From positions 1 to 51,182 of the forward strand of contig LVBB01000146.1 of NCBI GenBank assembly GCA_001603075.1: a DNA stretch of 51,182 nucleotides, written 5' to 3'. Source of the DNA: Phycisphaerales bacterium Planc_01. Its GTDB lineage: Bacteria; Planctomycetota; Phycisphaerae; Sedimentisphaerales; Anaerobacaceae. The position numbers and the translations under genes were made by a program. Shown piece after piece: positions 1-51,182 of the stretch; position 1 is the first letter of the stretch; each line of letters opens with the position of its first letter. The notes beneath the pieces are model-generated. The model ran no database searches, was not told the DNA's origin, and saw nothing but the letters and a program-made list of their open reading frames with translations.

Positions 1-136
1 GGCTCGCGACGCGGATATCGCAGATGGGCCGCAGACGCACGGCCGAGTGGATGCGACCGCCGCAGCGACGGCAGTGCGGACAGGTTCGTTCAAGCTTCAG
101 CTCGCCGCCGACCGATGGAAACAGATAGTGAACCAT
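1..136 (-). CDS. Partial zinc-ribbon protein, possibly transposase N-terminus
   Basis: The gene enters from the left edge, so only the first 45 codons are visible. It starts at ATG 136 with a strong ribosome binding site (AAGGAGG, about 6 bases upstream). The peptide begins MVHYLFPSVGGELKLE and then has CPHC followed by CRRCGG, a CxxC pair typical of a zinc ribbon. Such N-termini occur in several transposase families, but the diagnostic catalytic part lies outside the window, so that identity is a guess. It is transcribed in the same direction as the deacetylase gene to its right but is separated from it by about 345 bases. Confidence 0.55.
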   Translation of the reverse strand, partial: MVHYLFPSVGGELKLERTCPHCRRCGGRIHSAVRLRPICDIRVAS

Positions 137-231
137 TTCGAGCCTCCTTGCCTATCGGTTGAACTACCCGTTTCATCGGCAAAGAGGCTCTGTTCCTATC
201 ACCCCACCACTCTCCATGGGACAGTTGCTAC

Positions 232-247
232 GGGCGAGGCATGCCTC
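232..247. repeat. Short copy of dispersed GCATGC palindrome element
   Basis: The core GGGCGAGGCATGCCTCG is preceded by GTTGCTAC. The same core occurs at 10738-10757 and, with one change, at 11401-11418. Here it lacks the second flank seen in the longer copies, so it looks like a truncated member of the family. Confidence 0.5.
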
Positions 248-370
248 GATGTGATCGCAAGGCTCGTGTGTTCAGGACGCTTCTGCTGGGCATCGCCACC
301 TCGCCCAGCGCCCCATGCGCCCTTCGTCCGCCGACTCATCGCATGGAAGACAACGACCTCCACCGCGACC

Positions 371-402
371 GCAGGTGGATGGGTGGCCACCCATCTACCT
401 GC
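371..402. repeat. 32-bp near-perfect palindrome
   Basis: Two 16-base arms (GCAGGTGGATGGGTGG and its complement with one mismatch) abut without a loop. The centre is GGGTGGCCACCC. It lies downstream of the deacetylase gene (minus strand), so a cruciform, terminator or protein-binding role is possible. There is no T-run, which argues against a classical intrinsic terminator. Confidence 0.7.
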
Positions 403-482
403 CCGAACGCCAGGCATTGGACCTATCTGCAAGACCTTGGCAGGATAGGACCAACATATGACGGGCGAATCATCGTTCGTCC

Positions 483-1958
483 CTACGGCCTGCGCAGGAC
501 GGCGGGCTTGATGGTCCAGGCCTGGAGCTTGGCGACCTCCATCATGTGCGGGGCGCGGAAGCCTTCCGGGAAGATCACCCATCCCCAAAGACGCGGAGAA
601 TCGGCGGCCACGTGTTTCTTGGCCACAAGCTCACCGCGACGCAACGGAACATCACCCGACAGGCCTCCCGACGCCACCACGTGCGCCAGCGTGACGGCGA
701 AGTCTTCCGGACGCACCGGCTCGCCCGCGATCCAAATCACGGAGGGCATTTGCTCGGTCTGGTGCACGATATCGAGTAGTTCCTGTGAGGCCTCCCGAAT
801 CGCGGTCGGGGAATATGTGCCTTCGGTGACGAATCGCTGGGTCGCCGAAGCTGGGCCGTAGGCGAATTCGAGAGAGATCTCATCCGTCGCGCAACTGCCA
901 TTGGCCTTGGCGACCGTCTCGGCCAGGGCCAGCAGGCCTTCGGCCGCCGAGGCGATCTTGTCGCCGAGATCGACGTAGGAAAGCTCCTTGCCGAAGGCCT
1001 CGGCGATCGTTTGAACGTCGCGTCGGGTCAGCGGGCGGGAATAGACCCGGTCCGGATACAGCGATGGGATCTGCCGAGCGGTTACGAGACGGGTCTCGGG
1101 GTGACGGACGATGTGGTCGAGGAACGTCTCGAACGCGGCGAAGGCCTGCTCCTGCTCCTGCGGCGATTTCATGGGGGGGCGCTTCCATTGCGAGCGGGGC
1201 GGATTGGCCCCGCGGGCGAAGTTGACGCCGTCCCAGAACTCGCGATGGACGAATTCGCACGGATGGTAGTAGATACTGATGATGCCTCCGCCTTCACCGA
1301 GCAGCCTCTTGTGGACCCGGTCGAACTGCTCGCAGGCCTGCTTGACTTCCTGGTCGGTCCAGCCCGTTCGTATGACGGCGTCGCCGAGCCTCAGGATGTT
1401 CAGCATGCCGCAATACCAGAAGGGCCGGTCGTTCACGTTGACGTGCGAGGTCTCGTCGAGGTAGAGCGGGATGTCGAAGGCACGCAGCGCCGCATAGCTC
1501 TGTGGCGTCCACGATCCTCCCGGCTGGCCATAGCAGGAGGCGTTGACGCCGAAGACCTTCCGCAGCATGTGAAGCCCGGGCTCCTCGCGCCGGGTGAATT
1601 CCGAGACGCCTTCGTGCCACGTCAGGTCCCGGCAGTATTCCGACGGCGTCGGGTGTACGCTGTGGTCAGTGGAATGGTAGGCGACGTCGTTCTTCGCCAG
1701 GGCCGCGATCACGTCGTCCCGCCCGCGTTCTTCCAGCACCCGGGCCTTCTCGCCGACGATCTTGAACGTGGCCTGGACGCCTCTGGCCGCGAACATCTCC
1801 GCCAGCCGCATCGCCGCGTCGTCGGCCTCGGGCAGAATGAAGTCTTCCGTATCGAACCAGAAGGTGACATACACGGGCAGCGCCGCCGTCAGGGGGCAGG
1901 TCGAGAATACCAATACCGTAAGCGAGAGCACCACCACACGCGACCACAACCGTCTCAT
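483..1958 (-). CDS. Secreted polysaccharide deacetylase-like protein (NodB fold)
   Basis: A 491-residue protein with a signal peptide (about residues 1-26, MRRLWSRVVVLSLTVLV then CPLTAA). Motifs fit the NodB homology domain: WFDTED (D36, D39) for the catalytic/metal aspartates, HSTDH (H95, H99) for the metal histidines, and YGQPGGSW (143-150) for the active-site groove. Family members remove acyl groups from polysaccharides, here probably in the periplasm or outside. The roughly 300-residue C-terminal half is not recognised beyond the NodB core; it may bind substrate. The start at ATG 1958 has GGGAGA 7 bases upstream. It lies 69 bases downstream of the thioesterase gene; whether they share a transcript is unclear. 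Substrate is unknown. Confidence 0.8.
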   Translation of the reverse strand: MRRLWSRVVVLSLTVLVFSTCPLTAALPVYVTFWFDTEDFILPEADDAAMRLAEMFAARGVQATFKIVGEKARVLEERGRDDVIAALAKNDVAYHSTDHSVHPTPSEYCRDLTWHEGVSEFTRREEPGLHMLRKVFGVNASCYGQPGGSWTPQSYAALRAFDIPLYLDETSHVNVNDRPFWYCGMLNILRLGDAVIRTGWTDQEVKQACEQFDRVHKRLLGEGGGIISIYYHPCEFVHREFWDGVNFARGANPPRSQWKRPPMKSPQEQEQAFAAFETFLDHIVRHPETRLVTARQIPSLYPDRVYSRPLTRRDVQTIAEAFGKELSYVDLGDKIASAAEGLLALAETVAKANGSCATDEISLEFAYGPASATQRFVTEGTYSPTAIREASQELLDIVHQTEQMPSVIWIAGEPVRPEDFAVTLAHVVASGGLSGDVPLRRGELVAKKHVAADSPRLWGWVIFPEGFRAPHMMEVAKLQAWTIKPAVLRRP

Positions 1959-2027
1959 CTTCTATCTCCCAAAGTCAATGTCTCAATCGATTTGCCGCCG
2001 GTATTCCACCCGGCGAGCCTCGTCGTG

Positions 2028-2429
2028 TCAGGCGTCCTGCGGATACATGAATTCAGGAATGCGCCGGAGCTTGCGTTCGGCACTGATGCAGGCCAGCACA
2101 CTGGCGCCCTCCGTCAGAAGCAGGCCCGTCTCGCGCCGCAGCAGGCGGTAGGTGTGCTCGACCTTGGCGGCCGCGACGTTCGAGCAGGTGGTCTCCAGCA
2201 GCAGGGGCTCGTCGTAGAACACGGGCCGGCGGTACTTGATGTGCAGCTCGGCGACGACGAAGAATATCCCGGCGTCCTCCAGGTCCCTGTAGGCGACGCC
2301 GTTGGCGCGGAGCAGTTCGGTTCGTCCCATCTCGAACCAGACGGGAAAGACGCTGTGGTGGACCACGCCGCCCCGGTCGGTCTCGGCGTAACGCGGCACG
2401 ATGGGGATCGTGTGACTCGACAGGGTCAT
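2028..2429 (-). CDS. Acyl-CoA thioesterase, 4HBT (YbgC/FadM) type
   Basis: A 133-residue single hot-dog-fold protein. The signature RYAETDRGGVVHHSVFPVWF, followed by EMGR, matches the YbgC/FadM class, with D18 as the expected catalytic aspartate. The remainder (IKYRRPVFYDEPLLL) follows the usual strand pattern. Such enzymes hydrolyse short acyl-CoA or hydroxybenzoyl-CoA thioesters in the cytoplasm; the true substrate cannot be read from sequence. I placed the start at ATG 2429 because family members begin only a few residues before the first strand. ATG 2453 (8 residues longer) is also possible, and neither has a strong ribosome binding site. The open frame runs on to 2933, but that extension has no family resemblance. 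Confidence 0.85.
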   Translation of the reverse strand: MTLSSHTIPIVPRYAETDRGGVVHHSVFPVWFEMGRTELLRANGVAYRDLEDAGIFFVVAELHIKYRRPVFYDEPLLLETTCSNVAAAKVEHTYRLLRRETGLLLTEGASVLACISAERKLRRIPEFMYPQDA

Positions 2430-2453
2430 ATGCCTGGGCAGTTGCTCTTCCAT

Positions 2454-2859
2454 GACGGCATAGGATACCACTCTGCGCGCCGCTTTCAAGTCCGCTACGC
2501 CCGAAAGCGGGCCGTGGCGGACCCAGGGATTGCCGAAAATGGGAAGCGGCATTGCCGGAAATGGGAAGGCCGAGTCTGACACGACTCCGTCTCTATCAGC
2601 CGGGGCCCCTCCGTCGAGTGTTTGGGGCCTGAACGGGAAAATTTCAGGCAAATTTCTCTTTACCGGGAGCAGGGCAAAGGGTATATTCTCGATAGTGATG
2701 TAGCAGGATGTGCCCTCAAGCCCCTGCGTGTTATCTCGCTTTTCCTCTCCCTCCGCCGCGCAGGGGCTTCTTTTCGTTACGGGCTTGTCGTATGTCCACT
2801 CGATCGTGGCCGGAGGGATTCCCTTTTGTTCTACGCGCCCGGCTTGTATCGGTGTGCCC
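2454..2859. other. Intergenic stretch with GC-rich inverted repeat
   Basis: No gene is supported. The stretch separates the end of the sugar transporter from the thioesterase. It contains an 11-bp perfect inverted repeat (2718-2728 with 2759-2769) and an AT-richer patch around 2640-2700. It could hold the end signal of the carbohydrate operon and the promoter of the thioesterase. Confidence 0.5.
2718..2769. terminator. Inverted repeat, possible operon-end hairpin
   Basis: Arms AAGCCCCTGCG and CGCAGGGGCTT pair perfectly over 11 bp around a 30-base loop. On the plus strand the second arm is followed by CTTTTCG; on the minus strand, the direction of the transporter operon that ends at 2860, there is no T-run. 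It could slow or process the operon transcript, but the large loop makes a classical terminator uncertain. Confidence 0.35.
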
Positions 2860-4263
2860 CTACGGGCGGCGAGCCGACTGCAGCCACCGGCGTTCGATCT
2901 CCTCCAGCGTCCTGCCCTTGGTCTCGGGCACAAAGGCCCGGACGAACAGGAACAGTACGATGCAGAAGGCGCCGTAGAGCCAGAAGGGGAAGCCCCGGCG
3001 GAAGGTGGCGGCCAACCAGGGGTTCTGGTCCATCATCGGGAAGGTCTGCGAGACGACATAGTTGGCGATCCAGAGGCAGACCGTGGCGATGGCCATGGCC
3101 CGGCCGCGAATCCGCGTAGGGAAGATCTCCGAGAGGATCACCCACGTGACCGGCCCGACGCTCAGGGCGAAGCAGGCGATGTAGCCGAGGATGAACAGCA
3201 ACATCCAGAGCCCGGTCGCCTGCCCATAAGCAGCCAGCCCCATCGCGAAAAGGCAGACGCCCATCCCGGCTGAGCCGATCATCATCAGCAGCCTTCGGCC
3301 GAGCTTGTCCACCGTCCAGATCGCCACGACGGTGAACGTCAGGTTCACCACGCCCACGACGACGGTCTGCAAGAGCGCTGCGTTCGTCTCCGAGCCCATC
3401 TTCTTGAAGATCTCGGTCCCGAAGTAAAGAAACACGTTGATCCCCGTGACCTGCTGGAGCACCGCCAGGACGATCCCGATCACGAGGATGATCCTCATGC
3501 CCGGCTGCAGCAGTTGTTTGAGAGAGCCGCTCTCGTGCGCCAGCGTGTCGGTGATCTCGGCCAGCTCCGCCTGGGCGTATCGAGTCCCGTCGACGCGCGT
3601 CAGGATGCCCATCGCCTCGTCGGATCGGCCCTGCTTGGTCAGCCACCGGGGGCTCTCCGGGACGAAGAACAGAAGGACCAGCAGCATCAGGGCGGGCAGC
3701 GACTCGGAGCCGAACATCCAGCGCCATCCCGTCTGCACGTTCCACATCTCGTCGCCTTGCAGGGCGATGATGTAGTTGACGAAGTAGACGACGAGAAAGC
3801 CGGAGACGATGGCGAACTGGTTGACCGAGACCAGGCGCCCACGGATTCGCGCTGGGCTGATCTCCGCGATGTACATGGGCGAGGAGAAGGACGCGGCGCC
3901 GACGCCGATGCCGCCGAGGATGCGATACAGAATGAACGTGGTGACGGTCTTAGGGATCGCGGTCCCGATGGCCGAGATCAGGAACAGGACGGCCGAAAGA
4001 ATGAGCACCTTCTTTCGCCCGAACCGGTCGCTCAGCGCGCCGGCCCCGGCCGCCCCGAGCGCGCAGCCCAGCAGCGCGCAGCCGGTGGCCCAGCCCTGTT
4101 GGACGTCGTTGAGTTCGAAGTGGGCCGTCAGCGGCCCGATAGCCCCGTTGATCACCCCCGTGTCATAGCCGAAGAGCAGCCCGCCCAGGGCCGCTACGAT
4201 GCTGACCAGAAAGACGTAACGCATGCTGCCCTGCGGGGCCGTCGGATCGAGGTCCTGGCTCAT
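2860..4263 (-). CDS. Sugar porter, major facilitator superfamily (XylE/GalP-like)
   Basis: A 467-residue inner-membrane transporter with about 12 membrane segments. It carries the sugar-porter signatures in order: GGLLFGYDTGVINGA (27-41), DRFGRKK (79-85) in the loop after helix 2, AEISPARIRGRL, PESPRWL before the central loop, and PETKGRTLEEIE near the C-terminus. The family imports hexoses or pentoses by proton symport or facilitated diffusion. It is the last gene of a tight operon, starting 22 bases after the sulfatase, with the GH2 enzyme first. The likely cargo is therefore a monosaccharide released by these two enzymes. The exact sugar cannot be assigned. Confidence 0.9.
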   Translation of the reverse strand: MSQDLDPTAPQGSMRYVFLVSIVAALGGLLFGYDTGVINGAIGPLTAHFELNDVQQGWATGCALLGCALGAAGAGALSDRFGRKKVLILSAVLFLISAIGTAIPKTVTTFILYRILGGIGVGAASFSSPMYIAEISPARIRGRLVSVNQFAIVSGFLVVYFVNYIIALQGDEMWNVQTGWRWMFGSESLPALMLLVLLFFVPESPRWLTKQGRSDEAMGILTRVDGTRYAQAELAEITDTLAHESGSLKQLLQPGMRIILVIGIVLAVLQQVTGINVFLYFGTEIFKKMGSETNAALLQTVVVGVVNLTFTVVAIWTVDKLGRRLLMMIGSAGMGVCLFAMGLAAYGQATGLWMLLFILGYIACFALSVGPVTWVILSEIFPTRIRGRAMAIATVCLWIANYVVSQTFPMMDQNPWLAATFRRGFPFWLYGAFCIVLFLFVRAFVPETKGRTLEEIERRWLQSARRP

Positions 4264-4285
4264 GAGGCTGGTGACTCCCGTTCGG

Positions 4286-6226
4286 TCAAGGTTTGCAGTG
4301 GTCCACCGCGTTCTTCAGCGCCCAGGCGATGAACATGGCGTGATCGTTGTTCTTGTAGCTGCCGTCGGCGTTCCTATATCGTCGGCGGGCCCGCTCCATC
4401 GATTCGACGGCCGGACAGGCTTTGTCGCCGAGGAGTTCCAGCGTGCGCGCGGCGTGCAGGACGACCGTTTCGCGCGGGTCGTTCAGCCCCGCTGTCAGTA
4501 CGGGCAGCGCCTGCTCGCCTCGGCCGAACCGGCACAGAACGCCGGCGGCGACGAAACGCACGTTCGGACTCGGATCATCCAGCGCCTTCTCCAGCGCATC
4601 GAGAGCCGGCACCGCCTCGACGCCGAGCGCCTCCAGCGCGACGACGGCCCAATACCGCACGGCGCTGTCGCGGTCGGTGAGACTCGTCTTCAACGTGGGC
4701 AGCGCCTGTCGCCCTGCACCGACCTGCATCGCCGACGCCAGGATGCGCGATTGCGGATACTGATCCAGCCGGCGTGCCATTTCATACGGCGTCGATCCGG
4801 CCGCTCGGATGTGCATCTCGGCCTCGGGCAGCAGCCCCACGTCCTTCGTTTGAAGCATCCAGTTGCGAAGCTCCTTTCGCAGGCGGTTCAGGGCGTCCCG
4901 ATGCGTGAGCGCATCGGCGAGATTCTCCATCTCGTGCGGGTCCGCCTGCGTGTCGTACAGCTCTTCGACCGGCTTGCTGGGCGCCCACAACGGCTTCTGT
5001 GGTTTGGTAAGCGCCCCTGAGGCCGCCACACGCCGCAGCTCCTGCATGATCTCCGCCTGGTCGCAATATGTGCTGGGCTGGATGTAGGGCAGGTGCGGCA
5101 TGAAGTGGCGGATGTACTTGTACCGCTTATCGCGGACGCACCGCGACATCTCGTACGCCTCGTCGACCCGGCTGGACGCGCCGTAGATGTAGTCGCGCGG
5201 CGGCACCATCTGCGGTCCGAGGAATGGGCGGCCCTGCATGTGCTCCGGGATGAGCACGCCCGCCAGCGTCAGCACCGTCGGCGGCAGGTCGATGGAACTG
5301 ACGAGCCGGTCGATGCGACCGCCCGGCGATGTCGGGGCCAGGCTGCGGTATCGTGCCCCGAAGCGCACGATCAGCGGCACGCGCAGTCCGGAATCGTAGA
5401 GCGTGCGTTTGAACCGGGGCAGGCCCATCCCGTGATCGGAATAGAAGAACACGATGGTGTCGTCGGCCAGGCCGTCGGCTTCGAGCTGAGCCAGCAGGTC
5501 ACCGACCTGTTTGTCCATGTAGGTGATGAGGTCGTAGTAGCGGGCCCAGATGTTTCGCACTATCGGCGTGTCGGGATAGTAGGGCGGCAAGACAAGCGCG
5601 TCGGGATCGTGACGTTCCTCAGGCGCGAGCTTCGAGCGGTACTTGGCGAAGAACTCCTCATCGGAGCCGTTGATCTGGCCCTGGTGGGTGGAGACGAAGT
5701 TGAAGACGCTGAAGAACGGCTGGCCTGGCCGGCGTTTGCGCCAGTGGGCGTTCGGGCCGGATTCGTCCCAGATCATCGGGTCCTTGAAGTTGTAGTCTTC
5801 CTTCTCGTTGTTCGAGCAGTAGTAGCCGGCGGCGCGTAGCAGCTTCGGAAACGGCTGGATCGACGCCGGCGGCGGCACGGTGGACCGCAGGTGCTGGCTG
5901 CCGAGCGAGGTCGCGTAGACGCCCGTGATCAGACACGACCGGACGGGGCTGCAAACGGGAGCAGTGACGAACGCCTGGGTATAACGCGTGCCTTCGTCCG
6001 CCAGTCCGTCGAGGTTGGGCGTCCGCGCGTGCGGGTCGCCGTAGCAGCCCAGATACGGGCTGATGTCCTCACAGGTGATCCAGAGAATGTTGGGTTTCGC
6101 TTGGGGCGTTTCAGCAATGCCAGACGTGGGGCGCTTGGATGGGGTGCATCCCGATAGTGCCGTGCCCACGGCGCACAGGCCGGCCGTTCGCAGGAAATCA
6201 CGGCGCGTCTGGATTCGATCCTTCAT
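4286..6226 (-). CDS. Tat-exported lipoprotein sulfatase with HEAT-repeat tail
   Basis: A 646-residue type I sulfatase. The N-terminus has a twin-arginine motif (RRDFLRTAG) and a lipobox-like LSGC at 24-27, so it is probably exported folded and lipid-anchored. Metal and active-site parts are visible: NILWITCEDISPYLGCYG (first metal aspartate), CSPVR with C92 as the residue expected to become formylglycine, and YSDHGMG for the later metal site. The pentapeptide has V where the usual CxPSR has S. The last 130 or so residues form HEAT-like repeats (ALPTLKTSL, AVPALDALEKAL, ALPVLTAGL), an added interaction module. ATG 6226 has GAGGATGG upstream; the longer open frame to 6706 overlaps the GH2 gene and is not used. 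It removes sulfate esters, probably from the glycan cut by GH2. Confidence 0.9.
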   Translation of the reverse strand: MKDRIQTRRDFLRTAGLCAVGTALSGCTPSKRPTSGIAETPQAKPNILWITCEDISPYLGCYGDPHARTPNLDGLADEGTRYTQAFVTAPVCSPVRSCLITGVYATSLGSQHLRSTVPPPASIQPFPKLLRAAGYYCSNNEKEDYNFKDPMIWDESGPNAHWRKRRPGQPFFSVFNFVSTHQGQINGSDEEFFAKYRSKLAPEERHDPDALVLPPYYPDTPIVRNIWARYYDLITYMDKQVGDLLAQLEADGLADDTIVFFYSDHGMGLPRFKRTLYDSGLRVPLIVRFGARYRSLAPTSPGGRIDRLVSSIDLPPTVLTLAGVLIPEHMQGRPFLGPQMVPPRDYIYGASSRVDEAYEMSRCVRDKRYKYIRHFMPHLPYIQPSTYCDQAEIMQELRRVAASGALTKPQKPLWAPSKPVEELYDTQADPHEMENLADALTHRDALNRLRKELRNWMLQTKDVGLLPEAEMHIRAAGSTPYEMARRLDQYPQSRILASAMQVGAGRQALPTLKTSLTDRDSAVRYWAVVALEALGVEAVPALDALEKALDDPSPNVRFVAAGVLCRFGRGEQALPVLTAGLNDPRETVVLHAARTLELLGDKACPAVESMERARRRYRNADGSYKNNDHAMFIAWALKNAVDHCKP

Positions 6227-6240
6227 GATACCATCCTCAT

Positions 6241-8382
6241 CTATTTGGCCACGACGGTCAGATCTCGAACGCTGCGAACCGGTTCCTGTCCGGCAACCGC
6301 CAGATCGGCCATCACGAGGTACAGGCCTGGATCGTAGGGAACGGTTTGCGTGAATGAAACGCGCTTCTGGCCCAGCGCCTCGACCCTGCACGGCTCCTCC
6401 TGGCGGGCGAGGAGCACATCGCCCTTGCGGATCAGCAGCCGCACGTTGCCTTCCCGCTCCAGGGCCAGATCGTTGGTCACGACGATCTCGAATTCTTGCT
6501 TCTCGCCGGCCGGCAGGTCCTGACCCCAGTAGTCGAGCATGACCCCGACCGGCGCGAACGCGTCGCGCACGTATCGCTCGAAGTTGGGCTCGAACGTGAG
6601 CTTCTCCAGGTCGATGAAGTGATCGCTGGTCGCGCCGCCTTCGGGTCGGGGCTTGTCGCCGGCGCGGGAGTAACCCAGCCCGCAGAAGTGCAGCACGCCC
6701 GCGCATTGCCGGCCGCTGCGCCAGAACTCCGTCTTGGCCGCCAGGTACTTTGCGAAGAGCAGTCGCCGCTCCTCGGTCGTCGAGTTCGCACCGAGCAGCT
6801 TCTCATACACCGGCTCCGTCAGGCATGTGGGCGTGCCGTCGCGGTTGAGCCAGAGCCAGGCGTATTCGTTGATGAGGATCGGCACTTTGAGCTTTCGCTG
6901 GGCTTCGTTCAGGGGCGGCAGCGGCGAGACGTTGACCATGTCTTTGAGGCTGGCAACCTTCGCGCTGCCCCAGGCGGGGTTGAACAGGCCGATCATCAGA
7001 TACGGATGGGCTTCGACGCAATCCTGCTCACTCTGCGGTTCGGCCCAGCCGTTCTCCCACGGCCGGTTCGAAAGGTCCAGGCGGCGCACCGCTTCGAGGG
7101 CCTTGCCCGTCTCGGCGGTGTTGCTCTCGTTCTGCGCGTCCCAGATCACCACGCACGGATGGTTCCAACGCTCGCGCATCCACTCGGTGTATTCGGGGAT
7201 GATCTTCTCGGCCGTCGGCTTCTCGGGCGCCTCGCCCAGCAGCCAGATCGGGAACTCATCCTGGATGAGAAAGCCCACTTCGTCGGCGATGTCGTACCAC
7301 AACTCCGGCGGGAAGCCGATGCAGTAGCGGATGCTGTTCCAGTGCATGCCCTTGAACTTCTGGTGCAGCCGACGGACCCACTCGGCGCGCCAGGGCCGGT
7401 CGCCCCGTTCGGCGTCCTCGAAGAACCGGTAGGCGCAGACGTTCGTGCCCCGCATGAAGTAAGGTTTGCCGTTCAGCATCGCCCGGCCGCTGGCGCGGTC
7501 GAACGCAAACGACCGCATCCCGAAGCGAGTGCGGACCCGGTCCGTGCCGATGTTTACTTCGATCTCGTAGAGAAACGGGTCCTCCGGCGACCACAGGCGG
7601 CAACCCTCCATTGGGAACTCCTCGTCCAGAGGATACCAGTCGTCGTCCCCGATCTTGCTCACCAGCGTCGTGTCATAGACGACACCGCGGCCGCTGGCGG
7701 CCTCGCGAATCGTGTACTTCACGTCCATCTGCTCCTGCCGCGTGGGATTGAGCACCTTCGCCAGCAGGCGAACCGTCTTCTGCTCCACGTTGGGCACCAT
7801 CTGCACCGTCTCGATGTACGGCGCCCCGGTCAGGATCAGCTCGATCGAATCGTAGATGCCCGGAATGTAGAGGTACTTCTCGAAGTCCCAGCCGCTCGGG
7901 ACATCTGTCGGTCGCGAGTCGCGGTCGGCGCCGATGCGGACAATCAGCTCGTTGGCCTGCCCGCCGCCCTTGAGATGGGGTTTGACATCCATCATCGCCG
8001 GCGTGAAGCACGGCAGGTGCTCGCCGACGAGTTGCCCGTTGAGCCAGACCTTCGTGCCGTACCGCGCCTTGTGGATCTTCAGCAGCGCGATGTCGGGAAT
8101 CGGTCCCTCGACGGCGAACGACCGTCGATACCAGAACGCCTGCCGCCGCTCGCTCTTTTTGCCCACCCCGGCAAACGCCGGCTCGGCCATGTCGATCAGC
8201 CCCGGCACCGGAACCGTGTGCTCGAACCGCGCCGGCATCGAGTCCATCGACCCTTCCGCCACCTGCCACGTCCCGTTCAGGTCGATCACCTTTCGCGGGT
8301 TGATCTCGCCTGCACGGACGCACGGCCCATCCATTGGCGTCATGATGGCTGCAACAACGACAAACACGATCTTAGTCTTCAT
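6241..8382 (-). CDS. Glycoside hydrolase family 2 enzyme
   Basis: A 713-residue exported enzyme with a signal peptide ending near residue 24. It has the GH2 layout: a jelly-roll sugar-binding domain (VIDLNGTWQVAEG, then FWYRRSF, then VWLNGQLVGEH), an immunoglobulin-like domain, then a TIM barrel. The acid/base is the glutamate in WDAQNES (E419). The nucleophile is likely the glutamate in INEYAW (E506). Family members are beta-galactosidases, beta-glucuronidases, beta-mannosidases and similar; which one cannot be told from sequence. ATG 8382 has GGAGCAG 4 bases upstream, so I prefer it to ATG 8397. It is the first gene of the operon with the sulfatase (14-base gap) and sugar transporter, pointing to a sulfated glycan. 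Confidence 0.9.
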   Translation of the reverse strand: MKTKIVFVVVAAIMTPMDGPCVRAGEINPRKVIDLNGTWQVAEGSMDSMPARFEHTVPVPGLIDMAEPAFAGVGKKSERRQAFWYRRSFAVEGPIPDIALLKIHKARYGTKVWLNGQLVGEHLPCFTPAMMDVKPHLKGGGQANELIVRIGADRDSRPTDVPSGWDFEKYLYIPGIYDSIELILTGAPYIETVQMVPNVEQKTVRLLAKVLNPTRQEQMDVKYTIREAASGRGVVYDTTLVSKIGDDDWYPLDEEFPMEGCRLWSPEDPFLYEIEVNIGTDRVRTRFGMRSFAFDRASGRAMLNGKPYFMRGTNVCAYRFFEDAERGDRPWRAEWVRRLHQKFKGMHWNSIRYCIGFPPELWYDIADEVGFLIQDEFPIWLLGEAPEKPTAEKIIPEYTEWMRERWNHPCVVIWDAQNESNTAETGKALEAVRRLDLSNRPWENGWAEPQSEQDCVEAHPYLMIGLFNPAWGSAKVASLKDMVNVSPLPPLNEAQRKLKVPILINEYAWLWLNRDGTPTCLTEPVYEKLLGANSTTEERRLLFAKYLAAKTEFWRSGRQCAGVLHFCGLGYSRAGDKPRPEGGATSDHFIDLEKLTFEPNFERYVRDAFAPVGVMLDYWGQDLPAGEKQEFEIVVTNDLALEREGNVRLLIRKGDVLLARQEEPCRVEALGQKRVSFTQTVPYDPGLYLVMADLAVAGQEPVRSVRDLTVVAK

Positions 8383-8467
8383 GATCTGCTCCTGCATCCA
8401 TCCGTTTCGATATCTGCCCCGCCCACCATCCTACCACGTCCGGCCCTCACGGAACACCCGCGAGTTT

Positions 8468-8656
8468 CTATTGACTATCGCTCTCGTTCAGCTTTTGGAT
8501 GATCTCGTGCTGGCGCAGATCGTTGCGGGTTCTTATGTTCTGCGCCTGCCTTCTGGCCTTGCCCAGGGCCACCAGCAGGATGGCCGAGAGAACGGCGATG
8601 ATCGCGATGACCACCAGCAGTTCGATCAGCGAGAAAGCATCACGTCTGGCCTTCAT
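8468..8656 (-). CDS. Very short pseudopilin-like protein
   Basis: Only 62 residues, beginning with a class III prepilin signal (MKARRDAFSLIELLVVIAII) followed by a charged helix (ALGKARRQAQ) and a stop. Normal type II secretion pseudopilins are two to four times longer with a globular domain, which is missing here. ATG 8656 has an excellent AGGAGG 7 bases upstream, so it may be translated. It may be a genuine mini-pilin or the leftover head of a longer gene. It lies 85 bases upstream of the GH2 operon and 20 bases after the GFA remnant. Confidence 0.6.
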   Translation of the reverse strand: MKARRDAFSLIELLVVIAIIAVLSAILLVALGKARRQAQNIRTRNDLRQHEIIQKLNESDSQ

Positions 8657-8676
8657 CCCTCAGCCTCCTGTTGCCT

Positions 8677-8828
8677 TCAGCGCAGGCCCTCTTCATGCTG
8701 CTGGAAGTCGGCGGTGCTGAGATACCACTGCGCCAGCGTGGGCAATGGCAATAGCAGAACTGCACCACCGGATCGTCGAACTCGTACGCCGCCGCGCCAC
8801 ACAGACAGCTTCCCGCATGCGTTCCCAA
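8677..8828 (-). pseudogene. GFA-family (formaldehyde-activating-enzyme-like) remnant with internal deletion
   Basis: From TTG 8828 the frame reads GSCLCGAAAYEFDDPVVQF then CYCHC, a clear match to the first zinc site of the GFA/DUF636 family. After CYCHC the frame loses resemblance. The alternative frame then gives AQWYLSTADFQQHEEGLR and a stop at 8677, which resembles the C-terminal end of the same family. The middle 80 or so residues, including the CPxCG zinc site, are absent. I read this as a deletion plus frameshift. An intact relative lies at 10800-11216. The first six codons and ribosome binding site are shared with the next gene upstream. Confidence 0.6.
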
Positions 8829-8863
8829 TGTGCTTGCTCCTTCTGACTGTTCCAGATAAGGTA
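8809..8863 (-). repeat. Duplicated translation-start region, copy 2
   Basis: About 55 bases covering the ribosome binding site (GAAGGAG), the TTG start and codons for MGTHAG are nearly the same as at 9367-9427. Identity is highest over the first 20 bases (CCCGCATGCGTTCCCAA on the plus strand) and falls to about 70 percent upstream. Two unrelated coding sequences therefore carry the same initiation segment. Confidence 0.6.
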
Positions 8864-8872
8864 CCCGCCGCT

Positions 8873-9388
8873 CTAATTCTCACCCTTGCCTATCAGTCGA
8901 TCAACATACTTGACGTACTCCGGGTGTATGTCCTGTCTGTATTGCTCGTCAAAGAACCACAACCCCGGGACAAGCTCTACGTCCCCACGACTGTCGCGGA
9001 AGAACCTGTCGTTCTCGGGATATGCTATGACTCCCAGGCTCGGAGTCGGATGTAGTACCACCCATACGCTCCCATTATCCTCTACCCGGATGAAGAGTGG
9101 ATCAACATCGAGAATTACCTTTGGAAAGCTTGCCGCCTCTGCCGAAGGATGGCGACGGACAGAATACGCCATAGGCTTGAGACCGCCGGCCGCAGCGCGT
9201 GCTGACAACTGCCGGCACGCACGTAACAGGGCATGATGATCTGTCTCACATAGCAGGTTCACCAGCCGGCGGTCGAACTTCTGGCGTTCCCTGATCACAT
9301 AGATGACCGGCACAGCGATGAGAATTCCAGAGGCAACGAGCACAACTCCGACGAGGCGAACACGGCGCTTTCCCGCATGCGTTCCCAA
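8873..9388 (-). CDS. Small membrane-anchored protein of unknown function
   Basis: A 171-residue protein not matched to any family I recognise. It starts at TTG 9388 with a strong AAGGAGG 9 bases upstream; no ATG in this frame gives a better choice. After a basic start (GKRRVRLVG) comes one membrane segment (VVLVASGILIAVPVIYVI, about 12-31). The rest is soluble, with proline- and aromatic-rich text such as VWVVLHPTPSLGVIAYPENDRFF and LVPGLWFFDEQ. The topology suggests a bitopic protein with a periplasmic domain. It sits between the sialidase-fold gene and the GFA remnant on the same strand. Confidence 0.65.
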   Translation of the reverse strand: MGTHAGKRRVRLVGVVLVASGILIAVPVIYVIRERQKFDRRLVNLLCETDHHALLRACRQLSARAAAGGLKPMAYSVRRHPSAEAASFPKVILDVDPLFIRVEDNGSVWVVLHPTPSLGVIAYPENDRFFRDSRGDVELVPGLWFFDEQYRQDIHPEYVKYVDRLIGKGEN

Positions 9389-9427
9389 CGTATGTGTCCT
9401 CCTTTTGGCCGTTCCGGAAGATGTGCC
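9367..9427 (-). repeat. Duplicated translation-start region, copy 1
   Basis: Partner of 8809-8863. It includes AAAAGGAGGA, a spacer, TTG and the codons for MGTHAG in front of the small membrane protein gene. The two copies are about 560 bases apart in direct orientation, so recombination between them could have removed or swapped the coding sequence between. Confidence 0.6.
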
Positions 9428-9453
9428 GGATGCCTTCGATTCCTCCCCGGTGG

Positions 9454-10521
9454 TCAGTCCACGATCTCCAGATCCGCCAGGTAGATGGCGGTGATGGGTT
9501 TGCCGGTCGCGTCTTTCTCGTGCGATGAGTACCACGACACCAGCGCGCGGCCCGGGCCGGTCTCGACCAAGCCGGGGTAGGAGTTGTCGCCGGCGCTGGG
9601 AAGCTCGGCGAATTCGTGCAACTGATCGTTCACGAGCCAGCACAGCGAGGTGACAGGTCCTTTGTCCCCGATGGTCTTGCGCCCGCCGACCACGTAGCGG
9701 CCGGCCCATCGCGTCAGCAGCGGGCCGCCGATGTAGCGGTCGAGTTCCTGGCGTTCCCACTGCGTGTAGGGCTTCTTAGACCTCAGAAGTTGGGCGTTGG
9801 CTCTGCCTCTTCGCCCGATGGCGATGATGCTGCCGTCGGCCTCGAACTGGAACGCGGTCTCGTCACCGTCGATTTCCTGAAACAGGGCGCGGGTCCTCCA
9901 GATCAGGCCGTCGTCGCTTTCGAGCATCGCCGATTCGACCATCGAACCTTCCCCTTTCGGCCCGACCGCGAAGTCCTTCTTTCGCCGGCCGCAGAGATAG
10001 GCCTTCCCATCGAAGGCATTGGCCCGCCAGATGTAGTGGCCGAACGTCCCTTCGAGCAGGACGGGACTGTGCCACTCGGCGCCGTCTTTGGACCATGCGG
10101 TATACCCCAGATGCTGGTTCAGGTCGTAGTCCTGCGGTTTCGGCGACGTCTGGCCGCAGTACCAGGTGCCGGTGTAGACGAACAGCGTGTCCTTGAAGAC
10201 CAGAAAATGCGGGTCGCGCGTGTCTCGCTTGTCAACGCTGAAACGGTGGACTTGTTCCCACTGCTTCGCGTCGGTGCTGGCGAGAATGATGATCGACGCC
10301 GTAGGATGCACCATGTGGCCGTCCGGGCAACTGCGGAACGTCAGGTAGAACCTGTCCCCAAAGCGAACGAGGTCCGTGAACGCGTTGTGCTCGCCGTTGT
10401 AAAACACGCGGCGAATGTTGGTGACTCTCACCTGGGGCGGTTGTCCGGCCGCCGCCGCCGCAGACGGCAGCAACGCCGCCATCGCCACGCCCAGCACGCT
10501 GATGAACGTCCTTCGTTTCAT
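9454..10521 (-). CDS. Exported sialidase-fold (beta-propeller) protein
   Basis: A 355-residue protein with a signal peptide (MKRRTFISVLGVAMAALLPSAAAAA). Repeating strand motifs fit a five- or six-bladed propeller of the sialidase/GH33-GH43 type: FTDLVRFGDRFYLTFRSC, ILASTDAKQWEQVHRF, YTAWSKDGAEWHSP, MLESDDGLIWRTRALF. The S/D-x-D-x-x-x-W pieces resemble Asp-boxes. Whether it is catalytic is unclear, as I do not see a confident complete sialidase triad. A start at ATG 10521 is supported by AGAGGAG about 10 bases upstream. It probably acts on glycans like its operon neighbours, but lies in its own unit. Confidence 0.7.
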   Translation of the reverse strand: MKRRTFISVLGVAMAALLPSAAAAAGQPPQVRVTNIRRVFYNGEHNAFTDLVRFGDRFYLTFRSCPDGHMVHPTASIIILASTDAKQWEQVHRFSVDKRDTRDPHFLVFKDTLFVYTGTWYCGQTSPKPQDYDLNQHLGYTAWSKDGAEWHSPVLLEGTFGHYIWRANAFDGKAYLCGRRKKDFAVGPKGEGSMVESAMLESDDGLIWRTRALFQEIDGDETAFQFEADGSIIAIGRRGRANAQLLRSKKPYTQWERQELDRYIGGPLLTRWAGRYVVGGRKTIGDKGPVTSLCWLVNDQLHEFAELPSAGDNSYPGLVETGPGRALVSWYSSHEKDATGKPITAIYLADLEIVD

Positions 10522-10710
10522 GGCCCGATCTCCTCTGCGACAATCCTGCTGTCGGCCCATCCGACCGAATTCCCGACAATTCCAATCCTCTCTCGCAAGT
10601 CGATCCGCGTGGTCTCCGGAAGTATATTATGGCCGCGACCCCGCCGCCGGGCAAAGGAAAGATGCGCCGTTCGTAGTGGCCCACCACGGCGAGCTACTGT
10701 CGGGCGCTTG

Positions 10711-10776
10711 TATACCCTCATGGGCACACCACAAACAGGGCGAGGCATGCCTCGCCCCTACAGGCACACTGCAGGC
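10711..10776. repeat. Dispersed palindromic intergenic element, copy A
   Basis: Contains a small hairpin region TATACCCTCATGGGCACAC, a link ACAAACAG, and then a perfect 20-bp palindrome at 10738-10757 (GGGCGAGGCATGCCTCGCCC) followed by CTAC. Copies with the same order of parts occur at 11373-11423 and, weaker, at 15022-15065. It lies between two minus-strand genes. Confidence 0.65.
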
Positions 10777-10799
10777 GAGCGCTATTGAGTCTCATCCGT

Positions 10800-11216
10800 T
10801 CAAGTCGGACGGCTTTCGGGGAAGGACGGCAGGCCCTGGTCGATGCAGGCCCACGGAACGGCCCGTTTCGTCCAGGTCTGGCAGGTCGGTTTGACGCGCT
10901 GGGGCTCATCGAGACTGCCCGCCTTGAGGAAGACCAGATCGGGACATTTCTCGGCTCGGGTGAACAGGGGCGAGCCGCACTCGGGACAGAACTGGCGCGT
11001 GATCTTCCGGCCGCTGTCGGCGATGGTGGTGTAGCCTTTGACCTGGCCCGAGAGGATGCGCAGGTCGGCCGCCCGGACGAGAACGCCCACGGTGTAGGGC
11101 CCTCCCGTCGCTCGCTTGCAGTCGTCGCAGTGACAGTAGCTGGCGTTGCCAGGGTCGCCCGTGCATTCATACCGCACTGCGCCGCACAAGCATCCGCCCC
11201 GCAGAATCGTTTCCAT
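10800..11216 (-). CDS. GFA-family zinc protein (DUF636/CENP-V-like)
   Basis: A 138-residue cytoplasmic protein with the full zinc pattern of the GFA family: GGCLCGAVRYE (first CxC), SYCHCDDCKRATGG (CxC and C), and QFCPECGSPLF (CPxCG). The fold was named after glutathione-dependent formaldehyde-activating enzyme, but most members have no shown activity, so the role is open. ATG 11216 has AAGGAG 5-6 bases upstream; the open frame beyond it is not used. It lies between two copies of the dispersed palindromic element and is unrelated in function to its neighbours as far as can be seen. It is the intact counterpart of the remnant at 8677-8828. Confidence 0.85.
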   Translation of the reverse strand: METILRGGCLCGAVRYECTGDPGNASYCHCDDCKRATGGPYTVGVLVRAADLRILSGQVKGYTTIADSGRKITRQFCPECGSPLFTRAEKCPDLVFLKAGSLDEPQRVKPTCQTWTKRAVPWACIDQGLPSFPESRPT

Positions 11217-11372
11217 ATACGCTCCTTGTCCCCAGCAGACGCCGATCAGCCCGCATTCTCGTTCCGGCCGCATGATAGCCTCCGGACCGCTGCCAGGCAA
11301 AGAAGAGAGCACGCCGTTTCGTTCGCCGGGGTCCCGACGTGCATCGGAATAAGACACTACTTGCGGAATATG

Positions 11373-11423
11373 TATGCCCTCTTGGGCACACTACAGGCGG
11401 GGCGAAGCATGCCTCGCCTCTAC
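11373..11423. repeat. Dispersed palindromic intergenic element, copy B
   Basis: Shares TATGCCCTCTTGGGCACAC, a CTACAGGCG link, and GGCGAAGCATGCCTCGCC (palindrome with one mismatch) then TCTAC with copy A at 10711. It lies in the gap downstream of the sigma-factor operon and upstream of the GFA-family gene. Confidence 0.65.
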
Positions 11424-11779
11424 GATCGAACGCCGGGCAGTTCCGCGATGCGGAGTTCGAGGCGCTTGACTTCGCGCTTGATGCTGTTTCGTGCGATCAT
11501 CTGCCAGGCGAAGACCTTCATCAACCCGACGAAATGCACCAGGCAGATGAAGAGGGCCGCGTACATGATCTGGTCTTTGGTCTGGTCGGCGGCGAAGAAC
11601 CTGACCGCGCTGTAGGCGGCGCCGGCGACGAAGACAATCCCCCAGAACCAGACGAGGATTGCGGTCGAGAGCATCTTGCGGCTGTAGAAATCGGCCAGCA
11701 TCGTGCGCAGCGTGTCTTCTTTCGAGTCCTCGTATTCCTGCGGTCCATCGATGATCTTTCTGATCTGTTCGTCGTTCAT
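11420..11779 (-). CDS. Two-helix membrane protein paired with ECF sigma factor (DUF6768-like)
   Basis: A 119-residue protein starting MNDEQIRKIIDG, with an acidic soluble N-terminus, two membrane segments (about 38-58, STAILVWFWGIVFVAGAAYS; and 71-92, IMYAALFICLVHFVGLMKVF), and a basic coiled C-terminal helix (SIKREVKRLELRIAEL). It resembles a small planctomycete family that I recall as DUF6768; I hold that name loosely. The gene begins 18 bases after the ECF sigma factor and is surely co-transcribed, so it may act as its membrane tether or anti-sigma factor. No zinc-binding anti-sigma motif is present. Confidence 0.7.
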   Translation of the reverse strand: MNDEQIRKIIDGPQEYEDSKEDTLRTMLADFYSRKMLSTAILVWFWGIVFVAGAAYSAVRFFAADQTKDQIMYAALFICLVHFVGLMKVFAWQMIARNSIKREVKRLELRIAELPGVRS

Positions 11780-11797
11780 GGTGGCTCTCCTTGCAGG

Positions 11798-12334
11798 CTA
11801 TCCTGCGGATTGTTGCCAGATTTCCTTGAACTCATTTCTGGCGTGAAACAGTCGCGACTTGACCGTCCCGGCCGGAACATCCAGCACGCGGGCGACCTCC
11901 GACAGGCCGAGACCTTCGAGGTAGTACAGAGTCAGCACGACCCGGCTGCGGACCGGCAACTGCCGCAGGATGCTCTGCAGATCGGCTGAGACATCCACGT
12001 CCAACGTGTCGTCCGACGCCGGATCGGAGGCAACGACCGGCGTTCGAGCCTCGGCCACAGACCGAATCCAGTCGTTGGCTTTGTTCGTCACGATACGATA
12101 GAGCCAGGGTCGCAGCCGGGCCGGGTCGTTCAGCCGGCGAAGGCCGCGCACCACGCCCAGCCAGCTTTCCTGCGTAACGTCCCAGGCGGCCTCGGAACTG
12201 CCCGTCAGACGACGGGAATACTGCCAGAGCCTCTTCTGCCAGCGAGAAACCAGGGCCTCCATAGCCCTGACGTTGCCGCTTTGCGCCTCCATCACCAGCA
12301 GTTCGTCAACAAGTTGTCCGGCCGCATCATCCAT
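11798..12334 (-). CDS. RNA polymerase ECF sigma factor
   Basis: A 178-residue protein with sigma region 2 (MEALVSRWQKRLWQYSRRL then DVTQESWLGVVRGLRRL, ending RPWLYRIVTNKANDWIRS) and region 4 (LPVRSRVVLTLYYLEGLGL, then SEVARVLDVPAGTVKSRLFHAR, a helix-turn-helix). It would direct RNA polymerase to its own set of promoters. It heads a two-gene operon with the small membrane protein. The start at ATG 12334 is the only ATG in the right place; the ribosome binding site is weak. The tRNA-Ser gene lies divergently upstream. Confidence 0.92.
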   Translation of the reverse strand: MDDAAGQLVDELLVMEAQSGNVRAMEALVSRWQKRLWQYSRRLTGSSEAAWDVTQESWLGVVRGLRRLNDPARLRPWLYRIVTNKANDWIRSVAEARTPVVASDPASDDTLDVDVSADLQSILRQLPVRSRVVLTLYYLEGLGLSEVARVLDVPAGTVKSRLFHARNEFKEIWQQSAG

Positions 12335-12453
12335 ATCTACAGATTCAGTCCCCCCAGCGAACGGTTCGGTTCACCATTGTGCGAGGATTGCCCGGAAAAG
12401 TCCACTGCCGGCCCCCAATCGCGGGGATCAGGGCGGGTTTTTGGCATTTGGGC

Positions 12454-12481
12454 TTGTCTTCGAGCCGGATTTGCGTAGAAT
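12454..12481 (+). promoter_or_regulatory. Promoter of the tRNA-Ser gene
   Basis: A -35 box TTGTCT (12454-12459) and a -10 box TAGAAT (12476-12481) are separated by 16 bases. The tRNA begins 16 bases after the -10 box, which fits a short leader. Assigned by eye against the sigma-70 consensus. Confidence 0.6.
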
Positions 12482-12496
12482 CAGACTGCTGCTGCC

Positions 12497-12584
12497 GGAG
12501 AGGTGTCGGAGTGGCTGATCGAGCAGCCTTGGAAAGGCTGTGTAGGGCTTGTCCCTACCGCGGGTTCGAATCCCGCCCTCTCCG
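12497..12584 (+). tRNA. tRNA-Ser (anticodon GGA)
   Basis: 88 bases that fold as a class II tRNA. The acceptor arms are GGAGAGG and CCTCTCC with discriminator G. The anticodon stem CAGCC/GGCTG holds loop TTGGAAA, giving anticodon GGA (reads UCC and UCU). A long variable arm (TAGGGCTTGTCCCTA) is diagnostic of serine, and the T arm reads GCGGGTTCGAATCCCGC. The CCA end is not encoded. Confidence 0.97.
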
Positions 12585-12676
12585 TTCGTTTTTGGCCTTC
12601 GGGGCGCTGTTCAACAGCGAATGTGAGCGATGCGTAGGACAAGCTTGCTGTGCGCCCGCGCTAAGGAGAGTAGGAC

Positions 12677-14446
12677 GTGACAGAAGCTCGCAGTGGTGGG
12701 GGAAAAGTCATCCGCCGGGGACCGTATCCCGAACTGACGTGGACCGCCATCCTCGTCGGCTACGGGCTGGGCTTTCTGATCACCATCAGCATGGGCTACG
12801 CCTGTCTGATCCTGGGCTTCTCTCACGAGGGCTCCGAACTGGCGGCCATCCTGGGCTTCGGCGTGCTGCGCGGCATCCTGCGACGCAACAGCATCATCGA
12901 AAACAACATCAGCCAGACGGTGGCCAGCAGCGTCAACGGCGCCTCGGCGGGCATCATGTTCTCCGTGCCGGCCCTGTTCATCCTGGGCCGCACCGACTTC
13001 AATCCCTATCTGATGGTCTTCGGCGCCATCGCCGGCGGCATCCTCGGCATCGCCTTCATCATCCCGCTTCGCAAGCAGATGATCGACTTCGAACGGCTCA
13101 CCTATCCGGGCGGTGTAGCCGTCGCGACCGTGCTCAAGAGCCCCGGCGCCGGTGTCCACAAGGCGATCCTGCTGGTGATCGGCGCGGCGCTGAGCGCGAC
13201 CATCGCCGTCGTCAGCCATGCAACGGGCTTCGAGAACTGGGCGCTGGGCGCCTACATCGGCATGCCGGACTACATGAACGGTGTCTGGTTCGTCTCGCTG
13301 CTGACGATCGGCATCGGATTCATCGCGGGCAAGGGGGGCCTGTGCTTCGTGATCGGCGGGTACGCCTGCTACTGGGTGCTGGCGCCGATCCTGGCGAAGA
13401 TGGGCCTGCTGCCGACGCCGGAGCAGTTGCAGGTGATGGCCGAGCAGATGGGACAGAAGAGTCTCACGATGCCCGCATACCTGAACAAGCTGCTGTTTCG
13501 ACCGGTCGGCATCGGGATGCTCGTCGGCGGCGCGCTGGCCGGGATCGCCCTGGCCCTGCCGCTGATCGTCAGCGCCGTCCGCAGTATGCAATCGGCCGCC
13601 AGGACCGGGGCCTCATTGTCGAAGGACGAGATGCCGATCAAGCTGCTCTATGTGGGCGTCGTCGGCGCCGTGATCGTCCTGGGCGTCGTCGCGGTCCTGT
13701 CCGTTGAGGAGATGGGCCTGGCGCGCGGGGTGCTTATGGCGGTGCTGGGCACGATCTGGATCTGGATGGCGGGGGTAATCCTGTCGGAGTGTATCGGACG
13801 GACCAACTGGTCGCCCATGAGCGGCATGACTCTGATCGCCGTAACGATCCTGATCGTCATCACCAAAGGCCTCGGCGACCGGGCCGCGATGATCTCCTCG
13901 GTGATGGTCGGCGCCGCCACGTGCATGGCGATGTCCCAGGCAACCGACCTGATGCTCGATCTGAAGACGGGCTATCTCGTCGGCGCGATCCCCAAACGGC
14001 AGCAGTACGGCCAGTTCCTCGCGACCTGGATCGGACCGATTTTGATGATCGGCCTGCTGTTCGTCCTGCACAAGGCCTATGGGCTGGGCAGCGAGCGGCT
14101 CCCGGCCCCGCAGGGGACCGTGCTGGCCAGCATGATGCGGGGCATCCTCGAAGGCGACGTGCCCGTGCACAAGTACCTGGCCGGCGCGGGCCTGGGGGCG
14201 CTGCTGAGCACCACCGGGATTGGCGGGCTCGGCATCCAGGTGGGCCTCGGGTTCTATCTGCCGTTCAGCATCGTGCTGACCTACACCATCGGCACAGTCC
14301 TGCGGATCGTCAGCGACAGAATCAAGGGCCGCCACTACAGTGAGCAGGTCGGCATCCCCATCGCCGCCGGGCTGGTCATCGGCGAAGGGATCGTCGGCGT
14401 CGGTTTCGCCGTCTATTCGGTCATCATCGGAATGAAGGGGGGATAG
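12677..14446 (+). CDS. OPT-family oligopeptide (or metal-chelate) transporter
   Basis: A 589-residue, highly hydrophobic protein with about 14-16 membrane segments. The N-terminal text ELTWTAILVGYGLGFL and repeats such as LGFGVLRGIL, then NNISQTVASSVNGASAG are typical of the OPT family. So are the LTYPGGVAVATVLKS and ATDLMLDLKTGYLVGAIPKRQQ segments. OPT proteins import small peptides or metal-siderophore complexes. The start is GTG 12677 with AAGGAG 8 bases upstream. The stop at 14446 is followed closely by the small membrane protein gene, so the two are probably one operon. Substrate cannot be told. Confidence 0.9.
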   Translation: MTEARSGGGKVIRRGPYPELTWTAILVGYGLGFLITISMGYACLILGFSHEGSELAAILGFGVLRGILRRNSIIENNISQTVASSVNGASAGIMFSVPALFILGRTDFNPYLMVFGAIAGGILGIAFIIPLRKQMIDFERLTYPGGVAVATVLKSPGAGVHKAILLVIGAALSATIAVVSHATGFENWALGAYIGMPDYMNGVWFVSLLTIGIGFIAGKGGLCFVIGGYACYWVLAPILAKMGLLPTPEQLQVMAEQMGQKSLTMPAYLNKLLFRPVGIGMLVGGALAGIALALPLIVSAVRSMQSAARTGASLSKDEMPIKLLYVGVVGAVIVLGVVAVLSVEEMGLARGVLMAVLGTIWIWMAGVILSECIGRTNWSPMSGMTLIAVTILIVITKGLGDRAAMISSVMVGAATCMAMSQATDLMLDLKTGYLVGAIPKRQQYGQFLATWIGPILMIGLLFVLHKAYGLGSERLPAPQGTVLASMMRGILEGDVPVHKYLAGAGLGALLSTTGIGGLGIQVGLGFYLPFSIVLTYTIGTVLRIVSDRIKGRHYSEQVGIPIAAGLVIGEGIVGVGFAVYSVIIGMKGG

Positions 14447-14471
14447 ACTTCTGAGACTGCTTGGATTCCTG

Positions 14472-14999
14472 ATGGTAACGATCGGTTTCATCATCGCGTC
14501 ATTGGCCGCCGTGGTCGATGAGGACATGGTGAAGTGGCTGTGGTATGTGCCGGCGCTGGCGCTGGGCATTGCGGGTGTCGTGGTGATCCGGACCCACGTG
14601 GCCCGCCGGACCAAGGCCGACCACCACGTCGCCGCCAATATCGAAACCATCGAGGCCAGCCTGGGCCGGATCGCGGCCAATATCGACAAACTCAACGCCG
14701 ACAAGCACGCGGTCGACACCTACGACGTGCGGCATCAGATCGACGAGTTGTTCGCCGACGACCTTGAGACGTTTGTTGATGCCCGGCAGAGCATCGCCCA
14801 TCGACATGGACTGGCCGCCTACGGCGAGGTGATGACCAGCTTCGCCGCCGGCGAACGCTACCTCAACCGCGTTTGGTCCGCCTCCGCCGACGGCTATATC
14901 GACGAGGTCCATGCCTATCTCGAAAAGGCCAAGGACCAGTTCGCCGAAACCTTCACCCTCCTCCGCCGCCTGCAAACCCCCTCCGACGTTCATTCGTAG
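14472..14999 (+). CDS. Small membrane protein with coiled-coil, partner of the OPT transporter
   Basis: A 175-residue protein with two hydrophobic segments at the N-terminus (MVTIGFIIASLAAVV and WLWYVPALALGIAGVVVI) followed by a soluble helical region (ETIEASLGRIAANIDKLNADKHAV, then more helices). I recognise no family. ATG 14472 has no ribosome binding site. The frame is open back to the upstream stop, and a CTG at 14451 preceded by GGGGGG 8-9 bases upstream would add LRLLGFL; that rarer start is possible. The closeness to the OPT gene suggests a shared function, perhaps as an accessory subunit. Confidence 0.7.
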   Translation: MVTIGFIIASLAAVVDEDMVKWLWYVPALALGIAGVVVIRTHVARRTKADHHVAANIETIEASLGRIAANIDKLNADKHAVDTYDVRHQIDELFADDLETFVDARQSIAHRHGLAAYGEVMTSFAAGERYLNRVWSASADGYIDEVHAYLEKAKDQFAETFTLLRRLQTPSDVHS

Positions 15000-15021
15000 T
15001 GGCGTCGTGAGACGCTACTCC

Positions 15022-15065
15022 TATATGCCTTACGGGCACGCTACGAACAGAGCATCGCCCTTGCG
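15022..15065. repeat. Dispersed palindromic intergenic element, copy C (degenerate)
   Basis: Reads TATATGCCTTACGGGCACGC, TACGAACAG, then AGCATCGCCCTTGCG. It shares the order of parts with copies A and B but the second palindrome is eroded. Immediately upstream, 14998-15028 can form a hairpin (AGTGGCGTC GTGA GACGCTACT), and a TCGTAGTGGC start is shared with the region before copy A (10671). Confidence 0.5.
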
Positions 15066-15128
15066 TGGCTCCCGGCAGGGCAGTACCATTGCAGGAAGAG
15101 AGTCGTTCACTGTAATGGGAGATCACTG

Positions 15129-15457
15129 ATGGTCGCAACGCGACAACAGGCGATGGGAGTTGCGGTCAGGGCCCGCAGGGCTTGGAACAACTGTACGGCC
15201 CCCGCCTTCGTGGGGTGTATCTCTATGGCTCGGCCGCACGCGATGAGTTGACATCCGACAGCGACATCGATATCGCGGTGATTCTCGATGAGATCCCCAA
15301 CCGCTCCGCCGAGCACAAACGCACCAGCCGGCTCGGCGCCGACCTGAGCCTTGAATTCGGCACGGTCGTCCTCTTCTTCTTTGCCGAAGAAAAGGACTTC
15401 GCCGCCGGACGTTTCGCCATCCACAGAGCTATCCGAGACGAGGGCATCGCCGCGTGA
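15129..15457 (+). pseudogene. MNT-type nucleotidyltransferase, frameshifted
   Basis: The core is a minimal nucleotidyltransferase: LEQLYGPRLRGVYLYGS, ARDELTSDSDIDIAVIL (the GSxARxx...SDxD metal site), about 91 codons from TTG 15182. That frame has no ribosome binding site and no normal start. ATG 15129 has GGGAG at 15118-15122 and reads MVATRQQAMGVAVRARRA, which looks like the missing N-terminal helix in another frame. Joining the two needs a one-base shift near 15178-15184. In the family, such enzymes act as antitoxins that modify their HEPN partners. The stop overlaps the next gene by GTGA. I call it broken unless sequencing error explains it. Confidence 0.65.
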
Positions 15458-15786
15458 CCGAGGAAGTCCGGATTCTCCTCAACCAAGACCGTTTTGCCGC
15501 TGTGGTCACATGAACCTATGATGCAATGTTCCACGCCGCAACCGCCGCACTGCTCCTCCACGACATTCGGCGCAGTTCTCATCATGGTCTGCTGTCAGCC
15601 CTCGCGGAGCACTTCGTCAAAACCAAGCGAGTCACCCCTGAGTTCTTCGAGCATTTCCGTGAGGCGTTCGAACGTCGTCAGCAGACTGACTATGAACCTC
15701 TTATGAACACCGATCGGCGGACCGCCCGGGAGTCCCTTGATCGGGCCATCAACTCTGTCGACGCCTGTCGGAGGCTCATAGGCTGA
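15454..15786 (+). pseudogene. HEPN-domain protein with in-frame stop
   Basis: GTG 15454 overlaps the nucleotidyltransferase stop (GTGA) and reads TEEVRILLNQDRFAAVVT, then TGA at 15511. The same frame continues TYDAMFHAATAALLLHD, then RRSSHHGLLSALAEHFVKT and FREAFERRQQTDYE. These match the second helix and later parts of HEPN proteins that pair with MNT nucleotidyltransferases. The usual residues between the first helix and the AYYAMFHAA motif are partly missing, so there seems to be both an internal deletion and a nonsense codon. HEPN proteins of this pair are RNase toxins; here the RxxxxH active site is not clearly intact. With its partner it is a decayed toxin-antitoxin unit. Confidence 0.65.
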
Positions 15787-15885
15787 CTCCGGGCTTCCGT
15801 CCTGGTCGTCTTCCTCATCCAGAAACGAGAGCATCATCGAGGGGGCGGACGCGGGCGTTGGGGTCGACGTATTTGGCTTCGCAGG

Positions 15886-17142
15886 TCAGCGGGCGTGGCG
15901 GCGGAACTCGGGGGCCTCTTTGAGGCAGGTGCCGACGATGCGCATGGACCTGGCGGCGGCGCTGATGCCGCAGCGCTCGATTGCGAGTGGCTCGTCGCCG
16001 ACCTCGGGATAACCTTTCTCGTCGGGGGTGAGCTTCTCCCAATTCTCGAAGAGGCGGGCCCAGTCACTGTTGGCGATGCGGTTCATCACCCGCTTGGCCT
16101 TGAACGAGTACCAGAAGCTGTCGTGGTAGAGCACGCTGGCCAGGTACGACCAGGGCGCCAGCACGGTCTTGAGCGACCACTCGACGGGCTTCTTCAGCGG
16201 GCCCCAGTAGATTTTGTGCTGCATCTTCGCGGCGAAAGTCATCTTCTTGAAGGGGCCTTCGAAATGCCAGTTCTCCTGTGCGGCGTCGAGGTCTCCGACG
16301 ATCTCGATCTGGCCGGGGTCGCCGCAGCCAAGCCCCAGATCGTGGGCCAGCCGGACGTACTTGAGGTCGCGCAACGGGTCCATGCCCATCATCTTCGCAG
16401 CGGTCGCGTCGATCGCCACCTGGTCGGCACTGGCGAGCAGCACGTTCTTGACATGCGGCACCATGCAGCGCGGGCCGGGCCCGTCGCCGGCGAAGGTCCC
16501 GTCCATCACCGCGAAGACGCCGCGATGGATCTTCTTCTGGATCATCAGCAGATCAACGAGCGTCTCGTGGATCACCGGATGCGTCCAGTGCCGCTTCTCG
16601 TTCAGCAACCCGCCGAAGGCGTTCTTCATCGCGCCCGTGGTCGTGGTGAAGACGTGCGTCTTCACGGTCGGCAGATGGATGATGTTCTCGCCGATGAACC
16701 GTTTGGGGATGTGGAACCCCTTGGGGTAGACCTCGTTGAGGCAGAGGAACTTGTCGGCCAGGTCGCCCACCGCGTCGCGGATGTGAATCCACTCCTGGCC
16801 TTCGTACAGATGCACGTTCCGCAGGCCGTGGGCGTCGGTTACGTTGATCTGCTTGTTCTCACGCTCGCCCAAGTGGGCGTCGATCACGACAGTCCTGTTG
16901 TGGCAGCCGTGAATGAGGTTGGGGTCATAGCCGTCCCGCTTCATCGCCCGGATCACGCCTTCGAGCTGCCAGGGCGTGGTCGAGCTGCCAGGGAAGAAGA
17001 AGTGCCAGGAGATGTTGATCTTCAGGGCGGTGTCGGCGTTTCTGGCGATCGTGTCCTGGTAGCCGGCCAGATTCATGAGGCGGTGATAGTCCTCCAGAAC
17101 CGTTCTCGGGCTGGTGCGGACGACGGCGACTCTGGCTCTCAT
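15886..17142 (-). CDS. DUF362 domain protein
   Basis: A 418-residue protein of the DUF362 family. Typical pieces are MRARVAVVRTSPRTVLEDYHRLM at the start, KINISWHFFFPGSSTTPW, HLPTVKTHVFTTTTGAMKN (the conserved KTH segment), and ADQVAIDATAAKMMGMDP. The biochemical role of the family is not settled; some members carry iron-sulfur domains, but I see no ferredoxin cysteines here. No signal peptide or membrane span is seen, so it is likely cytoplasmic. It lies 44 bases downstream of the membrane-methyltransferase fusion gene on the same strand and may be in its operon. Confidence 0.85.
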   Translation of the reverse strand: MRARVAVVRTSPRTVLEDYHRLMNLAGYQDTIARNADTALKINISWHFFFPGSSTTPWQLEGVIRAMKRDGYDPNLIHGCHNRTVVIDAHLGERENKQINVTDAHGLRNVHLYEGQEWIHIRDAVGDLADKFLCLNEVYPKGFHIPKRFIGENIIHLPTVKTHVFTTTTGAMKNAFGGLLNEKRHWTHPVIHETLVDLLMIQKKIHRGVFAVMDGTFAGDGPGPRCMVPHVKNVLLASADQVAIDATAAKMMGMDPLRDLKYVRLAHDLGLGCGDPGQIEIVGDLDAAQENWHFEGPFKKMTFAAKMQHKIYWGPLKKPVEWSLKTVLAPWSYLASVLYHDSFWYSFKAKRVMNRIANSDWARLFENWEKLTPDEKGYPEVGDEPLAIERCGISAAARSMRIVGTCLKEAPEFRRHAR

Positions 17143-17186
17143 CGATTCCTCACATCTTTGTATGGAACACGTGCAGCCGCACGGAT

Positions 17187-18824
17187 TCAGGTCCTGTTCT
17201 CGGCGGGCCTCTTGACCAGCCTGGCCACATAATGGGCGCTGCCCTTTCGCAGCCTTGACTTCTCCAGATATCGTTCAATACCCGCCAGGGGCTTGAGCAG
17301 AAACGAGGGAACAAAGTCCGGCAGGAACGTGAAATAGAGCTTGCCCTGCGCCCAGTCGGCGCCGGCCAGATCCGGGAGCCGGTCGGGGCGGATCCACCGT
17401 TCGTTGCCCTCGTCGATCCCGCGAATCAGCGGGAACACGTATCCGAGATAGAAACGGAACAGCGGGTTCATCGTGTTGATCTCCTGGAGGAAGAACACCC
17501 CGCCCGGCTTGAGAACTCTCACGATCTCTTCGAGAACCTGCAATTGCTCTTGTAGATCTACGACGTGATGGAGCACATTGATCGCGTAGGCGAAATCGAA
17601 ATGGTTGTCGTCGAACGGCAGCTTCACGGCATCGGCCGCCAGGCAGGCGCACTCGACCTTCTGCTCCTGTGCGTATTGCTGGGCCATTCGGATCTGGGCC
17701 GGCGAGCGGTCGACGCCCGTCATCCGATAGCCCAGTCGCGCCATCTCGCAAGCGTACCACCCATGCCCGCAACCGATGTCGAGCCCCCGCGCGCCATCCT
17801 TCGGGCCGAGCGATTGCAGCGTCTCCTGCATGTACCGAACCTTGCGCATCAGCAGTCGCTGACGCACGTGCTCGGGGATACGCTGCTCGTAGGTCTCCGC
17901 GATCTGATCGAAATGGTCCTGCGACCTGTGGCTGTGCAGCCGGCCGAGCAGATTCTTCCACTTCGACAACAAGGTGATCGAGCCGACGGCGACGATGAAC
18001 CATACGGTGGCGAGCCGGAAGACCACCGTAGAAACGATGGCTGCCGACAAAGGCACCGCCCCGGCGACAAGCTCGCGAACCAGCAACGAGCCGGCGACGC
18101 CGATACCGACGGGAATGCCGGTGAGACCGCCGAGGACCGTGGTATATCCGAACGTCCCCAGAGCGTCGGCGAGCCGGACCGGCGAGCCCATCAGGCCGAG
18201 CGTACCCGACAGAGCCACGCCCACGAGCGACCAGGCCAGGATCGAGAAGCCCAGCACGACGGCGACATTGAACGCCCCCGGCCAGCTTCTGAACCGCTTC
18301 GCCTGAAACCGCAGGCGGATCGCAAGAAGAGCGACGATCCACACCAAAGCGACGACGATCCCGTACACATAGAACCGGCCTGCAAGCATGGCGAACAGCG
18401 ACAACACCAGCACGTCTGTCAGACGTTCCAGGAGCCAGACGTAGACGATGTCGGTCCGGCGTGTGGGATGCGTCCGCCCCACCAGTGGAACGCGGAGCAG
18501 CTCGCCCACATAGAACGGCGTCAGGATTGCCGGCAGCGTCACCAGGTAGATCAGCAGACCGTCTTCGGCCTTCAGACGAATGTCAACGGACCGCACGAGG
18601 AAGTGCCAGCGGACCCAGCGAAGAGAAACGTTGATGATGGTCACGAAGACCGTCAGCCCCAGGCTCGCGACGACGGCGCCGAGCCGATCGAGCACCGCTT
18701 CGGGACCGTCGAGCTTGCCGATCCACCACGCCGAGACGCCCGCTCCCAGCAACAGGAAGAGCAGCAAAAGGGCGCCGATCCACCCGAGGCCCGCCGCACG
18801 CGATGTCACCGGTTTTGTGTCCAT
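17187..18824 (-). CDS. Fusion: flippase-like (UPF0104/LPG-synthase TM) domain plus SAM methyltransferase
   Basis: A 545-residue two-part protein. Residues 1 to about 300 are a multi-span membrane domain like the lysylphosphatidylglycerol-synthase TM region / YbhN flippase group (FVTIINVSLRWVRWHFLV, LPAILTPFYVGELLRVPLV). From about 305 comes a class I methyltransferase (HFDQIAETYEQRIPEHVR, motif I LDIGCGHGWYACE near 347-359, then ADAVKLPFDDNHFDFAYAIN, and LKPGGVFFLQE). The join is seamless, with no frameshift. The start ATG 18824 abuts the stop of the glycosyltransferase gene, so they are co-transcribed and probably coupled. A role in making or flipping a membrane-linked glycan or lipid and methylating it is an inference. 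Confidence 0.85.
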   Translation of the reverse strand: MDTKPVTSRAAGLGWIGALLLLFLLLGAGVSAWWIGKLDGPEAVLDRLGAVVASLGLTVFVTIINVSLRWVRWHFLVRSVDIRLKAEDGLLIYLVTLPAILTPFYVGELLRVPLVGRTHPTRRTDIVYVWLLERLTDVLVLSLFAMLAGRFYVYGIVVALVWIVALLAIRLRFQAKRFRSWPGAFNVAVVLGFSILAWSLVGVALSGTLGLMGSPVRLADALGTFGYTTVLGGLTGIPVGIGVAGSLLVRELVAGAVPLSAAIVSTVVFRLATVWFIVAVGSITLLSKWKNLLGRLHSHRSQDHFDQIAETYEQRIPEHVRQRLLMRKVRYMQETLQSLGPKDGARGLDIGCGHGWYACEMARLGYRMTGVDRSPAQIRMAQQYAQEQKVECACLAADAVKLPFDDNHFDFAYAINVLHHVVDLQEQLQVLEEIVRVLKPGGVFFLQEINTMNPLFRFYLGYVFPLIRGIDEGNERWIRPDRLPDLAGADWAQGKLYFTFLPDFVPSFLLKPLAGIERYLEKSRLRKGSAHYVARLVKRPAENRT

Positions 18825-20951
18825 CTAATTGGCTGCGCCCTTCGAGCGAAGCGCCCGATCGAGATTCTGCCGGGCGGTGGTGTAATCGGGTTTCGCCTCC
18901 AGTGCCCGACGGTAATGTTCGATGGCCTCGTCGACCTTGCCCTGGGTAATCAGGATATTCGCCAGGTTGTTGTGCGCCTGGTAGTATGCGGGTTGCAGCG
19001 CGATCGCCCGGCGATATTGCTCGACGGCCCCGTCCACATCCCCGGCGTCCTTGAGCGTCCGGCCCAGCAGATAATGCGCCTCCGGCAGGGCCGCGTGGCG
19101 ATCGACGATCCACCGAAGATGCACGACCGCCTCGTCGTACCTCTGCAACTCCCGCAGCGCCGAGGCCAGGTTGTACCGCGCCTGCATGTAGTCGGCACGC
19201 AGCTCAACCGCCTTGGCGTAATGCTCGGCCGCTCCGACGTAGTCGGCCTTGTTGTAGAGCAGATCCGCAAGGCGGCGGTGCCCTTCCTCCGACGCCGGAT
19301 CGGCCGCAACCGCCTCCCGGCATTCCTGCATGGCCCAATCGGGCTTGTCGGCCAGACGATAGCAACTGGCCCGCAGCAGGTGCCACTGCGCCCGATTCGG
19401 CTGATAGGGAACGAGGTGGATGCTCGCAATCGCGTACAGCGCGACGAGCGCGGCCAGCCCTCCGAGAGACGCCGCACGTCGGCCGGACACGAACAGCCGT
19501 CCGACACGATACAACCCATCGGCGCCGAACAGGAAGAGGAACGGGACCACCGGCATGCGGTACCGCCCCACCACGAAGAACGGCAGGTAGGAACCGAAGT
19601 AGGTCAGGATGAACAGGATCAGCAATATCGACACTTCAAACTGTCGCTCGGCGGCCGACGACGGAGGCTCGTCTCTTTCGCCGCGTGAACGCCTCGCGAA
19701 GAGGAACTGGAGGACGCCGAAACTCGCCAGCGCCAGCGGCAGCGGAAAGCCCGGCAGGTGACGCAGTGTGGCCGAGTTGGCCTTCTCCAGCTCCACCACC
19801 TTGTTGCTGCCCACCTCCTCCGGCCCCCAGAACAGCGCCGCCTTGATCGCGACGAGCTTCAGTGCCCGGGCGGGATGCGTTCGGATGAACTGCATCGCCC
19901 TTTCGACGAAGTAGGAAGAGACCTCGGAGTGCTTGACCTTGCGGCCGAGCTTCTTCTCCACGCCGCGAACCATCTTGGGATAGTCGAAGCACGTCCAGTT
20001 GTCGCCGGCCCCAAGCTCCTTCAGGTCCGGGATGATCGTATACCGCCCGTTGGCGCCTTCGTGGTTGCCCGTGTACAGACTGATGCCGATGTTGGACGTG
20101 ATCAGCACGAAGTCCTTCGCAACGATCCAATTGCGGATCGTCACGGGGGCAATCATCACAGCGATCCCGGCGGCGAATCCCAGCGCGACCGGCGTCAGCC
20201 GCCGATGGTCCCGCCGCCGTCGGGCCACCCACCAGGACCAGCCGAGAAGGATCGGTGCGAACAGCAGGATGTTCGCTCGCACCAGGGCGAAGAGCCCGAA
20301 CAGCACTCCGCCGACCAGCCCGCGCCCGAGCGTGAACCGGTCGGACCAGAGGCTCAGGACATAGAACAGCGCCAGGCCGAAGGTCACGAGCAGCACGGGT
20401 TCGAGCAGTTCCCCTTCAAAATAGATGAACGCCCCGTAGCACGACATCAGGGCGGCAAAGATCAGTCCTGTCGCAGAGCCGAAGAGCCTGCGGCCGAGAA
20501 GGTACGCCAGGATGCCGTTGACCAGTCCGAGAGCCATCTGCACGATCCGGGCGGCCAGGTAGCTGCCGCCGAACAGATAGTACACGCCCGCCAGAAAGAA
20601 CGGATACGCCGGAGGACGCAGGTACGGCTGCGAGCGGATCTCCGGATCGGTCCAGTCGCTCAGGTTCCTCGGCAGCGTCCAGTCGCCCGTGGCAAGGCCC
20701 CGCGCCCAGTAGTCGTGGTAGGCCGGATCGATCTGCGGAAGCGCGAAGTCCGGATTGTGGACGAGCTCTCGCAGGTAGGAAGCCCGCAGGGCCCCGCCCA
20801 GAAGAAGAATCGCCAGCAGAAGAACCCAGGTCAGGCGGGCGTTGTCGTGCGAGGTCGGGCTTGCCGGACCGGTCCTGTCGGCAGCCTTCGATCCGGCGCC
20901 GTCGCGGCGCGTCCGGACTCTGTTGCCTCTGACTCGACCTGTCTGTGCCAT
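18825..20951 (-). CDS. Membrane glycosyltransferase (GT39/ArnT-like) with TPR tail
   Basis: A 708-residue protein. Residues about 40-500 form a multi-span PMT/ArnT-type region, with the first loop carrying the acidic PDFALPQIDPAYHDYWARGL text expected of GT-C enzymes that use a polyprenyl-phosphate sugar donor. Other segments include RPPAYPFFLAGVYYLFGG and LVRANILLFAPILLGW. From about 520 to the end there are about five TPR units (QWHLLRASCYRLADKPDWA, ARYNLASALRELQRYDEA, AHNNLANILITQGKVDEA). It probably transfers a sugar to a lipid or protein at the periplasmic face. A good promoter lies at 21058-21086. The TPR part may recruit its acceptor or partner proteins. Confidence 0.85.
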   Translation of the reverse strand: MAQTGRVRGNRVRTRRDGAGSKAADRTGPASPTSHDNARLTWVLLLAILLLGGALRASYLRELVHNPDFALPQIDPAYHDYWARGLATGDWTLPRNLSDWTDPEIRSQPYLRPPAYPFFLAGVYYLFGGSYLAARIVQMALGLVNGILAYLLGRRLFGSATGLIFAALMSCYGAFIYFEGELLEPVLLVTFGLALFYVLSLWSDRFTLGRGLVGGVLFGLFALVRANILLFAPILLGWSWWVARRRRDHRRLTPVALGFAAGIAVMIAPVTIRNWIVAKDFVLITSNIGISLYTGNHEGANGRYTIIPDLKELGAGDNWTCFDYPKMVRGVEKKLGRKVKHSEVSSYFVERAMQFIRTHPARALKLVAIKAALFWGPEEVGSNKVVELEKANSATLRHLPGFPLPLALASFGVLQFLFARRSRGERDEPPSSAAERQFEVSILLILFILTYFGSYLPFFVVGRYRMPVVPFLFLFGADGLYRVGRLFVSGRRAASLGGLAALVALYAIASIHLVPYQPNRAQWHLLRASCYRLADKPDWAMQECREAVAADPASEEGHRRLADLLYNKADYVGAAEHYAKAVELRADYMQARYNLASALRELQRYDEAVVHLRWIVDRHAALPEAHYLLGRTLKDAGDVDGAVEQYRRAIALQPAYYQAHNNLANILITQGKVDEAIEHYRRALEAKPDYTTARQNLDRALRSKGAAN

Positions 20952-21057
20952 ACCGGCTTCTCACTGGGTGCGGATCCGACCCGACCGTAACGCAAGTCAC
21001 ACGTCGCGGTCGCCTCCCCTGCCACACAAAACACTCCATCTCGGAGTTGCCAGCATG

Positions 21058-21086
21058 ATTGTAGGGGACGTCGGCCGAAAAAGCAA
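21058..21086 (-). promoter_or_regulatory. Promoter for the glycosyltransferase operon
   Basis: On the minus strand TTGCTT (21081-21086) and TACAAT (21058-21063) are 17 bases apart. It would transcribe the glycosyltransferase, fusion methyltransferase and possibly DUF362 genes, with a leader of roughly 100 bases. Judged by eye. Confidence 0.6.
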
Positions 21087-21184
21087 CCGGAATGTGCACG
21101 ACGTTCAGGCGCCGCGCGTCCGTCATCATCGTGACAACATCGCGAACGGCCGGCGCATTGCACTGCGCCGTTCATGACAGTCGG

Positions 21185-21793
21185 TCAGTTCAGCTTGGTC
21201 AAGTAGATATTTCGGAACCGGAATTGTCCTCCACCGGGCACTTCGGCCTGTAGCGCGATGAATCCCCTCTCGGGGCCGGTCAGGCCGTCCGCCTGCCAGG
21301 CCGGCCGGCCGTTGATCTCCAGCGACGCCTTCGTGCCCTGCACCGTCAGCTTGAAGGCGTTCCACTGCCCGTCCCTGGTCAGTCCCTCGCTTCGGGCCCC
21401 CTCCAGCGATGAGACGTTGCCTTCCTGGCCCTTGAGCAGGTTGACCTGATGCTGTGCGGGCCAGGGCTGGCCGGCCGGCACGGAATCATAGCGGAAGTAG
21501 ACCCCGCTGTCCCATCGATCCTGACGAAGGGCCTTCCATTCGAATTCGAGAATGAAGTCGCCGTACTGCTCCTGCGTCTGCACGAGTCCGTTGCCGGCGA
21601 CGAGCAAGAGGTCTCCGTCGTCGACAATCGCTTCGCACTTGAGGACCGTCCAGCCCTCCAGCGTCGTGCCGTCGAACAGGGCAAGGCGCTTGCCTTCGGT
21701 CGAATCCTTCTGTGTCTTGAGACAAGCGCAGGAACTGACGAGCGCCATGACGACCAGAACCACCATGCTACGGAATACGCGCGACGTTTTCAT
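21185..21793 (-). CDS. DUF1080 (3-keto-disaccharide hydrolase) lipoprotein
   Basis: A 202-residue exported protein with a lipoprotein-like signal (MVVLVVMALVSSCACLK). The body is the concanavalin-like DUF1080 fold: LFDGTTLEGWTVL near the start, GDFILEFEWKALRQDRWDSGVYFRY, QWNAFKLTVQGTKASLEINGRPAWQ, and RGFIALQAEVPGGGQFRFRNIYLTKL. The family includes 3-keto-glycoside hydrolases and glycan-binding domains; planctomycetes carry many copies. ATG 21793 has GGGAGA 6 bases upstream. It lies between the ilv operon end and the glycosyltransferase promoter and looks like its own unit. Confidence 0.88.
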   Translation of the reverse strand: MKTSRVFRSMVVLVVMALVSSCACLKTQKDSTEGKRLALFDGTTLEGWTVLKCEAIVDDGDLLLVAGNGLVQTQEQYGDFILEFEWKALRQDRWDSGVYFRYDSVPAGQPWPAQHQVNLLKGQEGNVSSLEGARSEGLTRDGQWNAFKLTVQGTKASLEINGRPAWQADGLTGPERGFIALQAEVPGGGQFRFRNIYLTKLN

Positions 21794-21862
21794 ACAATCT
21801 CCCGAATGCTCCAACACTACTGCCTGTCACGACATCGAAGCCTGCACCGATCGCGTAACGCT

Positions 21863-22351
21863 CTACATATCCCCTTTGCCCTGGCGCGGCATGGCGATGG
21901 TCCCGGTCCGGGCCACGCTCTTGATGCCGTAGGGCCGGCAGACGTTGATGAACGCATCGATCTTCGTCTCCGGTCCGCTGACCTCGACCATAATGGACTT
22001 GAGGCCGATATCGACGACGCGCCCTCGGAACATCTCGATCAGCGCGAAGATCTCGGGCCGCTTCTCCGGCGGCGCCGAGACGCCGATGAGCATGAGGTCG
22101 CGGGCAACCACCGGCTGGCCGGCGAAATCCTGAACCTTGACCACCGGGACGATCTTGGCCAGTTGCTTGCGCACCTGTTCGAGGACGCGGTCGTCGCCGA
22201 CGACGACGATCGTCATCCGGCTCAGATCGGGGTCTTCGGTGCGTCCGACGACCAGCGAGTCGATATTGAAGGCGCGTGCGGCGAACATTCCCGCAACATG
22301 GGCCAGAACGCCCGGTTTGTTCTCGACGAGAGCACTGATGATGTGTTTCAT
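21863..22351 (-). CDS. ilvH: Acetolactate synthase small (regulatory) subunit
   Basis: A 162-residue protein with an N-terminal ACT domain (HIISALVENKPGVLAHVAGMF, then NIDSLVVGRTEDPDLSRMTIVV) and the C-terminal part (ADRV-like LMLIGVSAPPEKRPEIFALIEMF, then VEVSGPETKIDAFINVCRPYG). It binds valine for feedback inhibition and boosts activity of the catalytic subunit in the cytoplasm. It starts 27 bases after the stop of the nearer large subunit gene and is third in the operon. One regulatory subunit for two large subunits is worth noting. Confidence 0.95.
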   Translation of the reverse strand: MKHIISALVENKPGVLAHVAGMFAARAFNIDSLVVGRTEDPDLSRMTIVVVGDDRVLEQVRKQLAKIVPVVKVQDFAGQPVVARDLMLIGVSAPPEKRPEIFALIEMFRGRVVDIGLKSIMVEVSGPETKIDAFINVCRPYGIKSVARTGTIAMPRQGKGDM

Positions 22352-22378
22352 GGCAAACCCCGCTTTCTATGCAGTCGA

Positions 22379-24109
22379 TTAGATGAGTCGTTCCAGGATA
22401 TCCAGGCCGTCCATTTCGTTGAGACTCTTGCCCGCCGGGACCATCGGCCAGACGTTTTCCTCGGCCTCGACCTGGAAATCCACCACGCAGGGTCGCTTCT
22501 CCGCAAGCATCTGCTCGATAACCTCAGGCACGTCTTCCTTCTTGTCGACGGTGATCCCTGCAGCGCCCATGGCGCGGGCGACGGCGGCATAGTCGGGGTT
22601 CTTCAGATAGCTGCACGCATAGCGTCGACCGTAGAACAGCTCCTGCCACTGGCGGACCATGCCCATGTAGCCGTTGTTCATCAGGCAGACCTTGATCGGC
22701 AGCTCATACTGCACAGCGGTGGCCAACTCCGTCAGTGTCATATTGAAACTGTGGTCGCCGTCGATGTCGATGACGGTGGCGTCCGGCCTGGCGATCTGGG
22801 CGCCGATGGCCGCCGGCAGGCCAAAGCCCATCGTGCCGAGCCCGCCGGAGGTGATGAACTGGCGAGGCCTGGTGAACCGGTAGAACTGCGCCGCCCACAT
22901 CTGGTGCTGACCGACGCCCGTGGCGACGATCGCATCACTGTTCGTCTGGCGGCACACTTCTTCGATGATGTACTGGGGCTTGATCCGGCCCGCGTTGCCG
23001 TCATACTTGAACGGGAACTTCTTCTTCCACTCGGCGATCCGGGCGAACCACGCCTCTCGCGGCCGATACTCGACCTCCTTGGCCAGTTCCGCCAGGATGT
23101 GCCGGGCGTCGCCGACGACGGGGATGTCGACGTGAACGTTCTTGGAGATGCTGGCCGGATCGATGTCGATGTGGACGATCTTGGCATTCGGCGCAAACGT
23201 GCTGAGCTTGCCCGTAACGCGGTCGTCGAACCGGGCCCCGACCGCGATCAGCAGGTCGGATTCCTGGACCGCATAATTGGCGTAGGCCGAGCCGTGCATG
23301 CCGAGCATGTCCAGCGATTCCGGGCGCCGCTGGTCGATGCTCCCCAGCCCAAGAAGCGTCATCGTCACGGGCAGATGCGCCTTCTCGGCCAGCGCGCGCA
23401 GCTCCTCGGCGGCATTGGCGATGATGACCCCGCCTCCGACGTACAGGACGGGCCGCTCCGATCTATTGATCGCCTCAGCCGCGGTCGAGATCTGTCGGGC
23501 ATGTCCCTTGGCGCGAATCTTGTATCCCGGAAGGTTGATCTCCGCCCTTCCGTCGCCCTGGTACTTGCTGACCTCCACATCGACGGGCAGATCGATCAAC
23601 ACGGGGCCGGGCCGGCCGGTTGAGGCGATGTGGAACGCCTCGCGAACCGTGCGTTCGAGGTCCTTGACGTCCTTGACGATGCTGTTGTGCTTGGTGATCG
23701 GCCGGGTGATCCCCGTGGTGTCGGCCTCCTGGAACGCGTCGTTGCCGATCAGCTCCGTACGAACCTGTCCGGTGAGAGCGACCATAGGAATCGAGTCCAT
23801 CATCGCCGTGGCCAGGCCGGTGACCAGGTTGCACGCCCCGGGCCCGCTCGTGGCCAGGACCACACCCACCTTGCCGCTGGCGCGGGCGTAGGCGTCGGCC
23901 ATGTGGCAGCCCCCCTGCTCGTGGCGCGGGACAATGAATCGGATCGGGGCGTCATAGAGACGGTCGAACAGCGGCAGGACCACACCGCCGGTGTAGCCGA
24001 ACATGACCTCGACTCCGAGATCGAGGAGCGTATCGACGATGATCTGGGCGCCGGTCCTCTCCGGCAGGCCCTCGGCGGCTGGGGCCGAATCACGTGAATT
24101 CGATGGCAT
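22379..24109 (-). CDS. ilvB: Acetolactate synthase large (catalytic) subunit
   Basis: A 576-residue ThDP enzyme for the first step of valine and leucine (acetolactate) and isoleucine (acetohydroxybutyrate) synthesis. Visible parts: GYTGGVVLPLFDRL (38-51), the catalytic glutamate in RHEQGG (E64), the FAD-binding middle domain (VGARFDDRVTG), and the ThDP-Mg site GDHSFNMTLTEL followed about 15 residues on by LMNN. All are intact. The start ATG 24109 has AAAGGAG. It is adjacent to the small subunit gene and is the more conventional of the two large subunits. Confidence 0.95.
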   Translation of the reverse strand: MPSNSRDSAPAAEGLPERTGAQIIVDTLLDLGVEVMFGYTGGVVLPLFDRLYDAPIRFIVPRHEQGGCHMADAYARASGKVGVVLATSGPGACNLVTGLATAMMDSIPMVALTGQVRTELIGNDAFQEADTTGITRPITKHNSIVKDVKDLERTVREAFHIASTGRPGPVLIDLPVDVEVSKYQGDGRAEINLPGYKIRAKGHARQISTAAEAINRSERPVLYVGGGVIIANAAEELRALAEKAHLPVTMTLLGLGSIDQRRPESLDMLGMHGSAYANYAVQESDLLIAVGARFDDRVTGKLSTFAPNAKIVHIDIDPASISKNVHVDIPVVGDARHILAELAKEVEYRPREAWFARIAEWKKKFPFKYDGNAGRIKPQYIIEEVCRQTNSDAIVATGVGQHQMWAAQFYRFTRPRQFITSGGLGTMGFGLPAAIGAQIARPDATVIDIDGDHSFNMTLTELATAVQYELPIKVCLMNNGYMGMVRQWQELFYGRRYACSYLKNPDYAAVARAMGAAGITVDKKEDVPEVIEQMLAEKRPCVVDFQVEAEENVWPMVPAGKSLNEMDGLDILERLI

Positions 24110-24235
24110 TGGGTTCTCCTTTCCTTTATTGGCACGACGCCGGGGTATTCCGTCGCCGCGACCTTCTTATCCGGCATTGCAGGCTCTTTGGCAGTGGATC
24201 ATGCAGAACCTCTGCTCAGGGCGGATGCCTGAAGT

Positions 24236-25966
24236 CTACATGGCACTCTCAAGCATTCGCAGCCCTTCCATTTCGTGGAGGCCTTTGCCCGTCGGCACCA
24301 TTGGCCAGACATTCTCATGGGCCTCGACGTGAAAATCAACAAGACACGGCCTTTTCTCGGCAAGCATTTGGTCGATAGCGCTCCCGACATCGGCCTTGGC
24401 GTCCACGCCGATGCCGACGGCGCCGACCGCTCGCGCATACGCGGCGTAGTCAGGGTTCTTCACGTGGCTATGAACGTATCGCCGATCGTAAAACAGCTCC
24501 TGCCACTGGCGCACCATACCCATGGTGCCGTTGTTGAGGATACATATCTTGATCGGAAGCTCGGCCTGGACGGCCGTCGAAAGCTCCGACAGCGTCATAT
24601 TGAAGCTGTGGTCGCCGTCGATATCGATGACCGTCGCATCGGGTCGGGCCAGTTGGGCGCCGATGGCCGCCGGCAGGCCGAAACCCATCGTGCCCAGCCC
24701 ACCCGATGTAATCAACTGCCGGGCCCGGCGGAACCTGTAGAACTGGGCGGTCCACATCTGGTGCTGGCCGACGCCGGTCGTGATGATCGCATCGCCATTC
24801 GTCCGCCGACACAGTTCCTCAATGATGTATTGCGGCTTGATTCCGCTGGCGGTACGGTCGAAATCGAGGGCGCACGCGGTCTTCCATTGTGCGATCTGCG
24901 CGAACCACGCCGCCCTTTCACGGCGTTCGACGTGCCGGGTCAGTTGCCGCAGAACAGCCCTGGCATCGCCGACGATGGGAATGTCTACACGAACGTTCTT
25001 GGCGATGCTGGCCGCATCGATGTCGATGTGAATCACCCGGGCCTTGGGAGCGAAGCTCTTCAGATCGCCGGTAACACGGTCGTCGAATCGGGCCCCGACG
25101 GCGATCAGCAGATCGCATTCCTGAACCGCATAGTTGGCATATGCGGTCCCGTGCATGCCGAGCATATCCAGCGACTCGGGCCAATTCTGGTCGTAGCTGC
25201 CCAGTCCCATCAGTGTCATCGCGACGGGCAGGTGGGCCCTTTGCGCCAGCTCGCGCAGCTCACCGGCGGCGTTGCCGCTGACGACCCCCCCGCCGGCCAG
25301 CAACACGGGACGGTGGGCGCGATTGATTTCCTCGGCCGCACGGGCGATCTGGGCCGCATGGGCGCTGGAACGAACGTTGTACCCGCGCAAAGCGATCCCT
25401 GTGGGATTGACGGATGGGCACGCGGCGAACTCCAAATCCACCGGCAGATCGATCAGGACAGGCCCGGGCCGGCCTGTCGAGGCGATGTGAAAGGCCTCGT
25501 GGAGCGTCCCGGCCAGGTCCTCAACACGCTTGACGATGTAATTGTGCTTCGTGACCGGACGCGTGATCCCCACCATCGGGGCTTCCTGGAAGGCGTCGCC
25601 ACCGATCAGGTCGGTGCGGACCTGCCCCGTGATGGCCACAAGCGGGACCGAATCCATCATCGCCGTGGCCAGACCCGTAACGAGATTGCAGGCGCCAGGA
25701 CCGCTGGTGGCGATAACAACGCCCGTCTTACCACTGGCACGGGCGTAGGCATCGGCCATGTGGCAACCCCCCTGCTCGTGGCAGGGCACGACGAAGCGGA
25801 TCGGGGCCTCGTAGAGCCGATCGAAAAGAGGCAGTACCGAGGCGCCGATGTAGCCGAAGACCGTGTCGACACCGTGCGCAAGTAGAGCATCAACAACGAT
25901 TTGAGCGCCGGTCCGATAGCGTGGGGGTGCGGCCGCTCCGGCAGCGGAGAGGTGATCCGATGGCAT
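24236..25966 (-). CDS. ilvB: Second acetolactate synthase large subunit (diverged paralog)
   Basis: Also 576 residues and alignable with the ilvB copy at 22379-24109 over its whole length, with large blocks identical (HEQGGCHMADAYARASGK, GPGACNLVTGLATAMMDS). It keeps E64, VGARFDDRVTG and the GDHSFNM...NN ThDP-Mg site, so it should be catalytic. Near the thiazole pocket the ilvB copy has TGG at 40-42 but this one has IGA, the most visible active-site difference. It comes first in the operon with its own strong promoter. It may be an isozyme of different substrate preference (2-ketobutyrate versus pyruvate) or regulation. Both copies have a 126-base gap between them with no gene. Confidence 0.92.
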   Translation of the reverse strand: MPSDHLSAAGAAAPPRYRTGAQIVVDALLAHGVDTVFGYIGASVLPLFDRLYEAPIRFVVPCHEQGGCHMADAYARASGKTGVVIATSGPGACNLVTGLATAMMDSVPLVAITGQVRTDLIGGDAFQEAPMVGITRPVTKHNYIVKRVEDLAGTLHEAFHIASTGRPGPVLIDLPVDLEFAACPSVNPTGIALRGYNVRSSAHAAQIARAAEEINRAHRPVLLAGGGVVSGNAAGELRELAQRAHLPVAMTLMGLGSYDQNWPESLDMLGMHGTAYANYAVQECDLLIAVGARFDDRVTGDLKSFAPKARVIHIDIDAASIAKNVRVDIPIVGDARAVLRQLTRHVERRERAAWFAQIAQWKTACALDFDRTASGIKPQYIIEELCRRTNGDAIITTGVGQHQMWTAQFYRFRRARQLITSGGLGTMGFGLPAAIGAQLARPDATVIDIDGDHSFNMTLSELSTAVQAELPIKICILNNGTMGMVRQWQELFYDRRYVHSHVKNPDYAAYARAVGAVGIGVDAKADVGSAIDQMLAEKRPCLVDFHVEAHENVWPMVPTGKGLHEMEGLRMLESAM

Positions 25967-26115
25967 AACTTCTTCCTTTCCCGATCAACACGTCGGGCTC
26001 CTACCATCAGGGGCCCTTTGGTCATTCCGGCGGATCGTGGCTTTGAGGGCTTGCCCCGAGGCGACCAACCACTCTTGCACTGAAGAGCAGCCGATACACC
26101 CGGAGATACAGGCTC

Positions 26116-26178
26116 TTACCACGACCCCGTAACCATCCCACATTCACGGGGATGCACCAGGATCTTGCCCGTGCTCAT
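26116..26178 (-). CDS. Putative ilv leader peptide
   Basis: A 20-codon frame from ATG 26178 to TAA 26116-26118, reading MSTGKILVHPRECGMVTGSW. It contains consecutive Ile-Leu-Val codons, the three end-products of the operon. That is what an attenuation leader needs, though three codons are few. The ATG is only about 7 bases from the expected transcription start, so it would be nearly leaderless. About 35 bases later the RNA can form an AAGAGC...GCTCTT hairpin. Evidence is positional and modest. Confidence 0.3.
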   Translation of the reverse strand: MSTGKILVHPRECGMVTGSW

Positions 26179-26191
26179 ACACGGACGATGT

Positions 26192-26220
26192 ATCCTACGA
26201 ATATCGGGTCGATTTGTCAA
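26192..26220 (-). promoter_or_regulatory. Promoter of the ilv operon
   Basis: A perfect -35 box TTGACA (26215-26220), 17-base spacer, and -10 box TAGGAT (26192-26197) on the minus strand. It faces the first large-subunit gene, leaving a leader of about 220 bases, long for an untranslated region and consistent with regulated transcription. Confidence 0.75.
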
Positions 26221-26383
26221 GCTCTTTTGTGATGGAGGGAACAAATTTGGGCATTTTCACTCATGTGCATGTAAGAGCCAGGACGATGCTAAGGCCAACG
26301 ATACGGCGGTCATAAGGCGCCCCGCATCGCACTGTGAAACGGAAGGCTCGGGCGTCTTCCGGAAGGCAATCAGAGCCCTTGGC

Positions 26384-26411
26384 TTGCCATCTGCGAGCCA
26401 TATGCTATAAT
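26384..26411 (+). promoter_or_regulatory. Promoter of the sigma/anti-sigma operon
   Basis: TTGCCA (26384-26389) and a perfect TATAAT (26406-26411) are 16 bases apart. It points at the ECF sigma gene. This is a housekeeping-type promoter, not an ECF-type one, so I see no evidence of autoregulation here. Confidence 0.65.
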
Positions 26412-26468
26412 AGCCGGTGTGGTTCAGATGCGTTTGTTTTCGTCATGGGCAGGGGCCCCCGGAGCAGG

Positions 26469-27014
26469 ATGGCAGTGATAGGATTCGGTCAAGACGACAG
26501 GACCGACAGGAAGGCGGTTGATGCGGCCTCGGCCGTGTTTCGCGAACACGGCGCATTCATCCGGACCACCATCCGTTTTCAGGCCGGTAGCGAGTTTCAG
26601 GAGGACGAACTGGTACAGCAACTCTTCCTGTCCCTTGTAAACGCTCCCATTCCCGAAGACGTCAGGAACGTCAGAAACTACCTCTACCGAGCGATTGCCA
26701 ACGATATCATGGATTCGGTCCGACGGAAGGCCCGCCAGCGGAAACATTTTCGGAAATTTGCAGAAGAATTTCGGATTTCCATCCACAGACAGGCACCGGC
26801 GGACGCCCTTATCGGCGAAGAAGACAGTGATGCGGCGTTCGCATGTCTGACCCGGCAGTTGGGCAGGAGAGAGGCAGAAGCTGTCAAGTTGAGATATCAG
26901 GATGATCGCAGTACTCCGGAGATCGCCCATATCATGGGCGTTGACAGGCGGACGGTGAGCCGGTATTTGGCCGCCGCATTGAGTCAGTTGAGGAGAATCC
27001 TGGCGATTGAATGA
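26469..27014 (+). CDS. RNA polymerase ECF sigma factor
   Basis: A 181-residue sigma factor. Region 2 is visible as AASAVFREHGAFIRTTI, EDELVQQLFLSLVNAPI and NYLYRAIANDIMDSVRRK. Region 4 is LGRREAEAVKLRYQDDRSTPE followed by IAHIMGVDRRTVSRYLAAAL, a helix-turn-helix. The best start is ATG 26469 (GGAG just upstream); ATG 26445 would add eight residues. The gene is directly followed by the large anti-sigma gene (3 bases after the stop), so the pair is co-transcribed and almost certainly a regulatory couple. The target genes are not visible from sequence, but the nearby C39-like and pseudopilin genes are candidates. Confidence 0.9.
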   Translation: MAVIGFGQDDRTDRKAVDAASAVFREHGAFIRTTIRFQAGSEFQEDELVQQLFLSLVNAPIPEDVRNVRNYLYRAIANDIMDSVRRKARQRKHFRKFAEEFRISIHRQAPADALIGEEDSDAAFACLTRQLGRREAEAVKLRYQDDRSTPEIAHIMGVDRRTVSRYLAAALSQLRRILAIE

Positions 27015-27017
27015 GGG

Positions 27018-28667
27018 ATGGGGATGGTTGCATTCGATGGAAGCGAATCCTGCCACGAAGCGGAAGTGTACTACCATGATTCTGTCGAGGATCCCACCGG
27101 TTCGTCCATTCCGGCGTCGGTGAGAGCTCACATCGACAGTTGCTTCCACTGCCGCCGACGGATACAGACGCTCCGGGAAGCCCTCCGCGAGCTGGACAGC
27201 CGGCCTGAGTCGGCGCTCCCGGAGAAAGACCTGCAGCTCATTGCGGAGTTGCAGTCGCACTTCGAGCACCTCGATGAGCCGCTGGCCTGTAGGAGTGTCA
27301 AACCATTCCTCTGCGATCTTCTGTCCCCATCCATGAGGATCCGAATCCCCACTCCCGTGACCGTCCACGTGGATCGATGCGCCTCGTGTTCAAACGATCT
27401 CGACTCGCTCAGACAACTGACGCTCGGGGCCGACCAGTTGGCCCGTCTGGGTCGCCTGTACCGGGAGAGCCCAAACGACGACCCGAGTGCCTGCCTGACG
27501 GAGTCCCAGATGGATGCTGCTTCGTCTGCACACTTCGAAGACATGGCGTCCGGCGTCCTCGACCATCTGTGCGTCTGCCCGCGCTGCCGTCGCGACGTAT
27601 ACGAGCGTCGCCGGAACCTGCTGGCCCGTGTCGGCGGGGGGTCGGCCCCGACGCGATCCCTCCGTTGCGAACACATCTCGATGGCCGATCTGTTCGACTG
27701 TGTTGTTCCCTATGGCCTGCAGCTCGAGTTCTTCCGGACGGCCCGCCAACGGGCCCTCTGCGAACACGTGCGCTCCTGCCCCGCATGCCTTGAGAGAATG
27801 CAGCAGATTCATCACACCGTTTTTCAGATCGCCGAGCGTGCCGATTCCGGCGTGGTCACCATCTATTCGACGGACGGCCTTGGCGGAACGACGCCGGGGA
27901 CAGCCTTGCCAACCTCTGGCCGAGCCTATCCCATCAACGTACGGGTCGAGCGGCATAGCCGCCGAATCGCCGGCCGTCTGATGCATCGCCTGGGTGGACC
28001 AGCCGTCAGGCCGCTGGCCAGGGCCGCCTTCCTCGTGGCCGCAATGATCCCCCTGGCGATCCTGTTCGTCGTCAGCGTGCCCTCGGCGTCGGGTCTGAGT
28101 GTCCGCCAGGTCGATCAGATCCTCGGCAGGGCCAAAACGGTGCACATCTCGGTGTTTCGCGAGGGCCAGAGCGAGCCATTCCGCCAGTTGTGGATCTCCC
28201 GGAACAAGGGAGTGGTCATCTCACAGATGGGATCGGAGAGCCGGATCTATGACCTGCCAAACCGTCGCGCGACGGTGGTCCGTCCCGACCCCGGGACCGT
28301 CGAGCATACAGATCTGAACAGGTCCGATCTGGACGCTGTCGAACGTTCGATGCGCCGCATTCTGGAGTCGTCGCTGCTCGATGCACCGCTGGATGCCGAG
28401 TTGAGCCGTCAGCCGGAGTCCTCCGGGCCGGCACATGCCCGGCTTGACGTGTATGAGATGACCTGGAATCGTTTGTCCGACCTGCGCGCCCCGCTGCCGG
28501 GCAAGTTCAGAGTCTACGTCGATCCCATTACGAGACTGCCCCAGCGACATGAGTTGTTCTCGTGGGTCCCCGCCATAAACGACTGGCACGTGCAGACGAG
28601 CCTGTATGAGTACCCGCAGGACGACGAAATCGAGGCACGTCGGCGGACGCTGCTGCCGCTGAAGTAG
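27018..28667 (+). CDS. Anti-sigma factor with four ZAS-type zinc motifs and a periplasmic sensor domain
   Basis: A 549-residue membrane protein. The cytoplasmic half has four HxxxCxxC motifs: H38-C42-C45, H117-C121-C124, H183-C187-C190 and H250-C254-C257. Each is preceded by a cysteine (C12, C91, C159, C217) 24-33 residues upstream, as in the zinc-binding anti-sigma (ZAS) pattern. One membrane span lies at about 333-355 (RPLARAAFLVAAMIPLAILFV). The C-terminal 190 residues (TVHISVFREGQSEPF, then VYVDPITRLPQRHELFSW) resemble the LolA/RseB-like beta fold that senses lipids or envelope stress. It follows the sigma gene with no gap and would hold it at the membrane. Four ZAS units in one chain is unusual. 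ATG 27024 is an alternative start. Confidence 0.8.
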   Translation: MGMVAFDGSESCHEAEVYYHDSVEDPTGSSIPASVRAHIDSCFHCRRRIQTLREALRELDSRPESALPEKDLQLIAELQSHFEHLDEPLACRSVKPFLCDLLSPSMRIRIPTPVTVHVDRCASCSNDLDSLRQLTLGADQLARLGRLYRESPNDDPSACLTESQMDAASSAHFEDMASGVLDHLCVCPRCRRDVYERRRNLLARVGGGSAPTRSLRCEHISMADLFDCVVPYGLQLEFFRTARQRALCEHVRSCPACLERMQQIHHTVFQIAERADSGVVTIYSTDGLGGTTPGTALPTSGRAYPINVRVERHSRRIAGRLMHRLGGPAVRPLARAAFLVAAMIPLAILFVVSVPSASGLSVRQVDQILGRAKTVHISVFREGQSEPFRQLWISRNKGVVISQMGSESRIYDLPNRRATVVRPDPGTVEHTDLNRSDLDAVERSMRRILESSLLDAPLDAELSRQPESSGPAHARLDVYEMTWNRLSDLRAPLPGKFRVYVDPITRLPQRHELFSWVPAINDWHVQTSLYEYPQDDEIEARRRTLLPLK

Positions 28668-28674
28668 TCCGATT

Positions 28675-29493
28675 CTACCTGGGCTCCCACAGAGGCGTCC
28701 GATTGTGGTATGTCGGCTCGTCCGCTTCGCCCATCGTTTCCACGCGCAGGGCTTCGGCCTTCATGCGATCGACATGCCCATCGGCGAATCCGACGTTGAC
28801 GGTCTTGTTCGGGTGCCGGCCGCCGATGGCGTCGTCGATCTGTCCCGGCAGCAGTTCCTTCTCCCTGTTGATCGCAAGACCCGGGATATACGCCGTGCCG
28901 ATCGCCAGGGCGCCGGAGTAACGATGGGGAGGCTGCGTCGTCACATCCCACCAGCAAATGAGGGCATAGCCGCTGTCCACGAGCAAGACCGTCGCTCCCG
29001 GTTGACGGATCGTGCTCGTGGACAACGGCGGCCCCAAAAACTCCCGCTTGTAGGGACTCACGTCGGCGGCGCTTCGACACAAGGACCGGTTGACGCCGTA
29101 GTTGCCGCAGAGGACGCTCCGCGACAACCCCGGTGCTGCAATACGCCGTGAAGGGCACTCCAGTATCTTCCTGTCACGTAAAGACTGGTGGCGAACGGCG
29201 CCGATGAAGTCGGGCCAATACCACCCGGGCAGATCGTAAGCCGCGTCGCTGAGGTAGCCGCTCGGCGGGTTCGAACGCATCGCCCAGATACCATAGGGCA
29301 AGGTTTCATGTTCCGCTTCATATTGATGGAACTGGATCGCCAGGTCACGAATATGGGCCTGGCAGACCGTCGCCCTGGCCTGTTCGCGTGCGCTATGCAG
29401 CACCGGAAAGAGCAGTGCCGCCAACAACGTGATGACAGCAATCACGACGATCAGCTCGACGAGCGTGAAGGCTCTGGGTCTCATGGTCCGCAT
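28675..29493 (-). CDS. Pseudopilin with prepilin signal and H-x-DG C-terminal motif
   Basis: A 272-residue protein beginning with a prepilin cleavage/methylation segment (RPRAFTLVELIVVIAVITLL). It has the planctomycete-type C-terminal signature HPNKTVNVGFADGHVDR, a DUF1559-like H-x10-DG. A peptidase (PilD type) would cleave after the short basic leader and the protein would enter a pilus-like or type II secretion fibre. Starts at ATG 29493 or 29484 are both possible and lack a strong ribosome binding site. It ends 7 bases from the convergent anti-sigma gene and may be expressed separately. Confidence 0.85.
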   Translation of the reverse strand: MRTMRPRAFTLVELIVVIAVITLLAALLFPVLHSAREQARATVCQAHIRDLAIQFHQYEAEHETLPYGIWAMRSNPPSGYLSDAAYDLPGWYWPDFIGAVRHQSLRDRKILECPSRRIAAPGLSRSVLCGNYGVNRSLCRSAADVSPYKREFLGPPLSTSTIRQPGATVLLVDSGYALICWWDVTTQPPHRYSGALAIGTAYIPGLAINREKELLPGQIDDAIGGRHPNKTVNVGFADGHVDRMKAEALRVETMGEADEPTYHNRTPLWEPR

Positions 29494-29603
29494 TGTAGGC
29501 TCAGCCGCCTCTGCGTCAATCGGCGTTCGCAGTGGTACCATCGGACGTCATCCGCCCCCATGCCCCACGAACACACCAAACACTGGCTTCCGGCTCATCC
29601 CGC

Positions 29604-31406
29604 TCAGCGACATGCGCTCATGGCGTACCAATCCCATACACCGGTCACCAGGCATCTTATGATGAGCGGGTCATAGTAGCAGTCCGTTCCTGCCATCCGA
29701 GCGTACAGACCGGTCGTACAGGTCCCGTCGGGAGCGGGCTCGCAACCCCACCGTTCGAAATACCACTGGAAGTACCCGAAGCAGCCCCACCCGTCGGGGG
29801 CATCGGTGCAGGGGATGATCCACTCATCCTGCAGCAGCAGCGTGCAGCTCCAGCCGTCGCCGCCTGCGATACGACGCAAGACGCCCTCAGGTACATCGGC
29901 GAACGGTCCTTCGATAGGCTCATTGGACAGCAGCAGAGCGACCCCGTCCGACCAGTCCGTCGCCACGAAGCCTCTGTCCTTGCGACAGTAGAACCTGTCA
30001 TCGGCCAGGTCAACGATCCAGGCATAGCGATCGTCGACGCGATCGAGCACCACGAAATGCTCCTGTCCCGGCAGATGCAGAATCGCCTGGCAACCGGACA
30101 ACGCCTCAAGGGTGGCCAAGTCGGTCTGTACAACACGGCAATGCAGACCGAGGCTCTGGGCGCCTCGTTTCAGGTCGTGCATCGTCGTGCGTCCATCCGA
30201 CCCGACCATCTGCGTCAGCCTGGTCGCCGGCGCAACTCTGCCCAACTGCGTCGCGGCGTATTGCAGCGAGGCGGTGGCGCAGTTCTGAGGGCGCTTGCCC
30301 TGCTCGGCCACATAAGCCAGTCGCTCGGCCAGGAGCAGGTCCGCATCGACCGCGTTGGAGTGGTGGTACACCAGGGCCCTGGCAGACATCGTCGAGTAGT
30401 ACTCCACCGATGTATCGGCGCCGAACGAAACGCTGAACCTCTCCGCACCCGGAACGGCCGCATCAACAGCGGTGTAATCCCACTTGTCTGAACACAGCAG
30501 GCGATTCGTGAAGGCATCGTACTGTTCGATCACGACCGTGGTGGGCACCCAATAGCCCCCGATCCGGCGGTATCCCGAGCAGTAGGTGGATGTCAACGTG
30601 TTGTTACCTCCGGGCAACGTATGGGCGGCCGCTGCCAGATCCTTCGAAGGGTCCAGCAAGAACGTCATCTCCGAACCGCCGGCAGGCTCAACGGTCAGCT
30701 CGATCTGAGTGGTCCCGTCGCGGACAATCTCGGTGGCCGAAACCTTCGCGGCGACCAGGTTCGCATACGACAGCAGGCCCCGGCCCCAGGGGATGACGCC
30801 GGCCGTCAACGGCCCGGTGACCGCCCGAGGCAGCCGGTCGCTCGTATCCACGATGGCCCCGCCGGCCGAGACCGCATAGATCGTATACTTCTGTCCATCC
30901 CACGCGAACACCCGGCGATCGTTCCAGCTCCTGTTGAAGTAGTTGACCATGGCGTTGCCCGCCAGATCGGCCGACGGCGTGACCGAATCGCTTCGCGACG
31001 AGATCGCGACCTCCCAGTAAAACCTTGTACCATCATACCTTAGCACAACCGACGAGGTCATGCTCGACTCGTTGGACAGCTCGTAACGCACGTTGAACGG
31101 GATCGCGTCGAGGTACATCTTCTGCAGTTCAAGCGTCCGCTCTGACTTGTCGGTCCTGCTCTGGTACTCACGAATCTCCTGCTCGATCCTCTCGGTGATC
31201 GACGAAGCATCCGTGGTCCTGGCGGCCCTGTACTGCTGGTGTTTGGCTTCGATGGTACCGGCTGGAATCCAGGTCTGCCGGCCCGTGCTCGTGAGTTTCT
31301 CGATGACCTCGAGCACCTCGGCCCTATCCAGGGATCTCTGGGCGTTGACTGGAGCGACCACACACACCGCCAGCAACGCGACGGCTGCAACTTTGCCTAC
31401 CTTCAT
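29604..31406 (-). CDS. Exported C39-like cysteine peptidase with cysteine-rich tail
   Basis: A 600-residue secreted protein (signal peptide about 1-22, cleavage after VNA). Residues about 95-340 resemble a LolA/RseB-like beta-sandwich (RYDGTRFYWEVAISS, FAWDGQKYTIYAV, GYRRIGGYWVPTTVVIE). Residues 370-500 match a C39 peptidase domain: RPQNCATASLQYAATQLGR (C376), GQEHFVVLDRVDDRYAW (H450), IVDLADD (D466), giving a C-H-D triad. The tail from 515 has eight cysteines (521, 533, 542, 555, 563, 576, 585, 599), enough for four disulfides. C39 domains usually sit on ABC exporters and trim bacteriocin leaders; here it is free and secreted. ATG 31406 has AAGGAGG. Activity is inferred. Confidence 0.75.
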   Translation of the reverse strand: MKVGKVAAVALLAVCVVAPVNAQRSLDRAEVLEVIEKLTSTGRQTWIPAGTIEAKHQQYRAARTTDASSITERIEQEIREYQSRTDKSERTLELQKMYLDAIPFNVRYELSNESSMTSSVVLRYDGTRFYWEVAISSRSDSVTPSADLAGNAMVNYFNRSWNDRRVFAWDGQKYTIYAVSAGGAIVDTSDRLPRAVTGPLTAGVIPWGRGLLSYANLVAAKVSATEIVRDGTTQIELTVEPAGGSEMTFLLDPSKDLAAAAHTLPGGNNTLTSTYCSGYRRIGGYWVPTTVVIEQYDAFTNRLLCSDKWDYTAVDAAVPGAERFSVSFGADTSVEYYSTMSARALVYHHSNAVDADLLLAERLAYVAEQGKRPQNCATASLQYAATQLGRVAPATRLTQMVGSDGRTTMHDLKRGAQSLGLHCRVVQTDLATLEALSGCQAILHLPGQEHFVVLDRVDDRYAWIVDLADDRFYCRKDRGFVATDWSDGVALLLSNEPIEGPFADVPEGVLRRIAGGDGWSCTLLLQDEWIIPCTDAPDGWGCFGYFQWYFERWGCEPAPDGTCTTGLYARMAGTDCYYDPLIIRCLVTGVWDWYAMSACR

Positions 31407-31606
31407 AGCTTACCTCCTTGTGGAAAAGTGTTTTGGCCGGAGAACATACGCGGCTCGGCGAAAGCGGGCCCGGTGCAGACATCACCTCAGACCGCCCCAT
31501 GTTTAGGCGCACCTCAGACCGCAGATGTGGATGGAATTTCTGAAAATGTGAAAAAAAAGAGGCGCCGTCATGCTTCTTCATGGATCGGGCGAGGCGGGAG
31601 AACGGA

Positions 31607-32512
31607 CTACGGCATGGCATCGGCGGCGCCGGGATCAGGCTCAGGCCGCACGGCTTCGGTTCGTTCGAGCCAGTATTCGCAGAAGAGCGACAGGTCATGA
31701 ACATCGATCCGGTCATCGTCGTTCAAGTCGGTTGCCATCGGTGTGTTCGGGTCTGAAACGAAGGTCTCCCCCCAAAGACCGGCCAGCACAGCGAAATCTA
31801 CAAAGTCAACAAGGCTGTCGGCATGGTAGTCACGAGACGCAACATGATGGAAAGAAAGAACTTGGATCAAATCCGCCTCGAATGGCGGGGGATCGCCGGG
31901 ATCGTAGGGATTCGGCTCGGTCACGACGTCGATGCTCGGCGTGTAGCTGTACAATCCGACGCTGCATGTCCCAGCGGCTTTGGCATGGTAGTCCAGAACG
32001 AACCAAGGGCCGGCAACCGCGTCCGGGAACGCAAGCAGTTGAAATGACAGGCCACTCACATCGGCGGCGGCTGTGACCAAGGCGCCTGTGCCCGCCGCCG
32101 GAAGACACGAACCTTCGTAGGCGAAGAAAGGGGGATCCGTATTGTCGCCCCTCGCCGAGACGATCCCCGTGTCCATGTTCGCCCGTGAAAGCCACAATGC
32201 ACCGTTCCAACGCAATGCAGTATCAGATGTTACGTAAATCACCAGGCGGGTTCCCACCATGATGTCCCGATACACATTGGGTACGTTCGGATCGGCCAGA
32301 GCCAATGGCGTCGCCTGATCGGACAGGTAGACGGAAGCCGAAACCCCCGCAGCGACGGTCGAGCCAAGAAGCCCCGCCAGAACCAGCGAAGCAGCGGCGA
32401 TCAGACGCGGGCTGATTCGAGCCGCACGGCCCCCGCCCCAAGCACGCAGGCTGCAACCACGCATCTGGCAGCCGACGCATCGCACCAAACCGTCCCTTTC
32501 TGTAACTCGCAT
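31607..32512 (-). CDS. Secreted dockerin-tailed protein
   Basis: A 301-residue exported protein. The hydrophobic signal segment (RLIAAASLVLAGLLGSTVAAG) begins about 37 residues in if ATG 32512 is used; ATG 32464 gives a more normal length. The middle has beta-rich text (VYLSDQATPLALADPNVPNVY, LRWNGALWLSR) resembling a cohesin/adhesin-like fold. The end carries two dockerin-type calcium loops: HADSLVDFVDFAVLAGLW and DLNDDDRIDVHDLSLFCEYW. It may bind a cohesin partner on the cell surface. A near-consensus promoter lies 6-7 bases from ATG 32512. Confidence 0.7.
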   Translation of the reverse strand: MRVTERDGLVRCVGCQMRGCSLRAWGGGRAARISPRLIAAASLVLAGLLGSTVAAGVSASVYLSDQATPLALADPNVPNVYRDIMVGTRLVIYVTSDTALRWNGALWLSRANMDTGIVSARGDNTDPPFFAYEGSCLPAAGTGALVTAAADVSGLSFQLLAFPDAVAGPWFVLDYHAKAAGTCSVGLYSYTPSIDVVTEPNPYDPGDPPPFEADLIQVLSFHHVASRDYHADSLVDFVDFAVLAGLWGETFVSDPNTPMATDLNDDDRIDVHDLSLFCEYWLERTEAVRPEPDPGAADAMP

Positions 32513-32518
32513 CCCAAT

Positions 32519-32547
32519 ATTATAGGGATTTGCCCTTTCCAGGTCAA
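32519..32547 (-). promoter_or_regulatory. Promoter of the dockerin-protein gene
   Basis: TTGACC (32542-32547), 17-base spacer and perfect TATAAT (32519-32524) on the minus strand. It places the transcription start at about 32512, so ATG 32512 would be leaderless; ATG 32464 would have a 48-base leader. Confidence 0.65.
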
Positions 32548-32688
32548 CCCGCTTGACCTCCTTGACCTGGCAGGCGACAGCGGGCCCAAAGGCCCTGCAT
32601 GTCCCGAGTCGGCTTGCGGACGCGGAAATGGCTGTGCCGACCGGCAGGAAGCTCTTCGTCGCATATCCGGGTTATAGGTCTGGAATCG

Positions 32689-32883
32689 CTATCGATGCAA
32701 CAGGGATTGTCTTCGCCTGACGAAGTGCGGGCAGGTGTCATCGGCCCATGTGAACAGGCCCTCCATCCTGCCCTGGTCGGCGTCGGTCCCGGTCGCCCAT
32801 GCACAGTGGCCCCAGGTGGGTTTCTCGATACATGTTCGAGCCGGCGAGAAATACCGGCACCCTTCGCATTGTTGATCCACCAT
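32689..32883 (-). CDS. Small cysteine-rich protein
   Basis: A 64-residue frame from ATG 32883 (GGATGG upstream). It reads CEGCRYFSPARTCIEKPTWG, then HC, and later GLFTWADDTCPHFV. The spacing of CxxC, the TWGHC and WADDTCPHF pieces look like a zinc- or metal-binding mini-protein of a kind I have seen in anaerobic bacteria, but I cannot name it. The frame is open back to 33075, though the extension seems non-coding. It lies upstream of the dockerin gene on the same strand. Real translation is likely but unproven. Confidence 0.5.
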   Translation of the reverse strand: MVDQQCEGCRYFSPARTCIEKPTWGHCAWATGTDADQGRMEGLFTWADDTCPHFVRRRQSLLHR

Positions 32884-33344
32884 CTCAATCCATCCGTTCC
32901 ACGAAGGCGGCGTTTTGCCGTCTCCAAAATCCGCCAAAGACAAACGGACACCTTCGCCGTTCGTAACCATGAGGCGACGATGGACAGACGAATGTGGATG
33001 AGAAAATCTCGTTGCGGCTTGGTTTTCCTGGCGATGCGCGCAAAAAAAGAGGGAGACAGCGACCCCCCTTGGCATAGATACCCGGTCTGCCGCCCCCCCT
33101 GGAAAAGAAGGAAGGAGTATTATGAGCGAGTTTCCTCGATCTCAGGCTTTTACTACCCCTTACACCCAAAGTATAGCTCAGCTTTGGACCGAGGCAAAAA
33201 CGGCAGGAAGATTCTCGCCTTGGTTTCCGATGGGTCCGACCGGGTGGGACCGCCGGGACAATTGCCGCTTGTGGCGCGGAAATCGATCCACTATGATCGC
33301 GCGACGACAACGACCGTCGCCAAAGATCCGAATGAGGACTGCAG
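32884..33344. other. Intergenic region between small Cys protein and antiporter
   Basis: No gene supported. It should carry the promoter of the antiporter gene (plus strand), but I found no convincing box. A hairpin with A/T-run lies at 33042-33070. No riboswitch consensus (for example a c-di-AMP element) was recognised. Confidence 0.45.
33042..33070 (-). terminator. Terminator-like hairpin with T-run on minus strand
   Basis: On the minus strand a stem of AGGGGGG and TCCCTCT (two G-T pairs) around an 8-base loop is followed by seven T. No gene ends just upstream on that strand, so it may be a remnant, or an attenuator upstream of the small cysteine-rich gene. Confidence 0.3.
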
Positions 33345-35834
33345 ATGCTACCGTTTTCCGACCCCGTGTTGATCTTTGGCAGCGTCATGACGCTGATTCT
33401 CGTGGTGCCGCTGTTCGCGCGGAAGCTGCGCCTGCCCGAGATCGTCGGTCTGATCGTCGCCGGAACGGTGATCGGGCCCCATGGCGTCGGGGTCCTCGCC
33501 CGCGACCAGACGGTGCAGTTGCTCGGCACGGTCGGCCTGCTGTACATCATGTTCCTGGCCGGGCTGGAGATCGACCTGCACCAGGTCCGGAAGAACAGGA
33601 GCCATACGATCGTCTTCGGACTGCTGACGTTCAGCGTCCCTCTGGCGATGGGCATCCCGATGGGCATCTGGCTCCTCGGCATGACCGTTCCCTCGGCCAT
33701 CCTGCTGGCCAGCATGTTCAGCTCCCACACACTGGTGACATTTCCAGCGGTGGGCAAGCTCGGCCTGGCCAAATCGCGGTCCGTCACGGCGGTGATCGGC
33801 GGAACGATCATCACCGATACGCTGGCCCTGCTGCTGCTGTCGGTCATCGCCAGCACCACGCGGGGCGACCTGACGGCAGGCTTCTGGGTCCGCCTGTTCA
33901 GTTTGATGGCCTTGTATGTCGCCGCCGTCTTGTGGCTCATCCCGCTCGTCGGCCGATGGTTCTTTCGCCATGTCGCCGCCGATGAGAGCAGCGAGTTCGT
34001 CTTCGTCCTGGCCGTCGCCCTTCTGAGTTCCTTTCTGGCCCACGTCGCCGGGCTCGAACCAATCATCGGGGCCTTCCTGGCCGGGATCGCCCTGAACACG
34101 CTGGTCCCCGAGAAGAGCCTGCTGATGACCCGGATCCATTTCACGGGAGAGGTCATCTTCATTCCGTTCTTCCTGCTGTCGGTGGGCATGCTGGTCGATC
34201 TGGGCCTTCTGCTGGCCGGGACGGGAGCCTGGATCATCGCCATCAGCATGACCGTCGTGGCCATTGTGGCCAAGTTCGGCGCCGCCTGGGGCAGCCAGTT
34301 GGCGCTGCGGTATCGTCGAGACGAAGGCCGGCTGATCTTCGGGCTCAGCGTCAATCAGGCGGCCGCCACCCTGGCCGCGGTGATGGTGGGCTACGACATT
34401 GGATTGTTCTCCGAGGCGGTGATCACCGGGACCATCATGATGATCGCCGTGACCTGTCTGGTCGGTTCGGTCATCACGGAACGGGCCGGAAGAGCAGTGG
34501 CCCTGCACGAGGAACAAGCGGCTTTCGACGCGTCGGCCGCCCCGCACAGGATCATGATCCCGCTGGAGGGGCGCGAAGGGGCCAGAGAACTGCTCGACGT
34601 CGCCCTGTTGCTTCGGGAAAAGGGCTCGCACGAGCCGGTGTACCCGATCCGCGTGGCCCAGGAGGGTACCGATTCGGAGCAGCAGGTTGCGGCCGCCGAG
34701 AAGATTCTGGCGCACACGGTCGTCCGAGCGATGGCGGCCGGCGTCCCGGTGACTCCCTTGACCAGCGTAGACGTCAGCGTTACCAGCGGGGTCCTGCGAG
34801 CCGTTCGCGACAATCGGATCTCGATGATCCTTCTGCGGTGGGACGGCCGGGTCGGTTTGAAGACGCGAACGTTCGGCCGCATCATCGATGCCGTGGTCGA
34901 GCAGAGCCTCCAGTTCGTCATGGTCACCCGCTTCTGCGAGCCCGTCAGTACGACCGGACGAATCGTGCTCGTTCTACCGCCCTTTGCCGAGCGGCAACCC
35001 GGATTCGAGGCGGTCATCACGGCAGTCAAGACCCTGGCCAGCCAGGCCGGAACCACCCTGCTGGCCCTCTGTTCGGCTCGCACCAAAGCCGCGGCCGAAA
35101 CCTTCATCACGAAGACGCCTCCCTCCGTTTCCACATCGGTCGAGACGCTCGGCCAGTGGAAGGCAGTGCCGCAGAGCGTTGCCGACCGGATCGAAACCAA
35201 CGACTGGCTTATCCTCATGGGCGCGCGAAAGGGGGAGGTCGCGTGGCAGCCCATCCTCGACCGCCTGCCCGGCCGTCTGGCTTCGCAGTTCCCCACAACG
35301 ACGTTCTCCGTCGTCATACCGCCGACACAACGGTGGGACAGCCAGCAGGCGGCCGAGAAGATCCTCGATTCGGCCTACATCTTTTCGACCTTCACCCGAG
35401 ACAAGACGATGCTCCAGATGGACGCCAGGACAATCGAGGAGGCGCTGCGAAACCTGCTGAGCAGCCATTTCGGCGAGGGCTCCGCCGATACCCGTACCGT
35501 CGCCGACCTGCTGCACACCATCAGCCAGGAGGAGCCGGTGGAACTAACCAGGGACGTTGTGCTCCTTCACACTCACGTGCCGAACGTTTCCGGGTCGGTG
35601 GTCTTCCTGGGCGTCTCGAAACACCCGTTGGATGTGCCTCTTGCCTCAGGCCGACCCCATATCCTCATCATCCTGCTCGACCCGGTCGGGCAGGATCCGG
35701 CCAGGCATCTTCAGGCCCTGGCGGACATCGCCCGGATCATGCGCGTGCCGGACATGCCGCAGGTCCTCAGAACGGCCCCGGATTTCGACCGTCTGATCGC
35801 CGAGATCGCCCTGCGAACGATGGCCCAGGCATAG
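33345..35834 (+). CDS. CPA2-type cation:proton antiporter with C-terminal stress-like domains
   Basis: An 829-residue protein. Residues 1-385 form about 12 membrane segments of the Kef/CPA2 kind (KLRLPEIVGLIVAGTVIGPHG, GTVGLLYIMFLAGLEIDLHQV, FIPFFLLSVGMLVD). The ion-site helix reads GGTIITDTLALL with only one aspartate (D158, preceded by T), which suggests electroneutral exchange rather than the DD electrogenic form. From about 395 two universal-stress-protein-like domains follow (RIMIPLEGREGARELLDVALLL and RIVLVLPPFAERQPGFEAV), and then a C-terminal PTS EIIA-like segment (HTHVPNVSGSVVFLGVSK). ATG 33345 has GAGG 7 bases upstream. It probably balances K+ or Na+ against H+, with the soluble tail sensing a nucleotide or phosphotransfer state. 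Confidence 0.85.
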   Translation: MLPFSDPVLIFGSVMTLILVVPLFARKLRLPEIVGLIVAGTVIGPHGVGVLARDQTVQLLGTVGLLYIMFLAGLEIDLHQVRKNRSHTIVFGLLTFSVPLAMGIPMGIWLLGMTVPSAILLASMFSSHTLVTFPAVGKLGLAKSRSVTAVIGGTIITDTLALLLLSVIASTTRGDLTAGFWVRLFSLMALYVAAVLWLIPLVGRWFFRHVAADESSEFVFVLAVALLSSFLAHVAGLEPIIGAFLAGIALNTLVPEKSLLMTRIHFTGEVIFIPFFLLSVGMLVDLGLLLAGTGAWIIAISMTVVAIVAKFGAAWGSQLALRYRRDEGRLIFGLSVNQAAATLAAVMVGYDIGLFSEAVITGTIMMIAVTCLVGSVITERAGRAVALHEEQAAFDASAAPHRIMIPLEGREGARELLDVALLLREKGSHEPVYPIRVAQEGTDSEQQVAAAEKILAHTVVRAMAAGVPVTPLTSVDVSVTSGVLRAVRDNRISMILLRWDGRVGLKTRTFGRIIDAVVEQSLQFVMVTRFCEPVSTTGRIVLVLPPFAERQPGFEAVITAVKTLASQAGTTLLALCSARTKAAAETFITKTPPSVSTSVETLGQWKAVPQSVADRIETNDWLILMGARKGEVAWQPILDRLPGRLASQFPTTTFSVVIPPTQRWDSQQAAEKILDSAYIFSTFTRDKTMLQMDARTIEEALRNLLSSHFGEGSADTRTVADLLHTISQEEPVELTRDVVLLHTHVPNVSGSVVFLGVSKHPLDVPLASGRPHILIILLDPVGQDPARHLQALADIARIMRVPDMPQVLRTAPDFDRLIAEIALRTMAQA

Positions 35835-35899
35835 AAGCGGCGGCTGAGCCTTTTGCGGCATATCCGGCCGAAAATCGGCGTTCTCCCGCAGGCCGGTTC

Positions 35900-35928
35900 T
35901 TGACGAACGCCCCTTCTGGTGGTATGGT
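35900..35928 (+). promoter_or_regulatory. Promoter of gyrA
   Basis: TTGACG (35900-35905), 17-base spacer and TATGGT (35923-35928). It leaves a leader of about 155 bases before gyrA. The lower -10 match is offset by the good -35 and spacing. Confidence 0.6.
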
Positions 35929-36091
35929 GCACGTTTCTCGGAACCCTGGCTAAGGACGGTGACCGGCACTTGTGCAATCGCGTCACACCTTTTTTGAACA
36001 GAATTCAGGCCATAGTTGCGGGGCGTGCCACGCACACCCCTTCAAGGCAGCTTCCGCCTGACCCGAATCCGGACAGATTGAGATCGAAGAC

Positions 36092-38653
<2,562 letters not shown>

Positions 38654-38710
38654 GCCGGCCGGAACAATAGCGTCTTGCGACGACACGACAAACGGGGACA
38701 GGACCCGTTC

Positions 38711-39673
38711 ATGAGCGAACAGATCTACGTCATCGCCGGCAAAGATGAGCCGCTGGTCAACGCCAGATGCCAGGAGTTGATCGATCGTCTTGTCGATCCG
38801 GAAGACCGGATGACGGGACTGCTGTCGGCGGACGGCGATCAGATCTCGATTTCCGACGTCCTCGATGAACTGCGAACGGCGCCGTTTCTGACGGGCCGGC
38901 GGATCGTCGTCGTCAAGAGCGCCGATGATTTCGTCTCGAAGAACCGCCCGACCCTGGAGAACTATTTCGACAAACCATGCCCGACAGGCGTCCTCGTGCT
39001 GACCGTCGGCAGTTGGCCCAAGCAGACGAAGCTGGCCAAGAAACTCGGCAAGGTCGGCACGCTGATCGAGGTCAGTCCGCCGAAACGTCACGAGTTGCCC
39101 CGGTATCTCATCGAATACACCCAGCGGACAAGCAAGATGAGGCTCGACCGCCCCGCCGCCGAAATGCTGATCGAGCTGGTTGGCGAAGACCTGACACTGC
39201 TCTCTAATGAGATCGACAAGCTGGCCTTGTTCGCACGCGACGAGAAGGCGATCACGAGCAAGCACGTCGAGTCGCTGGCCGGACACAATCGCATCTTCGG
39301 CGCGTTCGAAGTGATCGAAGCAATGATCGCAGGCAATCCGCTCCAGGCGATTCGGCGGCTGCGCAACATGTTCGAGGAAGACAAGAGCGCCGAGTACACG
39401 GTCGTCGGCGCCTTCGCCTATCACCTGCGCCGCATGTTCAGCGCCAAGGCCCTGCTCGAAAAGGGCGCCGGACCGGGCGATGTCGCCCAGAAACTGCGGA
39501 TCTGGAACAACAAGGACCGTTTCTTCGCCCAGTTGCGACAGACCTCGCTGGAGCAGTTGGGCAAGTACATCGAGCAACTGGCCGCCATCGACTACGCCGT
39601 CAAAACCGGCCAGGCCAAGACACAAGTCGCCATGGAGCAACTCGTGCTCCAGCTCGCCGGCGCGAGACCGTGA
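38711..39673 (+). CDS. holA: DNA polymerase III delta subunit
   Basis: A 320-residue clamp-loader subunit. It begins MSEQIYVIAGKDEPLVNARC, has an AAA+-like nucleotide-fold without a Walker A motif (VLDELRTAPFLTGRRIVVVKSADDF), then the helical lid (MLIELVGEDLTLLSNEIDKLALF) and C-terminal collar (YTVVGAFAYHLRRMF, ending TQVAMEQLVLQLAG). The delta subunit opens the beta clamp during loading. I start at ATG 38711 because the upstream 12 residues of the longer frame look random. It is next to gyrA and probably shares its transcript. It ends 24 bases from the convergent restriction gene. Confidence 0.93.
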   Translation: MSEQIYVIAGKDEPLVNARCQELIDRLVDPEDRMTGLLSADGDQISISDVLDELRTAPFLTGRRIVVVKSADDFVSKNRPTLENYFDKPCPTGVLVLTVGSWPKQTKLAKKLGKVGTLIEVSPPKRHELPRYLIEYTQRTSKMRLDRPAAEMLIELVGEDLTLLSNEIDKLALFARDEKAITSKHVESLAGHNRIFGAFEVIEAMIAGNPLQAIRRLRNMFEEDKSAEYTVVGAFAYHLRRMFSAKALLEKGAGPGDVAQKLRIWNNKDRFFAQLRQTSLEQLGKYIEQLAAIDYAVKTGQAKTQVAMEQLVLQLAGARP

Positions 39674-39697
39674 GCAGGACTGTTCACACCGAACCGG

Positions 39698-40362
39698 TCA
39701 TCCGTCCAGCTTTGCCTGCCATCGTTCCCTGACTCGTTCGAAGTACTCGATACGGGTCTGAATCTTCCCGATTTCCTTCGGGTAAAACTCCAGCATCGCG
39801 TCGCAGAGTTCGAGCATCCATCGTTTTCGGGAGTAGTGGGGTCTAACATTGATGCGGTTCGAGTTCGCAATCTGAATTTGTCCCCACCAAGTGCTCCAAC
39901 CGTGAGGCAATCCCAGTCCAGAAACTCTATAGGCACGAATGTGACTTCTGAGATTCGGGCGTGGGCACCATCCAGAGAGTACCTCACGAGAAGCAGTACA
40001 AAGTGGTTTTCGTCGTCCTCATAGAACCGTGCCAGCCGCTCAACCGAGGTAAGGTTCGGCATGTTGAACTTGGTGTCTTCTCGATGTGTCTTGACATCGA
40101 CAATGTAGTAGAGGTTATCCCTGTCTTTGAAGGCCAGGTCCGCCATTGCCCGACGGGCAAAGTTGGCGGAGTACTCCGCGCAATCGTCCGCAAGAATTTC
40201 CTGAAGATGCTCACCGAGGATTTCCGCTATCGCGTCGCCGAACGCGCGAGTGCTGTGAGCCGTGCTGGGCGAAAGGAAGTCCTCATGACCGTTCAGAATA
40301 TCCCTGGTCGATTCTGCGATCTCTCTGAACCTATTGGTCGAGAATATCCGGCTCGTCACCAT
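39698..40362 (-). pseudogene. Type II restriction endonuclease, single frameshift
   Basis: From ATG 40362 the first 150 residues look like a PD-(D/E)XK nuclease: DLAFKDRDNLYYIVDVKTH gives D75 and D89-V-K91. The good match breaks after FLDWDC (near 39905). The neighbouring frame then continues PHGWSTWWGQIQIANSNRIN and ends ERVRERWQAKLDG at 39698, with no further stops. One inserted or deleted base restores a ~221-residue enzyme. The other continuation (to 39592) runs into holA antisense and is meaningless. It follows the methyltransferase, ATG 40362 lying 6 bases past that stop with GATGAGGG. Real pseudogene or sequencing error cannot be separated here. Target site unknown. Confidence 0.75.
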
Positions 40363-40368
40363 CCCTCA

Positions 40369-41454
40369 TCATCTCGCGATCTGCAGGTCATCAAACAGCG
40401 CCGCGTGACTCACACAGGAAGGACAATCGCGGCGCCGGCTGCTGCTCTGGTCGGCCAACGTGTTGCGGTCCCAGAACACCCCACCGGCATATCCCTGAAT
40501 GCTTTGATCCGTCGCCGCAAGCTCCAGGCGTCTTTGCGCCAGACAACAGAAGTCCCGATCCGCCTCGACGCCGACGTAGTGCCGTTGGAGTTTCTTCGCG
40601 ACAACGGACGTGGTCCCGGAACCGAGGAACGGGTCGAAAATCATATCCCCCGGATTCGAGCTGGCCAGGACGATTCTTGCCAGGAGCTTCTCAGGTTTCT
40701 GTGTGGGGTGATCCGTATTCTCGGGCATGGACCAGAATGGGACTGTCAGGTCGGTCCAGATGTTTGAAGGATGCGTAATCCGGTACTTTCCCTCTTCGGT
40801 ATCTTCCCAGTCCTTCGGCTGTCCATCCCCATCGGTGTACGGAGCAATCACTCGACGTTTCAGTTTCACATCGTCGACGTGGAAAGTGTAATCGTTCGAA
40901 GATGTGGCAAACCAGATGTCCTCCATGTTGTTCTTCCAATTTGTCTTGGCACCACGTCCCTTTTCTCGCTCCCATGAAATACGGTTCCTGACCACGAAGT
41001 ATTGAAGAAGGACGCGATGTATGGCCGTCGACGATCGCCAGTCCGCGCAGACGTAGATCGATCCCGTCGGCTTCAGCAGTCGGTGCATCTCGGGCAACCA
41101 TGCGCTTAGCCATGTCTCGTATTGATCAAGGTCCGTTTGTTTGAAAGTGGTGCCATTGAACGCCTTGGTCAAGTTGTACGGGGGATCGGCGACGATAAGA
41201 TCGAAGGCTCCCGATGGCAGAAGCGGCAGCACAACAAACAGATCTTGGCAGATCGTCGAGTCGAGGATTTCTTCCAGCGAGACCGGCGAGTCGATCCGGC
41301 GCAAAGCCTGCGCGCATCGCTCCCGGTCGCTGTCCGAGAGGACAAGGGTTCTGTTGCGAGGTGCTCGTCGTCTTTCAGCCATGAGGGTCTTATACACTGT
41401 TTCGTCGTCTTTCTCAAGCTCTGGCGGCATGCTGTTTGGCAATTCACTGCGCAC
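40369..41454 (-). CDS. DNA methyltransferase (class beta, N6-adenine or N4-cytosine)
   Basis: A 361-residue modification enzyme. Motif order is that of the beta class: motif IV DPPYN (D90-N94) comes first, motif X-like HPTQKP (249-254) and motif I DPFLGSGTTSVV (274-285) come late. DPPYN is used by adenine and some cytosine-N4 enzymes; FLGSGTT is consistent. It resembles HinfI-type methyltransferases in layout, but I cannot claim the site. A start at GTG 41454 overlaps the DUF1848 gene by 11 bases; ATG 41430 is the alternative. It protects the chromosome from the now broken endonuclease, or acts as an orphan. Confidence 0.88.
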   Translation of the reverse strand: MRSELPNSMPPELEKDDETVYKTLMAERRRAPRNRTLVLSDSDRERCAQALRRIDSPVSLEEILDSTICQDLFVVLPLLPSGAFDLIVADPPYNLTKAFNGTTFKQTDLDQYETWLSAWLPEMHRLLKPTGSIYVCADWRSSTAIHRVLLQYFVVRNRISWEREKGRGAKTNWKNNMEDIWFATSSNDYTFHVDDVKLKRRVIAPYTDGDGQPKDWEDTEEGKYRITHPSNIWTDLTVPFWSMPENTDHPTQKPEKLLARIVLASSNPGDMIFDPFLGSGTTSVVAKKLQRHYVGVEADRDFCCLAQRRLELAATDQSIQGYAGGVFWDRNTLADQSSSRRRDCPSCVSHAALFDDLQIAR

Positions 41455-42391
41455 TCGGAAACCTGAAGTCCTCCCTCAACTCCGTGAGCCACGCATCGGA
41501 TTGGGCTCTGGTGCAGCCCAGGAAGGCGGAATCGGGGGCGTGGTGTTCGAAGGACTGGCGGGCCGTCGGCTTGTTGGCATTGGCGTAGCAGTATGCGCAG
41601 CCGTGGGGGCACGTGTCATATGTCCCGATGTCGGTGCTTTCCGTGCAGCCGCACTGAGGCCTCGTGCCCTTGTCCTTGTACGCGATCTCACACGGGCCGA
41701 ACAACCGTTCAATGAGCGCGCCGTCGATGCAATGGGCCTTGCGAATCTTCTCGCCGAGCAGGTAGTCGCCGCAGCAGGAGTGCATCGTGATGCCGTGCAT
41801 GGTGGCGATCTGTGCAAGCTGGTTGGCCAGGTCGATCCGCACTTCCTCGCTCGGCTCGGCCACGCGAACACCTCGGGTGCGTTCCAGGTCCTTGAAGTTC
41901 CGCCGGACCTTGCCGTAGAACGCGACGAAGCTGAAACAGCACCGCTCGACAAGCCCTTCCAGCTCGCTCGCCAAAGACTCGAACGCACGCACATAGAATG
42001 CCTCGTCGCTGATGCTCGACAGGATGATCGGATCGAACCGCCAGTTGATCTGTGCCGGCGAGTAGCGCTCGGCCAGATGCTTCAGCGTGCGCAGCGCCGC
42101 CGGTTTGTCGACGTCGCTCTCGAAGACCGAAGGCAGAGCCGTCACGGTGTAGTTGAAGTAGAACCGATAGCCGAGGCGATCGAGGATTTCGAGATGCGCC
42201 AGGAACGGCGTGAAGTCCTTGGACCAGAAGACGAGGCAGGCCACATCCTCCGGCTTCAACGACACGCGATACCGCTGCCCGCCGAACGGATTCACCACGC
42301 CGACGAATCCCTCTCGAATCCGCCGCATGAGCCAGTTGCCGTAGAACGCCGGGATGTCGGTCCGTCGTGATACCGAAATGATCCGCTTCAT
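41444..42391 (-). CDS. DUF1848 family protein (radical-SAM-like, Fe-S)
   Basis: A 315-residue cytoplasmic protein of the DUF1848 family. It starts KRIISVSRRTDIPAFYGNWL, continues VNPFGGQRYRVSLKPEDVAC and LVFWSKDFTPFLAHLEIL, and ends with a cysteine cluster TYDTCPHGCAYCYANANK (CxxxCxxC). Family members are SPL/radical-SAM-related with unknown substrate. ATG 42391 is chosen; a longer frame reaches 42604 but its text has no family match. Its end overlaps the methyltransferase gene, so the two are co-transcribed. A link to DNA repair or modification is only suggestive. Confidence 0.85.
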   Translation of the reverse strand: MKRIISVSRRTDIPAFYGNWLMRRIREGFVGVVNPFGGQRYRVSLKPEDVACLVFWSKDFTPFLAHLEILDRLGYRFYFNYTVTALPSVFESDVDKPAALRTLKHLAERYSPAQINWRFDPIILSSISDEAFYVRAFESLASELEGLVERCCFSFVAFYGKVRRNFKDLERTRGVRVAEPSEEVRIDLANQLAQIATMHGITMHSCCGDYLLGEKIRKAHCIDGALIERLFGPCEIAYKDKGTRPQCGCTESTDIGTYDTCPHGCAYCYANANKPTARQSFEHHAPDSAFLGCTRAQSDAWLTELREDFRFPSAQ

Positions 42392-42652
42392 CGTGCCTTG
42401 CGGAACCTCATCGCAGCCGGGACTGAGCCGCATGCCGGTGTCCATAAAAAGGAAGACGGAGTCGCCCTCCTCCGGAACGACTCCGTAGCTTCTGGGAAAC
42501 CGCGATGGGCTTTTGACCCAACCTCGGTTCTTGCCATGACAGATGTCCGGGTGCCTTCCCGCCCCGGCATGGTCGCAGGCGACCTCCCACGACCCGCCAC
42601 ACACTGTAACGCATATTCCCCAAAGAGCAACTACCTATTTTTCCTACACAGC

Positions 42653-44713
42653 CTATTTTTTGCCTTCGGCCGAATGAGAGCAGGTTCCTGCGGCACGATT
42701 GGCCTGTGGGGGCGATTTGACATATCTGACGCTGGAGATGCGACCGTTCCATCGGCACTGCCAGGAATCGAAGAGCGTCATCTGCCCTGTCCGCTCCTGG
42801 TTGATGCGGAAGATCGTGTCTTTGCGCCACTGAACGATCTCCTGGCTCATCTCCTTGGCAACGTACTCCGGCAGTTCGAACCGCATCAACTCGAGCGGGT
42901 CGGTCTTCAGACGAAACAGCGAGACCCTGTTGTGCTCCGGATTGTATACGAACTTGTTCCCGGTCTGGACAAACCCGGAGGGCCCCTGTTGCATCCAGCC
43001 GGCGAAGTAGACCTTGCGATCCGGCGGCAGGGGCCCGAGGGCGTTGTCGCCGTCAAAGCCCAGCGGATCGACGCGGAACCCGAGCAAGTCCAGAATCGTG
43101 GGGGCCAGATCGACGGAGCTTACCGGGTGTTTCACCCGCCGTCCCGGCTCGATCAGGAGGGGCGCCCGGACGCACATGACGATGCGCAACACCTCGTCGT
43201 ACGCCACTCGATCGTGGCCCTGGATCCGGTGCTCGCCGAAGGCCTCGCCGTGATCGCCAACCACACAGAAGATCGTGTTCTCGGCGAGCCCCAGGCGGGC
43301 CAACTCGATATCCAGGGCCTGGAGAAAGCGGTCGGTGTAGGCGATCGTCTGCCTGTATCGCTCGACCGGCGTTGTGGCCAGCGGACCGTACCAGGCCGGC
43401 ACCTCATAGGGATCGTGCGTCACCGAGCACATGACCGTCAGCAGGAACGGCCTGTCGTCCGACTCGATCCAGTCGCAGATCGGTTCGAGCAGAGCGAACT
43501 CGTCGGCGCCCAGGTAGCCCACATGAGCGTTCGGATCGCTCAAGTCCTCCCGGGCAAAGAACTTCTGATATCCCAGGTTGTGCACCAGCCCGGCACGGGA
43601 TTCGAAGGTGCCGGTGGCCGACTGAAAGAAGGCCGTGCGAAACCCCATCCCCTGATCGAGGATCGTCGCCAGACTGGCATAGGGCTCCGACAGCGGAACC
43701 GTTTCTCCGATGTCCTGGCACGCTCCCGGACGTCGGCCCGTCAGCAGAGCAAACAGCGCCTTGGTCGTATGGGTCACCGCCGAGCGAGCATTGGTGAAGG
43801 ACACGCCCTGAGACGCGACCGTTGCCAGATAGGGGGTGGGATCGTACCGGTCGCCGTCGCTCTCGATCAGATTCGCGGCCAGAGAGGTGGCCCGATACTG
43901 TATCCCTTCCAGGACGACGATCACGACGTTGTGGTTGGTCCTGTGCGGCTTGAGCGAGACGGGAACCTCGGCGGCCAGCGGGATCTGGCGCGTGGCGTTG
44001 CTGAAATCGTCCGGGGCCAGGTGTCGATACTCCGGCAGGAGGAAAGACAGGACGGCGCGCGCATGACAGTTGAACCGCAGCCCAACCGCCGTGATCTGCG
44101 TCGAGCCGAGACGCGAGGCCGCCGCCGTGCCGACAATCGCCACGAGGATCGCCACGAGAGAAAAACCGATCTTCGTGCGGAACGTCTTCGGATCGTAGCC
44201 GGGGGGCACCGGCCGCGCCAATGCCGAGAAGAAGAACGCCAGAGCGATCGCGCTGGGCAACAGCAGCGCGACGGCCGCACCGGGCATGCGAATCAGGTTC
44301 CGCCCGATGAGCTTGCCTATATTGACCGGGTCGCGGATCGGCGACAGCAGTTGCATGGGCAGGATCTGGGTCCCCGTCCGGATCAGCCAGCCCGCATTGA
44401 TGACCGACCAGGTGCACACGATCGCCGCGGCAATCATGGCCCCGCGCCAGACCGCTTTGCGGGGCCAGCGGTAACAGATCAGGGCCAGAACGACTTCGAG
44501 GCTCAGCAGCACCGCGATATCGGTCAGGATCCAACTGGGATACTCACGCAGCAAGCCATAGCGAAGCGCATGGTAGAACTTCACCGCCAGGCTGCAGAAC
44601 AACGCCGCGAAGACGATGACGCTCCACGCACGCGGTGCGAGCAGACCATAGAGTCCGCGAACGAGCCCGGGCCGTTCGCACCGAGTGCCGGACTGTGTAT
44701 TCCGCCTATTCAT
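42653..44713 (-). CDS. Membrane sulfatase/alkaline-phosphatase superfamily protein (LTA synthase-like)
   Basis: A 686-residue protein. The first 200 residues hold about five membrane spans (SVIVFAALFCSLAVKFYHAL, IAVLLSLEVVLALICY, AVALLLPSAIALAFFFSAL). The outside domain begins about 260 with VVIVVLEGIQYRATSL (first metal glutamate). It has a threonine nucleophile candidate in VTHTTKALFALLTGRRPG and the late metal site VVGDHGEAFGEHRIQGHD. This is the layout of lipoteichoic-acid synthase and phosphoglycerol transferases. In a Gram-negative-type cell it more likely modifies a membrane glycan or lipid with a phospho group. Threonine instead of cysteine excludes a formylglycine sulfatase. It lies downstream of the barrel gene, perhaps in a separate unit. 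Confidence 0.85.
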   Translation of the reverse strand: MNRRNTQSGTRCERPGLVRGLYGLLAPRAWSVIVFAALFCSLAVKFYHALRYGLLREYPSWILTDIAVLLSLEVVLALICYRWPRKAVWRGAMIAAAIVCTWSVINAGWLIRTGTQILPMQLLSPIRDPVNIGKLIGRNLIRMPGAAVALLLPSAIALAFFFSALARPVPPGYDPKTFRTKIGFSLVAILVAIVGTAAASRLGSTQITAVGLRFNCHARAVLSFLLPEYRHLAPDDFSNATRQIPLAAEVPVSLKPHRTNHNVVIVVLEGIQYRATSLAANLIESDGDRYDPTPYLATVASQGVSFTNARSAVTHTTKALFALLTGRRPGACQDIGETVPLSEPYASLATILDQGMGFRTAFFQSATGTFESRAGLVHNLGYQKFFAREDLSDPNAHVGYLGADEFALLEPICDWIESDDRPFLLTVMCSVTHDPYEVPAWYGPLATTPVERYRQTIAYTDRFLQALDIELARLGLAENTIFCVVGDHGEAFGEHRIQGHDRVAYDEVLRIVMCVRAPLLIEPGRRVKHPVSSVDLAPTILDLLGFRVDPLGFDGDNALGPLPPDRKVYFAGWMQQGPSGFVQTGNKFVYNPEHNRVSLFRLKTDPLELMRFELPEYVAKEMSQEIVQWRKDTIFRINQERTGQMTLFDSWQCRWNGRISSVRYVKSPPQANRAAGTCSHSAEGKK

Positions 44714-44825
44714 GGGGCCATCATGCTATCCGGGCCGAACCGACAAAGCAAGCAGCATATAGCCGATCTCAGTGCAATGCGCCCGGACCCCTCGATTCGC
44801 CTGCGGACGCATCGAAGGCCGGGTG

Positions 44826-46121
44826 TCAGAAGCTGTAGCGGACGGCGAGATAGGCGTTGGTGTTGTTGTGAAACTGATTGAAGAAGGTGTGGGCCTCGTC
44901 GCCGAAGAACACATTCCCGCCGACCTCTACGGCCAGATGATCGCTGGCCTTGTAGTTGGCGACCGGGCGCACGTAGACGTCTTCGTCGGACGGCGAGTAA
45001 TACGTGAACAGCGAGAGACTCAGATTCTGGTTCATCAGCAGCTTGGTCAGGCGCAGCGTGGTAAGGTGGCGAAACTCATCACGTTTGGGCATGCCGGCCG
45101 GCTGGCTGTTCTCGTAGTCGTCGTAATCGAGTATCTGCTCGACGTAGTACTGAACGCCCGCGGTGAAATCCCGCGCGATTTCCTGTGTGTAGCCCACAAG
45201 GTAGCGCATCTCGGAGTTGTTGATGAGGAAGTCGTCGCCGTCGCGGTCATCGACCGAGTCGTAATAGCCGACCTCGACGTTTCCAATGCCCTTGCCCACC
45301 GTCCCGCGAAGGCTGGCGCCGTAGACGTGCAGCTCGGGGAAGATCGCGGCGGTCATCGTCTCATTGAACCCGCCAGGGCTCTTCCAGTAGCCCCAATACC
45401 CATAGAGGGCCAGTTCGTAGTTGCGGACATTGCGATACAGGCGAAGGGCCAGTTCGTCCTCCTCGAAGAACTCGCGTCGCCGCTCGGTACTGAGCTTGTC
45501 TTTCCGACCGGCCCTGTCGCCCAGGACGGGGTTCCAGTAGGACAGGCGCTCGCCGCTGATGAAACGGTCGGAATCGAACTCCGGCGTATAGACGACATCG
45601 AGATTCGCCCAGTCCATGAAGAAACTCGCCTTCACCGCATCCGACGGGGCCTTGAGGTACTCCGTGTCGCGGCCGATGAAGAACGACTGCCAGTCCTTGG
45701 GGAACAGATCGTTGATGAAGACCAGATCGCCCGTCCCCCAGGTCAATACCTGTCGGCCCAGCTTGACATCCATGAAGTCCGTCGGGCGTCCGAAGAGGTT
45801 CGCCTCGCGCAGGTCGAAGACGCCCTTCTCTTCGACGCCGTCGCCGTAGACGTCGCCTTTGATCTTGATATCGCCCCAGTCGCGCATGTGGAACAGGTCG
45901 AACTGGTAGCGTGCCTCCATGATCGACAGGTCCTTCTGGTGCGGGTCGTTCTGAAGCCGGGAGCCCGCGCGGACCTCATAGAAGCCGTGGTACTCGGTGT
46001 CGAGCCTGTCGAAGAACTCCCTAACCGGGTTCCGGGCTTCCTGTTGCTCTGCGGCTTCCTCACCGGCCACTGGGACACAGGCAAGAGCCAGAACAAGCAG
46101 GGCCGTGGCAACGCCGGGCAT
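44826..46121 (-). CDS. Outer-membrane beta-barrel protein
   Basis: A 431-residue protein with a signal peptide (MPGVATALLVLALACVPVAGE) and a chain of alternating strands ending in a terminal phenylalanine (AYLAVRYSF), as in outer-membrane barrels. Segments such as VKLGRQVLTWGTGDLVFIND, YELALYGYWGYWK and NVEVGYYDSVDDRDG recall the DUF1302/alginate-export style. I start at ATG 46121 because the open frame upstream of it translates a dispersed repeat. It follows the LolA-like gene by about 200 bases of repeat DNA and probably completes an export system. Confidence 0.8.
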   Translation of the reverse strand: MPGVATALLVLALACVPVAGEEAAEQQEARNPVREFFDRLDTEYHGFYEVRAGSRLQNDPHQKDLSIMEARYQFDLFHMRDWGDIKIKGDVYGDGVEEKGVFDLREANLFGRPTDFMDVKLGRQVLTWGTGDLVFINDLFPKDWQSFFIGRDTEYLKAPSDAVKASFFMDWANLDVVYTPEFDSDRFISGERLSYWNPVLGDRAGRKDKLSTERRREFFEEDELALRLYRNVRNYELALYGYWGYWKSPGGFNETMTAAIFPELHVYGASLRGTVGKGIGNVEVGYYDSVDDRDGDDFLINNSEMRYLVGYTQEIARDFTAGVQYYVEQILDYDDYENSQPAGMPKRDEFRHLTTLRLTKLLMNQNLSLSLFTYYSPSDEDVYVRPVANYKASDHLAVEVGGNVFFGDEAHTFFNQFHNNTNAYLAVRYSF

Positions 46122-46140
46122 CCTTCGACCTGGGCCAACA

Positions 46141-46310
46141 GCATGAAGAAACCCGAAGGGCGAAGCACAAAACCCGAAACAAATCGAAAGCACGAAATCC
46201 CCAAGACCGAAATGCTGTCGCAACCTGGTGGGGTCGGTTTGGGATTTGGAGCCTTCCCGCCATTCGTGCTTGTTTCGTATTTCGAGTTTCGGATTTCGCG
46301 TTTTCCCTGC
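46141..46310. repeat. Dispersed intergenic repeat with inverted CGAAA-rich arms
   Basis: About 170 bases between two genes of one operon. Arms such as CCCGAAACAAATCGAAAGC and TTGTTTCGTATTTCGAGTTTCG are partial reverse complements and could form a long irregular hairpin. Read antisense it gives the spurious-looking text KTRNPKLEIRNKHEWREG and FGLGDFVLSICFGF, which I recall from many environmental planctomycete contigs as a translated repeat. No gene is claimed. Confidence 0.6.
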
Positions 46311-46318
46311 CGATCCGA

Positions 46319-47134
46319 TCATCTCATGGCCTCCCGAGGGGGTCTACGGAGGTAGCGTTCCTCGAAGATGTCACCGATACCGATGTTGTACTGGATGTCC
46401 GTGAACTCCATTTCGGTCTGTCCGCCGGTCTTGAGGTCCTTGACAACCGATTTGGTCACTGTGGTGAAGTCCTGGATCGTCTTGACATCCTTCGACTCGA
46501 TGATGCGATAGAGCTGGCCCTGCTTGTCGTAGAAGTCCATCTTCGTCGGCACGTACGTCTTGCGGTCGACGGCGACGGTGTAGTAGCTGAACTCGACCTC
46601 CTCCGGCTTCTTCGGAACGTTCTTGACGATGAACATGGTGTCCGTGGTCTCGATCAGCTCATGCGTGTCGAGGTCCAGGCTCCGGCCGGAGACGTCCTCG
46701 TAGACGAAGTCGGAACCGACGAAGCTGGTCCGCTTGTCGCTGGCGGCGACCCGCTTGACCAGATCGAGTGCCGGCAGATATAGCCAGCGGTCGTCGTCCT
46801 TGCCCTCGCCCACATGCTTCTTGACCATGTATACCATCCGGCGCACATCGGACGGACGCTGGAAGTACACGAAGTAATTCTGATCGCCGCCGTCCACGAC
46901 GTCCTTGCGCAGGATGATGAACTCCCGCTCGCGGGTCTGCCCTGCCTTGTTGGTGATGGTCATCTTGACCGTGGCCTTGCCGTCGTCGCCCTGATAGTAG
47001 GCGACGATGTTGGCTCTGGTCACAATCGTCTGAACGTCAGGCACATCGCTGTCGGCCGCACCAACCGCGGCCGCAACGAACAAACCAAAAACCGCACACG
47101 CAGACAAGACCACGGAGCTTTTCTTGCGCAGCAT
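46319..47134 (-). CDS. LolA-like outer-membrane lipoprotein-sorting domain protein
   Basis: A 271-residue exported protein (signal VVLSACAVFGLFVAAAVGAA). The body is a LolA/DUF1329-like fold: VQTIVTRANIVAYYQGDDGK, EREFIILRKDVVDGGDQ, DRWLYLPALDLVKRVAASDK, SFVGSDFVYEDVSGRSLD and TYVPTKMDFYDKQGQLYRI. Such proteins carry lipids or lipoproteins across the periplasm. ATG 47134 has GGGAGG 6-7 bases upstream. It lies 23 bases after the DUF2892 gene in the ArsR-led operon, between the RND pump and the barrel, which suits a shuttle role. Confidence 0.85.
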   Translation of the reverse strand: MLRKKSSVVLSACAVFGLFVAAAVGAADSDVPDVQTIVTRANIVAYYQGDDGKATVKMTITNKAGQTREREFIILRKDVVDGGDQNYFVYFQRPSDVRRMVYMVKKHVGEGKDDDRWLYLPALDLVKRVAASDKRTSFVGSDFVYEDVSGRSLDLDTHELIETTDTMFIVKNVPKKPEEVEFSYYTVAVDRKTYVPTKMDFYDKQGQLYRIIESKDVKTIQDFTTVTKSVVKDLKTGGQTEMEFTDIQYNIGIGDIFEERYLRRPPREAMR

Positions 47135-47157
47135 ACAACACCTCCCACTTTTCTGTA

Positions 47158-47346
47158 TCAGCCTTTGACCCCGAGCTTTCGCAGCAGCGTCATCATCGGG
47201 CACCAGTTGGTGAACGCGGATTGAAACAGGTTCACACCGACAAAACCCGTGAACCACAACCAATAGGAGCAATGGTAATGCGCCAGCAGAACGCTGACAA
47301 TCACGAAGAATCCGGCAATTCCTCGAAGCATCGTTTCCACCGTCAT
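47158..47346 (-). CDS. Small DUF2892 (YgaP-like) membrane protein
   Basis: A 62-residue protein with two membrane helices (LRGIAGFFVIVSVLLAHY and WLWFTGFVGVNLFQSAFT) and the family ending NWCPMMTLLRKLG with its conserved CP. The start ATG overlaps the RND stop (ATGA), so translation is coupled; AGAGAGGTG precedes it. Family members often lie beside sulfur-handling genes, but the role here is unknown. Confidence 0.85.
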   Translation of the reverse strand: MTVETMLRGIAGFFVIVSVLLAHYHCSYWLWFTGFVGVNLFQSAFTNWCPMMTLLRKLGVKG

Positions 47347-50213
47347 AGATCACCTCTCTTCTCTTCGGCCTGACCTGGCTGGTTCTGCCGAGCCTGGGCC
47401 ACGCGACAGGCCTGTCGGCGCGACATGACCCCGCAGGTCAGCGCCATCAAGGGAATGACAACGAGCGCCAAGAGGGCCAGATGCCCCAGGCTCATACCCC
47501 AGTTCTGATGCAGATTCAACGCCACCAATACAACGGCCGCCACAGACACGATCATGCAGAAGCCGCAATTGCAGCCGGCCGACTGCGGCATCCTGGCCGG
47601 TCGCAGCAGCCGATTCTCCGCCACGGTCAGGATGGCCGGCAGCACCATCAGGGTCACGACGCCCGACAGGGCCATGATCGCGCAGAGGAAGATGCCGACC
47701 GTCTTGTAGGGAACCAGCGGCGCCGCCAGCAACGGCAGGAAGCCGATGGCGATCACCAGGACGTTGCGGCTGATCGCTCGGGCCGGCTCGCCGAACATCT
47801 CGGCGACACTGGCCTTCCATGAACCGGTCAGGGCGTACGTCGCCCGCGCCCGTTCGAGGAAGTGGATCGCGAAATCGACGGCCATGCCCAGTGTCAGCGC
47901 GCTGAGCACAGCGACCGGCATATCGTAGTCCTTGCCGACCAGGCCGATGATCCCGTAGATGACCGCGATCGTGATCGACAGCGGGATCATGCAGATCAGG
48001 CCCCACAGAGGCGAGCGGAACAGGATGGCCATCATGATGAACACGATGATGAAGCTGCCCAGCAGCGACTGGAGCATGCCCCAGACCATCTTGTTCTGCC
48101 AGATGATGTTGATATAGGTCAGTCCCGCCCACTGGTGCTCGACCGGCATCGGCGCCGCCGTCTCGGCGAAGAACTTCTCCACCGCCTGGACGACCTGCTC
48201 CATGTCCTTATTGTCCCCGCTCTTGAGCTGGAGCCAGAGGTTGGTCTTGTCGTAGTCGTTGGTGACGAAATGCCAGAGATCGTCGGGCGTGTGACTGCTC
48301 TGGAACTGGATCAGACACTCGGCTACGGCGGCGCTGGAGTCGGGGATCGTGTAGTTCTCGGGCTCACCGTCGATCAGTTCCTGATGCACTTTCTTGACGA
48401 TGCCTGCAATCGAGTTGGTCTTTCCGACCAGACCCGTCTCCTCCAGATACTGCTCCAGTTGCGCGATGTAGCGAAGCGCCTCGGGCTGTTTGAAGACCTT
48501 GAGACGCTCCTTTTCGAGATCGAAGAAGTCGATCAGTTCGAACCAGACATCGGCGGCCTCCTCAGACGCCGAGGCTTCCTTTTCCTGGGCGTAGCTGCTC
48601 AGCTTGTCGAGCAGGGCGACCTTGGTCATGCCCGTCGAGGCCTCGGCAAGGAGGGCCTTCTCCGCCTCGGCGATCACCCTCGTCGCGGCGGGCACCTCGG
48701 GCGCCAGGTCTTCGGCCTTCCGCACAAGCCGGTCGCGCAGGCCGTGAACATACTCGGTGCTGACGTTGGGATCACTCGCATCGGAGAGGACCAGATAGGC
48801 CATGTAGGTCCCGGAGAAGTGCCGGTTCAGCTCGACGTCGGCCACGCGGATCGGATGGCTCCGGGCGAACCACTTGATCGGGTTGTCGTTGATCTGGATC
48901 CTGGTCACGCCGTAGACCGCTACCGCCGCGACGATGACGATCGCCACCAGAATGGGCTTGGCAGCGGTGTAGGTGAGCCGGCCGGTGGCATGGAGCACAT
49001 GGGTCAGCCAGGTCTGCTTCTCCTCGTGCACCGCCGCGGCGCCGAAGTTCGCCAGCGAACGGTCCTTGAGGAACATGACATAAGCCGGAACGAACGTCAC
49101 CGTACAGATCCAGGCCACCATGATGCCCGAGGCGACGAAGATCCCGAAGACCTGGACCGGCGGAATCGGCGTCAGCGCCAGCGACGCAAAGCCGGCCGCC
49201 GAGGTCAGCGAGGTATACAGCATCGGCATGAACAGATTGTCCATCACCTCGAGCATCGTCTGACGCCGCCCCTTGTCCTTGGTGTACCGGTCAAAGAACT
49301 CCGAGAGGATGTGCACCGAATCGACGACGGCAATCGGCATCAGGAAGATCGGGATCATCGAACTCATGATATGGACCGGATAGCCCAGACCGATCAGGGC
49401 CCCCATCGTTGTGATGACCGCGACCATCGCCACGATCATCGGCGAGATCACCAGCACCAGCTTGCGGAAGAACGCCAGCATCAGCAGGAAGATCACCAGC
49501 ATCGCCAGCGGGGCCGAGATCGCCATCTGCACGAACATCTCGTAACCGAACGTGTCCTCGGCCACCGGCAGACCCGTGATGTGGTATTCCTCGTCGCCCT
49601 GGAACTCGGCGATTTTCGCGTTGAGCGCCCGATACACCCTGTGGCTCAGATCCTTGTGCGTCAGCGGCAGATACAGACTGATCGCCTTGCCGTCGTCGGA
49701 GACAACCGTGCCCTTGAGCAGGGGATTGGACATGGCCTTGTCGCGGATTGCCAGCGCCTCGGCGTCCGTCTCGGGAGGTCGCGGCATCAGCCATTCGAAC
49801 GTCACCACGCCGGGACCGCCCTGGCCGATGTGGTCGACCGTTGACGGCGCCAGCAGATCGACCTCGATCACTCCCATCTGGCGGTTCGGGTCTTCCCTGT
49901 CGGGCCAGCGCAGCGTTTTGGCATATTCGGTCAGGTCGTAGATGTTGCGCAACGAGGTGGGATTGAACACGCCGTCGGGATGGGCGTCGTTGACGACGCC
50001 GACGACCACCATATCGGACAGAACGAATTCCTCTTTGGTCCGGTCGTGGAAAAGCCGCACCGGCTCGTCGGCCGAGAGCATGTTCTCCGGGTCGGTATCC
50101 ACCTGGATGCGCGGGATCAGCGCGCCCAATGCCAGAGTGAGAACAACCATCACCGCCGTAACCAGCTTGTGATGGCTCAGCGAGAAATCCGTGATCTTGT
50201 GCTTGAGTTCCAT
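47343..50213 (-). CDS. RND superfamily exporter (MMPL/HpnN-like)
   Basis: A 956-residue inner-membrane protein with the two-half RND plan: one span near the N-terminus (LVTAVMVVLTLALGALIP), a periplasmic domain, five to six spans (MLVIFLLMLAFFRKLVLVIS, MGALIGLGYPVHIMSSMIPI, VDSVHILSEFFDRY), a second periplasmic domain, then the mirror half (IVFIMMAILFRSPLWGLI, ALTLGMAVDFAIHFLERAR). GMAVDFAIHF and VVDSVHIL mark the proton-relay helices. It is a hydrophobe or lipid exporter, not an antibiotic pump of the AcrB kind (no long porter loops). ATG 50213 is preferred over 50249. It sits second after the DUF302 gene. Confidence 0.88.
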   Translation of the reverse strand: MELKHKITDFSLSHHKLVTAVMVVLTLALGALIPRIQVDTDPENMLSADEPVRLFHDRTKEEFVLSDMVVVGVVNDAHPDGVFNPTSLRNIYDLTEYAKTLRWPDREDPNRQMGVIEVDLLAPSTVDHIGQGGPGVVTFEWLMPRPPETDAEALAIRDKAMSNPLLKGTVVSDDGKAISLYLPLTHKDLSHRVYRALNAKIAEFQGDEEYHITGLPVAEDTFGYEMFVQMAISAPLAMLVIFLLMLAFFRKLVLVISPMIVAMVAVITTMGALIGLGYPVHIMSSMIPIFLMPIAVVDSVHILSEFFDRYTKDKGRRQTMLEVMDNLFMPMLYTSLTSAAGFASLALTPIPPVQVFGIFVASGIMVAWICTVTFVPAYVMFLKDRSLANFGAAAVHEEKQTWLTHVLHATGRLTYTAAKPILVAIVIVAAVAVYGVTRIQINDNPIKWFARSHPIRVADVELNRHFSGTYMAYLVLSDASDPNVSTEYVHGLRDRLVRKAEDLAPEVPAATRVIAEAEKALLAEASTGMTKVALLDKLSSYAQEKEASASEEAADVWFELIDFFDLEKERLKVFKQPEALRYIAQLEQYLEETGLVGKTNSIAGIVKKVHQELIDGEPENYTIPDSSAAVAECLIQFQSSHTPDDLWHFVTNDYDKTNLWLQLKSGDNKDMEQVVQAVEKFFAETAAPMPVEHQWAGLTYINIIWQNKMVWGMLQSLLGSFIIVFIMMAILFRSPLWGLICMIPLSITIAVIYGIIGLVGKDYDMPVAVLSALTLGMAVDFAIHFLERARATYALTGSWKASVAEMFGEPARAISRNVLVIAIGFLPLLAAPLVPYKTVGIFLCAIMALSGVVTLMVLPAILTVAENRLLRPARMPQSAGCNCGFCMIVSVAAVVLVALNLHQNWGMSLGHLALLALVVIPLMALTCGVMSRRQACRVAQARQNQPGQAEEKRGDL

Positions 50214-50316
50214 ATGGATTGCCCCATCCCTGTGCCGCTCGGCGGCCAACCTGTCCCATCATGACTTTGTGCGTTCGTTTCCCATCGCGCTATGGAGAAC
50301 AGCGCGCGGGCTGCCT

Positions 50317-50835
50317 TCAGTTTCTCACGATGTCGGAAAGAATGGCGTGCTCGTCGCGAGCGACGCTGCCGCCCATGACCTTGGCGATGTTACCGCCGAA
50401 CATCCTTGCCATCAAGGGCATGTTCATCTTCGACAGAAGCACTCTGCCGTCGTCGCTTTCCCAGACCGCTATCGTGCAGGGCATCAGAGTCGAAACGTGC
50501 CGGTCGGTCGTCAGCACGCTCTTGGCATACTCCGCCTTGCATAGCTTGACGAGCTTGACACGCGGACCGAACTCGACACCGTGTTTGGCCATCGACTGGT
50601 TCATGTCCATGACTGTTGAGACCACCCAACCGCGGGCGGGAATCGCCCGCTCCAGCGCAGCGACAGTCTCCTCGAAATCCAGCCGACTCTCCTGGGTTAC
50701 GATCATCATCCTGGGCATGGCGACGACGATCGCACTCCCACAGAGCAACGCGCCGACCATGATCCCGATCATTCCCGCAACCATCCACGATCTGCGGTCT
50801 TGTGACTTCACCTTCGCCATCTCATTCTCACTCAC
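50317..50835 (-). CDS. DUF302 domain protein, membrane anchored
   Basis: A 172-residue protein with one span (WMVAGMIGIMVGALLCGSAIVVA) and a DUF302 domain (TQESRLDFEETVAALERAIP, then GVEFGPRVKLVKLCKAEYAK, and LMPCTIAVWESDDGRVLLSKMN). The start GTG 50835 overlaps the ArsR stop (GTGA), so it is co-translated with the regulator; ATG 50820 is an alternative. The function of DUF302 is not established, though it often occurs with sulfur or metal genes. About 100 bases separate it from the RND gene. Confidence 0.85.
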   Translation of the reverse strand: MSENEMAKVKSQDRRSWMVAGMIGIMVGALLCGSAIVVAMPRMMIVTQESRLDFEETVAALERAIPARGWVVSTVMDMNQSMAKHGVEFGPRVKLVKLCKAEYAKSVLTTDRHVSTLMPCTIAVWESDDGRVLLSKMNMPLMARMFGGNIAKVMGGSVARDEHAILSDIVRN

Positions 50836-51131
50836 TTTCGCGCCTTTCCTTTCTTCCGACAGTGGTTGTACACGCAACCGAGAACGCGAAGCACGTTCTC
50901 GTTCTCGATCCTATAAAAGACGCGGGCCCCTTCCCGGCGGGAACGAAGAATGCCTTTGTCTTTCATGATGTTCAGTTGCTGGCTCGTGACGGCCTGCTTC
51001 TCGCCCAAAGCCTCGGCGATCTCGCCGACGGACATCCGCCCCCCCTCCAATATCTCCACAATCTGGAGTCGAATCGGGTGGGCGAGCGCCCTGAGCACTT
51101 CGGCCGCATGGTTTGCCAGTTCCTTGTCCAT
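50832..51131 (-). CDS. ArsR/SmtB-family transcriptional regulator
   Basis: A 99-residue winged-helix regulator: LRALAHPIRLQIVEILEGG (first helices), MSVGEIAEALGEKQAVTSQQ plus LNIMKDKGIL (recognition helix), and REGARVFYRIENENVLRVL (wing). Cysteines are limited to a C-terminal pair (GCVYNHCRK), a possible metal, thiol or sulfide sensor. It is first in a probable operon and has an AT-rich dyad in front of it (51145-51170), so it may repress itself and the operon when ligand is absent. The ligand is not known. Confidence 0.92.
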   Translation of the reverse strand: MDKELANHAAEVLRALAHPIRLQIVEILEGGRMSVGEIAEALGEKQAVTSQQLNIMKDKGILRSRREGARVFYRIENENVLRVLGCVYNHCRKKGKARK

Positions 51132-51144
51132 TCCAGCGCCCTAC

Positions 51145-51170
51145 ATACATTGCAATATCAATATATATGG
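51145..51170. promoter_or_regulatory. Possible ArsR operator
   Basis: CATACATTGCA on the left and CAATATATATG on the right form an imperfect inverted repeat around a short centre, just upstream of the ArsR gene start. This is the usual place and AT-rich style for an ArsR-family operator. The upstream promoter lies at or beyond the window edge. Confidence 0.4.
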
Positions 51171-51182
51171 ATAATACTATAC

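Follow-up and report, generated by a model that had tools for sequence, protein, structure and literature searches.

The gene at positions 27018 to 28667 on the forward strand of the window, the 51,182-nucleotide stretch of the Phycisphaerales bacterium Planc_01 genome that was analysed, encodes a predicted multi-unit zinc-type anti-sigma factor of 549 aa. It is a known kind of anti-sigma factor in a modular, multi-unit form for which no description was found in the open-licence literature. The overall account towards which the evidence leans is that of a membrane-anchored class I anti-sigma factor with tandem-duplicated zinc modules, in which unit 2 would clamp the sigma factor, a periplasmic domain would act as the sensor, and a C39-peptidase gene would be the output.

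Four HxxxCxxC motifs are present in the protein, at residues 38, 117, 183, and 250. Each has a partner cysteine on its N-terminal side (Cys12, Cys91, Cys159, and Cys217, at distances of 26, 26, 24, and 33 residues), and all four ligand sets are CHCC. The sequence-only reading of this DNA had described these motifs, with partner cysteines 24-33 residues upstream, and had placed behind them one membrane span and a LolA/RseB-like outside domain, in a gene directly following an ECF sigma gene; each of these points was borne out. When the 549 aa sequence was shuffled 20,000 times, no shuffle had more than two of the motifs and 2 shuffles had two. The usual layout of zinc-binding anti-sigma (ZAS) proteins is one anti-sigma domain per protein, from which the window protein departs with its four CHCC units.

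Unit 1 covers residues 10-61 (27045-27200; ligands C12, H38, C42, and C45) and unit 2 covers residues 91-149 (27288-27464; C91, H117, C121, and C124), the latter, which is the best conserved of the four, being made up of a core and a trailing helix at residues 138-149. Unit 3 follows at residues 158-205 (27489-27632; C159, H183, C187, and C190) and unit 4 at residues 217-273 (27666-27836; C217, H250, C254, and C257), all on the forward strand. The true start of the protein may be the methionine at 27024, because the alignment of close relatives begins there. A single membrane span is likely at residues 332-352 (28011-28073, forward strand), where the sequence is hydrophobic and a helix is predicted, with pLDDT <50 there. 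Residues 356-549 (28083-28664, forward strand) form the outer domain, which is predicted by Foldseek and VIA-align to be LolA/LprG/RseB-like. Its top Foldseek match is a LolA (E 2.3e-4), and VIA-align gave Z 10.6 against 4mxt (172 residues, rmsd 4.7), 8.7 against RseB (2v43), and 7.0 against MucB (6in8). The 5.65 Mb genome sequence (162 contigs) contains a single match to the anti-sigma protein at E <=1.

The ECF sigma factor encoded immediately upstream (26445-27014, forward strand) is 189 aa from the ATG at 26445, matches TIGR02937 at 2.1e-20, and has sigma regions 2 and 4 (PF04542 and PF08281). Only 3 nt lie between the end of its reading frame at 27014 and the anti-sigma ATG at 27018. In the ORF list the sigma frame starts at 26334, which is upstream of a promoter-like site, and the ATG at 26445 was taken instead. 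This site, of sigma-70 type, was read in the sequence as TTGCCA-16 nt-TATAAT at 26384-26411 on the forward strand and would serve the sigma/anti-sigma operon. TATAAT is the commonest hexamer 5' of the sigma gene, being found in 46 of 82 non-redundant regions, and the window copy is at 26406-26411. There is one close copy of the sigma gene in the genome, which has five further sigma matches, none better than E 1.5e-5. The idea of several sigma paralogues as titration targets was rejected on this count.

In profile-profile comparisons unit 1 is related to units 2, 3, and 4 at E 2e-8 to 4e-7. The comparisons of unit 1 with each of units 2, 3, and 4, and of unit 2 with unit 3, each scored above 40 out of 40 column shuffles that kept the ligands, while for units 2-4 and units 3-4 the observed score was reached by 1 of the 40. 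With the ligands masked the matches between units weaken to E 0.005-0.48; the ligand pattern therefore carries much of the signal. Control segments from the C-terminal part had no match to the units (E 0.28 or more). These sequence comparisons show the four units to be homologous, at any rate through unit 1. They have diverged from one another, yet each keeps a signature of its own, which in unit 4 includes FD and PYG residues.

The proposal that the units are of ZAS type is moderately supported by comparison with curated families. Among members of the unit alignments, the Pfam family zf-HC2 was matched by 3 of 19 for unit 1 and 6 of 12 for unit 3 (best E 2.2e-6), coming first for both, and by 2 of 22 for unit 2 and 2 of 15 for unit 4, where it tied for first; the matches are weak except for unit 3. 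When ten relatives were scanned whole against zf-HC2, one (L063) was above the cut-off, at 23.9 against 22.2 bits; its best stretch is in unit 3 and no stretch passes alone. The window protein is below the cut-offs of all the curated families (zf-HC2 and the RsrA models). Its best match to an anti-sigma model is that of unit 1 to TIGR03988 RsrA, at 9.4e-4 and below cut-off. A match to the Pfam family Neuropep_like (E 0.0076, below cut-off) was taken as chance. Against the PDB, unit 3 had only two matches, RsiW at E 0.021 and 3hug at E 0.042, the latter listed as a membrane protein and which we take to be RslA. For unit 4, RsiW, ChrR, and 3hug were among the weak matches, and nothing useful was found in the PDB for units 1 and 2.

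A model of the N-terminal part (residues 3-286; pLDDT 89, pTM 0.73) places the HxxxC histidine of every unit within a helix and the final cysteine close to the beginning of the following helix. The partner cysteine is inside the first helix in units 1 and 2 and just before it in units 3 and 4. For units 1 and 2 the model predicts a three-helix core with a separate trailing helix, as in ZAS domains, and units 3 and 4 consist of a core without one. A fold search with the 284-residue model recovered no known fold: Foldseek reached E 0.84 at best, and VIA reached Z 3.7. This null result for a predicted structure is best regarded as uninformative and not as evidence against ZAS. ZAS membership is well supported by the motif and its context and moderately by the profiles, and is not supported by fold.

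The unit-2 profile matches 90 and the unit-1 profile 86 of 161 genomes of the order (Phycisphaerae). In a sample of the phylum the unit-2 profile matches 17 of 392 genomes, 8 of them from the same order and the other 9 weak (E 7.6e-8 to 9.7e-5). The 39 named loci, from GTDB genomes, are in metagenome-assembled genomes; 38 are labelled Planctomycetota, Planctomycetes, planctomycete, Phycisphaerae, Phycisphaerales, Sedimentisphaerales, or Anaerohalosphaeraceae, and the remaining one 'uncultured bacterium'.

A census of 98 genes was made, from which G017:C683, two short fragments (G125:C308 and G147:C545), and L162, which has a single unit, were left out. Of the 98 genes, 90 have a sigma-like gene directly beside them; with L168 and L169 set aside as doubtful, the figure is 88 of 96. 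The lack of a sigma gene at one copy (L017/L048) is probably due simply to its contig, which stops 156 nt short of the frame. The CHCC ligand columns are intact in 89 of the 98 genes for unit 1, 98 for unit 2, 50 for unit 3, and 53 for unit 4; the complete figure for unit 2 is partly a matter of selection, unit 2 being the search profile. In 49 unique relatives, unit 2 is CHCC in all 49 and unit 1 in 46.

The four-unit layout was looked for in related genomes and found to be common. Among 90 complete census frames, which leave out frames cut by contig ends and L020 (broken into two frames) and include L168 and L169, 41 have exactly four full units, 15 have three, 31 have two, and 3 have one. 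Homologues thus mostly keep two to four units and not a single motif. The one-unit frames are L168, L169, and L124, the last without an adjacent sigma gene. L168 and L169 (231 aa, with a unit-2-like TPVxEH signature and an adjacent sigma gene) were considered as the smallest family members and rejected. They have no LolA-like domain and their ECF gene is distant (E 3e-6 and 2e-5), and therefore they are no longer counted for unit 2; they are probably ordinary one-unit anti-sigma factors.

A tree was built from 88 complete members of the 98-gene census, using the shared columns of units 1 and 2 and the C-terminal part, and was rooted at its midpoint. Parsimony places units 1, 3, and 4 at the root. 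This suggests, provisionally because several deep nodes have low support, that the four-unit array is ancestral. Unit 3 changes 13 times on the tree, against a mean of 29 with shuffled labels, and unit 4 changes ten times, against a mean of 26. The two-unit L093, L100, and L102 nest beside the four-unit L091, L023 nests beside L129, and L127 beside L014. As judged from the sequences, units 3 and 4 have been lost repeatedly and together, as whole modules, with the sigma gene kept.

Gain of units is also seen. One frame (L060, contig MHYA01000191.1), which runs off its contig, has seven motifs. Its units 5, 6, and 7 score best against its own units 2, 3, and 4, at 31, 31, and 38% identity, which argues that its order of 1-2-3-4-2-3-4 is an old block duplication and not an assembly repeat. 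The number of units beside a sigma gene ranges from two to seven. Whole units that come and go beside a conserved sigma gene offer a direct comparison of what one unit adds.

In class I anti-sigma factors, according to passages of PMC7406223, helix 4 contacts sigma region 2 and helix 1 contacts region 4. Covariation was measured in 88 sigma/anti-sigma pairs (Neff 79), with units 3 and 4 outside the test. For the helix behind unit 2 (residues 134-150), the top 200 pairs gave an enrichment with sigma of 2.01 +/- 0.31 and with the periplasmic control of 1.09 +/- 0.28, each over 12 subsamples. Unit 2 itself gave 1.36 +/- 0.21 with sigma versus 1.13 +/- 0.13 with the control, and unit 1 was low with both (0.65 and 0.65). 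In the top 50 pairs the helix at 134-150 is also raised in the control (1.82, versus 2.43 with sigma), and the strongest single pairs with sigma involve P305, F82, and P32, not unit 2. This small, weak covariation test and the constancy of unit 2 suggest that unit 2 and the helix behind it (138-149) probably clamp sigma, and they would do so in the way that helices 1 and 4 of known anti-sigma domains do. Unit 1 is normally present and may help to hold sigma.

That unit 1 is the clamp in place of unit 2 is rather doubtful. It is unit 1 that gives the best, below cut-off, anti-sigma model match of the window protein, and in one clade of five copies without a sigma gene (L095, L101, L103, L110, and L124 in the census; L042, L056, L054, L057, and L067 as named loci) unit 2 is kept and four of the five have broken unit-1 ligands. 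In the remaining copy these read HHCC, a set still able to bind zinc, and the three copies of the clade that are on the tree are monophyletic (support 0.997). However, unit 1 persists in L111 and L147, which also have no adjacent sigma gene, is missing from the sigma-coupled L021 and L148 (both of a single genus), and had no covariation excess with sigma.

Downstream of the anti-sigma gene, and convergent with it, is a gene for a pseudopilin-like protein (DUF1559, N_methyl; 28675-29541, reverse strand). It is present in 28 of the 39 named loci, or 24 of the 31 that have at least 1 kb downstream. It is followed by a gene on the reverse strand at 29604-31406 for a secreted C39-peptidase protein with a Cys-rich tail (PF03412, 2.3e-12), which is found in 21 of the 39 named loci and in 20 of the 28 with at least 2.7 kb downstream. 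No homology was found between the N-terminal part of this protein and the LolA-like domain. A dockerin-like secreted protein (31607-32512, reverse strand; Dockerin_1 E 0.006, below cut-off) is encoded next and is present in 17 of the 39. Six named loci with room downstream have neither the pilin nor the C39 gene (L040, L048, L050, L052, L055, and L058). In genomes G106 and G108, the pilin/C39 cluster adjoins the copy that has no sigma gene (L056 and L042) and not the sigma-coupled copy (L055 and L052), and in the L056 and L042 clusters the dockerin-like gene is turned round.

A predicted ECF-type promoter of the C39 gene, TCCACAT-N15-CGCCT, is at 31505-31531 on the reverse strand. Its core, ACAT-N15-CGCC, resembles ECF promoters and was picked by eye from a count in which other base pairs scored equally high. 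In the discovery set, 13 of 19 loci have it 5' of the C39 gene at 7 or more of 8 bases and 8 have it exactly (shuffles 12% and 0.7%); the 13 include L042, which has no sigma gene and whose match is far from the start codon and is reached by 10% of shuffles. Without L042 and L067, both lacking sigma, the motif is present in 12 of 17. A follow-up set of 29 loci contained 10 new loci of family f1, 6 of family f7, 1 without sigma, 8 on contigs that, judged by their length, belong to the discovery set and so not new, and 4 without a C39 ORF. The motif is exact in 7 of the ten further f1 loci (shuffles 0.1%); some of the ten are congeneric with each other or with loci of the discovery set. It is absent before the C39 gene in all 6 of the f7 loci, though sigma is adjacent there, and the three loci without sigma that were examined (L042, L067, and L205) have no convincing match before C39. 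It is not enriched before the pilin gene (3 of 23) or the dockerin-like gene (0 of 13).

The longer pattern TCCACAT-N15-CGCCT occurs at nine sites in the whole genome, against two for control patterns; it was built from the window's own site, so that the match before the window C39 gene is by construction, and one of the other eight sites is also within the window, a second promoter-like copy at 32972-32998 on the reverse strand. The conserved motif before the C39 gene leads to the prediction that this gene is a target of sigma in family f1, and not in f7, and provides a testable output. Autoregulation of the sigma gene through ACAT-N15-CGCC was rejected. Only 9 of 86 regions upstream of it reach 7 of 8 bases, which is about the shuffle rate (7.6%, 12%), and the motif is therefore not enriched; the TATAAT box is common there instead.

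The favoured account may be put together as follows. The cytoplasmic side of the anti-sigma factor would have been expanded by tandem duplication of a zinc module. Unit 2 and its helix would hold sigma, and units 3 and 4 would be accessory modules, stabilised by zinc, that either brace the cytoplasmic region or have another binding partner, the zinc sites being mainly structural. The LolA/RseB-like domain might sense a hydrophobic or envelope signal, upon which the anti-sigma factor would be lost, probably by regulated proteolysis, and sigma freed. The freed sigma is predicted from the motif to transcribe the adjacent C39-peptidase gene in family f1, and the sigma operon itself would be driven by an ordinary sigma-70-type promoter.

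A tentative alternative is that sigma is held by unit 2, with unit 1, and that units 3 and 4 bind different partners. Candidates, put forward just as tentatively, are a protease adaptor, a further sigma factor, or a component of the neighbouring secretion machinery. The retention by each diverged unit of its own signature, as in unit 4, would fit this, as would the common occurrence of pilin and C39 neighbours and the intact unit-3 ligands in 4 of the 5 copies of the clade without sigma. Against it, units 3 and 4 have no known partner and are missing from many lineages. It is possible, and no more probable than this alternative, that the protein is a modular hub in which one unit holds sigma, the duplicated units recruit specific partners of other kinds, and a change in the number of modules, from two to seven beside a sigma gene, rewires the envelope or secretion events coupled to one ECF regulon. 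Should this be true, it would to our knowledge be the first anti-sigma family with a module that evolves by tandem block duplication and deletion.

The sequence-only reading had gone on to suggest a multivalent or redox-graded sigma trap, and this part of it was not supported. A redox- or zinc-graded sensor, with stepwise loss of zinc from the units releasing sigma in steps, is unlikely. All four ligand sets of the window protein are complete, and the CxxC motifs are like those of the redox-sensitive ZAS proteins RsrA and RslA described in passages of PMC2877774. However, a separate LolA/RseB-like domain is present, passages of PMC7406223 suggest structural zinc for membrane-bound class I anti-sigma factors, and relatives with a sigma gene alongside have anywhere from two to seven units. 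In addition, L072-L076, five paralogues that share the outer domain and lie directly behind an ECF gene, are devoid of zinc units. That each unit binds one sigma, with one protein titrating up to four, is very improbable: the four units have intact ligands, unit 1 is homologous to the other three, and units 1 and 2 both have a trailing helix like anti-sigma helix 4, but the genome has one close sigma copy (no other ECF match is better than E 1.5e-5), several losses of units 3 and 4 left the sigma gene in place, these two units lack a separate trailing helix in the model, and the excess covariation with sigma is at the trailing helix of unit 2 and not at unit 1, units 3 and 4 being outside that test.

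No description of tandem or multiple zinc anti-sigma domains was recognised among the matches listed from the open-licence literature, and no open-licence paper was found that brings together Phycisphaerae, anti-sigma factors, and ECF sigma factors. The family resembles RsrA, RslA, ChrR, and RsiW (zf-HC2, PF13490) in having HxxxCxxC with a fourth ligand about 25 residues upstream, a predicted helical core, and an ECF neighbour. The ligand spacing of RslA, with His25 and His50, is given in passages of PMC2877774. The family differs from these proteins in having four tandem units (two to seven in sigma-coupled relatives) and not one, in the IPTPITVH signature of unit 2, and in that the window sequence is below the curated cut-offs. 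Passages of PMC7406223 suggest a possible structural role for zinc in the membrane-bound members of class I, and treat its structural or sensory role in anti-sigma domains as an open point.

The likeness to RseA/RseB and MucA/MucB is in an outer domain of LolA/RseB fold within a sigma/anti-sigma operon. Here, in contrast, the anti-sigma chain itself contains the RseB-like domain, and this domain matches the fold of LolA/LprG at least as well. The zinc-less, ECF-linked paralogues L072-L076 are also alike, with a similar LolA-like domain behind a hydrophobic stretch and the ECF gene directly upstream. They are about 300 aa, however, with a short cytoplasmic part and no HxxxCxxC, and their ECF factor is less similar (E 7e-11 to 2e-13 against the sigma profile).

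Copies of the anti-sigma gene without an adjoining sigma gene were found in the related loci L042, L056, and L067 and among the orphans in the 98-gene census. The ligands of unit 1, the first of the zinc units, are mostly broken in these copies. C39-peptidase and dockerin-like genes are close to them, joined in L042 and L056 by the pilin gene. For this sigma-less group, no clear match to the ECF motif was identified 5' of the C39 gene.

The C39-peptidase protein encoded in the window (29604-31406, reverse strand) has a cysteine-rich C-terminal tail of approximately 80 residues, preceded by an LxxIxGG-like motif and containing about eight conserved cysteines, as counted by eye in the alignment. 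It is possible that this peptidase releases its own cysteine-rich peptide. The promoter-like motif that precedes the C39 gene (TCCACAT-N15-CGCCT) recurs without mismatch at 32972-32998 on the reverse strand; this second site lies within a small cysteine-containing ORF (32689-33075, reverse strand) and is immediately followed by an in-frame ATG.

The window also contains two similar, tandem 576 aa ORFs on the reverse strand (22379-24109 and 24236-25966), which resemble acetolactate synthase large subunits. A matching ORF pair is also present in L031, L032, L033, and L055. A regulator that has HTH and WYL-like sequences is found immediately 5' of the anti-sigma gene in L111, and another such regulator between two sigma genes in L060 (2027-2977, reverse strand).

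Paralogues of approximately 300 aa in L072 to L076 have a LolA-like domain similar to that of the anti-sigma protein and no HxxxCxxC motif; the ECF gene immediately 5' of each is less similar to the sigma profile of the anti-sigma family. L168 and L169, with an adjoining but distantly related ECF gene, encode anti-sigma-like proteins of 231 aa with a single unit, the TPVxEH signature of which resembles unit 2. These may hint at the origin of unit 2.
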